A stretch of DNA of 64,000 nucleotides from Buxus sempervirens. Taxonomy: Eukaryota > Streptophyta > Magnoliopsida > Buxales > Buxaceae. The translations under genes were made by a program, and so were the position numbers. The first letter of the stretch is position 1. The number at the start of each line of letters is the position of its first letter. Under the pieces are notes generated by a model. It worked only from the letters and a program-made list of their open reading frames with translations. It was not told the origin of the DNA and did not search any database. The DNA is taken from assembly GCA_947561395.2 (NCBI GenBank), contig OX387193.1:9858001-9922000 (forward strand), written 5' to 3'. Positions 1 to 64,000 of this stretch are shown here, piece after piece.

Positions 1-227
1 GTTTTCATTATTTTCTTATTTTGTAGTGCAATTTGGGGTGTCTACACATAGAATCCAGAAAAAATCCCTTTCTTTTATAAATTGAACAGAATGATATAAA
101 TAAATTCCCATGGCTCTCCATTGCCCTCTTTTCTTGGGTTGTGATGATGATATATGAAGCGGTAGATGGAGGGAATTGAGAGGCAACGTGCTTGATTGAA
201 CTACTTATATTGTGTTTGTCCTTGCAG

Positions 228-382
228 ATGTGATGATCGATGAAATTTCAAGGTCACAACGGATGCACAGCTCTATTTCTTTGCTGAAACAAGTGGCACT
301 AGAGAACCTTTTAACCATGTGCAAGGCTTTTGATATGAGATTCTTGCTGCTGCTTCTAATAGCTTGCATATATATGAAGTGA
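228..382 (+). CDS. possible 3'-terminal exon of an unrecognised gene entering from the left edge
   Basis: A splice-acceptor-like pyrimidine stretch ends in TTGCAG at 222-227. If the exon begins in phase 2, an open frame runs about 51 codons to a TGA at 380-382. The predicted peptide begins with a polar stretch (DVMIDEISRSQ) and ends with a leucine-rich segment (RFLLLLLIACIYMK) that could be membrane-like. I recognise no family. No upstream exon can be checked because only 227 bases precede it, and an open frame of this length can occur by chance. Treat it as a weak candidate. Confidence 0.22.
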
Positions 383-439
383 AATCGACTGTTGCGAAAT
401 GGTCAGTGATGCGACCATGAGATGTTACCATGTGGAGCA

Positions 440-690
440 TCTCACGGCCGTGAAATCGGTTCGGTTCGGTTGGGGTTTTGGTTTTCTTATTTATTTTCAA
501 TTTGGTTTTGGTTTTACATTTTCAATTGGGTTTTAATTTGGTTCGGTTCAGTTTGGGTTGATTGCAAGTATTTTCAATTTTGATCTTGGATCGACTTCAA
601 CACTAAGTGAACCGACCCCAGTTTTTTTTTTTTTTTTTTTTTTTTGTGGTAATGAAGTGAACCAACCCCAATCGCACCCCTAATTTATTG
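440..690. repeat. GGTTCGG-rich repeat relic
   Basis: The stretch is built of TTCGGTT and TTTGGTTTTGG units, then the complementary form (AACCGACCCC, AACCAACCCC), and ends with CGCACCCCTAA. It resembles the better preserved copies near 9201, 10406 and 52077. A run of about 23 T at roughly 622-645 interrupts it. No target duplication could be identified. Confidence 0.5.
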
Positions 691-1883
691 CGTGATGGTA
701 TAATCCTTGTTTCAGAGGATGTGCACTTGCGACACTAACCATGCAGTATCATTGAGACACACATGAAACCTGGAACTATCTTCTGTTGTGAACATTGTAT
801 TGGCAGCCATTCAAAGCTCAACTGAAACAATGTGAAAACGGTTACTTGCATGTCTTCTTCGCATCGCATGGTTGATCCCTAAAAAAAACACAGGCTATGA
901 TCACACAAATCCTAAAAGTAGGTTTTTGTGAGTAACAAAACTTCTGAGAAAATGAAGCAAGATTGTATTGAATACCTTGTATATTTTTTTACATTAGCTC
1001 ACCTATATATACAAGATTGTAAAGAATTGTTCTAACAGAAAGAATATTCTAGAATTGCTATAACTCTAACAAAAAGAATGTTCTACTGTTATAACTAATT
1101 TACAGCTCAGGGAAGTCAATCTGTTTGGTCAGCCTTTCTCTTCTTCTCTTCTGGAAGCTTCTTCTTCTTCTCTATCTTCGCTTTTAACTTCTTCACAGTG
1201 AGAGTGGCACACAAGCATTGGCTTTGACAAGAATTTTTTTTTTTTTTTTTTTTTTTGGAAAAACTTCAATATATTAATTAAAAAGACATAGGAACAAAAG
1301 TTCTTCCTCTCATCCAGAAGCGAGGAAAGTATAATAGGGGTCGGTATACCCATAAACAAAAGTTCTCTCTCTGGCTTTTGATAAGAAATCCTCTCTGATC
1401 TCTGCTTGCAATGTTAAAATCTTCTGCAAATTTGCTGTACACGTGAGATGCAGACATGTGGAGCACCTAACTGTTATTTTTTATTTTTTCGAGAGGACCC
1501 CACACAAGAAACATTTACACAACTGAAGAAACATTTAAATGAGGATCTCATACTCATTCAAGAACTGAAGAGCTTTGGCAAAAGAATTTTAGCAGTTAAG
1601 TGACCCAAGAGCAATAGATCTGCTTGGGAAATTTATGTTTCCCTTTTTCTTCTCAAAAAAAATTTGTCAGCAAAAAATATTACATACAAGGTAGTCATAT
1701 CAAATAATCTGTTATGTCTTCATTGGCGCATTTTATAGATCAAATGTTACATTATACTTCTCTAATTAATACAGATCAACAATGGCAGAGGGGACTTTGG
1801 CATATATGGAACTGTACGTGAGCCTTAAGCTGTTACTAATTTACATTGAGGGAAAGTACTGTTATATCTGTCTTTTGTTCATA
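691..1883. other. intergenic spacer, with a possible poly(A)-tailed retrocopy
   Basis: I see no gene. On the minus strand, sequence from about 1470 down to 1257 leads into a run of 23 A (plus-strand T at 1234-1256), the look of a LINE or SINE 3' end. The body is not recognised and no target duplication was confirmed. The rest, up to 1883, is AT-rich and would include the original 3' untranslated region of the SPX gene. Confidence 0.3.
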
Positions 1884-1984
1884 TCAGAGAATGGGAATGG
1901 GAGAGGTAAGTTGAAAGGACTGGAAGAGATCAGAGTTTGGCAAGTTGAGAGGAGGAAGAGAAAGGTGACTGTAAGTAGAACATG
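1884..1984 (-). pseudogene. displaced 3' end of the SPX gene's last exon
   Basis: Reading minus from 1979, 31 sense codons and a TGA (1884-1886) continue exactly in frame from the SPX exon cut at 7393. They begin SSTYSHLSLPPLN when joined to the preceding serine and end PIPIL, the style of tail found in plant SPX-only proteins (SSTYS, then LPPL/LPPM). The piece is separated from the rest of its gene by the copia element. Bases 1980-1984 (ACATG) are one copy of the target duplication. With the element present this segment cannot be translated as part of SPX unless the whole insertion is spliced out. Confidence 0.9.
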
Positions 1985-2620
1985 TGTTGTGGTGAAGTCC
2001 CACCACTTGTGAATGATTTACCTAATACTTTGAAGTTCAAACAAACCAACAAAGTAATGATAATACACCAAAGCACACAAACAAAGTGTAAACTAGCCAC
2101 TAAGTGTGTAAGAAAATGAAATAGAAGCACAACCACAAACAAGAGACGAGATTTAACGTGGTTCGGCACTAAGGCCTACATCCACGGGCAATCCGGCAAG
2201 ATGGAACTCCACTATCAATGCAAAAGATTACAACAAGAGAGGATTTAGAAGACTTACCTCTCTACAAGCTTGACACATAAAACATTCACCCAATCCCACA
2301 ATATGCAACCTTCCACAATATGTTTGTAACCCCAAACAATTATGAAAGAACCCCCAAATAACTTGGAACAAACCTTGCAAGAGATGGAATGGTGAAAACC
2401 CTTGTCTCTTCTCTTTTTCTCTCCTCTTCTTCTCACTCTCTCTCTTAATAGAACCCCATCTAGTGTCTTATAACCCACATGAGAGAGCCCCTCTCATGTA
2501 CCACACTAATGGTATATAAACTTTATTGCTACTATTTACATGAATACCCTCATATAAAGTAACAAGTCCCAAGAGAACAAAAAAACATAAGGAGAAGTGA
2601 TTTTATATCACCTCTCAACA
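1985..2620 (-). repeat. 3' LTR of the copia element
   Basis: This 636-base copy begins TGTTGTGG and ends CTCTCAACA on the plus strand. Compared with the other LTR I count about seven substitutions, one 1-base length difference in an A run, and absence of a 15-base tandem duplication. Confidence 0.95.
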
Positions 2621-2631
2621 ATCTCCACCTT
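2621..2631 (-). other. polypurine tract of the copia element
   Basis: On the minus strand this reads AAGGTGGAGAT and directly abuts the 3' LTR, the expected position for priming plus-strand DNA synthesis. Confidence 0.8.
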
Positions 2632-2668
2632 GATAGAAAATCACCTTGCCATTGCCAAATCTACCAAC

Positions 2669-5600
2669 TCACCTTGGCATGATGCTTAGAGAAGTTAAGC
2701 TCCACTCCAACTTCTCTAGGGTCACTATTTTAGTCAACATGTCGGCTAAGTTCTCCTTGGTTCCAACCTTTAAGACTTGAATCTTCCCATCTTCAATAAC
2801 TTCCCGCACATAGTGATATTGGACACTAATGTGCTTAGTTCTTCTATGATACACCGGATTCTTAGCCAAACAAATAGCACTCATGTTGTGACAAAACAAC
2901 TCCATGGGTTTTGGACTTAAACCAATCTCACCCATAAGACCTTGAAGCCACACCGCTTCTTTGCAAGCCTCCGTTAATGCCATGTATTCGGCTTCGATAC
3001 TAGACAATGCCACCGTTGCTTGTAACTTTGACATCCAATTAATCGGACCATTTCCCAAGCAAAATACATACCCGGTAGTAGACCTTCCTTTGTCAATGTC
3101 ATTAGCATAGCTTGCATCAACATGTCCATGCATTTGTCTTGAATCCTTACCATATGTGATGGCATAGTTACTAGTGCCTCTCAAGTAACGAAGCACCCAC
3201 TTAGCGGCTTCCCAATGTGCCTTACCCGGATTAGCCATGAACCGACTCAAAACTCCAACCGCATAGGAAATATCCGGCCTTGTACATACCATAGCAAACA
3301 TTAAGCTCCCTACAAGACTAGCATAAGGAACTTGGCTCATTTTCTTCTTTTCTTCTTCGGTCTTTGGACATTGTTCCAAAGATAACTTGAAATGAGGTGC
3401 TAGTGATGTCTTCACAGGCTTAGACTTGTCCATGCTAAACCTTCCAAGAACCTTCTCAATGAACCGCTCTTGTGAAAGTGACAAAGTCCCATTCTTTCTA
3501 TCCCTTGTAATTTCTATCCCAGGGATATGTGTAGCCGGCCCGAGATCTTTCATCTCAAATGCCTCACTCAATTGTGCCTTTAGCTCTTGAATCTTAGACT
3601 TATCCTTACCCACAAGCAACATGTCATCAACATACAAGACCAACATCAAGTAAGTGCCATCTTCAAGTACCTTCATATAAACACAATGATCATATTGACT
3701 TCTTTCATAACCAAGGCCCAACATGAAGGATTCAAACTTCTTGTACCATTGTCTTGAAGCTTGCTTCAACCCATACAAAGACTTATTAAGTTTACACACC
3801 AATTCTTCCTTGCCTTCTTCAATGAACCCTTGAGGTTGCTTCATGTAAACCTCCTCCTCAAGGTCACCATGCAAAAATGCGGTTTTCACATCCATTTGTT
3901 CAAGCTCTAAATTAAACATAGCAACTAAAGCAAGAACCAAACGAATAGAAACAAGTTTAACAACCGGTGCAAAGACTTCAAAAAAGTCAATACCTTCCTT
4001 TTGAGAAAATCCTTTTGCAACTAACCTTGCACGGTACTTTGTAATCTCTCCATCCTTACCTTTCTTGAATTTATAGACCCATTTGCCCCCAACCGCTTTT
4101 CGCCCCTTTGGTAGTTCCACCAACTCCCAAGTTTTGTTCTTGTGAAGTGCATTCATCTCTTCACCCATAGCTTGCTTCCAACCTGTAGAGTCACTACCAT
4201 TAATGGCCTCTTCAAATGTGCATGGTTCACCATCTTCCGTGATTAAAGCCCTCATTGTAATAGGATCAACACAATCTTCAAGTCTTGATGGTAAATGCCT
4301 TTCACGTCTTGGACGTTCTTGAGATAGTGGTGGTTGTAGTTGTTCATGTTGCCCATTATCTTCTTGAGCTTCAACATCTCCATCAACCACTTCTTCATTA
4401 GGAGTTACATTTTCCGGAATAAAACCACCCGGAATAACTTCAAATTGCTCCACCTCATTTTGACCTTCTTCCATGGTAGGCTCCAAAGTCTTGTTTAGCA
4501 TTCTCGATTCATCAAAGTGAACATCACGGCTATGAATTATTTTACGAGAAACCGGATCCCATAAACGGTATCCTTTAACATTCTTTCCATAACCAACAAA
4601 GATGCACTTTCTAGACTTTGGATCTAATTTATCCCTTTGACAACTAGGAATCAATGTATATGCATCACATCCAAATATTTTCAAATCAGAATAATCACTA
4701 GGAGTTCCATGCCATACCTCTTGAGGTGTTTTCTCTCCCAATGTCGCCGAAGGTGATCTATTCACAAGGTAGCAAGCCGTGTTGATAGCTTCCGCCCAAA
4801 ACTCCTTATCAAGACCCGCATTGCTTAACATACACCTTGCACGTTCCACCAAAGTTCTATTCATACGCTCCGCCACCCCATTTTGTTGAGGGGTTCTAAC
4901 AACGGTATTATGCATGACAATTCCTTCATCTTTGCAAAAATTGAGGAAAGTATTGTTCACAAATTCTAAACCATTGTCGGTTCTAATCACCTTGATGCTT
5001 CTTCCACTTTGTTTCTCCACCTCGGCTTTGAAATGCTTGAATGCAATGAAAGCTTCATCCTTTGTCTTCAAGAATGTCTCCCATACCCTCCTTGAATAAT
5101 CATCAATGAAAGATATGAAATAAGATGCACCACCATGTGATTTAGTGCGAGATGGACCCTACAAATCCGAGTGAACATAATCAAGTATGTCTTTGCTAGT
5201 ATGACTCCCGGCCTTGAAGCTTCTCCTATGATGCTTGCCATAGACACAATGCTCACAAAATTCTTTATCACCAAAGCACATCTTAGGAATAAGTTCCTTT
5301 TTCATCAAGATGTCCATACCTTTTTCACTCATGTGACCCAACCTTCTATGCCAAAGCCGAACCGGATATTCATCATGGTCAACCGCCACTTGTGCACCAT
5401 CTACAATTGTGCTTCCAAGCAATTTATACAAGTTTCCAACCCGGATGCCTTTCATAACAATCAAAGCACCCTTAGAAACTTTAATCACTCCACCTTGTCC
5501 GGTGTACTTGTAGCCACAAGAATCAAGTTCCGATAGTGAAATCAAGCTTTTCTTCAAATCCGGTACATGCCTTACATTTTCAAGTGTTCTAACATTGCCA

Positions 5601-6655
5601 TCAAACATCTTGAGTTGTACCACACCAACACCCACAATATGACTAGTTGAGTTGTTCCCCATCAAGACATATCCACCATCACATGGCTCATATGAGCTAA
5701 ACCATGACCGATGTGGACACATATGATGAGTAGCGGCGGTATCAAGAACCCAATTTTGATGATAAATAGGACTACTACTAGCCATAAATACCTCATCTTC
5801 AATGGATCCGGATATTGATTCTTCCACTTGATTGGCTTCACTTTTGGTCTCGCCTTCATTCTTCTCTTTTTCATATTCTTTACTTGAGTTGGAACCCTTG
5901 CCTTTTCTAAAGTAGCAATCTTTCTTCAAATGCCCTTTCTTACCGCAATTCCAACAAGTACCTTTTTCAAACCGGCCTCTTGACTTTGAACGGTGACTAT
6001 ATTTCCCCCTTGAAATGCTTCTAAATGATCCACCACGCTCATTAGGATGTCCTCTTATAGTAAGAGCCTCCATTCCTACCTCCAATGATGCATGCCTTCT
6101 AGATTCATCGGCAAACAAGGCACTAGTCACATCATCAAAAGTGAGTTTATCATCCTTGGAACAACTTAGAGTTGTAACCAGGTTGTCATAACTATCCGGC
6201 AAAGTACATAACATGGTCACCGCTTTATCTCAATCCTTCATAGGTTCATCAATGCTTTCAAGTTGACCAATAATGTCATTAAAAGTGCTCAAGTGCTCGG
6301 AGATCTTGGTGCCTTCTTTCATCTTCAAAGAATATAACTTCTTCTTTAGAAGAATTATGTTGAGTAGAGATTTGGTTTGATACAAGCTCTCAAGCTTTGC
6401 CCACAACTCGGATGCCGTCTTCTCACCTTTTATATTAAAGATCACATTATCCGCCAAACACAAGCGAATAGTAGAGACCGCCTTCATATCCATTTTTAAC
6501 CAATCCTCTTTGCTCATAGTGGATGGCTTTTCACTTATACCAAGTAAAGCTTCCTCTTGCCCATTTTGCACCAAGACATCATACATCTTAATCTTCCATA
6601 GCTCAAAGTTATTTCTTCCATTAAACTTCTCCACCTCAAATCGGTTGCTTCCCAT
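2669..6655 (-). pseudogene. copia gag-pol polyprotein with two in-frame stops
   Basis: One frame runs from the ATG at 6655 to a stop at 2669, about 1.33 kb of codons, broken only by TGA at 6230-6232 and TAG at 5159-5161; there is no frameshift. Domains in order: gag (starts MGSNRFEVEKFNG); a CCHC zinc knuckle (CWNCGKKGHLKKDC); a protease region with WVLDTAATHHM where DSGA-like motifs are usual; GAG-pre-integrase (LWHRRLGHMS); integrase core with TDNGLEF and RTPQQNGVAER; reverse transcriptase with YVDDMLLVG; and an RNase H region (DASYAND). The gag stop follows EPMKD and the second follows YVHSDL, just before the integrase core. Order and motifs are diagnostic of Ty1/copia. The two nonsense codons would stop polyprotein synthesis. 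Confidence 0.95.
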
Positions 6656-6726
6656 TTTACTACACTTTTACTCACTTAGGCAATTTCACAAACACCTTGT
6701 TCACACTTTCTTCATATAACCCGGAA

Positions 6727-6739
6727 GCTCCGATACCAC
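6727..6739 (-). other. primer-binding site (initiator tRNA-Met type)
   Basis: The minus strand reads TGGTATCGGAGC, matching the usual plant copia site TGGTATCAGAGC except at one base. It lies one or two bases inside the 5' LTR. Confidence 0.88.
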
Positions 6740-6740
6740 T

Positions 6741-7392
6741 TGTTGTGGTGAAATCCCACCACTTGTGAATGATTTACCTAATACTTTGAAGTTCAAACAA
6801 ACCAACAAAGTAATGATAATACACCAAAGCACACAAACAAAGTGTAAACTAGCCACTAAGTGTGTAAGAAAATGAAATAAAAGCACAACCACAAACAAGA
6901 GACGAGATTTAACGTGGTTCGGCACTAAGGCCTACGTCCACGGGCAATCCGGCAAGATGGAACTCCACTATCAATGCAAAAGATTACAACAAGAGAGGAT
7001 TTAGAAGACTTACCTCTCTACAAGCTTAACACACAAAACATTCACCCAATCCCACAATATGCAACCTTCCACAATATGTTTGTAACCCCAAACAATTATG
7101 AAAGAACCCCCAAATAACTTGGAACAAACCTTGCAAGAGATGGAATGGTGAAAACCCTTGTAGAGAAAACCCTTGTCTCTTCTCTTTTTCTCTCCTCTTC
7201 TTCTCACTCTCTCTCTTAATAGAACCACATCTAGTGTCTTATAACCCACATGAGAGAGCCCCTCTCATGTACCACACTAATGGTATATAAACTTTATTGC
7301 TACTATTTACATGAATACCCTCATATAAAGTAACAAGTCCCAAGAAAACAAAAAAAACATAAGGAGAAGTGATTTTATATCACCTCTCAACA
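6741..7392 (-). repeat. 5' LTR of the copia element
   Basis: This is a 652-base copy. The 16-base length difference from its partner is explained by a 15-base tandem duplication (GAAAACCCTTG-type unit near 7150-7175) plus one A. Because the host gene runs the same way, polyadenylation of the truncated SPX transcript may occur here, and the first LTR bases supply its new stop codon (TGA at 7387-7389). Confidence 0.95.
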
Positions 7393-8469
7393 ACTTGTTT
7401 GCCGCATCTCTCGCATGGTTACCAAAGCAGCAACTGTATTCCTGAAAATGCCATGACCAGTCATGGTTATTGCCTCCTTTTCCCCTTTTTCTTGATCACT
7501 TTGGCCTTCTTCATGTCTGACCGGAAATACTGCATCAATGGTGCTTTCACATTCCTTTATGAGCTTCAACACAAGATCGGTTCTAAAGAAGGGCTGTTGC
7601 AACACTTTCTTAATGAATGGCATCCGCAGCAACGTGCCGGTTCGCTTATCATACTTCTTCAAGATCTTAGCCAATCCTACAACACAAAACAAAATTTCTA
7701 TTATGTTTTAAATTTAGTCAATCAATAAATTGAAACCAGTTCATCATATGTTCTTGAGCTTTGCAGGTTTTCAATTTGTCTCCCCTGTTCAGGCTTTGTA
7801 ATTCAAGTAACTCTGGTTTGCAATATATGAAACAAGACACAAGCTTAAAGCTTCCTGGGTACCTGTGTAATTGATATTGCTATAGTTCACTAAAAGCACC
7901 ATTTCTCCATGTAAATTAATAATGTCCTTTCTGATCTTCCCCATTTCTTCTCTGTAATCATCCTCGGACGGCCGACTCCCGTTCGGACCCCATGTATCCA
8001 TAACCACCTGGATTCTCTGTTGTAACTCCTGCAAATCAAGAACCCCATTTTCACAGACATCACAAATGAAAAACTGGGGTGCTGTTAAGTAGCCTATATC
8101 CACATTGTTTTATCTACCGCATACATTGACAAATTCTACATTGAAGGTCCAAAAATGTGTTTTCTGATAACAAGTTCTATGTTTCAAACACCCCAAAAGA
8201 TTGAAAAGAACAACACTTACTTTATGGCGAATGATGAAGTCTTCTTCTTGCTCAACGAAAAAGGCATTAAACTTGTCAATCTCAATGTTCAACAAGAACA
8301 CAAACTTTGCTTCATCCTTCCTTGGATATGGCAGCTGCCCCTTAAATGATGATGAAGCAGAAGAGATAAGCCTAACAAGCCTCTTCAAATCCTTGTAGGA
8401 GACAAACTTGTCGCGCCACTCGGGCAATGTCTCATGCATTTGGTGTTTGAGTCTCTTTCCAAATTTCAT
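7387..8469 (-). CDS. SPX: SPX-domain protein (SPX1-3-like), C-terminus truncated by a copia insertion
   Basis: SPX-only proteins bind inositol pyrophosphates and restrain PHR transcription factors when phosphate is sufficient. Exons (minus): 8469-8221, 8028-7863, 7676-7387, with GT-AG borders and consistent phases (0, then 1). The protein starts [20 protein letters not shown], the canonical SPX start. Y25 and K29 (SYKDLKR), and the lysine cluster in [14 protein letters not shown] (about residues 139-152), match the conserved basic ligand surface; [16 protein letters not shown] follows. The native protein would be 264 residues. The insertion after MREMRQTS replaces the last 31 codons with Cys and a stop inside the LTR, giving 234 residues. 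The SPX fold looks intact, so partial function is possible. I choose SPX1-3-like over SPX4-like from the N-terminus, with moderate certainty. Confidence 0.93.
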
Positions 8470-8534
8470 GTCTCCTGTGAGTTCTAACTCAAATTAATGC
8501 TGAACCAAAACAACCCCAGATCGGATCACAAGAC

Positions 8535-8552
8535 AGAGAGAGAGAGAGAGAG
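8535..8552 (-). repeat. GA/CT microsatellite in the SPX 5' leader
   Basis: About nine GA units on the plus strand (CT on the coding strand), 65-85 bases upstream of the SPX ATG. Pyrimidine-rich tracts of this sort are common in plant 5' leaders. Confidence 0.7.
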
Positions 8553-8614
8553 CAAGAAATAAGAACTATTTAATGAAGCTTTTTGATTACGCAGCAAAGA
8601 TAGAACATTAAAGG

Positions 8615-8622
8615 GCATATGC
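8615..8622 (-). promoter_or_regulatory. P1BS element (PHR-binding site), proximal copy
   Basis: GCATATGC fits the palindromic consensus GNATATNC bound by PHR1-type MYB factors. It lies 146 bases upstream of the SPX start codon. SPX genes are classic phosphate-starvation targets of PHR, so position and gene identity support each other. Binding is inferred. Confidence 0.72.
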
Positions 8623-8669
8623 TAGGTGTAAAGAGGAGAGTAGAAAATTTGAACAGGAGGGGATTTATG

Positions 8670-8677
8670 GCATATTC
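8670..8677 (-). promoter_or_regulatory. P1BS element (PHR-binding site), distal copy
   Basis: GCATATTC also fits GNATATNC and lies 201 bases upstream of the SPX ATG, 55 bases from the proximal copy. Confidence 0.7.
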
Positions 8678-9055
8678 TCGTGTTGTTCACACGTTACTTT
8701 TAAAAGCTTCTCAACGACTTCCAAGGTTATTATTATTTATATGAAGCATGACTGAGGAAAAAGGAAAGGAATATGGAGGGGCTGATGCCATGGAATCTCC
8801 TCAGAATCTCCCACTGGAGGGGAAATTTAGTACATAGATTTCACACAGAAAGGCTCTTGCCTGTCGGAGTAATCAAACGAGGAAATGAACATGATCAAAA
8901 GAAACCTTGGAGATGCTTTGTGTTCTAGAAAAGGGTCCCACTGATTGGTGGCAAGAACAGCAGATAAGTCATAAGCAAGAAGCTTTGGGGATTTATAGTT
9001 CAATCTCCTATAAAAAGATCAAATATATAGTGGAACCTAAACGGTACCAAGGCTG

Positions 9056-9125
9056 ATGCCGAATTTTACAACTGTGATTACAGCCTAATTATGCCGAATT
9101 TTACAACTGTGATTACAGCCTAATT
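9056..9125. repeat. 35-base perfect tandem duplication
   Basis: Two adjacent identical 35-base units, each starting ATGCCGAATTTTACAACTG, occupy 9056-9090 and 9091-9125. They lie about 590-660 bases upstream of the SPX start. The perfect identity implies a recent duplication. No function is evident. Confidence 0.9.
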
Positions 9126-9200
9126 GTGCTTCACAAGCATCTTCCTCCATGTAAGATAAAAGGTTGTACATCTGTGACTGTTTTAACAGCCCAATTGGAT

Positions 9201-10053
9201 TAAGATTGCAACTTGGTTCGGTTTACCGACCCAAAAGTTGGTTTGGTTTTTCAAAACAGACCCAAAAGCTTACGGTTCGGTTTTGATTCTAAAATCTATA
9301 AATTGAATTAATTTTGGTTCGGTTTTGAGTTGATAATTAAACTAAACCAAAACCCAACTTAAGAATATGCTTCACGAAATTGAACCAAACGCAACATATA
9401 TACGAAAAATTGGTTTGGTTTTTGGCTTGGAGTGATTGATTCTCAATTTGACTTTGTTCAACTTTGGGTTACTAGTCAAAAACCTTGGTTTGATCTAAAC
9501 TCACGATACTAATGGGGCAAGTTAAATGGGTAACTTGCTCGCGGCTCATGGTAAAGGTTTCGTATTTTCAAAATTGAGTTAGGAATGGTTCGGTTTTGGC
9601 CAAACCAACCCTGCCCAGAACCTGCTTTTAATCTATTAAAATATCATTTTTATATGATTAAAAAAATTATTTTCATATCTATAATTTTTTTTTATCAGTA
9701 AATGAGCAGATTTTATATATTGGTAAAAATAGGAACTGTAGGTACACAAACTGTGTACCATAGCTAACCAATACAATTTAGTCTACCTCCCTCTCAATAC
9801 TTTCATATCTATAATATATAAAAATACATACTTTATTAATAAATGTATTATTAATTTTTATATTCTATTTAAAAAAAATATTTTTATGCATTCTATAGTA
9901 TGATCGGGTCATCCTAACCCGCCCTGTTACCAACCCAATAAGGACAGGTTAGGGTTTGGTATTAGCTAAAACCTTACGAGGGTTCGGATTTACCAAAACC
10001 CACCCAGAACTTGCCCTGTTGCCATCCCTAGTCTGAATTGAGTCGCACCCATA
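9201..10053. mobile_element. GGTTCGG-family TIR element, copy 1, interrupted by a hAT MITE
   Basis: The left end reads TAAGATTGCAACTTGG; the right end read inverted gives TATGGGTGCGACTC, an imperfect terminal inverted repeat shared with the copies at 10406 and 52077. The interior is rich in TTCGGTTTTGG and its complement. A hAT MITE (9580-10035) splits it near the right end: the sequence after the MITE (GAGTCGCACCCATA) is the expected end of this family. No target duplication of its own could be identified. Confidence 0.65.
9580..10035. mobile_element. hAT-type MITE nested in GGTTCGG copy 1
   Basis: The left end is TAGGAATGG and the right end is CCATCCCTA, matching the ends of the well-preserved MITE at 59419. 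The 8-base sequence AATTGAGT stands directly before the left end (9572-9579) and again at 10036-10043, after five extra bases (GTCTG) following the TIR. An 8-base duplication is the hAT signature; the extra five bases are unexplained. Confidence 0.72.
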
Positions 10054-10405
10054 GTGAGCATCAAATGGGTAAGATTATGGATTGGCCACAAAGAGAGAGA
10101 CTATGTCCATGCTAATGCTTGTATGACAGTCTTTAATTGATCTTCCACGTCTCCATCAATGTACACAGAGTCAAGCTCAACCCTGCCCTCTTTTTGGGTT
10201 CCTGTTTGATAGCCACATCAAGTTGCAAGTCCTAATTTCAACATATAAAAGTTGAAAAGGCCACATCCCTGGTCCCTCCCTATAACAACTTTTTGACAAA
10301 ATTGACTTCTAAAAAAATGAGTTTTTTTTAGCTGGACCAGGGATGGTGTAAGGCTGTGAGCTTAGAGAACTTAACGTCAGACTGGAATGTTGTGAGCGCG
10401 ACAAC

Positions 10406-11884
10406 CAGGAATGCAATTTGGTTCAGTTAAAACCGTGAACCTGATTGGCCTGGGTTTCAAAGCATATGGTTTAGTTTTGGGTTTGAAAATCTATCTAATT
10501 AGGTTTGGTTTGGTTTTGAGTTGATATTTTGATTGGACTTAACAAAACCGAACAGAAACCTGACTTAAAATATGCTTTAATAAAATGGATCAACCTTATA
10601 TACATATTATTGGTCCCAAATTGGTTCTTGCGTGTCACGTGGCCATGGGGACGATGTGTCTTTGTATGGGCGTGCCAGTATCTTTCGATACAATGATTCG
10701 GGTCGGATCCTGACCCCGAGCACCTGTTCTGGATCTAAACTAACGTTGGTCTAGCCGTACTGCAAGTCACCTGTAATAAAATGGATCAGACGATAAAATG
10801 AAGACTATGGATTTGATCTTCGTTTTGGTTCTTATTTGTGTTTGAAAGCAATAGTAAACAATAAAGAAGTATTTTTATTTAGGTATCGGTCGCTCGAAAT
10901 GCCACCGTTAATTACAACAAAGCCTCAAAAGGAAATAAAACAAAAGAAAACCAACTGGGTCGGCAAGACTAGCCTCCCCTGACCTTATAGCCGTGATCAA
11001 AGTATAAGGAAAAGAGGTAGGGGCGGCTGCTAACGAAGTCAATTTTGGGGTTCACCCAGGAGTACTACTTAGCCATTGTCTTAGCAATCACCTGGTCTTG
11101 ACTAAAGATGGTCTCGAGACAGGCTGCTCGTAACCCTATAGCCGTAATCAGAGTATAGGATTAGAAGTCAGGGGGGGCCGCAACCTCCTTGCAGGTGGCA
11201 GGGTCTTTACCTTAACTGGAGTAACTAGTAGCCTAAAGTGTCATTACAACAGGGAGCAGTGAGAGAAGTCCTAAATTATCCTTTCCTGCTACAGTTTGAG
11301 TATAGGAGATTGGATAGTGATCACGGATGATCGAGTTATAATCATAATAACTAGTTGTGATTGAGTGGAGGTTGTCCTCGAGCTCTTCGAGTCAGTGCCT
11401 TTTATAGCGGATTCTAATGGTTGCTACCGGCTCACGTTCGCACGAACTCTGCTTCTGTTCTGGTAGTTATTCATCGGTTTCTTCTTATCCATGTGAGATA
11501 ACTTCTTTGCCACGTTCACAAACTAATAACCTCCTCGTCGTTGCCCAACCGCATCCCCCGTCAATCATGTGTTGATGGTAACATCACCCCTTAAACGTGA
11601 GAGCACGGTTGTCTTATGTGCTTACTTTGCTTCGGCTAAAGGTCTAACCCATGTAGATGCTGATGCGGTCTACCTTATTGAATTAGGCCATGTAGATGCC
11701 ACGTGGCCTCTCCTTATTTGCTGGTCTATGGAGGGTGTAAACACATATACATTATATTTAGTTTTTGGGTTGGAATAATTGGTTCTTAATTTGGTTCAGT
11801 TTGGTTTTAGATTAATAGTCACGAACATCAATTTGGTCTTCGGTTAATGTCAACCCAGACCAGACCAAACCGAGTTGCACCATA
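10406..11884. mobile_element. GGTTCGG-family TIR element, copy 2, interrupted by a probable solo LTR
   Basis: The left end (AGGAATGCAATTTGGTTCAG) and right end (CGAGTTGCACCATA) form the family's imperfect inverted repeat. The body aligns by eye with copy 1: a ...GAGTTGATA... stretch, then ...ATATGCTT..., then the segment where a foreign block of about 1.1 kb begins. After that block the family sequence resumes (TTTTTGGGTTGGAATAATTGG). Confidence 0.65.
10608..11743. mobile_element. probable solo LTR
   Basis: This block of about 1.1 kb is more GC-rich than its surroundings and begins and ends exactly where GGTTCGG copy 2 is interrupted. CATAT occurs immediately before it (10603-10607) and after it (11744-11748), a 5-base duplication typical of LTR elements. 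The right end is ACA; the left is TATTGG, which would be canonical TG with one G-to-A change. It contains no long coding frame and two related internal motifs (CTTATAGCCGTGATCA and CTATAGCCGTAATCA). The superfamily is unknown. Confidence 0.55.
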
Positions 11885-12270
11885 GTAGCGACCACGGTTT
11901 GAAATCCTAAAAATAATACCCGTATTCATCATGATTAGAATTATAAATGGGTGGGATTTGGTTCGGATCTATCATGATCGAAATTCAAAATCCGAATAAG
12001 TTAATATCCAAATCCGGTTAAATATCCAATTGATCCTTTATATATGTTGTAGAATTCAAATTTAAATATATTTTTAAAATCCATATTGATTTTAAATCCG
12101 ACAATAAATCTGAAATTTGATTAAGTGGTTTATTTTTAACACTAGTCCACAAAATAGTACGATGACTCTAAAATATTATACCTCTACAAAAGCTAATTTA
12201 ACAACTTTAACCCTAGAGTTTTTATAATGCATGCATACAACTATATAGAAGGCCTAATAGGTCTTAAGAA

Positions 12271-12458
12271 TCTATACTATTAATAAAGAGAAAAGGGAGG
12301 AATATTCCCACAAGATTCTGGCCCCCTTTTTCTTTTCCAAACATTGTCCTACCCTGAACAAAATAATCCCCCCATTATTTTAAACATGTTGTAACTACCT
12401 CAAGCTGTTTATCTAAGTGGGCACACGTTTTCTACGCACGTAACGCGTACACCCCTAA
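12271..12458 (+). mobile_element. short non-autonomous Helitron A
   Basis: It begins TCTATACTATTAATAAAG and ends CCCCTAA, the TC...CTRR pattern of Helitrons. It is preceded by A and followed by T, as expected for insertion between A and T without target duplication. A 5-base stem (TACGC/GCGTA, loop 7) lies six bases before the end. Length is 188 bases with no coding capacity. Confidence 0.75.
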
Positions 12459-12526
12459 TATAAAATAATCAGTAAGATATTTATCGAATATATGCAAATC
12501 TAGGTTTGAATCTAAACAAATCCAAA

Positions 12527-12771
12527 TCTATACTATTAGTGAAGAGAACTGGAATAATATTCCCCTAAATTCTAGTCCTCCCTTTTCTTTTTAAAAGATT
12601 TTCATTCACAAATGAAAAAATCCCTAGCTATAACGACTCCGCCACAACTCGCTAACTTATGACTTTACAAATTATCATATCAACATAACCGAACCGCATG
12701 GATTTGAACTCTTGCTGAAATTGTATCTAAGTGGGTCCCACGTGATTTACTACACGCATGCAATCCCCTAG
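12527..12771 (+). mobile_element. short non-autonomous Helitron B
   Basis: It begins TCTATACTATTAGTGAAG and ends CCCCTAG, flanked by A and T. A small stem (CGTG/CACG, loop 8) sits about 12 bases before the CTAG end. Its start and its AATATTCC...CCCTTTTCTTTT interior match Helitron A, so the two belong to one family. Confidence 0.75.
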
Positions 12772-13549
12772 TATTACATGAAGCTAATAGATCTATTTGG
12801 AGATCCATATTCCACCCATTGGCAACTATAAATCATGATGTTGTGGCCAATATTTCAAACATCGGAACTAACAACAAAAACACTCTACAGCGATGTACAC
12901 AAAATTTAGGAAAAAGGAAAACGAAATGAAACTAGGTGGTGTGACATGGCTCCTTTGAAACCTTTCGCGCATTTTTATATCAAATTAGTTTGACGAAGAT
13001 GGTGGCTAGCATCCAATGGTTAGGACTTTTTCTTGTTACAAATGTGCAGTGTGTTATAAATCCTCCATAATGGATGGATGACCATTCATCTTCTATTAAT
13101 CCTTCATAATGAGTGAATATTCATCTTCCCACCTCTTCAAATTTCACCATCAATAGACTTGGTATTTCTTGGAATTTCTAACCTTTGAAATTCTTTAGTG
13201 AATCTTTCATCTATTATATGTTTACATTCATTTACCTTTTTCTTTTCATATTCTTGTAATTATAACTCTAAGTCTATAAAAGGGGATATTGAGGAGAATA
13301 AAATATACACAGAAATAAGAAAGAAAATAATAAATCACATAAAGGAACGAAAAGTACTAATATTTCTGAAGAACTACTTTCTTGTAATATTATGTTTTAT
13401 TTTGTTTTCTTCTTCTTTCTTTCACAATATTTTTTTTCTTTTGGTACGTTGAAAAAACCTCAACCGTTTGAATGCTAAAAACAGATGCACGAGAACATTG
13501 CCGAGAATGTTCATGAGACGGTTTCATCTGGTGCCACTTAGTAGTACTA

Positions 13550-13815
13550 GCGTGAAACGTGCGGATGGATGCCTGTTTCAACAGGGGAACACTTCGCAAA
13601 ACATATCCCACCCCATCGTTTCATGGCATGCCGAATTCTCACTTTAGAGAAAATGCATCATGTTCATCCCCATCCAATTTATTTCAAAGCATCTTTGGTT
13701 GAAAGCATTTCATCTAGAGCAAAAATACAGTGGCTCCGTGAAACCACCGGCTGGGATGGAGGTTGGATGTGGGAGGCCCAATTCCTGACATGGGCATCAT
13801 CCATGCGTTTCACGC
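13550..13815. mobile_element. foldback MITE just upstream of the MEE44-like gene
   Basis: The ends are perfect 10-base inverted repeats (GCGTGAAACG and CGTTTCACGC), and similarity between the inverted halves extends inwards for about 70 bases with mismatches: GGATGGATGCC, then CATCCCA..., then GTTTCA in both. A related single arm occurs at about 60365-60480. It ends about 310 bases upstream of the MEE44-like start codon, so it may lie in that promoter. Confidence 0.65.
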
Positions 13816-14128
13816 GGGCACCTGAGCCGCACCGGGTGAACCGCTGTCGCTTTGGTCTCGTCAGGTTAGGCGTTTGAAAACGAAACGAGATCAGGTACTT
13901 GCACTTGAAATAAAGCTTCTGATGACCAACCAATGAGAGTAGAACAGCTGTTCCAACGGTCATACCAGTTACATTGAAGAACACGTGTTCTATCTCCACT
14001 AACAAGGTATAGAGAACTTCGCTCGAAAGGAACACGGGAATCTAATCCCTGGAGGCATACAAATCCGACTCACAACTCCCCGGAGGTGGGAAGGAAGACA
14101 CAGCGGCAAGAGCTTCATCGAATCGTTC

Positions 14129-17100
14129 ATGGATTCCAAGCAGTTGATCGACTCACTCACGGCTCACATCGCTCTCTACCACTCTTCTTCCTCTCTCTCA
14201 ACCTCTCAGTCTCAACCTCCTTCCGCAAACCCTAGAGCTTCGATTCTCCGTTGGTTCGCATCTCTCGCGGTTCACCAACGACAATCCTATCTCACCATCG
14301 TCGATGCGAAATTCACAGAGATCCTCCTTCAAATGCAGCGCAAGATCCGTCAGAACGGTCACGGTTTCTTCATAATCCTTCCCGATCTTCCATCTCGTGA
14401 TCGTCCCTCGCTGCCTAGCCTCTGTTTCAGAAAATCGCGAGGTTTATTAGCTAGGGCTAGCGCATCGGACGAGTTGGAACGGTCGGTGTCGCGTGCGGTT
14501 CGGATGTTCGGTTCGAGGGAGGGAGAGAGAGTGGAGGAATGTTCGTGTTCTGTGAGTGTTATTGATACGGTTACTGTTTCTGAGGAATTTGTGAGAGATT
14601 TGGACCGTTTTGTTGAGGTTATGGATAGGGTTTCTAATGGAGGATTTCTGAGGGGCGAGGACGCTGCGTTGGGCTCTAGTTGGGAGGAATTGCCATGGTT
14701 GAAGGCGAAAGGGTATTACAGTATGGAGGCTTTTGTCGCCAACAAGTTGGAGCTGGCTTTGAGATTGGCTTGGTTGAACTGTAATGGAGGGAAAAAGAAA
14801 GGAGCAAAGTTGAAAGAGAAGACGAGCGCTGCAGGTGTGGCTGCGAACGTTTACTGGAGGAAGAAGGGGTGCTTGGATTGGTGGACCGGGTTGGATCTTA
14901 GTGTGAGAAAGAAGGTACTTCGGATGAGCTTAGGCAAAGCAGCCAAATCTCTGGTACTTTTCAGAACTTGGCTCTTCAATATGGTCTTCATTCTTCCTTT
15001 TTCGATGCGACATTTCAAGCCTCCAGAAATGTGATTAAAATGCCAAATGGTTCTTAGTTCTGTTCAAAAAAATGATGAAAGTGTTATCATGTTGTAAAAC
15101 AGAGAGACGTTTTTAATGCCAGATTTTTAGGCATTATTGGAGCACAAATTCTTAAGGAAAGAGCATTTCTACTGTGGCTGGAAGATTTTAAAACTTACAA
15201 GTACTCTTTTTTTCCCTCAACATTACAATCTGATCAATGGTTAGGCAAAATATTATTAACTTCTTTTGTAAAAACCATTAAAGACCAGCTGATCTAAAGG
15301 AAATTCAATCATGCTTTATCTTGTCAAGGATGTATCCATTGATTGACAAATATTTGAGCGTCAAATCTTGACCAAATCCTTTTCTGCTGCATTAAAAATG
15401 ATCCTGTTCAAAAGTGCGCTTCCAAATTCTGATTGTTTATAAAATAGAAGGAAATACACGGTCTTACGCCCTCTTCCTTGAATTATGTACAACTGGGATT
15501 AAGTGATGCAGGGGAAAGTATGTTATTGTACTATTTTCTTGTTCATGTCATTTATTGGGATATATCTGGAGAGATGAGCAGGAGGATCTTTGAGGGTGTG
15601 AGAGTTAAAATCTGATACATTTTGTAGAGAGTGACAGTTATGACAGCCCAAGCAGCTAGTGTTAGGGATTGTTGTGTCAAATATTTTGAGTGGACCACAA
15701 TAGCATATTGAGCACCTCACATGGACTATGGAGCAAGTATGCATTTTACGGTGGTCTCAAGAGACTGGGTTTTCAACTCTAATTTTGGTGGCTACTCTTT
15801 TGGAAGCTTTGGGCCTTTAAGGATTGAAGTTTTTGGAGATTATGATGACTACATCGTACATGCATTTCTGGGACCTAGTTTAGAGGGTGGCAGGCTAAGA
15901 TGTTTGCCTTAATGATGGGCATGATGCAGCAAGATCTTTATGTATTAGTATTAATGTAATGGAGGGGGATTAAGCTACATTTGTATCTTGACCGGCTACT
16001 TCTTGGAGTTGGCTGTGGAGGTAGCACACAAGGTCCAGTTGGCTGGATCAGTCTCTTGAGAGAAATTTATTGTATCTCTTTTGAGGTGTGGTACATAAAG
16101 AATTATTAAAGATACCAAACTTTTTATTCTTGCTATAAATTGGACAACTTCTTACTTGTGATCTTTGAATCCTCTTTTGTATGTTTCTTCCCAACTGAGC
16201 CTCAATGCATCCTGCTTCCGGCGAAGAATTTTGCACCTTTCATGTTAAATTCTGAAAAAAATCAGGTTTTGGCAGCATGGAATTGCAGCAGAGGAGGATC
16301 GCGGTATGAGATTCTATGAAACCTGTCACTAGCGGCAATTATATGGTCGCTACAGAAACAGAGGAATAGGAGAATTTTGTATGATATAATATCTCGCTGA
16401 CCATGGGCTTTATTGGAGTCTTCTATTAGCTGTCTTATGCATTTGGCATCTAGTAGGGAATCATGCAAAGGGTTAGAACGTCCAGAGTTTCTTAATTGTG
16501 AAAATTTTCTAGATTTGTAGGTGCTGGTCCTTTTTGCTGCTCCAGTACGCTTTTCTTGTACTTGTATTGCCTATTTGGGCTGCCTTCACTTTACCCACAT
16601 CTTTAAGACCTGAATTTACCTACCTTCTTAAGGATAATGTGGTGTCACATTCGTTGTTGAAGCTTAAAGCAGTGGCATAATCAAATAAATAGAAATCTTG
16701 TGCATCAGGAACTTAGAGTGTCTGCATGAGCCATCATATCTTGATTATAATAACAAGGAAAAATAAATTTTACATGCACATCCAAAGTGCCAGCAACAAT
16801 TCTGGTTTATTTTGTAAATTGCATGAAGAAAATGGAACCACTTGCAAATTAGAGGGTGTCAGTGCAAGAGTAGGGAAGAATCAGTATCTCACCTACTGAT
16901 TCGCTGTTCTGTGGCCAGCAAACTATAGACATCAATTATTAAGAGGTTGGGTTCAGCCAAAAAAAGCTCAGGGTTGTTCTAGAAGTATGGAGTTCAAAGA
17001 ATCGTAAGTCAGGGTAGTGTTTGGCGTGCCACCGAAATTCCCATTTTTTTGAGTTTGCGATGCATTTCGTAGGAGGAAAATCGCCGATTTGCATTTCTAG

Positions 17101-17170
17101 CAATTTTTCACAGCGTGCTGGCGAAATGAGGGGGGTGCAGAGCGAAACAAGGCGAAACCGGCTGTTTTTT

Positions 17171-17206
<36 letters not shown>

Positions 17207-20200
17207 CGGGGACGCAAATTTATTTCATTTTAATTGGCGATTTTTGACTGGTAATGGAAGCATAGGGGTGGAAGGATGGAAAAACAATGAGGGATATGAT
17301 ATGGAACATAACACCGGCAGCTATCTCTTGGGTCATTTAGGGTGAAAGGAGTCTCAGAATTTTCAAGGATTCAGAAAGGGAATTCACATATTTGGGTCGG
17401 GCGGTATTGAAACTAATGTATAGGTGGTTGGCGGAGAGTCCCACGATGGTGAATGTGTCTCTTGAAGTTTTCTTGATATATCAGATATTCTGATATAGGT
17501 GGATATTAGGAGATGGCGGCATCTTAATCGCTGCTTCTTCTAGAGTTCACTGGAATCGCTGCTGTTTTCTGTTTTTTAGGTGGATATTAAGTACATAGCA
17601 CACAAATTGTGTCTTGGGTACACAATTTGTGTACTATGTACTTAATATTCTATGCTAATTAATGAATCATATTTACATATCCAAAAAAAATGGTGATTTT
17701 TGGCGTCGTGTTGGCAAAATTTGGTGAAGCTTCCCCAAAATTAAAAAAACTCTAGTTTTTGTCGTTGTTGATTTTTCTAGCGTTTGTTGCCGAAATTTCG
17801 TTTCGTAGCTTTGTCAGCACACCCATCGGCACTGAAACGGTAAACCTTTAGTTAGGGTTGGCTATGTTATGGAATGTGGCTCCTGCTGCTATTTCATGGA
17901 CGACTTGGGGAGAGAAAACTGGAGAAGCTTCCGCAATAAGGAGAGAAGGGTGGAATCATTGGAGCGAATGATTCTAAGGTTCATGTATTGGTAGTCTTAT
18001 TCGTCTTCTATATTCTCCACCTCTATCTTGGAATCTTACGTGGAAAATTTTCTTACTTGCAATTGTTTCTCAGATTTAGTGGGTCTTTGTCTTTAGACAG
18101 TAGGCTGTCTTAGATCTTCCCTAGTCTAGCAGTACACTGTTTGTATACTCTATATGTATCTATCTTTTTCTATCAATATATTCCCTCTTATTACCGATCA
18201 AAAAGGATTTTTTTTTCTTCATGCAGTTTCTGTCATCTCTATAAAAAACAAAAATTACCTGTAATTCTTTCATGGCATGAGATTTCAAATTTCATGACAG
18301 CAGTATAATATGTCATTCTTGATGTCTCCATGTGATTAAAATCTTCATTCTTTTACATTGAAGCGTGTTCAGAAAATAGGAAAATAAAGAAAGTAGTAAT
18401 GCTAGTACACTATACTGTTTGTATAATTCAAAAGGAAGAGGAACTCTTACTAATATGGGGAGCAGTATCTCGGATTTGCCTTATCATGTATGTAATGTTT
18501 TAGTTGGAGGAATAGAAAGAAATGAACAAATAGAAGCAAGAGTTTTACTAAATTCTAGCATTGTGTCTCTGTCAAATAATCGGTGATTCCAGTACCACAT
18601 TAATCTTAGTGATTTCATCAGTTTTGGAGGGTAACACAAGATTCATTCCACTTACCTCAACTGTTTCCATTTCACCATGCAATATGGATAATCTGGATAT
18701 ATGCAATTTGATTTATTTGTGGAAGAATCTGCAGTGGTCTCAAGTTATATTTGGTGCTTGCATAGTTACTTCTAAACTATCCTCCATGTTCCGCAAATGA
18801 GCTGTCGGATGGGTTATGTTTCTTCACAGTTGATTCTTTCTTCTTTACAGTAATAGTGTAGGTTTGTTACTGGTATATGATTTTCAGATTGCAATCAGCT
18901 GCTATTTACTGTTTTTAGTTCTAGCAAACTTCAGTTTTCTAACCAGCATTAAACCTAATTTTATAAATTGTAAGTTGACAGACAAATGAGATTTTGAAGG
19001 GAGAAAATAGCACCTTGGATGATGATGCGTGGCTCTACAGATCAGAACAACCTCTTATATGCAACACTAATCTATCATGGAGGAAACCCATTCTAAAGTT
19101 GTCAGGAAATGATGCAGAATTCAGCATGGCCGTTATTCATGCTCCAGTTTGCAGAAAACCTACTTATTCGGTTAATATCCTCAACTCCTTGGTCATTCTT
19201 CAGGGTATCTCTGCCATGATATTATCATTTCCAGATAGCGAGTGTGAGGAGAAACTTTTTTTCAGTACATTGGATTCTGTCTGTACCATTTCAGATTCTA
19301 TATCCAGGAAACTCCGAGGATTACTTATGTTTGTTTCACTTGATTGTACAAAACTTGAACTTCTAGGAGAGGGGAATCCCTCTCAAAAAAAATCCAAAGA
19401 GAAGACTGGTGTAATTAATCACAAACGGAAGGCAAAGAATCGTAATAAGAACAAGTTAAAATCTTCATGTATTTCATCTGCAACTGGTTTTTCAGTTCCT
19501 AAACCTCTAGAGGTATCATTCTCTTTCACAATCTATTGTCAAGTCTTTTCTTATAAATAAAGTGGCATCTTGGGAGTTGAAAATTAATGTTTCAAGGGAT
19601 TAATTCTAGGAGCAAGGATGTCAAATACCATACAGAGAAGATGCAGATGTGATGGAGGCTAATGGGACGGCTAGTATGCTTGAGGGAAAGGGTCTTCATG
19701 GGGAGTTATTATCAGGAGTTGAGATGGTAAAAAGAACTCCTTCATATGATCTCTTTTCTTTGTAGTCAATCATTTGAATTGCTTTCTAACTGTTCTTCTC
19801 TGCCTTTAGGAACATGCCAAGGGATTGGTTAATAGAAAAGATGCCAAAGGATTGGTTGATAGAAAAGATTCCAAAGAATTGGTTGATGGAAAGGTTCAAA
19901 ATTTTGGAAAGAAGAGCAAGAAAGAAGATATTAGGCGGAAAAAATCTTGTTTGAAAGGATCATCTGCAATAGAACATTCTGGAACGGAAATTTTTCAGGC
20001 TACCACTCACTTTGCCACTTGCCATAGTGAGGTTGCTGAATCTAGTTGTTTGGCTGATGCTTCAACTGTTCTACCCAATGCAATTTCATATGCTGGTGAA
20101 ACTGAGAATCTTACTCGAAATTCAAGCTCTTGTAATTCTACTAACAAGCTTAATATGGAAAATGACACCAAAGTGGTACGAAACTTTGGTAGAGATTCTG

Positions 20201-23200
20201 CTGTTGGTACTGTCGAAGATAACTGTCATATTGGGTCGGGATGTTCTCACTTGTTGAACAGAGAAGTTAGAAGTCAAATTGTTACTTCTGGCAAAGAGAC
20301 TCGTGGTCGTACATTAAATCCTTATATAGCATCTCCTGTTAAGCCTGAAACAGAATTTGATGATCTTCCTAGCAACATGGAGCATAGGAACCAAACTTCT
20401 CTGCCATTAAGTGACTCTACTTCTGAATCCAAAGCTATTAAAGTGGAAGCTACTGAAACAAAAGAGGAAAACCTCCAAAATCTGAAGAAAAAAAGTGGAA
20501 ATTACTACACTTATGGCCCATGCTCTTCAGGTTGCACATCATATGAGTGGCCAAGTGTAGCTCCTGTTCATTTTCCATCTGTCAATTCACAGCATCTCCC
20601 TGTGGCCACAGATAGATTGCATCTAGAAGTCGGTTATGACTGGCGTCATCAATTTCACCATTCCTTTGTGTCTACGGGGCATCAGGGAATAAATCATTCA
20701 GTGGAAGGTAGTGGATGCAGCCGGATCATGTCTATGCCGATGAGTTTAGATTGGCCCCCGATGGTACGGAGTGTCAGTAGATTGACACCATCAATGACTT
20801 TTAACTATGATTCTGGATTTATTCCAAGGGTTCAGTCTTCTTACAGGCATGGTTTGACAGCACAAGGTTTGCAACTTAATGGAACAACAATTGAGGATGA
20901 GAAGAAGTATTATGGGGATTTGATGGATTTATGTGACTTAACAAACACACCAGAACCGACAGATGAAAGCGAGAGCCATTGGATATCAGAAGAAGAATTT
21001 GAAGTGCATGCATTTTCTGGGAGAGATTATAATCAGTACTTTGGTGGCGGGGTGATGTATTGGAATGTTTCTGATCATCCAGGAACAGGTTTTTCTCGCC
21101 CTCCTTCCCTGAGTTCTGAAGATAGCTCCTGGGCATGGCGGGAAGCAGAGTTAAACAGGACTGTTGATGATATGGTGAATGGTTTGACTTCTCCACCAGC
21201 TGCTCCTTTTTGTTCTCCGTTTGATTCCTTGGGACCTGGACACCAGACCCTGGGCTATGTTTTGCCAGGAAATGATGTACCAGGAAAAGTATTGCACTCC
21301 TCTTCAACAGTGACTGATGTAGGGTCAGAAGATAATGTCTCTGGATCGTTCTCAAATCCATCTGGTAGTCTTATCGAAGGGCAGAATGGCGATTCACTTC
21401 CTTACCCCATTTTGCGGCCAATCATTGTTCCAAAAATGTCAAGAAAGGGTTCCAGGTCTGAGTTCAAGCTGAGTAATGGTCATAAAAGTCCATGCATTCC
21501 TCATTCTAGGCGGGAGCAACCTCGGATTAAGCGAGCACCATCACCTGTGATGCTTTGTGCTCCACGAGCACCACGTCCACCTCCACCTTCCCCTGTAGGT
21601 GAATCTAGAAAACAGAGAGGCTTCCCAACTGTAAGGTCCGGTAGCTCTAGCCCAAGGCACTGGGGCATGAGAAATTGGTTCCTTGATGGAAAAAATTCTG
21701 ATGAAGCTCGACTTTGTGTGGATGGACCTGAAGTTATTTGGCCTTCATGGAGAAACAAAAGCCTATCAGCTACCACAATGATTCAGCCTCTACCTGATGC
21801 TTTGCTGCAAGATCACTTAATTGCCATGTCTCAACTAGCACTTGAACATGAACATGTAAGTTTTTTAATTGCTCTCCAAATATTTCAGACATTTCAGTTC
21901 TTATGCATGTAAGTGGATTATTATCTTGTGTTAACAGCCAGATGTTGCGCTTCCTCTGCAACCTCCAGACTTGTTGAGTTGCCCTGCTCATAAGATGGCT
22001 CTTCCTTTGATGCATGGTCTCCTTCATGATGAAATTGACTCTTTTTGTAAACAGGTATGAAACACGAATAGTGATTTTAGTTGTTTCTTTTCTGATTATT
22101 GTTACCAATATCTGCATATAAATTATTTATTGGACTCTTGTAATTTTAAACGTTTATTTTCTTTCTCTTAAGCAAATTTGTCACGAAAAATGATTGTATC
22201 CTATTTTGGAATCTAAGGTTGCTGTGGAGAATTTTATTAGAAAGCCTTATGTTAACTGGGCTGTCAAGAGGGTCGCACGTTCACTCCAAGTCCTATGGCC
22301 CCGATCCAGGACAAGTGTCTTTGGTTCAAATGCAACTGGTTTGGCCCTTCCAACTAGTGATGTGGATCTTGTAGTTTCTCTTCCTCCAGTGAGGAATTTG
22401 GTAAGAATGAGACTGATGAAATTTCTAGGTATTACTTCTGGCTCTATGCTAGTGCCTTATATATGAAAAATTTACAGCCATTATTATTTGCTAGGAACCT
22501 ATTAAAGAAGCTGGAATCTTGGAGGGTCGCAATGGTATTAAAGAGACCTGTCTTCAGGTATATTGACATTCACATTCAACGGTGTTGGCTCCTTGACACT
22601 GATCATTAAATACATGATTGCCGCTTAAAACTGTCATCTATTGATTATTGAAACTTTGATTAGCTCTATAAAATGAGAATGCATCTGATTATCCTTTTTG
22701 TAATGTATTGTCACCTACATGCAACATGCAAGATAACAACTGAGTTTGAGAGACCACTACAGACTCAGTATTAAAACCCTTTTTTTTTTGTGAAGAGTGG
22801 CATTAAAACCTTATAACAATAGCTTCCAAGCCAACATAAACTCCAGCCACATCTGAATTTTAGTGATGAAGTCAATGTCTATTAACTGCCCAGCTTAAGT
22901 GGATGGAGTTACCAATAAGATCTTGAGCCATTATAACTCCACAACTCTTAACCCATGGCTCCATATTCAGATTTTGTGCTCCATCTTTCTTTAACTATCT
23001 GTTTCTTGCTTCTCCTAGTAATAAGGTTTCCAACTATAAAGGTGCAGTACCTTATAGGAGATCATTAATCATCAATAAAACCTGCTAGCTTGCATCTGTG
23101 AAAGCTTCAACCCTCAAATGACCATATGGTTAGATAACAATAACCTTTCTCTACAGATCCTTTAAGTTATCTTAAACTCTGCTTATCTGCTTCTTGATGA

Positions 23201-26200
23201 GGAATCTTTGGTACATGCATTAACTGACTAATAAGACCAATAATTTGGGCAATATTAGGTATAGTCAAAGAAAATAAACAAATGAACTATCTGCCTGTGG
23301 AACTGCCCCCTGTCAGATAATAGATCACCATCATATTTCCAAGTTCCTGTTTTGGGTTAATAGGAGTGTCATCTAGCTTAGCACTCTATAGCACTTTGCC
23401 TCTCAAAAAATCTAGCACAATTGTATTGAGAGATGAAAATTCCTTTGATACTGAAAAAATTATTCAATAGACTGAAGTCGTCATCATCATCATCATCATC
23501 ATAAGCCAGTTCCTACCAAAGTGGCGACACAAATCTTGTCTCTCCATCCTGTTTTATAAAAAATCATGTCTTCAGTTAATCTACGTTTTTGTAAGTCTTG
23601 TTTTATGGACTCCATCCATGTCTTTTTAGGTCTGCCTCTTACTCGCTTAGACCCTTTATTATGCATACTCTCACACCTTCTTACAGTTACATCTCTTGGT
23701 CTCCGTTTTACATGGCCAAACTACCTTAACCTACTCTCCTCCATTTTATCCCTAATGCATGCTATGCCTAACCACTTTAGAACGTCTTTATTTCTTATTT
23801 TGTTTTCCTTAGTTTTGCTACAAGTCTTATGATATCATGTACGTGTGCTAAGAATGTCTATAGTTCTTCAATTTCTAATAGAAAACTGCCAGTAATCACC
23901 ATGTCTCTACATAGACAATTAAGATTGCAAATATCTCCTTGGCCCTCGTAACAAAGTGTGTCTAGTACGCATAATACTGTGAGACTCCAGTCATCTTTCT
24001 TCCTTGTTAAATCTATCAAACCAACCATAAAACTTGCATTCTTTTTCTTGCATATCTCCCTTGATAAGTACATTCTTTACATCCGCATCCACTTGATGTA
24101 GAGGTCGTGGAAAAAAGAGCTGCAAATCCTTTTTTTACAAGTTTTGCAAAGAAAAATATAACAGTTGGAAACATAAGGAGAATAGAGATGAAAAAAGGAA
24201 AAAGAGGAAATGGCGTTGAACAGAGATTAGACAGGAGAGAAAACCTGAAAAATTTTGTTTTGTTGTGTGTCTCCTCTCTTTTTTGTTATTCTATTAAAGG
24301 ACCAAAATGCCTGTGATCACTGGTAACGAAACCAAAACACAAAAAATACACACTTCTGACACTTTCCCACAAGCTGGAACACACAAATCATAAATTCTGT
24401 GCTTGTTATAAATATAATCAACTCTTGCCCAACTTAATGATTTATTGAATGTTTTAGCTCACTGATTCTCAAAATTAACAAGAGTGCAAATCACACCACT
24501 GGTTACCTTTTCCCTTATAAAATGACAATCCAATTTAATATGCTCAGTCTTTTCATGAAAGGCCGAGTTCGATCTCATGTAAACAGCAGCTTGTATTTCA
24601 ATAAAGTTTCATTGAACCTCCAAATTGGAAAATTATAATTTATTAATAGCTCTTTCATCCACAATGGCTGAAAAGTAATTTTTAATCTAGCTTTACAATT
24701 GCGTTGGGTACTAGAAAGTGCAACAGCTGTCTGCTTCTTTGTTCTCCATAAGACCAGCTTACCACCATTGACAGTTCAATATCCTGTGGTAGATCATCCA
24801 TCTAAGGGTGCTTCAGCTGAATGAACAACTACATCAAAGTGACATGCTTCTTAAAGGACGATCTATGATCTGGTGCCTCCTTTGAAAGTTTGAATATTTA
24901 AAATCTTGGAAGCCACTTCCAAATAAGCATATCAAGACATATTGACAAATTGACTCATCACTCCTATTAAAAATGAAACAAGCAGTCTGGTTATTGTCAA
25001 ATAAATTAACTTGCCTACTTCTCTAATATATCTGGTAGGATCATCGAAAGATTCACTGACCTCTTCATATAATGTAGTATTAAGGATCGATTGGAGTGTC
25101 TACAAGTTTAGCACCCAACATGCGTGTTTCATCTAGGTGGGCAAAATATACTTTCATTGAGATAATAAAATTCCTTGTTTATATCTGGCCACTTTTATTT
25201 CTCTAGAAAATACTTCAAGTTCCTAAATCCTTCGTATGAGATCTGCCTGCAAGAAATCTATTAGATCTTGAATGCCCTTTTTCTCGCTTTTAGTTACTAC
25301 AATATCATCAACATAAACTATAACACAAAATAACAACATCAGATGATTCTCAACTAACAACAGAATAATCAGCTTCAATCAGTTGTTCCTTTAATCTCTC
25401 AGTAGTTCCATTTGGACGATATTTGATTGTCTACACCCATCTACAACCATCATAGCTTTCTTAGGTACAGCACAAACTTATTCTGCCATAGCTTTCTTCC
25501 AATTAGGGTGGGCTAATGCCTCTGAAATAGACTTGGGAATAGAAGATTTATCCAAGGAAATGTGAAGGTAACAGTAAATGGAAGAAAGGTCACGATATGC
25601 AACTACAAAAGGTGTAGGAAGTAAGTTGCAATAGCATTTACCATTGTGATAAGCATTAAGAAGATGAAGGTCAGAAGCAGCAAAGTAATAGTAACTTGTT
25701 TGAAAAGGGTACTATATCCAAGTGGGAAGTTGGATCATGCAATGTTGTAAGAAGTTGTGGAGGGTTGAATTTGTATATATATCCTTTGAACCATTTGTTG
25801 AGTGGCATTGGAATGTAAATAGGTACAGGTAGAAGAGCATCAACCAGATCTTTATCTGAAACCTTAGAGGTAGTGGACTTAAAGATGGTAATATCAGCAG
25901 AGATAAACATGTAATTTTGGATTGTAACACCCTTTTTATGAGCACGAGAATAACAAACAACTATACATCTAATGGCTCTAGAATCTAATTTATCTATATG
26001 AGTTTTCATGGTTTTAAATATCCATATATCCCTCGATATATCTAGCACTATATCCTCTTTTGCTGGGAGGCTATGTAAATTGATTAGTGTAATTTTGCAT
26101 GTTTCTATGATATATCAAGTGATATATCTCCTTTCCCCCAGGATATATATAGTGATATCAATATTTAAAACCTTGTGAGGATTAAACTCTTCACAAATCA

Positions 26201-29200
26201 CAAAAACACTCACAACCAAAAACAGGTGGAGTCACAGAAAACAAAGGAAGACCTGGGAACACACCGAATATGGATACTGTTCTCTGGTGACCAAAGAGGG
26301 CATATGATTGATTAGACAATATGCAGCGAGAACAGCTTTTGCGAAAAAATCATAGGAATATTCATATATACTATTGTAAGGTGAAGAGCAAAGATTTTGG
26401 CTTGACGTTTTGTTACTCTTAGAATGCACCTTAAATTTTTTAGACTGAAATGTCCCCATTGTTTAACTATGAATCGTAGTTTATTTGTGTATGTGGTATA
26501 TTGCAAGTGCCACTCACTAGTTTGAAACAAAAGTACTTGTGTTTGTAGTGATTCATTTGTGATAATTGTGGTATAAGCAAAACATAGAAAGAAAATTCCT
26601 TCGCACAGAAGCTACTTTTAATATTTTCAGCATATTTGTCTGAGGAAACAACTATTTGTCAGTGTCTGTCTTTGCATGAAGGATAGCAATCGATGTAGTA
26701 AAAACAGCAGAAGTTTGTCAGTGTGGATTATGAGTTTGCCAATCCAAGAAGAAGATATTGTATTGGATAAAAAGACAGGCTATTGATGAATTCAGACAAT
26801 TAAATAGTAAAATTATCTATGTTGAGTTTTTTATATGGCTTAATTGAGTGGTATTTTTTCTAAATTACAAGTTGATTCAGTTAGTTAAAAATTTTTCCTT
26901 TAAATTGGAGTTGTTTGCCTTATACTATTCACATTATTTGTTGAAAAAGTAAGATGTAGAGATAGATTAGAAGTAATACTGGCTAAGATAATCCCAAGAA
27001 ATTTTACGAGTTGATACTTTAGTAGGATAGGTCTGAAATTTACAGAAGTATTCAGCCCTATTGAAATGACAGTAGGAAAGTCCTATAAAGACCTGGGAGC
27101 TAAAAAATGTGGCACATCCTCCATGTTGTAAATGATGCCAAACTTCCAAAAATTAAAGAGTTTTTTGTTTTGAGTATGTAAATTTTGACAAATTTTCTTT
27201 CCCTTTCCTTTTCCAGCATTAATTCTGAGTTATAATCTGCCTCATACTTGTTCTCTGAGTTCCCTAGGCAAAAATATAGTTCACTGTATGAGTTCTTGCT
27301 TTGTGTTATCACCCGATTTTCTTTCCATTCATTAGTTTACACCAAGTGGTAGCAAAGGATGTTCAAGATGTGCAAATGTGCATTTCTCATGGAAGCAATC
27401 ATCGCAATTAGAATCTGAATGGATGTTCTTGCAAAATGTTTTTAGCAATTTTGACTGATTGTCAAAGCAAGGAAAACTTGCATTTATCAACAAGTGGTGG
27501 AATAATAGTCAAGTTGGATATTGTGATGACATTGAGCAAAATTTGTCCATTAATTAAAAAAGTTCACTGGTTTTATGTATTACTGCATTATAGAGTGACA
27601 CGACATTCTTAGGAAGATTGGCTAGGGGAAGACGACCACCTATGGGTCCAATGGACAAGTTTATATATGTGGAATGGACAGATTGAAAATTGATATAATG
27701 GGAAGGTGTCTGTAGACCATTATTGTAACTAAAGGTGGGGAAGAAGAATTTATAGAAGTTGATTCCCTTGCTATTTGTACACAAGTAAGAGCATATGGAC
27801 AAGTTAATAATGTTTAATCATTAAAAAAATTTTAGGCATACACCTCAAGGTTCACCTCAAGGCAAGGCTCAAGAGGAGTGCCTTGAGGCTTAGACATGTG
27901 GCTTGTCCAATGATGATTAAAGGCCAATTTTATGAAGGCATTACGTCTTGAAGTCATGTTATTTCTAAGGTTTGCACCTCCTATATCAAGTACAATTATT
28001 GCGGTCTTTACCAAAATCGAGATAAAATTCATTTTATCCTTATGTTTTAGAAAGAATTTTTGTTATTAAGTTGAATATATTTTGGTTCGTAAACTATGTT
28101 ATTGCTCCATTGAACATTAATTGGTTCATTGCAAATGTTGAAGGGATTTTTGGACTAATTTGCAATATTATTTTCATGACTTCTTTAAAACCTTTGTATA
28201 TATAATTGTATTGCTTGAATTAATTTATTATTATTATTATTGCTAAATGAATTCTTGTGAAGCTTATGCCAAATATTCTTTGGTGCTTCTGATTGAATCA
28301 TAGATTCATAGTGAAAGCAGTGTTTATTGAGATTTCACCATCAGTTTCCATCTATGAGAAACTTGAATCTTGAATCTGTCGATTCCATCAAAGTTGGCCT
28401 GGTCCATCAACAATGCTTGATCAGTTTATGGTATGTAAACAAACAAACAATCAAGTGGACTGATGAAGATCAAGATTCTACACTTAATTAAATTGGAAGG
28501 TGTAAAGACTCATTAATTAGCACAGTCATGAACTCATTGTGGAAGTTGGACCACAATGAGGTGATTATAGCATATAAAAAGGTTTTGGACTTATTTGATG
28601 GCACCTACAGTGGAAATACTCATTATTGCATATAAAAATTAGGATATGTTGTAGTCATCTTTTGTTTCGTGTGATTTTCTGTTCAGTCTGTTGCTTGTCC
28701 ACTTTCCTGGGATCCTCCTCTGATGGCACCTACGGTGGTTTAAGGTCCCTTAAAAAGAGCACTTAGTGAGATGTTAAGAATGTCAAACTATCAACAACAT
28801 GAAACTGTGGGGATGAGTATAAATACAGCCACTTCATGCAAAAATCCCAAGGGTTATACTGCTACAGATCCACCCCACCAAAGACCCTGCTTTGGCATGA
28901 ACTAGGTCATCTGATGGTCCTTAAGTCTGCTGGGGGTTTCTATTATGTAACTTGCAATAGTTCAGAATATAATTCAGCTGAGGCCAACATAAACAAGAGA
29001 CTGATTTAGTTTGCAATAAGGATGTCAGGCTGTAATTTTTTCTCCTTGATATGCAACAAGTTTAGACTCCTGTAACCTATTTACAAACTACATGTATTTT
29101 TGTCAAGAAGTCAGTAGATATGATAATATTCATAAAAAAAGAAGGCAGCGGAAATGATAATCACTTTTTAACTCAGGAATACTGTATCATGCCATTCCAA

Positions 29201-32200
29201 TGAAATTCCATGGGTTTGGAATAATTGGGGCATTTTATTCCTTATTTCCCAACTTATAAATTGACTTTATTTGCATTGTTTCTGTTGTATCTTTTATCCT
29301 GACCATGGTGATTCAGATGTCCTTCCTGTTTGATATTCAATCATGATAATCAATTTGGAGGGTAATTGGGTATGCTTCTTCAGCAATCACATAGTTGCAC
29401 AATGTAGTGTCTTTTTCCGGTTTTTTTTTTTTTTCACCATTTTCCTTGTTTACTCTAGAAGATTATTGCTCATGTTTCTTGTATCCCCTAGTATTGATGC
29501 CATTCTGCTTTGTATTCCAGCACGCAGCTAGATACCTTGCTAATCAAGAGTGGGTTAAAAATGACTCTGTTAAGACTGTGGAGAATACAGCTGTAATTTC
29601 TTTATTCCTTCGGCCTTATTTTCTCTCTCTTCATGCCCTGCAAACACCCCACCCCCCAGACAAACACACACAAAACACCCCAACCCCTCACACCTCGGCC
29701 TGGGTTTTAATATGTTGTTTCATTTTGCTGTATTTTTTCCCTTAGATTCCTATTATTATGCTCATGGCTGAGGTTCATCCTGATCTTATATCCTCTACTG
29801 GAGATGCTTCTGATGTGCAAACAACAAACGAGAAGTCAACTCAAATGATTGGAGAACATTGTGCCGTAATTCACACTGATACGGTGGGTTCAGAAAGCTC
29901 TTCTTTGCAAAAATGCTCAAAGATGAGAACTGAAAATGCCATGGATGTGAAATCCATTCGTCTCGATATCAGCTTCAAGTCATCATCGCATACAGGACTC
30001 CAGACTACAGAATTGGTAATTTCATTTCATTTTTTGAAATCAAAATTCTAAATGTTCTATGACTACATCAGCTTCAAAATTTTAAATGTATGCTTGTTCC
30101 AGCTATGATATCTGTGGACTTGGACTTGGACTTATGTACCAAGTCTCATGGCAGTAACCCTCCAATCCAGGAAGGAAATGTAATAGAGCAGCAGAGCAGA
30201 AGTAAAAGCAGTAAATTTTGAAGAAAAAGATGAAGTAGATAAAATATGTTTTCTTACCTTTTGTACTTTTATCTCTATTACAAAAAGATGGATAAATTGA
30301 TGAAGATGTAACATATAGGATTAGAGCTGGTTGGCTTAAGTGGAGGGGTGCTTCTAGGGTATTGTGTGATAAGCGTGTTCCACTTATGTTAAGGGGTAAG
30401 TTTTATAAGACAGCGGTTATACTAACTATGTTTTATGATACAGAATGTTGGGCGGCAAAGAATCGACATGTCCAGAAGATGAGTGTTACCGAGATGAAGA
30501 TGATAAGATGGACTTGTAGCAAAGAAAGACAAAATAAAAAATGAAGACGTTAAAAAGTGGTTAGCATAGAATGCATTAGGGAGAAAATATAGGAGAGTAA
30601 ATTAAGGTGGTGGTTTGGGCATATAAAGCAAAGACGTAGTGATGCACTTGTAAGAAGATGTAAGAAGATGCATATTGAAGGGCCTAAGAGATCAAGAGGA
30701 AGACCTAAAAAGACATAGATAGAATTAATAAAACAATACTTAAAAAAACGTAAATTAATAGGAGTTTAGATTTTTTATGGAGCAGGATGTAGAGACAAGA
30801 TTTGTTGTTACCAACCCCACTTTGGTGGGAACTGGCTTTTGATGATGATGATACTCTTAACAGTTTTATTAATTATGATCCTAGGATACTGCCATGAATG
30901 TTGAGTTTAGGCAGGGAGATTGAATGGCGGTTAAAGAAAGTAGCACAAAATCTGGCTACATGGCCATGCAGATGTACACATAGAAGATACTCGCTCATCC
31001 GTAAAGACGTATGCACACTCTCACACACACACACAGATTCTGTCCTTCTTATCTATATTATATAAAAAGAGTTATTTTTCGTCAGGATATTTTTGTAATT
31101 GATCAAAAACTTGCATAATACACAACTACATGTTGCTATATCGAAGAAGATGAAGGGGGACATGTTGATAAATATATAACCACTTGTCTCTAAGTATCTG
31201 TCATGCTATAGGGAGAAATGCATTGCATACAATAGCTCATTACAGACCTGAGAAAAAGGATAAATATGGAAAAAATAACATGATGTCTGGAACAGACTAA
31301 GGATAATATACGTGTTTTGGGAGCCCAGGCTTATATAACAAATATTTTCATGCCTTTGTGTAAATATGAGCCATCCAATGTTGCACACACTTTGTACTTA
31401 ATTACAATAACATATGTGTTTTGGGAGCCCAGCCTTTGTTCACATGGAAAAAATCTGTCATGCTTAGGTGACAAGATTTGCAACAAATGGCCGCTACGTT
31501 AATCTGATAGCAAGTTTAGTAATATCTCGTGCAATTCCTTTTAAGAAAATGTTTAATAGGACATGATTCCTTCCTGAGTATAGCATATTTCAATAACCAA
31601 TTTTACTGTTGAAGAGTCCTCAAATATGATGGATTCTAATTTCTAAATCAAAAAAGTTAATTGAAGGATGTAGATACATGATTTGATTGAGATGCAGCAC
31701 CCAATGGGTATTTAAATGATAACATGCATTTAATTGTATTGTCAAACAATTATGGCTTAAAAATTTTTGTCATAAAATTGTTTCTATTGTAGGTTATTAA
31801 TTAATAAAAAGAAGGCAAAAAAAAAAGGCACTAACATTAACAATCTATATGTTTATAGGTTAAAGAGCTCACTGAGCAATTTCCTGCAGCTACACCCCTT
31901 GCTTTGGTACTGAAAAAGTTCTTGGCCGATCGTAGTCTGGACCAGTCTTACTCGGGTGGCCTAAGTTCATATTGTCTGGTAAGTTGTTCTTCGTTTATGG
32001 CTCAATATTTTCTTGCACAGAAGATCACTCTGATAATTATTACATTTTTTTATGAATTGGTAGCTGAGACTGCTATAATTATAAAGTGGCAACTTTTTTC
32101 AGCAATGAGGATCAATGCTTATCTGCAACTCCTCTTCTAAGAGACTAAAAATAAGTTAGCAAAGGTGGTCATTAGTTTCATATATCTGTTGATAATTTAA

Positions 32201-35200
32201 GATAATATTAACCAAAACCAAGTTGCTAATGAGAGATGGCATTTGATGAAAAGGACAGATGAATATCCTATAGTTGTATTAAGGTAAATTCTACTACCAC
32301 TTTTCCTTCTCTCATCCTCGTTTTTCTCATTGTTATTCACAACATTCATTCATGTCTTAGAGTACACCTAGTGGTTGAAGAAATTGTCTTAAACTAAGAT
32401 CAGCCAGTGGAATGGGTAAATGCTCAGAAGTTTTGTGTTTTAGCCACCTTTATGTAATCCGTTTACAAGGTTTACCTCGAGATTGCTCGCCCCTTTTTTT
32501 TTAATTTAATTTTATGTTTATTGTCCAAATTGAATAAGCGAAAAATTTAAAAGTACAGTTCTTCTGAACCTCTTTGATATGTTCGTCACAATAAGCATCC
32601 AGATCCCATTTAAACATGCGGTGATAATCAAATTATTCCTAAATCCTTTGAAAAGCAACAAAATACACAGATGAAAGCATATATCCCTAACAAAAAGTAG
32701 TGCTGTTATGCCTTAATTGATAAGCCCAAGAACTATTTCTCTGGTGTGCATATGTCTGATATGCATTTTCCCAAATAGCTTATGTTGTCTTTTAAGAACA
32801 TGAAGGTTCAATTCATCTACGGTTGCATCAAGAATAGCAACTAGGACATTACCATTAGGTTGTCTTGCTCCCACTTTACATATGTTTAATTATCTTACGC
32901 TGGTATTGGGACTTTGCCTAAATATGCCTCAGCTTTCCTCGTTGCTCAGTATATATCCAAGTAGAATAGACTCTTATAGATAATTTTCCTATGTGATCTA
33001 ATGATTGAAATGGTTATATTAGGATTCTTGCATAGCTTTAATTTGTTCTTAATGGCTCAAGTGTGAGTTTCTTTTCATCCTCAAGAGCTTTGAGGCAAGG
33101 TGATCCTTTGTCGCCCTTTTTATTCACCCTGGTGAGTGACATGCTTGGTTGTTTTATCTTGGTTTCACATGAGAGATGTTTGATTAGGGGCCTTGGGGTA
33201 TGTCAAGACTCGGTTCATGTAACCCATTTGCTCTATGCCGACAGTACCACTCTGTTCTTACAAGCCGATAGTGACCAATCTTTTGAATTTGATATTTGTT
33301 GAAGACCTTTGAAATGACTCTGGATTGAGAGTGAATTGGGAGAAGAGCAGCTTGTCACCGGTAAATTAAGTGTAGAAAGGTCCTCCGTGTAAGCTGAGCC
33401 ACTAGGTTGCATGGTGGAATCTTGGCCAATGAGTTATCTTTGTCTTCCACTAGGAGGTAATCCTAAATATCTTTTTGGGATCCTGTAGTGGAGAGTTATG
33501 AAAAAGGGCTAACCTCATGGAAAATAAACTATTTATTTCTAGGTGGGAGTTTAACTTTGATCAAATCTACCTTCAGTAATCTTCTGGTGTACTTCATGTC
33601 GCTCTTTAGGTTGCCTCATAAAGTCTTCACCATTCTTGAGATGATTCAATGAAACTTTTTGTGGAAGGGGGAGGCTCCAGGAAAGATCATTTGGTTAGAT
33701 GGAAGGTTGTCTCTATGTGTAGTGAGTATGGTGGTCTAGACTTGGTAAACTTGTCTGATAAATGGATGGTTCAAATTCTGCTGCATTGATTCCCATAAAA
33801 CTAACATATACTGTCATTAACATATCTCTTACGTTATTTCTGCTCACCTTACCTGTGGCTATATCGGCCTGGTTTTTTTTTTATTGCTGAAAATGATATT
33901 TACTGTGTAGTACGGCCTTCTATCTTAATCTTTTTGGCTTTTGGTTCAGGTGTTACTAATTACACGGTTTCTTCAACATGAGCACCATCTTGGCCGGCCT
34001 ATTAACCAAGTAAGCTTTTATCTGGAAATGACTATATGGAGATCTTTAGTATTTGCCCAGTTCTATGTTTATCAGCAAGCTTAGCTTGAAAGAATCTTTT
34101 CTGAATGTGAATATATGCTGGCAGACTATTGCCAACCATCTGCTGTTCTTTTAATCTTTTCTTTATGTTTCGTTACCTTATGAGTGTCACCTTCAATGCC
34201 TTTACATGGATATTTGGACAACTTTTGCATCTCTTATAAGTTATAACCAAAAGGTCCAAAACCTTTGCTCCATCGAGCAAGACAAACTTCAACTTTGGTA
34301 AGAGTCACAAAATCTACAAGTAGATTTGTTTTGCTTTCTTGTAATTGCCATTGTCAATATTAGGTGTCTGTCCTACAATCTTATATAGTCAGCTTTGACA
34401 AAAAGAAATAAACAATACTGTCACAAATGTTGAAATATAGAAGAGTATTGTTAAATGATATCATATCCATGTTCTAAAATTTCACATGAAACCAATATGT
34501 TTCAGCCAAGAAATGTATTTCATGAAGGTGATTAAGATTGATCCAATCACATAGAAATTTCAGCTAATTATGGTCTGATTTGCCCTTCTTTCTACTAGTA
34601 ACTTTCATAAAAAAAAATTATGTTCTGGTTTGGGCTGATGTACTTCAGTTCTTCTGAGAAAGAAAGAGGCAAGGCATTTGTAATTTTGCTTCTTTAGCAT
34701 AAAAAATTGATATGTTTCAAATAATATTAATCTGTGTGATCAATATTATATCCATTGCCCAAATGCAAGCTTTTACTTTAAGACTATCCAAGACATTTTA
34801 GTGAAAATAAGTACTGCATGGACTAGATGATTAAGTTTGTCAAATCTCAAAACAATGTGATGACTAATAGATAGTTGACATATAGATACAGATTACTTCA
34901 TATTTCATATTTCCGAAGCTTCTGATTTTTTATCATCTGTTTTGTTGGTTGCTTAAAATTCTATATACAGCCTCTTTTGTCTGACTTATATAGCTAATGT
35001 TCTTGTAGAACCTTGGAAGCCTCTTGATGGATTTCCTTTACTTCTTTGGGTAAGTATGGTATTAATTATAGAGTTTCCACCATTTTGCCATCACTATTTA
35101 AGTTGTTTTTCACTACCTGTAATTTTATTTTAAGACTGAACAAGGCTTCTGACTGCTTTTAGTTCCAACTAAATATAATTATCACTTATCACCTTGTATG

Positions 35201-37842
35201 TGGATTATTTAGGAATGTGTTTGATCCTCGTCAGATGCGTATATCAGTCCAAGGAAGTGGTGTATATTTAAACAGGGAAAGAGGATATAGGTAAAAATAG
35301 AACCATGTTACTGTTTTATTGAACTTTCTTATACTATTTTATTACTTTCTGCAAAACCTTTTCTGTATATTTCTTTTCTTGATAATCTTTTAATTTTATA
35401 GCATCGATCCTATTCACATAGACGATCCTCTTTTCCCAACGAATAATATAGGGAGGAACTGCTTCCGTATACATCAATGCATCAAGGTTAGACTTGATCC
35501 CTTTTGTTTTAATTGTTCTCATTCTGAAGAGATATCACTATATAATATTTTGTTTCACTGATATTGTACATTCAGGTTTAATCTGCCTGAAGATCTTCTT
35601 AAGACACTTGTTGTGGCAATTGTTTAGGCAAATGGATAGATCTAGCCATATTTAACTTTGATGGAAGGGGGAAAAAGAGAGATAGGAAGGGAAGTAGGAG
35701 GAAACAAAAGAGGAAAAACCTTAACTTGGTGTGACAATTGCTTGGCGAAAGACTTTCTGGCCTGTCTCACCCAGTTTAGTTACCTGGAGAGACATGAGTT
35801 TTTCATCCATATGACAGGATGTGATGGTCTATCCATACTTCCGGCTGACAGGGATCCTTCTAGATAAGCCAACATAGAAAATACTTGAACAAATGTAAAC
35901 CCTATTGAGGCATTTTTGAGACCTTGTCAAGTTCAATGAAAGCTGTCAAATTAGTTGATATTTTCCGAGATTTCTTGCAGGAAAAATGTTTCATCTCAAG
36001 ACTGTTTTTTGCCAAAAATTATCAACTAGTTTGACTGCTTCCCTAAAATTAATGGTTGAAACATTTATGGGAAGATCAGCAATCAGTCTTGAGATCAAAC
36101 ATTTTTGGGAAGCCATAAATCATCTACCTTTCATAAAACAAATAAACAGTTAAAATTTTAACTTCTAGAAAGTTGCTTCTTAGTATTAACTTATCTAGCA
36201 AAAAAACACATTTAGTAGCATAGGAATAAATAAATTTTTTTTTTCTCTACTGGAAAGGGAAAAAAAGGTATTTTCATAAAGGTTGTGGTAAATGGTGGCA
36301 GTGAGAGTGATGGTAAGAGGTGGTGATTTGGCGAGTGGTGAGGATGGTGCCTGCCACGGCATGTTTGGTGCAAAATAGTGGTGAGAATTAGTTGTTATGG
36401 TGGTGATGACATCAACCCCAGGTCTCATCAATGTCATATATTGACTTATTGTCTCAATAAGACGTCTTTTCCTTACACATACACATACCCCCAAAAAAAA
36501 ACCCGCAACCCCCTGTCATAACCCTCTCATTGTCAGTCTCGCTATCATTTTCTCTATTTAATGATGTCTCAGAAGTGACGTCATCCTATTTTTCTTTTTG
36601 TTAATAAAGGAGTAAATAGTAAGGAGGAGAGAACCCTAGTCCTCTCAGTGAGTCTCTCTCTATCTTTATGCTGTGTCTCACTAGTTTGGTTTCCTCTTAT
36701 TTTCTTTCTTCTTTAATAAATAATTAAATAGGAAAGAATGGGAGAGGAAGGGACAGGAATAGATATTTAAGTCTTTAACAAGGGAATATCTACCATTTTC
36801 ATTTTGTTTATTTCAAACTTTTGAGCCATGCTTCTTACAAGTTTTTAACATCCAAAATAATTAAGTGAAACAAAATTGTGTAAGCAACATCTTAAATGTT
36901 GATATTGCCAGCCATATGTATCAGGCCTGGCTAGCATCATGTAAATTGTATGACAACGACATGGAGGGAATTCCTGCCAATTTGAGAGAACAGTGGGGAA
37001 ATTAACCCTTAATAATTGAATTTAAATCTGAAAGACTGAAACTTTCTATGCCCAAACAAGTGATAATTTATTGAAATACATCAAAATATGATTAAAAAAT
37101 TCATAAATGATGAAAATATCCTATTTACAGAAGCTTGTCTGCATGTCATGAAGTACATCAACCTCTAGAAATTACAACATAAACAGTACAACAGCACAAA
37201 CATATGAGCAATGAAAAACTAACAAAAATGTATTTTACCTTGAAAAGTTCTGCTCCATACGTGCCAAAGAGTAGCATGGAATAGGATCCTATACATGATC
37301 TTTCCCCTTATCCAAAGCAAAGTTTCCTATACATAATCTTTCCTAAACAAAATTTTCCTGTGAAAGTTGTTTGTTGGCTTTCAAAGCAAAGTTTCTGCAA
37401 GATGTCGTACCAAGATAGAGTATCTATGAAGTATATCAGTGGAACATACTGTTTGCCAGTTTACTTGTGAGCAAAATAATTCAACTATTAATTTGTATGT
37501 TGCTACTCAGAAAATTTTTTATTTTACTCCCCTTTTTTGGTTACCCATTTATGTATACCATTCACTAACATACATATTCTATTGCTCCATCGTTTCTGAC
37601 AGCTTTGGCCTCCATGATAAACAATAGTTACCAATTTAGAGTATCAAACAGTGAAAAAGACCTTCCTGAAAATCTTGAGGATGCATTGCTATTATCCAAC
37701 TCTTTGCATGGTGCAGGCATTTGCAGATGCTTATTCTGCATTGGAAAATGAGCTTACATGCTTTTCTACTAGTGGAGATTCATGTACGAGGCCACCATAC
37801 AGATTACTTCCAAGAATTATCCCAAGTATCGATCATGTGTAG
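14129..37842 (+). CDS. MEE44: MEE44-like nucleotidyltransferase with PAP-associated domain, 15 exons
   Basis: Exons: 14129-14953, 18982-19512, 19610-19726, 19810-21855, 21938-22054, 22218-22400, 22495-22557, 29521-29592, 29746-30015, 31859-31978, 33950-34009, 35009-35049, 35213-35290, 35402-35486, 37717-37842. All borders are GT-AG and phases agree, giving 1577 residues. The first 1200 residues are plant-specific and low in recognisable domains; residues about 493-520 repeat a KGLVxRKD unit. The catalytic part is DNA polymerase-beta-like: FGSNATG (G1248, S1249), TSDVDLVV with D1260 and D1262, and a third acidic residue in SIRLDISF (D1392). GGLSSYCL and LLMDFLYFFG...FDPRQMRIS form the PAP-core and PAP-associated parts. 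It resembles Arabidopsis AT4G00060 (MEE44), recalled rather than searched. Terminal nucleotide addition to RNA is inferred. The stop overlaps GTGTAGGTG, so a further 3' exon is possible. Confidence 0.9.
17173..17206 (+). repeat. 34-base G homopolymer
   Basis: T8 is followed by an uninterrupted run of 34 G, then CGGGG. It produces glycine and proline frames on the two strands that are not genes. Confidence 0.9.
17285..17500 (+). mobile_element. L1-type LINE 3' fragment (copy 1)
   Basis: A reading frame gives MIWNITPAAISWVIWG followed by ERSLRIF, matching the C-terminal domain of plant L1 ORF2 (WxxxPAAxxWxIWxERNxRIF). It is short and truncated, and has no complete ORF. Confidence 0.7.
17584..17648. 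repeat. 28-base-arm palindrome
   Basis: The left arm 17584-17611 and right arm 17621-17648 are reverse complements with one mismatch, separated by nine bases. The core is GTACATAG...CACAAATTGTG. It would fold into a long stable stem in the intron-1 RNA. It may be a minimal MITE; no target duplication was found. Confidence 0.85.
17868..18205 (+). mobile_element. L1-type LINE 3' fragment (copy 2) with its 3' end
   Basis: It again encodes MLWNVAPAAISWTTWGE, then degenerates and ends TCTATCAATATATTCCCTC...CCGATCAAAAAGGA, the typical plant L1 3' end (AATATATT, then GATCAAAA). It has the same orientation as copy 1. Confidence 0.72.
23478..23830 (-). mobile_element. RTE-type LINE 3' end, minus orientation
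   Basis: Read on the minus strand, the C-terminus of an RTE-type reverse transcriptase is recognisable: RLRWFGHVKRRP-like, then RGRPKKTWMESIKQDLQ, GWRDKICVATL and VGTGL, ending in a (ATG)n tail. Frameshifts are present. A second copy in the opposite orientation lies at about 30310-30860. Confidence 0.75.
24360..26530 (-). mobile_element. decayed Ty1/copia element
   Basis: The minus strand shows copia pieces in order with many frameshifts and stops: integrase-end sequence (KAVLAAYCLINHMPS), then HIDKLDSRAIRCIVVCYS and SADITIFKST (the region after the integrase core), then reverse-transcriptase remnants around 25250-25600, then RNase H-like sequence around 24500-24960. It lacks recognisable LTRs and is far older than the element at 1985. 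Confidence 0.75.
30016..31858 (+). other. intron 9 of the MEE44-like gene
   Basis: It contains the plus-oriented RTE end (30310-30860), a short CA repeat near 31020-31035 and a repeated TGTTTTGGGAGCCCAG motif (about 31312 and 31412). Nothing else is recognised. Confidence 0.75.
30310..30860 (+). mobile_element. RTE-type LINE 3' end, plus orientation
   Basis: Reading frames give CDKRVPLMLRGKFYKTA, then FYDTECWAAKNRHVQKMS and EMKMIRW, followed by RGRPKKT and ending in (GAT)n. These are hallmark segments of the C-terminus of plant RTE LINEs. It is broken by several stops. Confidence 0.82.
31979..33949 (+). other. intron 10 of the MEE44-like gene
   Basis: It separates ...GGLSSYCL from VLLITRFLQ. 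The L1 reverse-transcriptase fragment at 33054-33790 fills its 3' part. 31979-33053 shows nothing I can name. Confidence 0.75.
33054..33790 (+). mobile_element. L1-type LINE reverse-transcriptase fragment
   Basis: ALRQGDPLSPFLFTLVSDML and THLLYADSTTLFLQAD are the L1 reverse-transcriptase blocks around the catalytic YADD/FADD motif (here YADS, so the second Asp is lost). Further on come VYFMSLFRLPHKVF-like and FLWKG / IWLDG remnants. It is frameshifted and truncated at both ends. Confidence 0.85.
34010..35008 (+). other. intron 11 of the MEE44-like gene
   Basis: A 1.0 kb AT-rich intron. I see no element or RNA gene in it. Confidence 0.7.
35487..37716 (+). other. intron 14 of the MEE44-like gene
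   Basis: It separates ...FRIHQCIK from AFADAYSALENEL. Apart from short open frames on both strands with no recognised similarity, I see nothing in it. Confidence 0.7.
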
Positions 37843-38517
37843 GTGTTTTCATCATTTGACTATTTGAATATGTTGCCTGTGTAGATACTAATCCACTTAC
37901 ATTCAATGTTATGGATTATTTAGTATTTCTTGAAGCATGATTTTGTGGTTCTAATGTAGCAGAATCCTGTAGATGAACATTGAAAAAGAAGATTGCTCCA
38001 TCAAATCTGTTTTGAGATGCCGTGGCTGCACAGAATTTGTGACACAGTGTGGTCATCTTAAATACTACAGTAAATATGAAAAATGTGAGCGTGAATCCTC
38101 CTAACTCTTTGGAACATTTTTTTCTTTTTCTGATAAACCTTTGGAACACTTAGAATTAGATATGAAAACAAATAAACAGCGCATGACCAACATTCATGAA
38201 GTGTAAATAATTCTTACAAGATAGAAAAATATAGTGGATATTAGGACTCAGCAAGTTTTATAAGTCCATTTGAAGTCAAAATAACCATGCCATTTCTTAT
38301 TGTTGTAAAGAATAGAGAGACGCATGAACAAAAGACACAGTGAAACCAAATCCTGTGATCTCCTTTTAAAATGATGTGACTCCTTCGTCATATTTCAAAT
38401 ATATGGTTCATTGGTGCATCTAGCAGCTGCAACATGTGTACCACCTTTAGGACTTGGCATTCTTGCATTTAAGGAACCTGAAGTCTGGATTTGGGGTGTT
38501 CGTCGGGTTAGGTGGTT

Positions 38518-38541
38518 GGGGGGGGGGGGGGGGGGGGGGGG
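38518..38541 (+). repeat. 24-base G homopolymer
   Basis: An uninterrupted G run within a G-rich stretch that continues GTGGCGGGCGG. Confidence 0.9.
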
Positions 38542-38937
38542 TGGCGGGCGGTGTGTTTGGATTTTGTTTTGGGTAGAGGATGTGGGGGAGAGGTTGGGGA
38601 TTATGGTGTTTGTGTGTCATATCTTATTCCATTTCTGATAAAAAAATAAAAAATTTCTTATTGTAAGGACTTCAAATTGCATGATCCTGTTCAGTCAAGG
38701 TCATAGAAGATAAAGATGTATGGGGTATCAATCAAAAGGTTAGAATCACCCAGCAGTTATATTTTGTTTGTGGTCCAGTATAGTGATGGTGCATAAGTGG
38801 TCATTCAATCAAAACCAAAAAAAAAAAAAAGAGAAAAAGTAGGGCCTATTCATTTCAACAAAAAGAGCCACCATCTAGCACCATAGCTTTAAGTCTACCA
38901 TACCCATAACTCAATTTCATTGTCTGCATAATAGCTA

Positions 38938-39137
38938 NNNNNNNNNNNNNNNNNNNNNNNNNNNNNNNNNNNNNNNNNNNNNNNNNNNNNNNNNNNNNNN
39001 NNNNNNNNNNNNNNNNNNNNNNNNNNNNNNNNNNNNNNNNNNNNNNNNNNNNNNNNNNNNNNNNNNNNNNNNNNNNNNNNNNNNNNNNNNNNNNNNNNNN
39101 NNNNNNNNNNNNNNNNNNNNNNNNNNNNNNNNNNNNN
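38938..39137. other. assembly gap (200 N)
   Basis: Exactly 200 N, probably a fixed-size scaffolding gap. True length and content are unknown. Confidence 0.99.
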
Positions 39138-40003
39138 TGGGGTGCTTCGTTTTCTTCCACTTCTTGAAGTCTAGCATAACCAGATTTCTGTTTTTTATCT
39201 GACTTGACTAAAAGGTGTAATGGGTAATAACTTTATGAAATGAGGTGATTTGATTCGAATTCCCCTACTTAAGATAGTTTTTAGATGGTTTCTTATATAT
39301 TATTTGCAATATTCATGTGGAGGTGTACAATTGAAATAAAACGAGCAATTGGTAAGTTTCCCGCCTATTTGATGGAACATTGGGAAACCAAATAAAGATG
39401 GTTACTAATATATATTGAGATCTAGAATGCTACATACAAGGCAAGACTGTCCTTTTTGCTAATCACATCCCAATTTTCCTCTAGCTTCCAATTTGAGTTG
39501 GCAGTAACATCTCCTCCTTTTCAATAAATTCTAACTGATCTTTGACTAACATACACTCAGCAACACAGAAAGGATATACGATTTAGTGATGCCCAGGTTT
39601 CTTTCTTTTTGTTTTCTCTGATACAAAACCCTTTTTTATTATTTATTTAAAAGTTAAAGAAAACATACAAACAAAAAAAGACTTTAAAATTCTTATCTTT
39701 TAGATTTTTTAAGCATTTTCTAATATTTTTATAGTTTTTGGGTGATCTTACCAGTCTAACCCCTCGTTCCAAGAATTGAATATTTAAACAGCAACCCTGT
39801 AAAGAGAAGGGATATCTTCAGAGTCCTAGTTTCTCTCTTCATACCTATATTTTCACGTGGTAATGCTCTTGTATAAAACTAGAATTCTTACTGAATTCCT
39901 TGTTTGGAAAATTGGTGACACTGATTTAAAATATCCCTCTTTTGGATGGCAGTTTCATTTCTGTTTATCTTATTATACTGCTTCTCCTTTGTGATGAATA
40001 ATC

Positions 40004-40220
40004 TTGGTTCGTTTGATTTGCTATTTAATTGCTTTCCAACCATTTTTAAGGCATTTGGTGTGCTATTTGCATATGTTTTAATTATAGTTTTGCAGAATAT
40101 CATTAATATATTGCAATATATTGATTGTCTATTTGAAGATTTTTTTGTTTATCTGTTGGTTCGTTTGCTTTTCTATTTAATTCCTTTCTAACCATTACTA
40201 AGGCATTTGGTGTGCTATTT
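40004..40220 (+). repeat. imperfect direct repeat of about 66 bases
   Basis: Units 40004-40070 and 40156-40220 share TTGGTTCGTTTG, CTATTTAATT, TAAGGCATTTGGTGTGCTAT with scattered differences. They are separated by about 85 bases. No family is recognised. Confidence 0.7.
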
Positions 40221-40379
40221 ACCCCATAACTTGGAACAGGCCTTTAATAGCTATACAGTGAAACGGCCTAACCCGTACCCTATTCGAAACCTGAAAATAT
40301 AAGGTGAGTCAATGATGTGTATATATATTCATATGTTGAGGAGTATAAAGAAGAGAATACAACTCAAAAAACGGTGTAA

Positions 40380-40720
40380 AGTTGACAGCAGAAACCTTGT
40401 ATCTTTAGGTTTAGTTAGAGATATTGTTATTGGGAAGATAAATTGGAAGTAATGATGTGATGGTACATGAAATAATGCATCATAGAAGAAGCAGAAACAT
40501 GGTTTTCCCAATATATATGTTCCTCAACATTGGAGGGGGAAGGATTGTGTGGCTTTGCCTAGGTTTTGATGCACAATGCGTGTATTGATTTCATTATTAT
40601 CAATAGAGAGCAAAAAAGAGTTACATGGTCATGTGGTTTCATGAAGATCCACAAAGAACCAGTTATCTACGAATCGAAAACCATTGGAAATATAATAACA
40701 TGCATTGGTGACCACTTTAA
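40380..40720 (+). repeat. dispersed repeat, copy 1
   Basis: It shares ordered blocks with 46410-46815: GGTATTGGGAAGATAA-like, TGATGTGATGGTACAT, TAATGCATCATAGAA, AGTTACATGG-like, ATGAAGATCCAC, TTATCTAC, ATATAATAAC. Gaps differ between the copies. The unit is unidentified. Confidence 0.6.
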
Positions 40721-40972
40721 CCGAAACAACGATTATGCCCACTCTTACTGGAACAATTGATTATCAGTTTCACATCTTCATGGCTTCATTGTTTCCACCA
40801 ACATTACACAAAAATATTGTAAACTATATCTCTTTGAACAGAAAGGATTCTTCAAGGAGGCCATCCCTCTCTCTCCCCCTTAGACAAACTCTATGCCATA
40901 AATCCCTACAAGATGTGGTAGGGATTAATATAGAGTAATTCAACTCCTCTCTTCTCTTATGCCACACCACCC

Positions 40973-40973
<1 letters not shown>

Positions 40974-41009
<36 letters not shown>
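40974..41009 (+). repeat. 36-base C homopolymer
   Basis: An uninterrupted C run, embedded in a C-rich stretch (CACCACCCA before it, AACAACACCCCACA after it). Confidence 0.9.
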
Positions 41010-41013
<4 letters not shown>

Positions 41014-41454
41014 CAACACCCCACATACGCACGCACCACCCACACACTCCTTTTGAGTATTTCATCATGCTTTTCTTCCTTTCTATGTTAAGAGATTGCA
41101 TACACACCTCTTAAATTCTATTTACATGGATGGAATATATCCTTATTGATATAAAATTTCATATTTGAAAAAGGAAAAATGGAGGATAAAATATTAGCAT
41201 GTATCTCGCTCAATGAAGTGATCATCCAGTTTAGCAATGTCACAGGCAGTCTTTTGAGGTACTGATTTTGTTCAATTTATGCAAGCATCTATTGCACAAA
41301 GTTACATTACATAATTTGATTTCACCATGTATCCTGTTTTAAATAACCACAGCAATGATCATACCTGGGCACAGTTTAACATTTACTTTCAGATAAACTA
41401 TACACGCTTTTGCCTTCCATACCTCCTTACGTTTTTCTTGGCTTTACATTGCAG

Positions 41455-41781
41455 GAGCAGATAATCTGCCTACAACAAGTATACCCATAGCCAAAGACTC
41501 TGTGCAGTGACTTTGTGCAGCTCTATGATATGGAAAGAACATAATTCTGTGTCTTGAGTTGGCAAGGCAAGAGCATTTTTATTCTACATATCCTCAGGTC
41601 CGCAACAAGTTTCAACCATACACAGTTACAGGAACATTTCAGAATGAAAGCATGCATTGCCGGAGAACGAAGGACCCCGAGCTGGGTGCAAGAGCTGCAA
41701 AATAAACTACCGATTCTTGGGAGGGCATTGTGGGAAAGTTCAGGTTTTGCAGGAAAACTACAGCGACTGACCAATATGTAA
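41455..41781 (+). other. unresolved exon-like segment
   Basis: Acceptor-like ends are seen at TTACATTGCAG (about 41444-41454) and CATATCCTCAG (about 41598). Two open frames follow, one closing at 41781 (ends KLQRLTNM) and another giving NLPTTSIPIAKDSVQ before a stop. They match no family I know and could be untranslated or alternative 3' exons of the MEE44-like gene, about 3.6 kb upstream. Confidence 0.2.
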
Positions 41782-44029
41782 ATGTGTTAATATCTTTCTG
41801 TAAGTTTTTTCATTCTGTGCCATATCAAAAGGGTGGTTTCAACTCAATCTGCCTGTACTAAACTCTTATATTTCATGGGGTGTATTAAAAGTCTGCATAA
41901 CCTACTCTGAACATTTTCACAGCAATAGGGTTTTGGTTGGTGATTACTGAAGGGATAGCCAGATGCAGACATGAAAATGGTGCTGTTGATGGACGTCAGC
42001 TTGTCACATGGCGTTGAGAATTGCCAGCCCTTTGAAAAAGACCCGAAATGTAAGGTATGTTCTCACTTTCCCACTCCCAGTTACTCCTTTTGTCCCCATC
42101 AAAAATAGACCCTTGGACCCCCGCTGTAAGACAAGCAACCCACATGCAATCAGTTATATATGGCTTTGGGGGAGATTCCAAGAAGTGGGGACTTGTTAGA
42201 AGGAAAACATGGAAAAAGAGAACATAAAATGTGAAAAGAAGGGAATGAAAGGTTTATATTTGTGAAAAGAGAAGCACCATGAATAGAAACTTTTCCATGG
42301 TATGGATTTAATACATGTGTAAATTGAATGGGATGCATAAATGCATCTCATAGTACCCATCTGTAGATGAACACTCTTTCTTTAACCTTTTATATATTAT
42401 CTCCTTTTTTATAGTCTAAAAGTTTAAATTCATCTTTCTCTAATACATTTAATTCTTTTAGAAAATATAGAAACACGTTTTTTTTCCTTGTTTTATAAAG
42501 ATTTGAAAATTTGTTTTAAAAAAAAAACCTCTTAATTATCTAAAATTTTCATTCAGAAACTAACCTGTTATATGGTGGGTTGTAACAAAATAAAATTTCA
42601 TTTTCTTAATATGTTAAAAAAAAATCTTATTATCTCTTCATATTTCCAATGGTTGACTTGTCAAAGACCATTTAAAAGAAATATTGTAAAGTTAATTGGA
42701 ATTGTTAGATTCTTCTTTACTTAAATTTCATTCTAATTTTCAATCTTCTTAACAAACCATATTATCTCTTTCAACTTTCTTCATGGATGCAGGAGGAAAA
42801 TGTAGATACTACTGGAAATTCCTGGTTGTGTTGTTTGGTTAATCAAATGAATTGGGAAAAGTTTTACGTAAACCCATTTTATCCTTTATTAATGCACGGA
42901 TGGTTTAGATAAAATAAACGAGAAAGGGTACTTAGAGAAGAATCTTGGTTGAAAATCATATAATTTTGATCAGAAGATGAAGTTGCTCTCGAAAGCTGGT
43001 TTTCTTGCAAAATATGGTCTCATCCGCCTATCGAAACAGAGCCTTTAGGTTGTTAGATTTTTAGCATTTTCCTTTCGTACGTGTCCCCATACGATGGCAA
43101 ATACCTTGTGAGACTCAATAATGGCTTTACCACTACCAAAAAGATTCTGGAACAGGTATTATGCCAAGTAACCATCAAATGGAAACTTTATTTATGGGGC
43201 TTGACTTCGACACATCTATACTATTTTTATACTATTATATAAAGCGAACCCTAGTTTTTTGAATGACATTCTATACTCAAAACGCTCTTCAGTTTTTTTT
43301 CAAATTAACTCCTATACGTGGTTTGGTAATGTCAGTAACCAACTCCATAAAATCTCAAAAAGATGCCGTTTTATGAACATTCATTTTTCAAAGATAATTA
43401 TGAGATTTAATTAATGACTTCCTTATCCTGTGATAGACTCACATACTTTAATTATAACAACTTTCTTCAAATCTTAATAGTTTTTAATTATTGATTAATT
43501 AATGACATATATATCCCAAAGGATAGAGCAAGGTTTATTCATAATTACCTTTCTTAAATCCTAATGGTTTCTAATTATTCAATAATTTTGTTGAAGTTTA
43601 GAAGAAATTTTATTTTTTGTTTTTGACTATGCTATTAGTAAAACAAATTACACGAATATTCCTCCAAATTGTGGCCCCCTTTTTCTTCTCAAGCCCTCCA
43701 CAACCTAAAGAATTCTAAACTACAATCACCACATCCACCTCTCTTTCCACCTTCAAATTTAAACCCTACCCTTACTTCTATGGTGGAGTTTGTGGATTGA
43801 AGATGTTGCCACCACTAGTCACACTTGGAAATCGATAAATAAATAATTATTGAAATAAATTTCTTATCTATTTATAATTAATAAAATTTTATTATGTAAA
43901 GAGATAATTATTACATAACGATTTCATTAAAAAAAAAAGGTTAATCCAATTTCAAGCACATGCTTTCCTCGTGTACCATAAATCAACAGTAGGTTACATT
44001 CTAAATTTCATATTATGATTTCCTACACA

Positions 44030-45030
44030 TAGGGATGCTTATCGGGTCGATCCAGCACGGCACGTGCCCGTGCCTTTGGAAACGGGCCACCTACGGGCCA
44101 AACATAAAAATTTTTAAGAAAAAAGAAAAAGGATTAAACACGGTTTTTTTTTATTTTAAAGTCATTTACGTAGCATATACACAAAGGCTACAAAATAAAA
44201 GTAAAAAAAGTTTTACAGAACATAAATGGCACGTAAAAAATTCTTTAAATGCAAAAATATTTATATATTGGTGAACTGTGTCAAGACTAGGAGTTGCAAA
44301 GGTGTTACTTGCTTCAATTACTGTTTGACTGTCCAACCAATAATTGAAGCAAACAACACTTTTGCAACTCCTATGTAGACGTGAAAAGGTAAAAATGAAG
44401 AAAGAAAAAAAATGATAACTTTGTAAGAACCTTGTTTAAAGATTTGCCAACGGTCAGGCTCAGGGATGTCCATATGAGCACTCTATCTCTACCAACCATT
44501 GGCAAAAACTTTAAACAAGATTCTAAGAAGAAAATGAAAAAAGCAAAAAAAAAAAATTTTTTTGATAACTTTCTTGGAGTCTTGTTAAGAGATTTGCTGA
44601 TGGTCGGCCTACGGAATGAGCACTCTGCTGAGTCTGTCGGCCATTGGCAAAATCGCTCAACAAGACTCTAAGAAAGTAAAAAGAGAAGAGATGACAAGAG
44701 GTGTGGTTTGGAGTGGGAAAGGTTAGGCTTATTTATAGAAAACCAAAAGTGACTTTTTACCATTTCTACCTTCAAATATGGCTGTTGAAAGGGTGGAAAT
44801 GATCATTTACAACAAATTACAAATATACCCCCTAATATGGTTGTTATATGACTGTTGGGGTAAAAGTGTCATAAAAAAGTTAAAAGCACATTTTTTAACT
44901 TTTTTTTTTTAGGGCCATGCGTGCCGGCACACCGGGCCCAACGGCAGGCACGCTACCCACGTGCTTCGCAGGCCACGAGCCACCGTGCCTTGCCATGTCG
45001 GGCTGAGCACGAACCCAATAAGCAGCCCTA
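44030..45030. mobile_element. non-autonomous hAT-like element, 1.0 kb
   Basis: The left end is TAGGGATGCTTATCGGGTCG; the right end inverted is TAGGGCTGCTTATTGGGTTCG. The 8-base flanks CCTACACA (44022-44029) and CATACGCA (45031-45038) match at six of eight positions, consistent with an old hAT duplication. Both subterminal regions are GC-rich (GCACGGCACGTGCC left; GCGTGCCGGCAC right). The interior has a strong inverted repeat and two related modules bracketed by ATTTGCC / CATTGGCAAAA. No transposase ORF is present. Confidence 0.75.
44289..44372. repeat. inverted repeat with 32-base arms inside the hAT element
   Basis: Arms 44289-44320 and 44341-44372 are complementary at about 29 of 32 positions (AGGAGTTGCAAA...CTTCAATTA), with a 20-base loop. 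Transcribed, this would form a long hairpin. Confidence 0.85.
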
Positions 45031-45599
45031 CATACGCACATGTTGTGAAGGGCGCACCTAAAAGGATAACTGTAAAAGGTAATAAAATTGAGGGCGCCAC
45101 TGCTTTGGTGGTAAAGGCCCTGACAAAAAAAAATTTTAAGGTAATAAAATTACATACATATCACTGGTGTTACTTAATCGAGAGGATCCTCTATAAATAT
45201 ATAGTCCGAATTAGCTAAATGTCTATTTCAAAAAAGAAAATGATCTTAATAGAAGCTATTGTGACGGAGGGTCCTCTATAAATTTACGGGTCTGTTCATA
45301 TAAGACTTCTTCCAAAAATGTCCTCAGAACACTTGTTAATCTCATCAAAACGTGATAAGAAACAATTTTTTTACAAGTATGTTGACGGTATTCTAGGAAA
45401 TAGTCTTTGATGAACACTAAAAATACTGATTCATAATTATTTTCAAAAAGTATTATTACTTTTCAATTATCAAGAATTTGATGACGGAATCAGGATTATT
45501 TTCTAAAAGCATCACTAAAAAACAATTTAAATTTTACCATAAAAACACCGGATGTTTGGTTGCACCATTCGAGCTTTATGTGTGTAGGAAAGCACCAAA

Positions 45600-46090
45600 C
45601 AAGCAAGGCATCATCTTCCAACATCTTCGGCCACAGCGTCTGCCTCTCTCCGTTCTTCTTCTTCTCCTCCTCCTCCTTCGAAGAATCCAAACGCAGTCCC
45701 TTTTATCATTTTTTTTGCCCTTAATCTCTTCGAAACTGAGGGAGGATCAGTCATGTTGTTGCATTTGATGGCACTAAGTCACCTAAATCTTCTTTCTGCG
45801 GGCCATGTTACATCAGTCACTGCCCTAGTGTGTCCCTTCATCATCAAGCTTTCCTTGAGCAGAACATACATTCGCGGAGCTCTCACCGATTTCGTCGTCG
45901 GCTTGAGGCTCTTCTTGTTTCGATTGAATCGGATAGTCTTGGGAGATGAATCGAACTTCAACAATGGCGGCAGATGGAGGAGAGCTCTTCGCCTAGTCAT
46001 TCAAGGAATTACTTCCCCTCGAAGGATTCCCACCACTCAGTCCCACACAGACGCGGATGGTTTCCACACTCTCTCCATGATCACTCTTTA
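45600..46090 (+). other. GC-rich, gene-like block of unknown origin
   Basis: Base composition is near 50% GC, against the AT-rich surroundings. It includes a CT-rich leader-like stretch (CTTCTTCTTCTCCTCCTCC), an open frame 45753-46091 (112 codons, no known similarity) and, at about 45963, ACAATGGCGGCAGATGGAG, an ideal plant start context opening MAADGGELFA before a stop. It could be a decayed 5' exon or leader. I do not assign a product. Confidence 0.25.
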
Positions 46091-46409
46091 GCAAGACCTC
46101 TTTCTCTCTCTTTCTCTCTCCTGAGTGTGGATTAAAGATATTATCTCTCTGTTCCTTCCCATGCTGTTTATGCTTCAATTTTATAAAGTTTTGTGGATGA
46201 TTTCCTTATAATGTGGGCTTCCTCATTCCTCCTAAGTTTTTTAGGGTTTTGTTTGTGGATTTAGGTATTTTTGGGGTTTTCAGTTTTTCTCCCCTTCAAA
46301 TTGGCATTTGGTTTAGGTACATTTTCATGGTGGCATTTAGATATATGTATGTATGGGGTTGATCTTTGTAAAGATTTTGTTTATGGGATTGACACCATAA
46401 ACCTTATAT

Positions 46410-46815
46410 CCTGGGATTTAGTTAAAGATCTTGGTATTGGGAAGATAATTTTGTAGTAATAATGTGATGGTACATCAATTAAAGGTCCCACAGGATCTCA
46501 ATTGCAATTAATGCATCATAGAATAACCAGAAACATGAACAGGGTGGAGGTTCAGAAGTTCTGAGGCTTTGACTAGGTTTTGATGCAAATGGGTATATTA
46601 AATTCAGACATGTGTTGAATCAATATTATTTTAAAATATCAAGTGTACAAAAAGAGTTTATATAATGCAGTATTTCTTGTTTATCAAATATCAATACACA
46701 GCAAAATGAGTTACCTAGTGGATTGTCATTAATCAGGCGGTGCCATGAAGATCCACTCAGACAAATTATCTACAAATTTATAACCCTTCAAATATAATAA
46801 CCTAAAGTGGTGCCC
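46410..46815 (+). repeat. dispersed repeat, copy 2
   Basis: This is the partner of 40380-40720, sharing the same ordered blocks in the same orientation about 6 kb away. It carries extra sequence between blocks. Confidence 0.6.
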
Positions 46816-49086
46816 AGACAAGTCATGAATGGATAGTTATTAACAAGTTAGGGGAGTTTTTGAAAATTTTCAAAAAGATATTTTTTCAAAGGGTAATTTC
46901 ATATCAGAAATTTTGGCCTTTCATGTGGATTGCAAGGTTTTGCATGGGCACTCAAGGATTAGTGGGTTGAGCGAAAGTGGATCCAGATACTTGAGTTCTA
47001 ATATATATCGATATAAACATCCATTACTTTGGATGAAATCGTCTACCGTTAGGTCTGTGCTACAGACCCAGCAGCCTCCGTGAGATGCTGCCACTATTCT
47101 TCATTTTGAAAAAGGTGTTTTCACATTGGAAATTATAAAAACACAGTGGCTGTAAGATGCTGCACAGAGGCTGTTGGGTCTGCAGCACAAACCTAGCGAT
47201 GGACGATTTCATCCCACATTACTGCACTTATACATGTGTAGTTAATTATTAATAGGAGAATTTGAATGGAGAAGATAAGTTGATGGTTTTAGTTTGTGCA
47301 AGTCATTGAGGAAAATAATGAGGTTTTCTCCAAGTGCTGTTGCACCAATGCAAATGTGTGTTGATTTTTCTAGTGTGGGGTCTGCTAGTAATACCTACCT
47401 ATATGTCAGATTGGCATGTCTTATATCTTCATTATTTCTCAGGGAACAAATCTTTGTCCCCACAAGTCAATTTCACCAGATTAGTGAAAGAACCCGATCT
47501 AAACGATCAGTAAAGGCGCGTTTGGACACTAAAAGTCTAATAGTAGTGTCCAAAAATCTTGAGGCCGTTTGCCCGAAGAGACTCTCACTTGTCATTTCAA
47601 AACAGGAGAAGAGAAAGTTTATTTGGTAAAAATTAGTAAAAATCAATTACAGTTTTAAAAATCAACAAAATTGCATTTGACAAGTGTCATAATTAACAAA
47701 GTTTATAATAATGCGAGTTAATTATGGTTATAGTAATAGTGATGGTGGTATTAGCAATAGTAATAGCAGAGATGGTGGTGGTAATCAATGAAGCTTTAAA
47801 TAAATTGATTAACCAAATAAGAAATTACAAAATATTACCGAAAAAAATAATAAGAAATTACAAAAGCACTACTTGAAAATTCGATAACAAAATTTTTACA
47901 TTCAAAAAACGAGATTATTTTTGGATTGTTTTTCTTTTTAAATCAATATGAAAATTATTTCATGCCAGACACCAATTCTCTAGTTTCTATTGTCAAAAAC
48001 AAAGAAACTGCTTCTTCTTTTTTTGTGGAACCTTTTGAGGTAAAACATTTTTAAAAGATTAAATTAATTTTCGAGCAATGTTTCCATGGAACATGGAGGT
48101 AACGTGGGTCAGCCGGAAGTTTATGCGGAGAGAAATTGCTCAACAAGTATGTAATAGGTTTAAGCCGCCTAAGGTTGTGCTTGGTTAGATTTATGGTGTT
48201 GTTTACATGAAATTTGGAAACAAGCTAATGAAATAGAAGACAAACCAAAGGAGATAGAATCCTTTACTCCATTTCCTCTTCCGTTAATCAATATATGTAA
48301 CATGTGTTATACTTTGATAGGTTCTTTGTAATATAACCTATCAAAGTATGACACATGACATATTTTGATTGATCGCAGACTATAGTATCAAAAGAAACGG
48401 GATAGAGGATTTGCAAATAGAGATGTTTCAGAGGTGACTCAATCAAGTTTAATATATATAGTTGATGGTCAATTTGGAGAGGATGGTTAAGGTTAAGAGA
48501 TCTTAAGAGATATGGTTCTTCAGCAGTAACATAAAGGATGAGTGAACAGTCTCCATAACAGATCAGTTGTGCTCTTGGATTGAGTTTGAAAATTGGTCAA
48601 GCCACCATTGCTCTGATCATTCCTTATGCTGCTTCTTTTTAACCAGAGCTGAATAAGTATTAACAGCTAGTTCCATGGTCACAAGTCCCCATTGACAGCT
48701 TTTACAATGCAGATGGGAATCAAGACGACTGAAGATACGGAACAAAAATAAATAAATAAATAAATAAAAATCCAATTTGAGTCTTCTTTCACTCTAAAAG
48801 ATTAAGCATTGCACATATAGAATATAAAAATTGAATTTAAGGTGATCATGAACCAAATTTACAAGTTAATAGTTTGCATATACCCAAAACAGTATCTGGA
48901 ACTTACAATATCTCCAGTCTAGACACATTCTCAGGTACATAAGGTTCAGTCAGGTCTAAATGGGGACCTTCCTCTGGTGATTCTAGCTCATTGGTTGATC
49001 TTTTCACAAAATCACTTTGTCAACCACTATATAAAATGAATGCCAATAAACACAAGTAATGCATGGAGTCACTCAGGTTCTATTGT
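46816..49086. other. spacer downstream of the YqgF-like gene
   Basis: AT-rich and without a recognisable gene. The MULE-like MITE at 47031 is the only identified element. From about 47215 to 49086 I see nothing I can name. Confidence 0.6.
47031..47214. mobile_element. MULE-like foldback MITE
   Basis: The ends GGATGAAATCGTC and GACGATTTCATCC are inverted repeats, and similarity continues inwards for over 50 bases (TAGGTCTGTGCTACAGACCCA against its inverted partner). Flanks CCATTACTT and ACATTACTG match at seven of nine positions when the terminal base on each side is included in the element. The 9-base spacing points to Mutator-type transposition. Confidence 0.65.
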
Positions 49087-51112
49087 TCATCTATCTTCAT
49101 AATCTTCAGGGAAAAGATCCAAGTCCTTGGCTGGACCCTTTCTTAGCATTTCTTGAAGTTCTGACTGCTTGGGAAGAACAAGTTCAGTTCCGTGACCCGA
49201 AATGGAGAAATATCTCTCCAATATCATCTTCATTCCCGGGAAAAAATAAAAATGTGAATCACATAGTTTACGTGAAAGAAAAATAAAGTAAAAGAAATGC
49301 AATAAAAGATGCGAACTAAAAAAGTTGTTGCACACCATGGCAGCATAAGCATCAAGACGTTCTTGGCGAGCAGACTTTCTGAGGCCCCTGAGAAGAATGT
49401 CCACAGGCTCATCTCTTGTTATTCTCAGAGCAAGTAATCATATGCACATTTCAGTTGATCTAATTTCTTGTTATTTATCTGTAAAAATTCTATATTTTCA
49501 TATTAAGCAAGAGGCGGAACTAGTCTTAAGGCCATGACAACACAAGAAGTAAACAAGTATAACCAGCTTAAAGATAAAACAATGTAGGTATATCATTGTT
49601 CAGAAACATAAAAGTTCCAAAATTAATAAGCCAATTTATTCGCTGAAGAAAATACTTCTAGATTGTGGCCTTCGAGGTGTATCAGTGATATGTAATTCAA
49701 AGGAAGTAAAGGTGCAATCAAAATAGTTAAGCTGAATTGCAGAAAAAAATTACATGTCAATCATAAGGTCGACGGCATCTGTTGATGTTCCATGTTCATC
49801 CTGCAGGTATACCCTCCAACCCCTGTGCAGTAGAGAAGACAAACTGATATTTTCACGTCAGAAGAAAATAATGGCCCAAGTGGACACAAATACTACTTAG
49901 AAGCAAAAGATGTGATTATAGAACAAGAGATTTAATGTAAATGCCAGAAATCAATCCATTTAAAAATAGGAACTAAGCAAACCTCACCTCTCTGCAGCTT
50001 GAACAGCAAGCCTTCCTGCAACACTACGAACCTTGTTCGACTGAGGTGTCTCCTTCCCATCATGCGATTTAGGAAGACCGATTATAAATTCATCAGCTTC
50101 CTAAAGTTCTCAATGATTTTTTTTAAACACAAAGGAAAATTCATGATTTACATTACAAGGAAATGGAAATGCAGAATTCAGTCAAGTGTGTATAAAAATT
50201 TAACCAAGGAAATAAATGGAGTCCTTCATTACTTATGAATTCTAGGACTGGGATTGGAATTAAGAATTTTCCTTCCGATTCAACTCACTGGAATAGAAAT
50301 TCAAGTCAGCATCGGAGTTTTAGATTTTTGGGGGAGTTGTTGGAATTCTAATTTCTTATAAAATTGCAGGGTTACCATGGAATTGAGAGAAGATTTACAA
50401 TTTCAGTTCTAATTGCATCCAAACTGCAGAATCGAAATTGAGAACCCAATTACAACTCCAACCTAGTTTCACCTCCAATTTCTTGAAACAAACACATAAA
50501 AAAGGTCCATAAAAATAAACCCTTTTTTCTCTTTTTTGTGAAACAATCATGAAACATCAGCTTCAAGAACGAGATTAAGATTGATAAACGAATAATAAAG
50601 AGAGTGAAAAAGAGAAAGATTTGCACCTCTCGTTCTGCAATCTCGAGGAGACGAATCTCGAGCTTCTTCCCTCTTAATTCCAAAACCTAGACCAGTTTGC
50701 AGAATAAAACCATTAACACATTCAACATCTGCTTCCAAGTACCAACCAACAACATCTGAATCGAGAGAGAGAGGCTGAGAGGGTAAAGGGTAGTTATTAC
50801 AGTTAAGGGACGGATTGAGAAACCTTTGCTGAGAGCAACGCCGGTGCGAGACAGTCCGAGGTCTACTCCCAAGCTGAACCCTCCACGCCACAGTGGGTCC
50901 GTCTTCCGGCGAAGGGCATTTGGGGGAAGTTCGTTCGTTGAAACTGCCCTTACACTGCCAGGACAATTAGAGCTATAGATCGGATGACACTGCAGATGTT
51001 TAAAGGCAAGGGTGCTCTTGCCAAGGGCAGTAGTCCTCCGCAAAAGATTGTTCTGCGGAAGAAGAAGAGAATGTCCCTGGCTCGATAACGGCAGCAGATG
51101 CTGCTGCACCAT
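49087..51112 (-). CDS. organelle-targeted YqgF/RuvX-like RNase H-fold protein
   Basis: Exons (minus): 51112-50801, 50686-50627, 50100-49988, 49822-49754, 49387-49336, 49227-49087, with GT-AG borders and consistent phases, giving 248 residues. Bacterial YqgF (RuvX) is the RNase H-fold nuclease that matures the 5' end of 16S rRNA; plant members are nuclear-encoded. The first 75 residues are Ser/Leu/Arg-rich with few acidic residues, like a transit peptide. Catalytic acids are visible: D84 in GVDLGLSRTG, E171 in LQDEHGTSTDA, D197 in ERLDAYAAM; GLPK is at 132-135. The C-terminus is FPEDYEDR. Whether it acts on plastid or mitochondrial rRNA is inferred. The start is the first ATG in frame with the transit-like sequence. 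Confidence 0.9.
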
Positions 51113-51249
51113 TTTCTGAGCCAGTACAGACGACGGAGTCGACTCAAAGTCACAATAGAAAACCAGGAACTGAGGAGAGAGGAACAGATTAACCCCTTAG
51201 TTTTCTCGTAATCAATCGCAGCGTATTGACGGTTATGATTTGTTAACAC

Positions 51250-51994
51250 AGGTAATACAATTGCGAAGTTTCACACTTGATCAACACCTAAATCATTTCA
51301 GGGACAGTTGGTTATTATAGATTTGAAATCTCCCTCCGGAAGATCCGCTGGTCCATAAGTACATGAAACCTACATGTACACACCCTCCATTGTTGGATCA
51401 GCAAATCTTCCAGTGTGAGGGACTAGCTAATATGGTATCATTACCATATTGGGCCCCGAGTGTTGGAGCTTTGACGTTGGAAGATTGACTGGAAAGTCCA
51501 CCGATTTTCACCATGTGTCCCCCCCATCCATCATGCCATTAGATATAATCTAATCCGGGTACAACCCAATTTATCATTGTAGATATAACCTAACATATCA
51601 TGGGTACAAGCTAGTTCATCATAAGATACAACTCAACTCATCATTGGGTTTCGACATAGATACAATATTATACCCCATGATAAGTTAGTGTGATGAATGA
51701 GTGAGACACGTGGCGAAGATCAATGGATGCTCCAGCCAGTCTTCCAGCAAGAGGCTTCAACTAATGTGAGGGCATTATATAAGCGGAATTCACACTTTCG
51801 CACCCTCACATTTCTCGTAAAAGCAGTGACACCCTTTCATTTGAAAAAGGACAAAAAAAAAATTTACCCTCCACAATTCGGAAAATTGTGCACTTTCCAT
51901 GTTAAAATTTTATCAAAATTAGTTCAACTCACTTCCCATGATAGGGATCTCAGCCTTTTTTCATGTAAGGGGTTCTAAATGCTTTTGTTAGAAC
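51250..51994. other. upstream spacer of the YqgF-like gene
   Basis: No gene or element is recognised. The segment contains repeated short phrases (ATCATTG...GATATAAC) between 51560 and 51670. Confidence 0.5.
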
Positions 51995-53260
51995 TAGGGT
52001 TACTTATTGGGTCGGGCCAGCACAGCCCACCATGCTTAAAGCAAGCTCATGCCCCGCCCAGCCCGCTAGTGGGCACTAAGGCTACAACTCGCTACGGTTT
52101 AATTCGGGTTGGCCTCAACCCAAAACCAAACCAAGGTTACTGATGGTTGACCTAAAACCGAACCGAACCGACCTCAGAACCGAAATATCCAAACCGAAAA
52201 CCGAACCATTATGTAAAGAAAACCCGTAACCCAACCCAAACCGAACCGAATTTCAAAATTCGGTTCAGTTCAGTTTGGGTCATTTTCCCATACTTAAAAC
52301 CTGTTATCAAGAGAGAGATTTCCACTATCCAAAAAAAAAATTAAAGAATACACACAACAAATTTGAAGGATCATCACTTACATGCTGTCCAATCCCTTAG
52401 TAGTTCACATGCACATATAAGATGGAGCAAAGAGCTTAAAATCCCAAGTCATATGTTAATTGTTTTGGATCGCACTTTTGAACTCATGAATCAATTTAAT
52501 AATTAACTACAAAGATTTATAAAATAATAATTTTATTCGTTATCTTATAACTTATAATTTATAAGTTATGTTTTATTATTACAACTTTATCTATTGTGTA
52601 TTTTATATATATTATTATATTTCGGTTTGGTTTGGTTCAGTTCGGTTTGATTTTACACTTAGAAAAATTCGATTTGGTTTTCAGTTCGGTTTGGTTAACC
52701 CGAGCCTTCAACCTAAAACCGAACCAAACAAACTCGGTTCTCTACTTTTAGAACCAAAACCTACCCAAAGACTATATAACCCAAACCAAATTGACCCAAA
52801 GTCGGATTAGACCGGTTCGGTTTCGGTTTTAACCAACCCAAGTTACAGCCCTAGTGTGCACGGCACAACCTGTGGCCCCTATCAGGCCATGTTGCGCCTG
52901 GGGTATTGGGTATTTGGCACAGCCCGCCTGACACGATGGCCCAGAAGCTGTGGCCCGCGAAAGCACGCAAGCGGCACAGCGTGAACAATGCTGAGTTGCA
53001 GGTTTGTGTTAAAAAGAATGGGGTTTTTGCTTTTTTTGAGGTTTTTTACTTTTTTTTTTTTTACAATTTGGGGAAAATTGTATCCCAATATATGAAAAAA
53101 TATGTGTGAATAATAAATATTTCTTTTTTGAATTTTTTGTATTATTTATTTATTTTTTCGCTTTTTTTCTATTTTTTTTGAATTTTTTAAAGCATTTATT
53201 ATGCAGCCCGCTGACCTACCTGGCACAACACGGCACGGCCCAACGCTAACCGTGCCACAT
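51995..53260. mobile_element. hAT-like fragment carrying a nested insertion
   Basis: It starts TAGGGTTACTTATTGGGTCGGG, like the ends of the element at 44030, and has a GC-rich GGCACAGCCC subterminal region resuming after the nested element (GGCACAACCTGTGGCCC, then GGCCCAACGCTAACC). The expected right inverted end is missing or too decayed to see. Confidence 0.5.
52077..52853. mobile_element. GGTTCGG-family TIR element, copy 3, nested in a hAT fragment
   Basis: The ends TAAGGCTACAACTCG and (inverted) TAGGGCTGTAACTTGGGTT form an imperfect inverted repeat. The flanks GTGGGCAC (52069-52076) and GTGTGCAC (52854-52861) match at seven of eight positions, so this family probably belongs to the hAT superfamily. 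The interior is dense in AACCGAACC and TTCGGTTTGG units. Confidence 0.75.
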
Positions 53261-53432
53261 GTAAATTTTATAATCATTACTTGCTCGTCATACGAATCCT
53301 ACGCTGAACGAAGGGTATGGCGGACACAACCGTCGATCAGACGCCTAATATCATCGAATTAGATAAGCCGTTAACCACAAAGGACCGTCTGATGACAAAT
53401 CTCGAAACTGGGATGTCTTTGTTTCTTTGCAG

Positions 53433-53582
53433 GACTGTGTTCTTCGGTGTGTACCAGTGCCGGGGTCCTGGATCTGCGGCAGCAAGCGACGCATACGAGT
53501 GCTTGATTACGAGTCTGCAGGTCCATTCTTAGCCAAGAGTTCGTTAATGGAAGGGCACTGAATTGCAGCCACCGAAGCTTAG
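53433..53582 (+). pseudogene. pectin methylesterase last-exon relic
   Basis: After an acceptor-like TTTCTTTGCAG the frame reads TVFFGVYQCRGPGSAAAS, the conserved pectin methylesterase segment (VFFGxYxCxGPG). A shifted frame continues VLDYESAGPFLAKS, and another gives FVNGR, then HxIAATEA and TAG at 53580-53582. At least two frameshifts and a nonsense change (TGA where Trp is expected after FVNGRH) show it is dead. No other part of the gene is visible nearby, so it is an isolated fragment. Confidence 0.75.
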
Positions 53583-54121
53583 CACTGGTTTGCATCCACA
53601 AACATTCGGCAGTTTGCCTTCTGCGCTTTCTCCACCAAACCCAAAAATTCAGTTTCTTCCCTCGGTAAAACCAGATTCCTTTGGTTATCAGAGGTGAATA
53701 AAGAAGAGAAGAAAACAAAGACCCATCCCGTCGATGTTAATAAATGGATATCATTACAAAAATAAGTGAACTAAGTTGAGAGCTAACAAGCCGTGATTCT
53801 GAAACCGATATGTTAAGAACTTGATTCTGAATTAGTTTTCAACTTTTCATTCGAAGGCTTCTGTAATAAATTTTTTCTAATCATTGTTGTAAAAATATGG
53901 ACTGGTTTTGAATGAAGATAATCATTTTTACAATTATTATTACATAAAAAACAGAAGCTGGAATCAGTCCCATGCTACCAATTTAATTCCATTGAAAATT
54001 AAAAAAGGTATAGCTACATTGCAAGCAAACTAACCTTATTATGTTGGACATCTTGCAACAAAATGAAAAGGTGAGCAAAAGTGCAACCGCAAACAAGATG
54101 AGATGGAAGAAAGGGCTTGTC

Positions 54122-57100
54122 TCACATTATACAACAATTCTGTTGGGAGCCCGGCGTGTCTGGAGATCTGCAACAAGGAAGAAAACCAAAGGTCATTACT
54201 CTTTTCATGCCTTTCTCATTAGATTTTGGCATTTGAACCCCCCTTTGAATAATTAGACTATAATGCAAAGCTTGGATGTAGTATGGATGAACAAATAAAA
54301 TTTCTCATCAGCTTGAAAGATATAAAATAAATATGATGGTCAGATATATTTACTATTGCAATAATCCAACCCAAAATAAAAGGGAAAGAATCCACTTCAT
54401 TCAAGGTCCAATTAATATGCAACGTAAGATTAAGACTTTCGGTACATGTGTGTCTTTGTTGTATAGCATATCTTGCATAGAAATAAAGAGGAATTTTATC
54501 ACAAGGACATCCAGGACATGTCCATAAACTTTAGCTTCTATATGTCAATGAAGTGCAAGAAAATGATCAACTACAGAATCAGATCAGTGAGTAACTGATG
54601 AACCTTGTAAAGGGATTCCATTCTTTTCTTTTTCTCTGGGATAAATATAATAGGAAAATCATAAAGTTGAAACCAAAATGTATCAAAAAGGCATTCTAAA
54701 AATCACATGCACAATCAGGATGTATATGCTGAAATAAGTACTAAAAGACAGGTGAAAGCCCAGGACAGGCACAGCTATTTCAAGGATAGCTACATGGAAA
54801 GAAAGGTCAAATTCAGTCACAATCTTAACATTTCATTGCACCATGTGTTCCTACAGATGATAAAATTATAGAACACTTACAATTGTGCAAGAAGATCAAG
54901 GTCAGGTGCAAGCTCCTGCACAATATCATTTGGAGGCTGGCCACATTCTTGCATTTTCTGCATGAGTTCAAAAATCTTGGTGAAGTTACCAGGATCATTC
55001 TCATATACTGCATTTAGATCTTTTATGAGGTCATATTGATGGCTGTAACAATCATATTCTTCTTTGCTCAATCCAGATCTATGTTCTTCCAACCACTTTG
55101 GATATCTTTCTGCAATTTCTTTCATTGGTTCATGAAGAATCTCCTTAGATAAAAGCTGCTGCATCATTGTGTCCATAATAGATTGCAAGTCCTAGAAGAA
55201 AAGGGAAAAAAGAACATTATCCATGTTACTCAGAAGGTTGAACATGAGCAAAATAACTCACGGACAAAGTAAAGATTATCACATAAGAAATTATTATTGT
55301 AAGATCTATTCATCAAAGTATGTTTGTCGCAGAACATAATAGCAACTCACAAAAGGGGTGTCATATAAGGGCAAAAGGTTTATTTATTTATTTACTTTTT
55401 AAATATCACAGAAAGGAACAAGGGGTATCATAAATATAAAAATTAAAAAAAAAAAAGGCAACGTCATTTAACTTTTTCTTCTTGGGTCTAACATATTGCA
55501 TTGCCACAGAACCGCTAGAAGTGAAAGTTCAAAACAAATCAATATAGGAAGAATCCAGGGCTTTCAAGAGATGATACAGGATTTTCACGAAGCATCTCAC
55601 AGATCAAGAACCTCAATGTTGTAAACCTTTGCTGTTTTTAATTTACAGCTGGTATACTGCATATAACAATGAAGTGTAGCAAATAGAAGAATATCTATTA
55701 TTGTCTCAGAAAATGGCAATGAAGTAGAACATATAAATCACTAAAATGATGGCAGATATTGTTCAATGATTAAAAGCAACCTGAAATTGATCGGCTCTTA
55801 CCTAATAACAGTCCCAGTGCTTTCCACATATGACCATTCAAATAAGTTAGCTATACTAGATTTACTCATTTACACATCCCTGTATACAAAACAGACTTCA
55901 ACTCCAATCCAATTCTTACTTAACATTTTGTTAGATTCAAAAAACTTGAACCAGGCAGTAAAAGCCAGTAATCAGCATGCTCTCCTAAAAACCCTTTGGA
56001 CAAGAACATAAACATAATAATTGGTGATTTCAAAACATTACGGCTGAATGTCATCATAAGGCCCTTTATAAAGCCATGTAGAAGACCACAGAATCTTTTG
56101 CGATGACTAAGAAGGCATAGCAGAAATTACACCAGTTCTGAATGCTCCTCTCCAAACCATATTGCAATCATACTATCTGATATTGTCTTACTTAAATATA
56201 GTGAGGAACTCCCATTTGACCTTCCATGCAAGGGTTGATGAAGTTTATCAACATTAAAGCACATTCACCATACCACTACCGCCATAACAAGCTATGCTCC
56301 TGCTTTAGTCAATCTCAATCAATTTTCACCAATAGCTTTTATCAGATATAGTCAAAAGGTTAAAAGACCATTGATTCCAGCCAGCTTCTTCACTTTAATC
56401 ATTCTCTTTGGAATTTCAAAGATGTTAGAAAGGAAACTTTTAGTAGATAGGGTTTTCTCCTGATATGACACACTGTATTATGCCCGATGGCAATAGGATT
56501 ACAGAACCCCCTTGCACAGGCACAAGTCAAGAAGCTAGTAGAAGAAAGCATAACTGCATAAAACGAAGCATCTTAAATGAACTGGTCTGTCTTTTTATGG
56601 GCTGCAGTGGCATATATAAGGGCTACTGATCGTAGACCACCCTAGTAGATGCGCTTTTGAAAATGAGCTTCTGAAGTGTTCAAGATAAGATAGCAAAGGT
56701 TATGAAATGGTAAATGAGAGTGATTCTAAAAAAGATACTTTTTTTGTGAATGCAGGAGGAGATACCATGATATTTATGCCTTCAAATGTGAGGCTCATGT
56801 ATTACACCTTGAGGCTTGAGATTCAATCCAACGAGTTCAAAATAAAACAGTACCAAACAAAATATGTAGATATCATTACCAACACATACAAAGGAGCACT
56901 ACTGTAACAGCAGCTGATAACAACACAAATGAGTCTGCAATAATGATATGTTTGTCAGGCTTACATATTATGAGCCCTTATCTTTCCACATTGATCACAA
57001 ATGAGTTGATAGCCCATATTCATTAGTAGGTGAATTTTGTAAAAATAAGGCTTTCATAGACCAAACTAGAGAAAATAAATGCAAAACTGTAATTATGGAG

Positions 57101-60100
57101 GAATACCTCAAAATCAAAACGAATGAAAATATTGCACGTTAAGACCAAGTATACTGGATGCAAGTGTACAACAAATGACAATGGGAGTTAAACAAAGATG
57201 AGAATCAAGAACAAGTCACTTTCAAAAATAACTATTTCCACAAAGTATTATGTGTTATGCAGCCAACCTATTCCACTCAAGCCAAAAGAAATATTTTCCT
57301 AAGATGTTTGTTAGGCCTGTTGTGATATATGAATAGAACGTTGGACAACATGTTAGGAATGGAAGTTTATGATTGAGAGTAGCCCCAACAGGAGAAAAAT
57401 AAAATAGGTTGAGATGGCATGTTGAAGCTTTTTGTGTACGTGACTTGAATTCAGTCAGTGTTTAATATGGGCCTTACTGCACACTCAGCCTCAGCTTTCG
57501 CGAGTCGAGCTCCGTGGTGAACTCGCTGGGGGGTTTGCAGGGGGGCCTGGTGGAGCCCCGAGGAACCGTATGAGGGGTATTTTTGTAATTTAGGTGTCAC
57601 TTGTATAAAACCCAAAAGCTAGGGTTTCTTGTCGTTATGTTGAGATATTGTGTTGCTTTCGGCCAGGAGAGGGTTGTGTCTTTGTAACCGTATTTTTCAC
57701 AGATTATAGTGAAAGAACCCCATCATCCGTGGACATAGGCATTTTTACCGAACCACGTAAATTGCGTCTCTTGTTTACTTTAGTTTCTGTTTCTCATTTT
57801 TATTGCTGTTCATTTTCACTACAAAGCTGATGTTATTCTAGAAACTCCCATACTGAATGAAGAGAAAAGTAACTTCTCCAAAAATAACACTTTACTATGT
57901 ACTGAAGCTGTCATTCAATGTACCAAAATAATAAAATATTAACACTAAATTACAGGCAAAGGATGAGTAGATATTAAGACTTATGGGTCATCTTCTTGGT
58001 TTGTGAGATTAAAAGCATTTTAAAATTTTCATTGTATGTACCTCAAAAAATTAATCTTATTCCTTCATTCCAAGCCATTCCTATCAGATTCCTTAATGTT
58101 GTCTATCCCAATATAATATTACACCCTCCATTAAGTTCACTTTACTAGCTTCCGTTAATTATCAGTTATGAAATTATAAATAAAACAAAAGCAAGCGTTG
58201 TTTGATAATGAACTCACATATGCAAAGCACAGAAGTAACGTATACAAATAAAAATGAACTAGGTGAACACTCTCAATGCCTAGTGATTTACTGCCCAGGA
58301 GTTGTATGGGCAAACCTATGTGTCTACTTGGATGCCACCATTCCTAGCCATGTTACTATCACCCACTAGGCCCCAGTGCCAAAGTGAAGTAGTTAACCAT
58401 GCAATGTTATGACCCCACTGGTGGAGAATGGCAAGAAACAACCTTTAAAGGTTCTAATCCTCATCAAAAAGTCAGCACCAAGCAGAAGCTGCACTCAGTT
58501 TGTGAGTCACTATACCAACTAAGAGGAATCAATACCTCAAAAAATAGCAACATCAGGACAACCTTACACAAAAATTAATCACATTTTATTTCTACAGGGG
58601 ACCTCAAAAGGACCAAAGGTAATAGGGGCTTGAAATCTAAATAAAGGTAGGGTAAAGGAGCTACAAATGTTTCCGGATGAAGTTTTGAGATCATCTTGGA
58701 ACTTATGGGGCTTGAATTTAGTTTATATAAGGGTGGTATTAGAGCAGAAACTGTGGCACGTTTGACCAACATCCTTTTCTTAAAAGAAACAAAGATGGAA
58801 GTGTTAGACACTAAGGGTTATGGTAGAAACAAAGATGGAAGTGTTACACACAAAGATAGAAAGATTTTTGAAGATATTGTTAGCGGTCAGGAGCTAATTC
58901 TCGACAAAATAATGAGTATTGCAGCAGGATGGATATCGATCTCAGCCAAATGGATGGAATATGGAGTGGGGGACATCGTTAGGAATTAGGAGGCTTTAAT
59001 AAGTTAAGATTGGAAGGCAAGAATGTGTCGTAAGGAAGCATAGTTGGCTTGGTTGCTGTCTCTCTCTTGTTGATTGTTGTTGTTGTTGTTTTTGTTTTGG
59101 CTTGCCTGTTTGGGTGCTTCCCATCTCTCATGGGAAGCTTCCTATCTCTATACTTTTCTCTCTAGTTTCCCTCTTTCCTTTGTTTCTAATATATCATACT
59201 CATTAACGATAAAAAAAAAAGGGGGTTATGGTAGAAATCTGGGTAGGGGTTGAATGGTTTACCTTTTCCAGTGCATAGAAGCTGCTGGGTGAATCGCAAT
59301 GGGTTGAATGGAAGGATAATTAGAATTAGCCAACTATGCTAAAGTGTTATTCCATATCTAACAGAAATTAATTATGGTTTAATCTATACATAGGGGCTGA
59401 AAAATAGGTGACCTTGATTAGGAATGGCAATGGGGAAGGTTCGAGGCAGGTTTTGGCAAACCCGAACCCGCCCCATCAAGGGTTTAGGTGATACCAAACC
59501 CTAAACCGCCCCTATCGGGTCGGTAGCGGGGCTGGTCGAGGTTGCCCCCGATTAATGATGAAGCCATAAAAAACAGCTTTTTTAAAAAAAAATGTATAAT
59601 TAATAATATAAGTATTAATAAAATATGTACTTTTTGCATAATATATACATATATAAAATATGCTTTTAATATTTAAAATATTTAAAATAAATTAAGTCCG
59701 GGTCGGGATGGGTTGGGCTAAACCCTAACCCGAGTTTGGCTATACCAAACCTGCCCATTGCCATCCCTAACCTTGATGGTTCTAACCCTTATACCGAAAT
59801 CTCGATACCTGATTCCAAAGGATATTCCTCCTGTAAATATTGTTGCACCATATTTGAAGTGTTTCCTTGCCTGCCCATGCCCTTCGGAAAACTAGGCTGC
59901 TCCCCAGTCAAAGCTTTTGTTTGGACAAACCTTCTTTACAATGTCAATTCCGCCGATATATCATAGGGAAGAAGAATATATACAGCTCTCCCACCCAGTA
60001 TTTATTTCATATGTATGTCTCATTCAGATATAGTCATTTTTTCACTATGTTTCATTCAGAGGAGTGGGGGCATGGTTGGCAATAGTGGCAAAGAGGAGGA

Positions 60101-61635
60101 GAGGGGGCGTTCATTTTGAGGCAAAGGATTCACACCATCAATATGTACATTATGGTTATAGTAGCTAGATTTGTGAGCACCTAAGCAGATTTTAGCAGAC
60201 CGACACCTACCATCATCAAAAAAACAAAATGGAAAAAAAAAAAAGCAATGGGAAAAATAAATAAATTTGCAATGGAGATGCTTTACAGGTTTCTCCAAGA
60301 CTACCATATTCATGGTGGTTGGTTTTATTGTCTGCTCCATGTTGCACATTCAGTGTTACCAATGTGGAACGGATGGACGGATGCCCCGTTTCAATAAGGG
60401 GCCCACACCCCAAAACACATCCCAGCCGGTGGTTTCACTGAACAACCAGATTTTGGCACCAGAGGAAATGCATTCCTCTCTTTCTGCTATTATTACCCCA
60501 AGGGTATACATCTCTTTGTACCTTTCACTCTTGTTATTTATAATATAATTTGGTGTTACCTGTCCCAAAAAAAAAAGCGCATGTTGCACAGTGACTGACA
60601 GCATATTGTCAATTCAGTTGAAGTGAATTGATTCATTACCTGGAGTGTTGATTAAGGAAGAATCTTATATCCTAAAGAATTGATCCACCTCTCTTACCAG
60701 TGTTGTAAAAGCAAAACACATACATTTACATAAATAAAATTATATGGTATATAAATATAATTTAAAAAACTCAGAATTAGTGAAGGAAAAAAAATGTTGC
60801 CATTATTAAAAGTTATCATTCATAAGCCCTCTAAATGCCACAAATCTTAGCTACAAACTCAGGTACTCAAGCTTACAAAGGGATGAACTAACAAAGTTTC
60901 ATTTTTCTCTTTTGATAGATTCTTACAAAAAGAAGCTTAATGAATCATTAAACAACATCACACGTCAATCAGGTGTCGAAACTAATTAAACAACAACTAA
61001 AAAGATTTTCAAGGATCAAACGTAATACTAAACCCTAAAACAAAATTCAAGCATACCTGAGATCCAGCAAGTTCTGCAAATTGGTTAACTAAATCCTCCA
61101 TCATCTTGTCATTCCCCAAATCATCTCCATCGACCTTAACCCCTGTCGTTGACTCCAATTCACGGACCGCCTCTCTTGTCTGCTCCCTTAGCTTTTCAAG
61201 CGTTTCTGAAACATGGGATTCTTTAGAAACCTTCTGCTTCCCCTTCTTCTTCGTCTTCAAATCAGGCAACCCCATTCCCAAACCCTGAACCCCAGAAGGC
61301 ATAGATGATTTCTCTTGTATCTTCTCTCCTCCATCTTCACTCCTAAATCCAAACAAACCCCATAAACTCAAACTTCGATATCAAACACAGAAGCTTCAGA
61401 AAAAAAAATTTAATAAGTTAGCCAACAGATATGATATAGACAAGGATATACCTCTGAGCAGAAGAACTAAGATTGAGATTCTGGAAATCGTCCAAAGCAC
61501 CTGAAAGGGTTCAAGATAACTCAAACACAGTGTTTTCATATGAAGAAAGAGATACAGACAGGGAAGGAGGAGAAGGAGAGATTATTGGAACTTACTGTCA
61601 AGGAGTTCGTCTAAATCGTTAGAGGGATCAGCCAT
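54122..61635 (-). CDS. PEX19: PEX19 peroxisomal membrane protein import receptor
   Basis: PEX19 binds newly made peroxisomal membrane proteins in the cytosol and delivers them to PEX3. Exons (minus): 61635-61596, 61500-61452, 61342-61057, 55191-54881, 54167-54122, with GT-AG borders and phases that agree, giving 243 residues, close to plant homologues. The N-terminus has the acidic helix [13 protein letters not shown] used for PEX3 binding. [14 protein letters not shown] and the KKKGKQK stretch follow, then the conserved core [19 protein letters not shown] and [17 protein letters not shown]. The last exon (46 bases) encodes [19 protein letters not shown] is a CaaX box for farnesylation (Cys240). 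Intron 3 is 5.9 kb and transposon-rich. Confidence 0.96.
57306..57840 (+). mobile_element. LTR-like fragment
   Basis: CTTGTATAAAACCC, a G-rich leader, GATTATAGTGAAAGAACCCCATC...CCGTGGACATAGGCATTTTTACC and GAACCACGTAAATTGCGTCTC recall the transcribed end of a plant LTR (such as solo copia LTRs). Ends and target duplication could not be defined. Confidence 0.5.
58690..59220 (+). mobile_element. L1-type LINE fragment, internally deleted
   Basis: The start recalls the ORF2 endonuclease N-terminus (WNLWGL, then a [11 protein letters not shown]-like segment; FLQETKME is typical). A GAAACAAAGATGGAAGTGTT unit is duplicated at about 58785 and 58828. The 3' part runs to ATATCATACTCATTAACGATAAAAAAAAAA, a LINE-like A-tail. 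Most of ORF2 is missing. Confidence 0.6.
59419..59769. mobile_element. hAT-type MITE with a perfect 8-base duplication
   Basis: Ends TAGGAATGGCAATGGGG and, inverted, TAGGGATGGCAATGGGCAGG. ACCTTGAT occurs directly before (59411-59418) and directly after (59770-59777). Length is 351 bases with GC-rich ends and an AT-rich middle, and no coding capacity. It is related to the MITE at 9580. Confidence 0.93.
60365..60480. repeat. single arm of the 13550 foldback MITE family
   Basis: GGACGGATGCC, ACACATCCCAGCCGGTGGTTTCAC and GAGGAAATGCATTCC match, in order, the inverted right arm of the element at 13550-13815. The second arm is not apparent. Confidence 0.55.
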
Positions 61636-62956
61636 TGATGCCAAACCCTGCCTCTCCCTCTGTATTAAATTCCAAAAATTCGGATTCTGGATATAAATAT
61701 ATAATCAAAGAAGCAGAGAGTGAATCCGTTCAAAAGGAAAAGCACAAGTGACAAACTCAGAGGAGATTGAGGCTGGAAGCTGAAAATGGCTTCTCGGTTT
61801 TAGCTTTCCTGTTGGCTTCTTGCCCGCGTTGTGAAGTAACCAACCTGGCTGCCAACCGACTTGACCTCACGTTTGGTCTATCCGGGTGGACAGATAGATG
61901 GGAATGAACGGCTGGGATTACTTGTTCAGGTTGACCTTTTGACTGAAGGAGTCATACATACAATTCGTATATGATTCGTTTCGTGTACCCGCAGACGCAA
62001 TCTGGATTTCTTCCTCGTAAAGAAATTCGAAAGACATTTGAAAAGAAAATAAAATAAAATAAAATTTATTTTTCTTTCAAGTGTTTGGAAAAGATGAAAA
62101 AAATAGAAAGAAAGAAAATTAAATTCATTAAATTTTAATAATTTTCAAGAAAGTGTTATATTATCTATTTTTATTTTCCTTCACAATTTCTATTTTTTGG
62201 AGAAGAAAAATTTTTTAAAATATTTTCTTCCTAAATTTTTATCACTATTTTCAAATAAACAAACAGGAGAAAGCATCTTCCTTATCATTTTCTTTTATTT
62301 TCACTCAAAATCCAGGTTCCAAGTACAGCCTAATGAGAAAATTGTATCAAATAAAGGAGGTCGCATAACCTCAAATAAAGGAGGGATTTTATATCAGGTT
62401 AGTAGCCATTATTGATGAGGATTACAAGTCCGTTGATGAGAATTACAAATCTATTGATGAGGAATGACAAGTCAAATGAGGAGAGTTACAAATCTTTGAT
62501 TACACCCATCATCTCACTTGTAATTCATCATCAACGAACTTATCAACGAACTTATAATCCATCAAAAAAATGAAAGGTATATATTTTTTCATTTGCTAAA
62601 AAGGTATAACCAATGGGTCAGTACAGGTAAATTAACAGTAATTTTCCCTAAAATCTCTCTCAAGATGCTATCCCCTCTTCTTTCTTGTCACAGCTACACT
62701 ACCTTTCATTCACTTGCTTATTCACTTCCATGGTATAAAAAGAAAGGCCCAAAAGACAGATATTATAAACTGTAATAATTGTCCTCTGTGTAGTTTCAAT
62801 GTCAATTACCTCAAGAGATCAAAAAAACTAAAGAGCATTAAGTCCAGAATATAAGTGGCCAGTAACTAAAATACTGAAATTCATCCTATGAAATTCAAAG
62901 TGGTTGGTTTCCAACTTGGGCAAAAAGCATCCAACGCAAATGTCAGCACCAATATC
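61636..62956. other. spacer between PEX19 and the zinc-finger gene
   Basis: It should contain the PEX19 promoter and leader (61636-61850) and the 3' untranslated region of the zinc-finger gene. Between 62400 and 62545 a phrase like GATGAGGATTACAAGTC recurs several times, then its complement (TAATTCATCATCAACGAAC). No gene is recognised. Confidence 0.55.
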
Positions 62957-64000
62957 TTAATCGGATACCTCTAGAATATTTGACCCAGGTTCATCCATTT
63001 TGGTATCAAGCCCAGGCAAGGCAACGTTATCAGCAGAGGCGACTCCATGCTCCGGAACCAGAGGATCTTCTTCTGGATCTTCTTCTGGACCTTCTTCTGC
63101 TGCTGGAAGAACTTGTTTGGCTACTGCATTGGTATTATCAGAAGGTTCCACAATAGAGTTTTCCAGGGGAGGATCATGCTGTAAACCATTGTTCTCATAC
63201 TTGGTATCCACGGCCCCAGAATTTTGGGGTACTGGCTCTGCTGTAGCAGACTTCTGCTGAGCATCATCTTCAACTGTACCAGCAATCTGGCTTCCAGGTT
63301 CCTGAGCAACTTCCAATCCTTGAGTCTCTAAATCTTGCTGTGTTTGAATCTCTGGATCTGCTGCTGCATCTTGTTGAGCTTGGATCTCTGTACCTGCTGC
63401 TTCAGCTTCTTGAACTTGGATCTCTGAACCTGCTGGTTCGGCTTGCGGAACTTGGATATCTGAACCAGCTGCTGCAGCTTGTGGAGCTTGGATCTCTGAA
63501 CCCGCTGCTGCAGGTTCTGGAGCTTGTATCTGTGAACCAGCCTCTGTGACTTGGGGAGCTTGTATCTCTGAGCCTCCCACTGCCGGTGCTTGTTGAGGTT
63601 GGATATTCAAACTTGCTTCCACCTGATAAGGTTGGATTCCTGCACCTGCTGCAGCTGCTTGTTGAATTTGGATTTCTGAAACTCCTGCTGCTTGTTGAGC
63701 TTGAGGGGCCATGTAAGTGGCTGGACGGGGAAAGAAGCCATGAGGAGCATAAACAGGTTGATGATGAACTGGTGGAGCAAAGTAAGTTGGTTGGGCATTA
63801 GGGTGAGGAGGGTAAAGAGCTTGAAGCCCCACCGGCCCAAACATTGCTTGGTGGCCGTGGAATCTCTTAAGCTTGGAAAGGTGCTTTTTACCAGCCAGAT
63901 GACAGTCAAAGACAGCTTGGGTGTCACACTTAACATTGCACAAGTCACAGATTAAGGGAATCACCTCTTTGGGCTTGGGAGGTTCAACCTGCCTCCTTGG
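62957..64000 (-). CDS. C2H2 (zf-met/U1-like) zinc-finger protein, 5' part beyond the right edge
   Basis: The frame is open to the window edge, so the N-terminus lies outside; the visible part ends with LEVSD and TAA. Near the edge is a C-x2-C-x12-H-x5-H finger (CDLCNVKCDT...CHLAGKKH), spaced like the zf-met class of RNA- or dsRNA-binding fingers, followed by KHLSKLKRF. Then comes a Pro/His/Tyr-rich stretch (YPPHPNAQP, PPVHHQPVYAPHG), a run of Gln/Ala-rich 12-residue repeats, and an acidic tail (EEGPEEDPEEDP). Function is unknown; nucleic-acid binding is inferred from the finger only. Upstream codons (RRQVEPPKPKEVIP) suggest continuing coding sequence, not a start at the GTG. Confidence 0.85.
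   Translation of the reverse strand, partial: PRRQVEPPKPKEVIPLICDLCNVKCDTQAVFDCHLAGKKHLSKLKRFHGHQAMFGPVGLQALYPPHPNAQPTYFAPPVHHQPVYAPHGFFPRPATYMAPQAQQAAGVSEIQIQQAAAAGAGIQPYQVEASLNIQPQQAPAVGGSEIQAPQVTEAGSQIQAPEPAAAGSEIQAPQAAAAGSDIQVPQAEPAGSEIQVQEAEAAGTEIQAQQDAAADPEIQTQQDLETQGLEVAQEPGSQIAGTVEDDAQQKSATAEPVPQNSGAVDTKYENNGLQHDPPLENSIVEPSDNTNAVAKQVLPAAEEGPEEDPEEDPLVPEHGVASADNVALPGLDTKMDEPGSNILEVSD
63344..63559 (-). repeat. six 36-base coding repeats in the zinc-finger gene
   Basis: Six in-frame 12-residue units in a row (for example APEPAAAGSEIQ, APQAAAAGSDIQ, VPQAEPAGSEIQ) share the ending G-S/T-E/D-I-Q. Less regular units precede them. Being a multiple of three, the number of units can change without breaking the frame. 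Confidence 0.9.

Follow-up and report, generated by a model that had tools for sequence, protein, structure and literature searches.

Structure of the interrupted SPX gene

What becomes of an SPX phosphate-sensor gene when a retrotransposon lies within its last exon? The question is raised by the window analysed here, a stretch of 64,000 nucleotides (positions 9,858,001–9,922,000 of contig C19), which was studied together with searches of the whole assembly (676.5 Mb, 247 contigs; judging by gene content, presumably that of a plant). The original prediction placed a copia element in the last exon of an SPX gene on the minus strand, and this placement was confirmed nearly to the base. The parts of the gene are as follows.

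8221–8469, minus strand: SPX exon 1, from the ATG (78% identity to the sister gene on contig C9, residues 1–83)
7863–8028, minus strand: SPX exon 2 (GT/AG borders, open frame)
7393–7676, minus strand: SPX exon 3, portion 5' of the element (GT/AG border, open frame, homology)
7387–7392, minus strand: TGT TGA, Cys codon and stop of the interrupted gene, the initial six LTR bases
1884–1979, minus strand: displaced terminal 31 codons and stop of SPX exon 3 (frame, homology)

The interrupted gene consists of three exons separated by GT/AG introns, and as the genome reads it is translated into 234 residues ending T-S-C-stop, the Cys codon and the stop being supplied by the LTR, as had been proposed. 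Removal of the element and one target-site copy lets the frame of 7676–7393 run on into 1979–1884, giving a 264-residue protein whose stop ends at 1884, whichever copy is retained; both of the predicted lengths were thus reproduced by translation. Use of an alternative AG 3 bases away (exon 2 from 8025) keeps the frame and gives 233 and 263 residues. Relative to the rejoined form, the interrupted form has its last 31 residues swapped for a single Cys.

Pfam analysis of the SPX protein returned PF03105 (SPX) as the sole match (E 1.7e-24), with no EXS, MFS or RING domain, the domain content of a class I (stand-alone) SPX protein. The conserved C-terminal tail, a common trait of class I rather than part of its formal definition, is absent from the interrupted protein, having been displaced by the element. 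An open run of 31 codons is weak evidence by itself, because 398 of the 1883 start positions on the minus strand of 1–1979 (21%, displaced fragment included) and 432 of 4408 in 9000–13500 (10%) are equally open. The fragment is recognised as the true SPX tail because the uninterrupted exon 3 of the C9 sister gene covers query residues 137–264.

The sister gene and the displaced tail

The C9 sister encodes 263 residues and is uninterrupted through the insertion site. It is identical to the rejoined C19 protein at 204 of 263 aligned residues, ending RSSTYSQFSLPPLNLPDSDLIQSLQHPSLIPIL where the displaced C19 fragment reads STYSHLSLPPLNLPNSDLFQSFQLTSPIPIL. An orthologue with a tail unlike the displaced fragment had been named in advance as a refutation of the finding; within this genome the C9 tail matches the fragment at 23 of 31 residues, and the SPX loci on C21, C11 and C15 carry an SST motif at the start of their tails (SSTV or SSTY), so the displaced C-terminus is, as predicted, a real conserved SPX tail. 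SLPPLQ also occurs in the C21 and C11 tails. Comparison of C19 with C9 gave a dN/dS of 0.12 overall, with 0.10 in the retained codons and 0.32 across the 31-codon tail; these values are rough, since dS is 1.1 overall. An Arabidopsis SPX1 sequence, taken as background, also aligns through SST.S..SLPPL, and its tail score was reached by 9 of 20,000 shuffles. Because a stretch near 59461 (plus strand) scores 45 against the Arabidopsis tail, when the top score at the true site is 48, that score alone is not decisive, and the sister gene decides.

We take the C19 and C9 sisters to be SPX3-like, and the C15 gene is presumably SPX4-like. When the assembly was searched with the protein, 15 matches at exon level came back, and none of them was another near-identical C19 gene. 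Nor was a shared block found around the C19/C9 pair: nothing near the C9 gene matches the neighbouring ORF at 14129–15034, and blastn against a 29.7-kb piece of C9 returned 8 matches, comprising 4 SPX exon pieces and 4 elsewhere, with no collinear gene. This ORF encodes 301 residues and matches no Pfam family at E 0.01; its matches in the assembly are one full-length match, which is itself, and four partial ones on C19 and C1. Elsewhere among the SPX loci, C169:18500–26300 matches C15:38484000–38490500 at 96% over 1963 bases covering the start of the SPX gene, and looks like a recent duplicate or haplotig of the C15 locus.

The inserted element and its target site

The element lies in the same orientation as the gene, with the following parts.

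1985–7392, minus strand: copia element
6741–7392, minus strand: 5' LTR, 652 bp
6230–6655, minus strand: gag part, Retrotran_gag_2 (Pfam, E 9.9e-24)
5159–6220, minus strand: gag end, zinc knuckle, Pol_BBD and GAG-pre-integrase, separated from the preceding gag part by an in-frame stop
2669–5071, minus strand: integrase core end (rve, below cut-off), SH3-like domain and RVT_2 (E 1e-77), with an in-frame stop upstream of the ORF
1985–2620, minus strand: 3' LTR, 636 bp
7393–7397, minus strand: target-site copy on the gene-upstream side, ACTTG on the plus strand; its AGT codon is also the sister gene's
1980–1984, minus strand: target-site copy on the gene-downstream side, ACATG on the plus strand, one base different

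It is a Ty1/copia LTR retrotransposon. Both LTRs start with TG and finish with CA (TGTTG...CAACA). Two short motifs were called by eye: GTGGTATCGGAGC after the 5' LTR, which we take to be an initiator-tRNA-Met-type primer site, and AAGGTGGAGAT before the 3' LTR, presumably the polypurine tract. The domain order is copia-type (Retrotran_gag_2, zf-CCHC, Pol_BBD, gag_pre-integrs, SH3_retrovirus and RVT_2, all above cut-off), with integrase upstream of reverse transcriptase, the rve integrase core scoring 20.9 against a cut-off of 32.6. Two in-frame stops interrupt gag-pol, which makes this copy, as read, non-autonomous; an intact gag-pol marks self-sufficiency, not Ty1/copia membership.

The near-identical 5-base flanks and complete LTRs of the original prediction were both recovered, the target-site copies agreeing at 4 of 5 bases, as a 5-bp duplication with one mismatch. 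Since the sister codon is AGT, like the upstream copy, the mismatch probably arose after insertion in the downstream, now non-coding copy.

Alignment of the two LTRs revealed 7 substitutions in 636 bases (K = 0.011, ~1.1%), plus one 15-bp and one 1-bp indel. The corresponding age is 0.43–0.79 My at rates of 1.3e-8 and 7e-9 (95% Poisson range at 7e-9, 0.32–1.6 My), or 2.2 My at a slower rate of 2.5e-9, all three being general rates that may not be those of this plant. The family comprises at least 40 LTRs at 95–100% identity, this one included (40 of 200 candidates scored), and five other nearby LTR pairs differ by 0, 1, 4, 4 and 5 substitutions. The pair with 5 substitutions is a candidate single element only, with a spacing of 7189 bp versus ~4770; the four sibling pairs spaced 4769–4774 bp have identical outer flanks (5/5 bases). 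Given these pairs, the C19 insertion is recent, as the word "young" had implied, without being among the very youngest of its family.

The LTR pair was also checked for mosaicism, which would invalidate the age, against 29 family copies, picked as best matches to the 3' LTR, a selection that favours the 3'-LTR state. At 5 of the 7 substitutions all 29 copies show the 3'-LTR state and none of them has that of the 5' LTR, the pattern that changes arising after insertion would leave. At the remaining two sites the rarer state occurs in 4/29 (5'-LTR state) or 1/29 (3'-LTR state). The 15-bp gap of the 3' LTR was found in 3/29 copies and may be recurrent or converted. Fifteen of the 29 fetched LTRs are flanked by identical 5-bp repeats in a solo-LTR-like arrangement (one flank, AAAAA, is little informative), and LTR–LTR recombination therefore seems common in this genome.

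Elsewhere in the window, a copia-LTR remnant at 57560–57788 is 82% identical over 51 bases to the LTR of this element and, across 235 bases, 76% identical to sequence lying ~12 kb past the SPX gene of C9. An ORF at 62957–63964 encodes a C2H2 zf-met zinc finger, its remainder being repetitive and Q/A/E-rich. A search of the whole window against Rfam at the gathering threshold gave no match.

The retained core and the lost tail

The nearest solved structures are those of rice SPX1 (7E40, E 6.3e-57) and SPX2 (7D3Y, E 4.8e-52), and the retained part of the C19 protein spans the whole region aligned to both. The rice structures were built from SPX1 1–198 and SPX2 1–202. The truncation point falls beyond these crystallised regions, after a 15-residue stretch that looks helical by inspection only. 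Inositol-phosphate contacts were mapped at rice SPX1 positions 1, 2, 3, 5, 25, 26, 28, 29, 31, 147, 150, 151 and 154, a list merging positions given in PMC8639918 and PMC8948245; the last four were equated with SPX2 143, 146, 147 and 150 through the common KILKKYDK stretch, by our own reading. Twelve of the 13 are identical in the C19 protein, the sole exception being R31, a contact in rice SPX2, which is replaced by Leu. Inositol-phosphate-dependent repression of PHR, a mark of class I proteins, is a putative activity of the C19 protein.

The PHR-contact positions were compared with mutants described in the rice work. R161A of rice SPX1 compromises stable PHR2 binding, and R161 is kept in the interrupted C19 protein. 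Ala mutants of V125 and V132 abolished PHR2 binding; the corresponding C19 residues are Ile and Val. Two positions are unlike rice SPX1, E135 (V130 in C19) and Y180 (L175), and PMC8639918 describes PHR2 binding as unaltered in E135A and Y180A. Residue 130, in exon 2, is Val in the C19 protein, Glu in the C9 sister, C21, C11 and rice SPX1 (the PHR contact E135), and Lys in C15.

For the C-terminal region itself, PMC8639918 describes InsP6-dependent PHR2 binding by rice SPX1 1–259 and calls this construct C-terminally truncated, whereas PMC13044247 calls it full length, so the two papers disagree. PMC13044247 also notes that ~60–80 C-terminal SPX residues are missing from both rice SPX–PHR crystal structures, that models place these residues across the PHR contact surface, and that, in its authors' view, the missing region could influence PHR binding. 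According to PMC10167327, the SPX domain of yeast Vtc2 is stabilised by a helix that follows its core, and the unstructured end is able to extend to the pocket that holds the ligand. On these grounds a folded, tail-less SPX protein with altered regulation appears the most likely product.

Promoter, transcript end and fate of the allele

Upstream of the ATG lie two promoter motifs, given without strand.

8615–8622: GCATATGC, P1BS-type site (GNATATNC), 146 bases from the ATG
8670–8677: GCATATTC, another P1BS-type site, 201 bases from the ATG

In the C9 sister, the nearest such sites start 171 and 246 bases ahead of the ATG. Across the whole window, P1BS-type sites occur near chance frequency (18 found, 14.05 expected). 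An AATAAA in the 5' LTR starts 91 bases past the first base of the SPX stop codon, so SPX transcripts may end there; with the native stop and 3' end now more than 5 kb downstream, past the element, termination within the 5' LTR is probable.

The most coherent account of the locus is that, of two sister SPX genes, one received a copia-family element in its last exon, in gene orientation and with a 5-bp duplication. The promoter region, start, splice sites and whole SPX core are kept, translation ends at once in the LTR, and the transcript probably ends within the 5' LTR. The likely product would be a tail-less SPX protein that still binds inositol phosphates and PHR, with its level, stability or regulation altered, and the resulting hypomorphic or mildly altered allele may be buffered by the intact sister and other SPX genes. 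Judged from the sequence, the insertion and its consequence for the reading frame are almost certainly as described. We lean towards the functional step, a tail-less SPX acting as a hypomorph or mildly altered allele, when it is taken by itself; near-normal function may also be the outcome. The account as a whole, from insertion to a buffered hypomorphic or mildly altered allele, is in our judgement likely.

Its chief rival is a null allele, in which the gene is becoming a pseudogene because its native 3' end is gone, because the LTR directs silencing or because the protein is unstable. We consider this the less probable outcome. In its favour, the 5.4-kb insertion leaves the native poly(A) side beyond the element, and the C9 sister, with like coding structure and promoter sites, offers redundancy. 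Against it, the full SPX core, the canonical splice sites and the P1BS-type pair remain, and the retained ORF carries no other damage, although at such an age this would also be expected of a dead gene. Since each LTR lineage has changed by only ~0.55%, little damage is expected either way, and the intact ORF says little.

Splicing of the element as an intron would keep the frame if the donor at 7422 (TG/GTAACC) were paired with the acceptor that precedes 1919 (TTCCAG), both of them present and in phase 0. The product would read ...VAAL-SFQLTSPIPIL, without the helix-like stretch near the C-terminus and with little of the tail left. We regard this as very improbable, the donor fitting just 5 of 8 consensus bases, the minimum for inclusion in our donor list (at least 5/8). 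The fragment's remaining acceptor, after which the exon would resume at 1968, is in phase 2, and its only listed partner, 7654, would delete most of exon 3.

Least credible of all is an assembly or haplotype artefact, with the element misplaced or present on one haplotype only: a 200-N gap at 38938–39137 indicates that the assembly is scaffolded, and part of the C15 locus seems to recur, as a duplicate or haplotig, on the unplaced contig C169, but there is no N between 1 and 38937, the target-site copies and coding frame fit both junctions in a way unexpected from a misjoin, and a search of the whole assembly for the uninterrupted C19 junction (up to 2 mismatches, for which the C9 junction is too divergent) gave 0 matches, revealing no uninterrupted allele.

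A natural allele that loses only the last 31 SPX residues, and whose undamaged sister is found in the same genome, would make a workable test case and could be one origin of variation in phosphate use. The further proposition that this is a natural, expressed tail-less SPX that senses inositol phosphates, with altered PHR release, stability or DNA binding, is more speculative, and we hold it doubtful. If it were so, comparing plants that carry the element with plants that lack it would probe what the C-terminal part of SPX absent from the crystals does.

Comparison with known systems

Insertions of LTR retrotransposons into plant coding exons are a known class of natural transposable-element alleles, and disruption of a coding exon in this way is a textbook kind of event, ordinary as transposable-element biology. 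The C19 gene resembles these alleles in its complete element, target-site duplication and LTR-supplied premature stop. It is set apart by its spared SPX core, the cut falling beyond the structured core, and by its target, a phosphate sensor. A literature search by title and abstract start, run outside most subscription journals, gave no transposable-element allele of any SPX gene among the matches listed; SPX tail deletions gave no match, and none of six SPX tail motifs was found in printed text. In a search for SPX and element relatives, IMG/VR, by description not a collection of plant genomes, gave no exact match; short patterns matched 12 and 37 stretches there and 142 in prokaryote genomes, likewise not plant by description, with no confirmed relative in either.

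Among SPX genes, the C19 and C9 sisters are alike in having three exons and P1BS-type promoter sites, features that the rice SPX1 and SPX2 genes are said to have as well. With the rice proteins of known structure (7E40, 7D3Y) the C19 protein has in common the SPX domain and the KILKKYDK stretch; in contrast to them, it naturally lacks the conserved SSTYS..SLPPL tail and has Val at the E135 position. Further parallels are the engineered rice proteins SPX1 1–259, SPX1 1–198 and SPX2 1–202, from which the C-terminal region was removed and the core kept, as in the C19 protein. Those truncations were made for stability or crystals and may end at other places than the C19 cut, whereas the truncation at C19 is natural.
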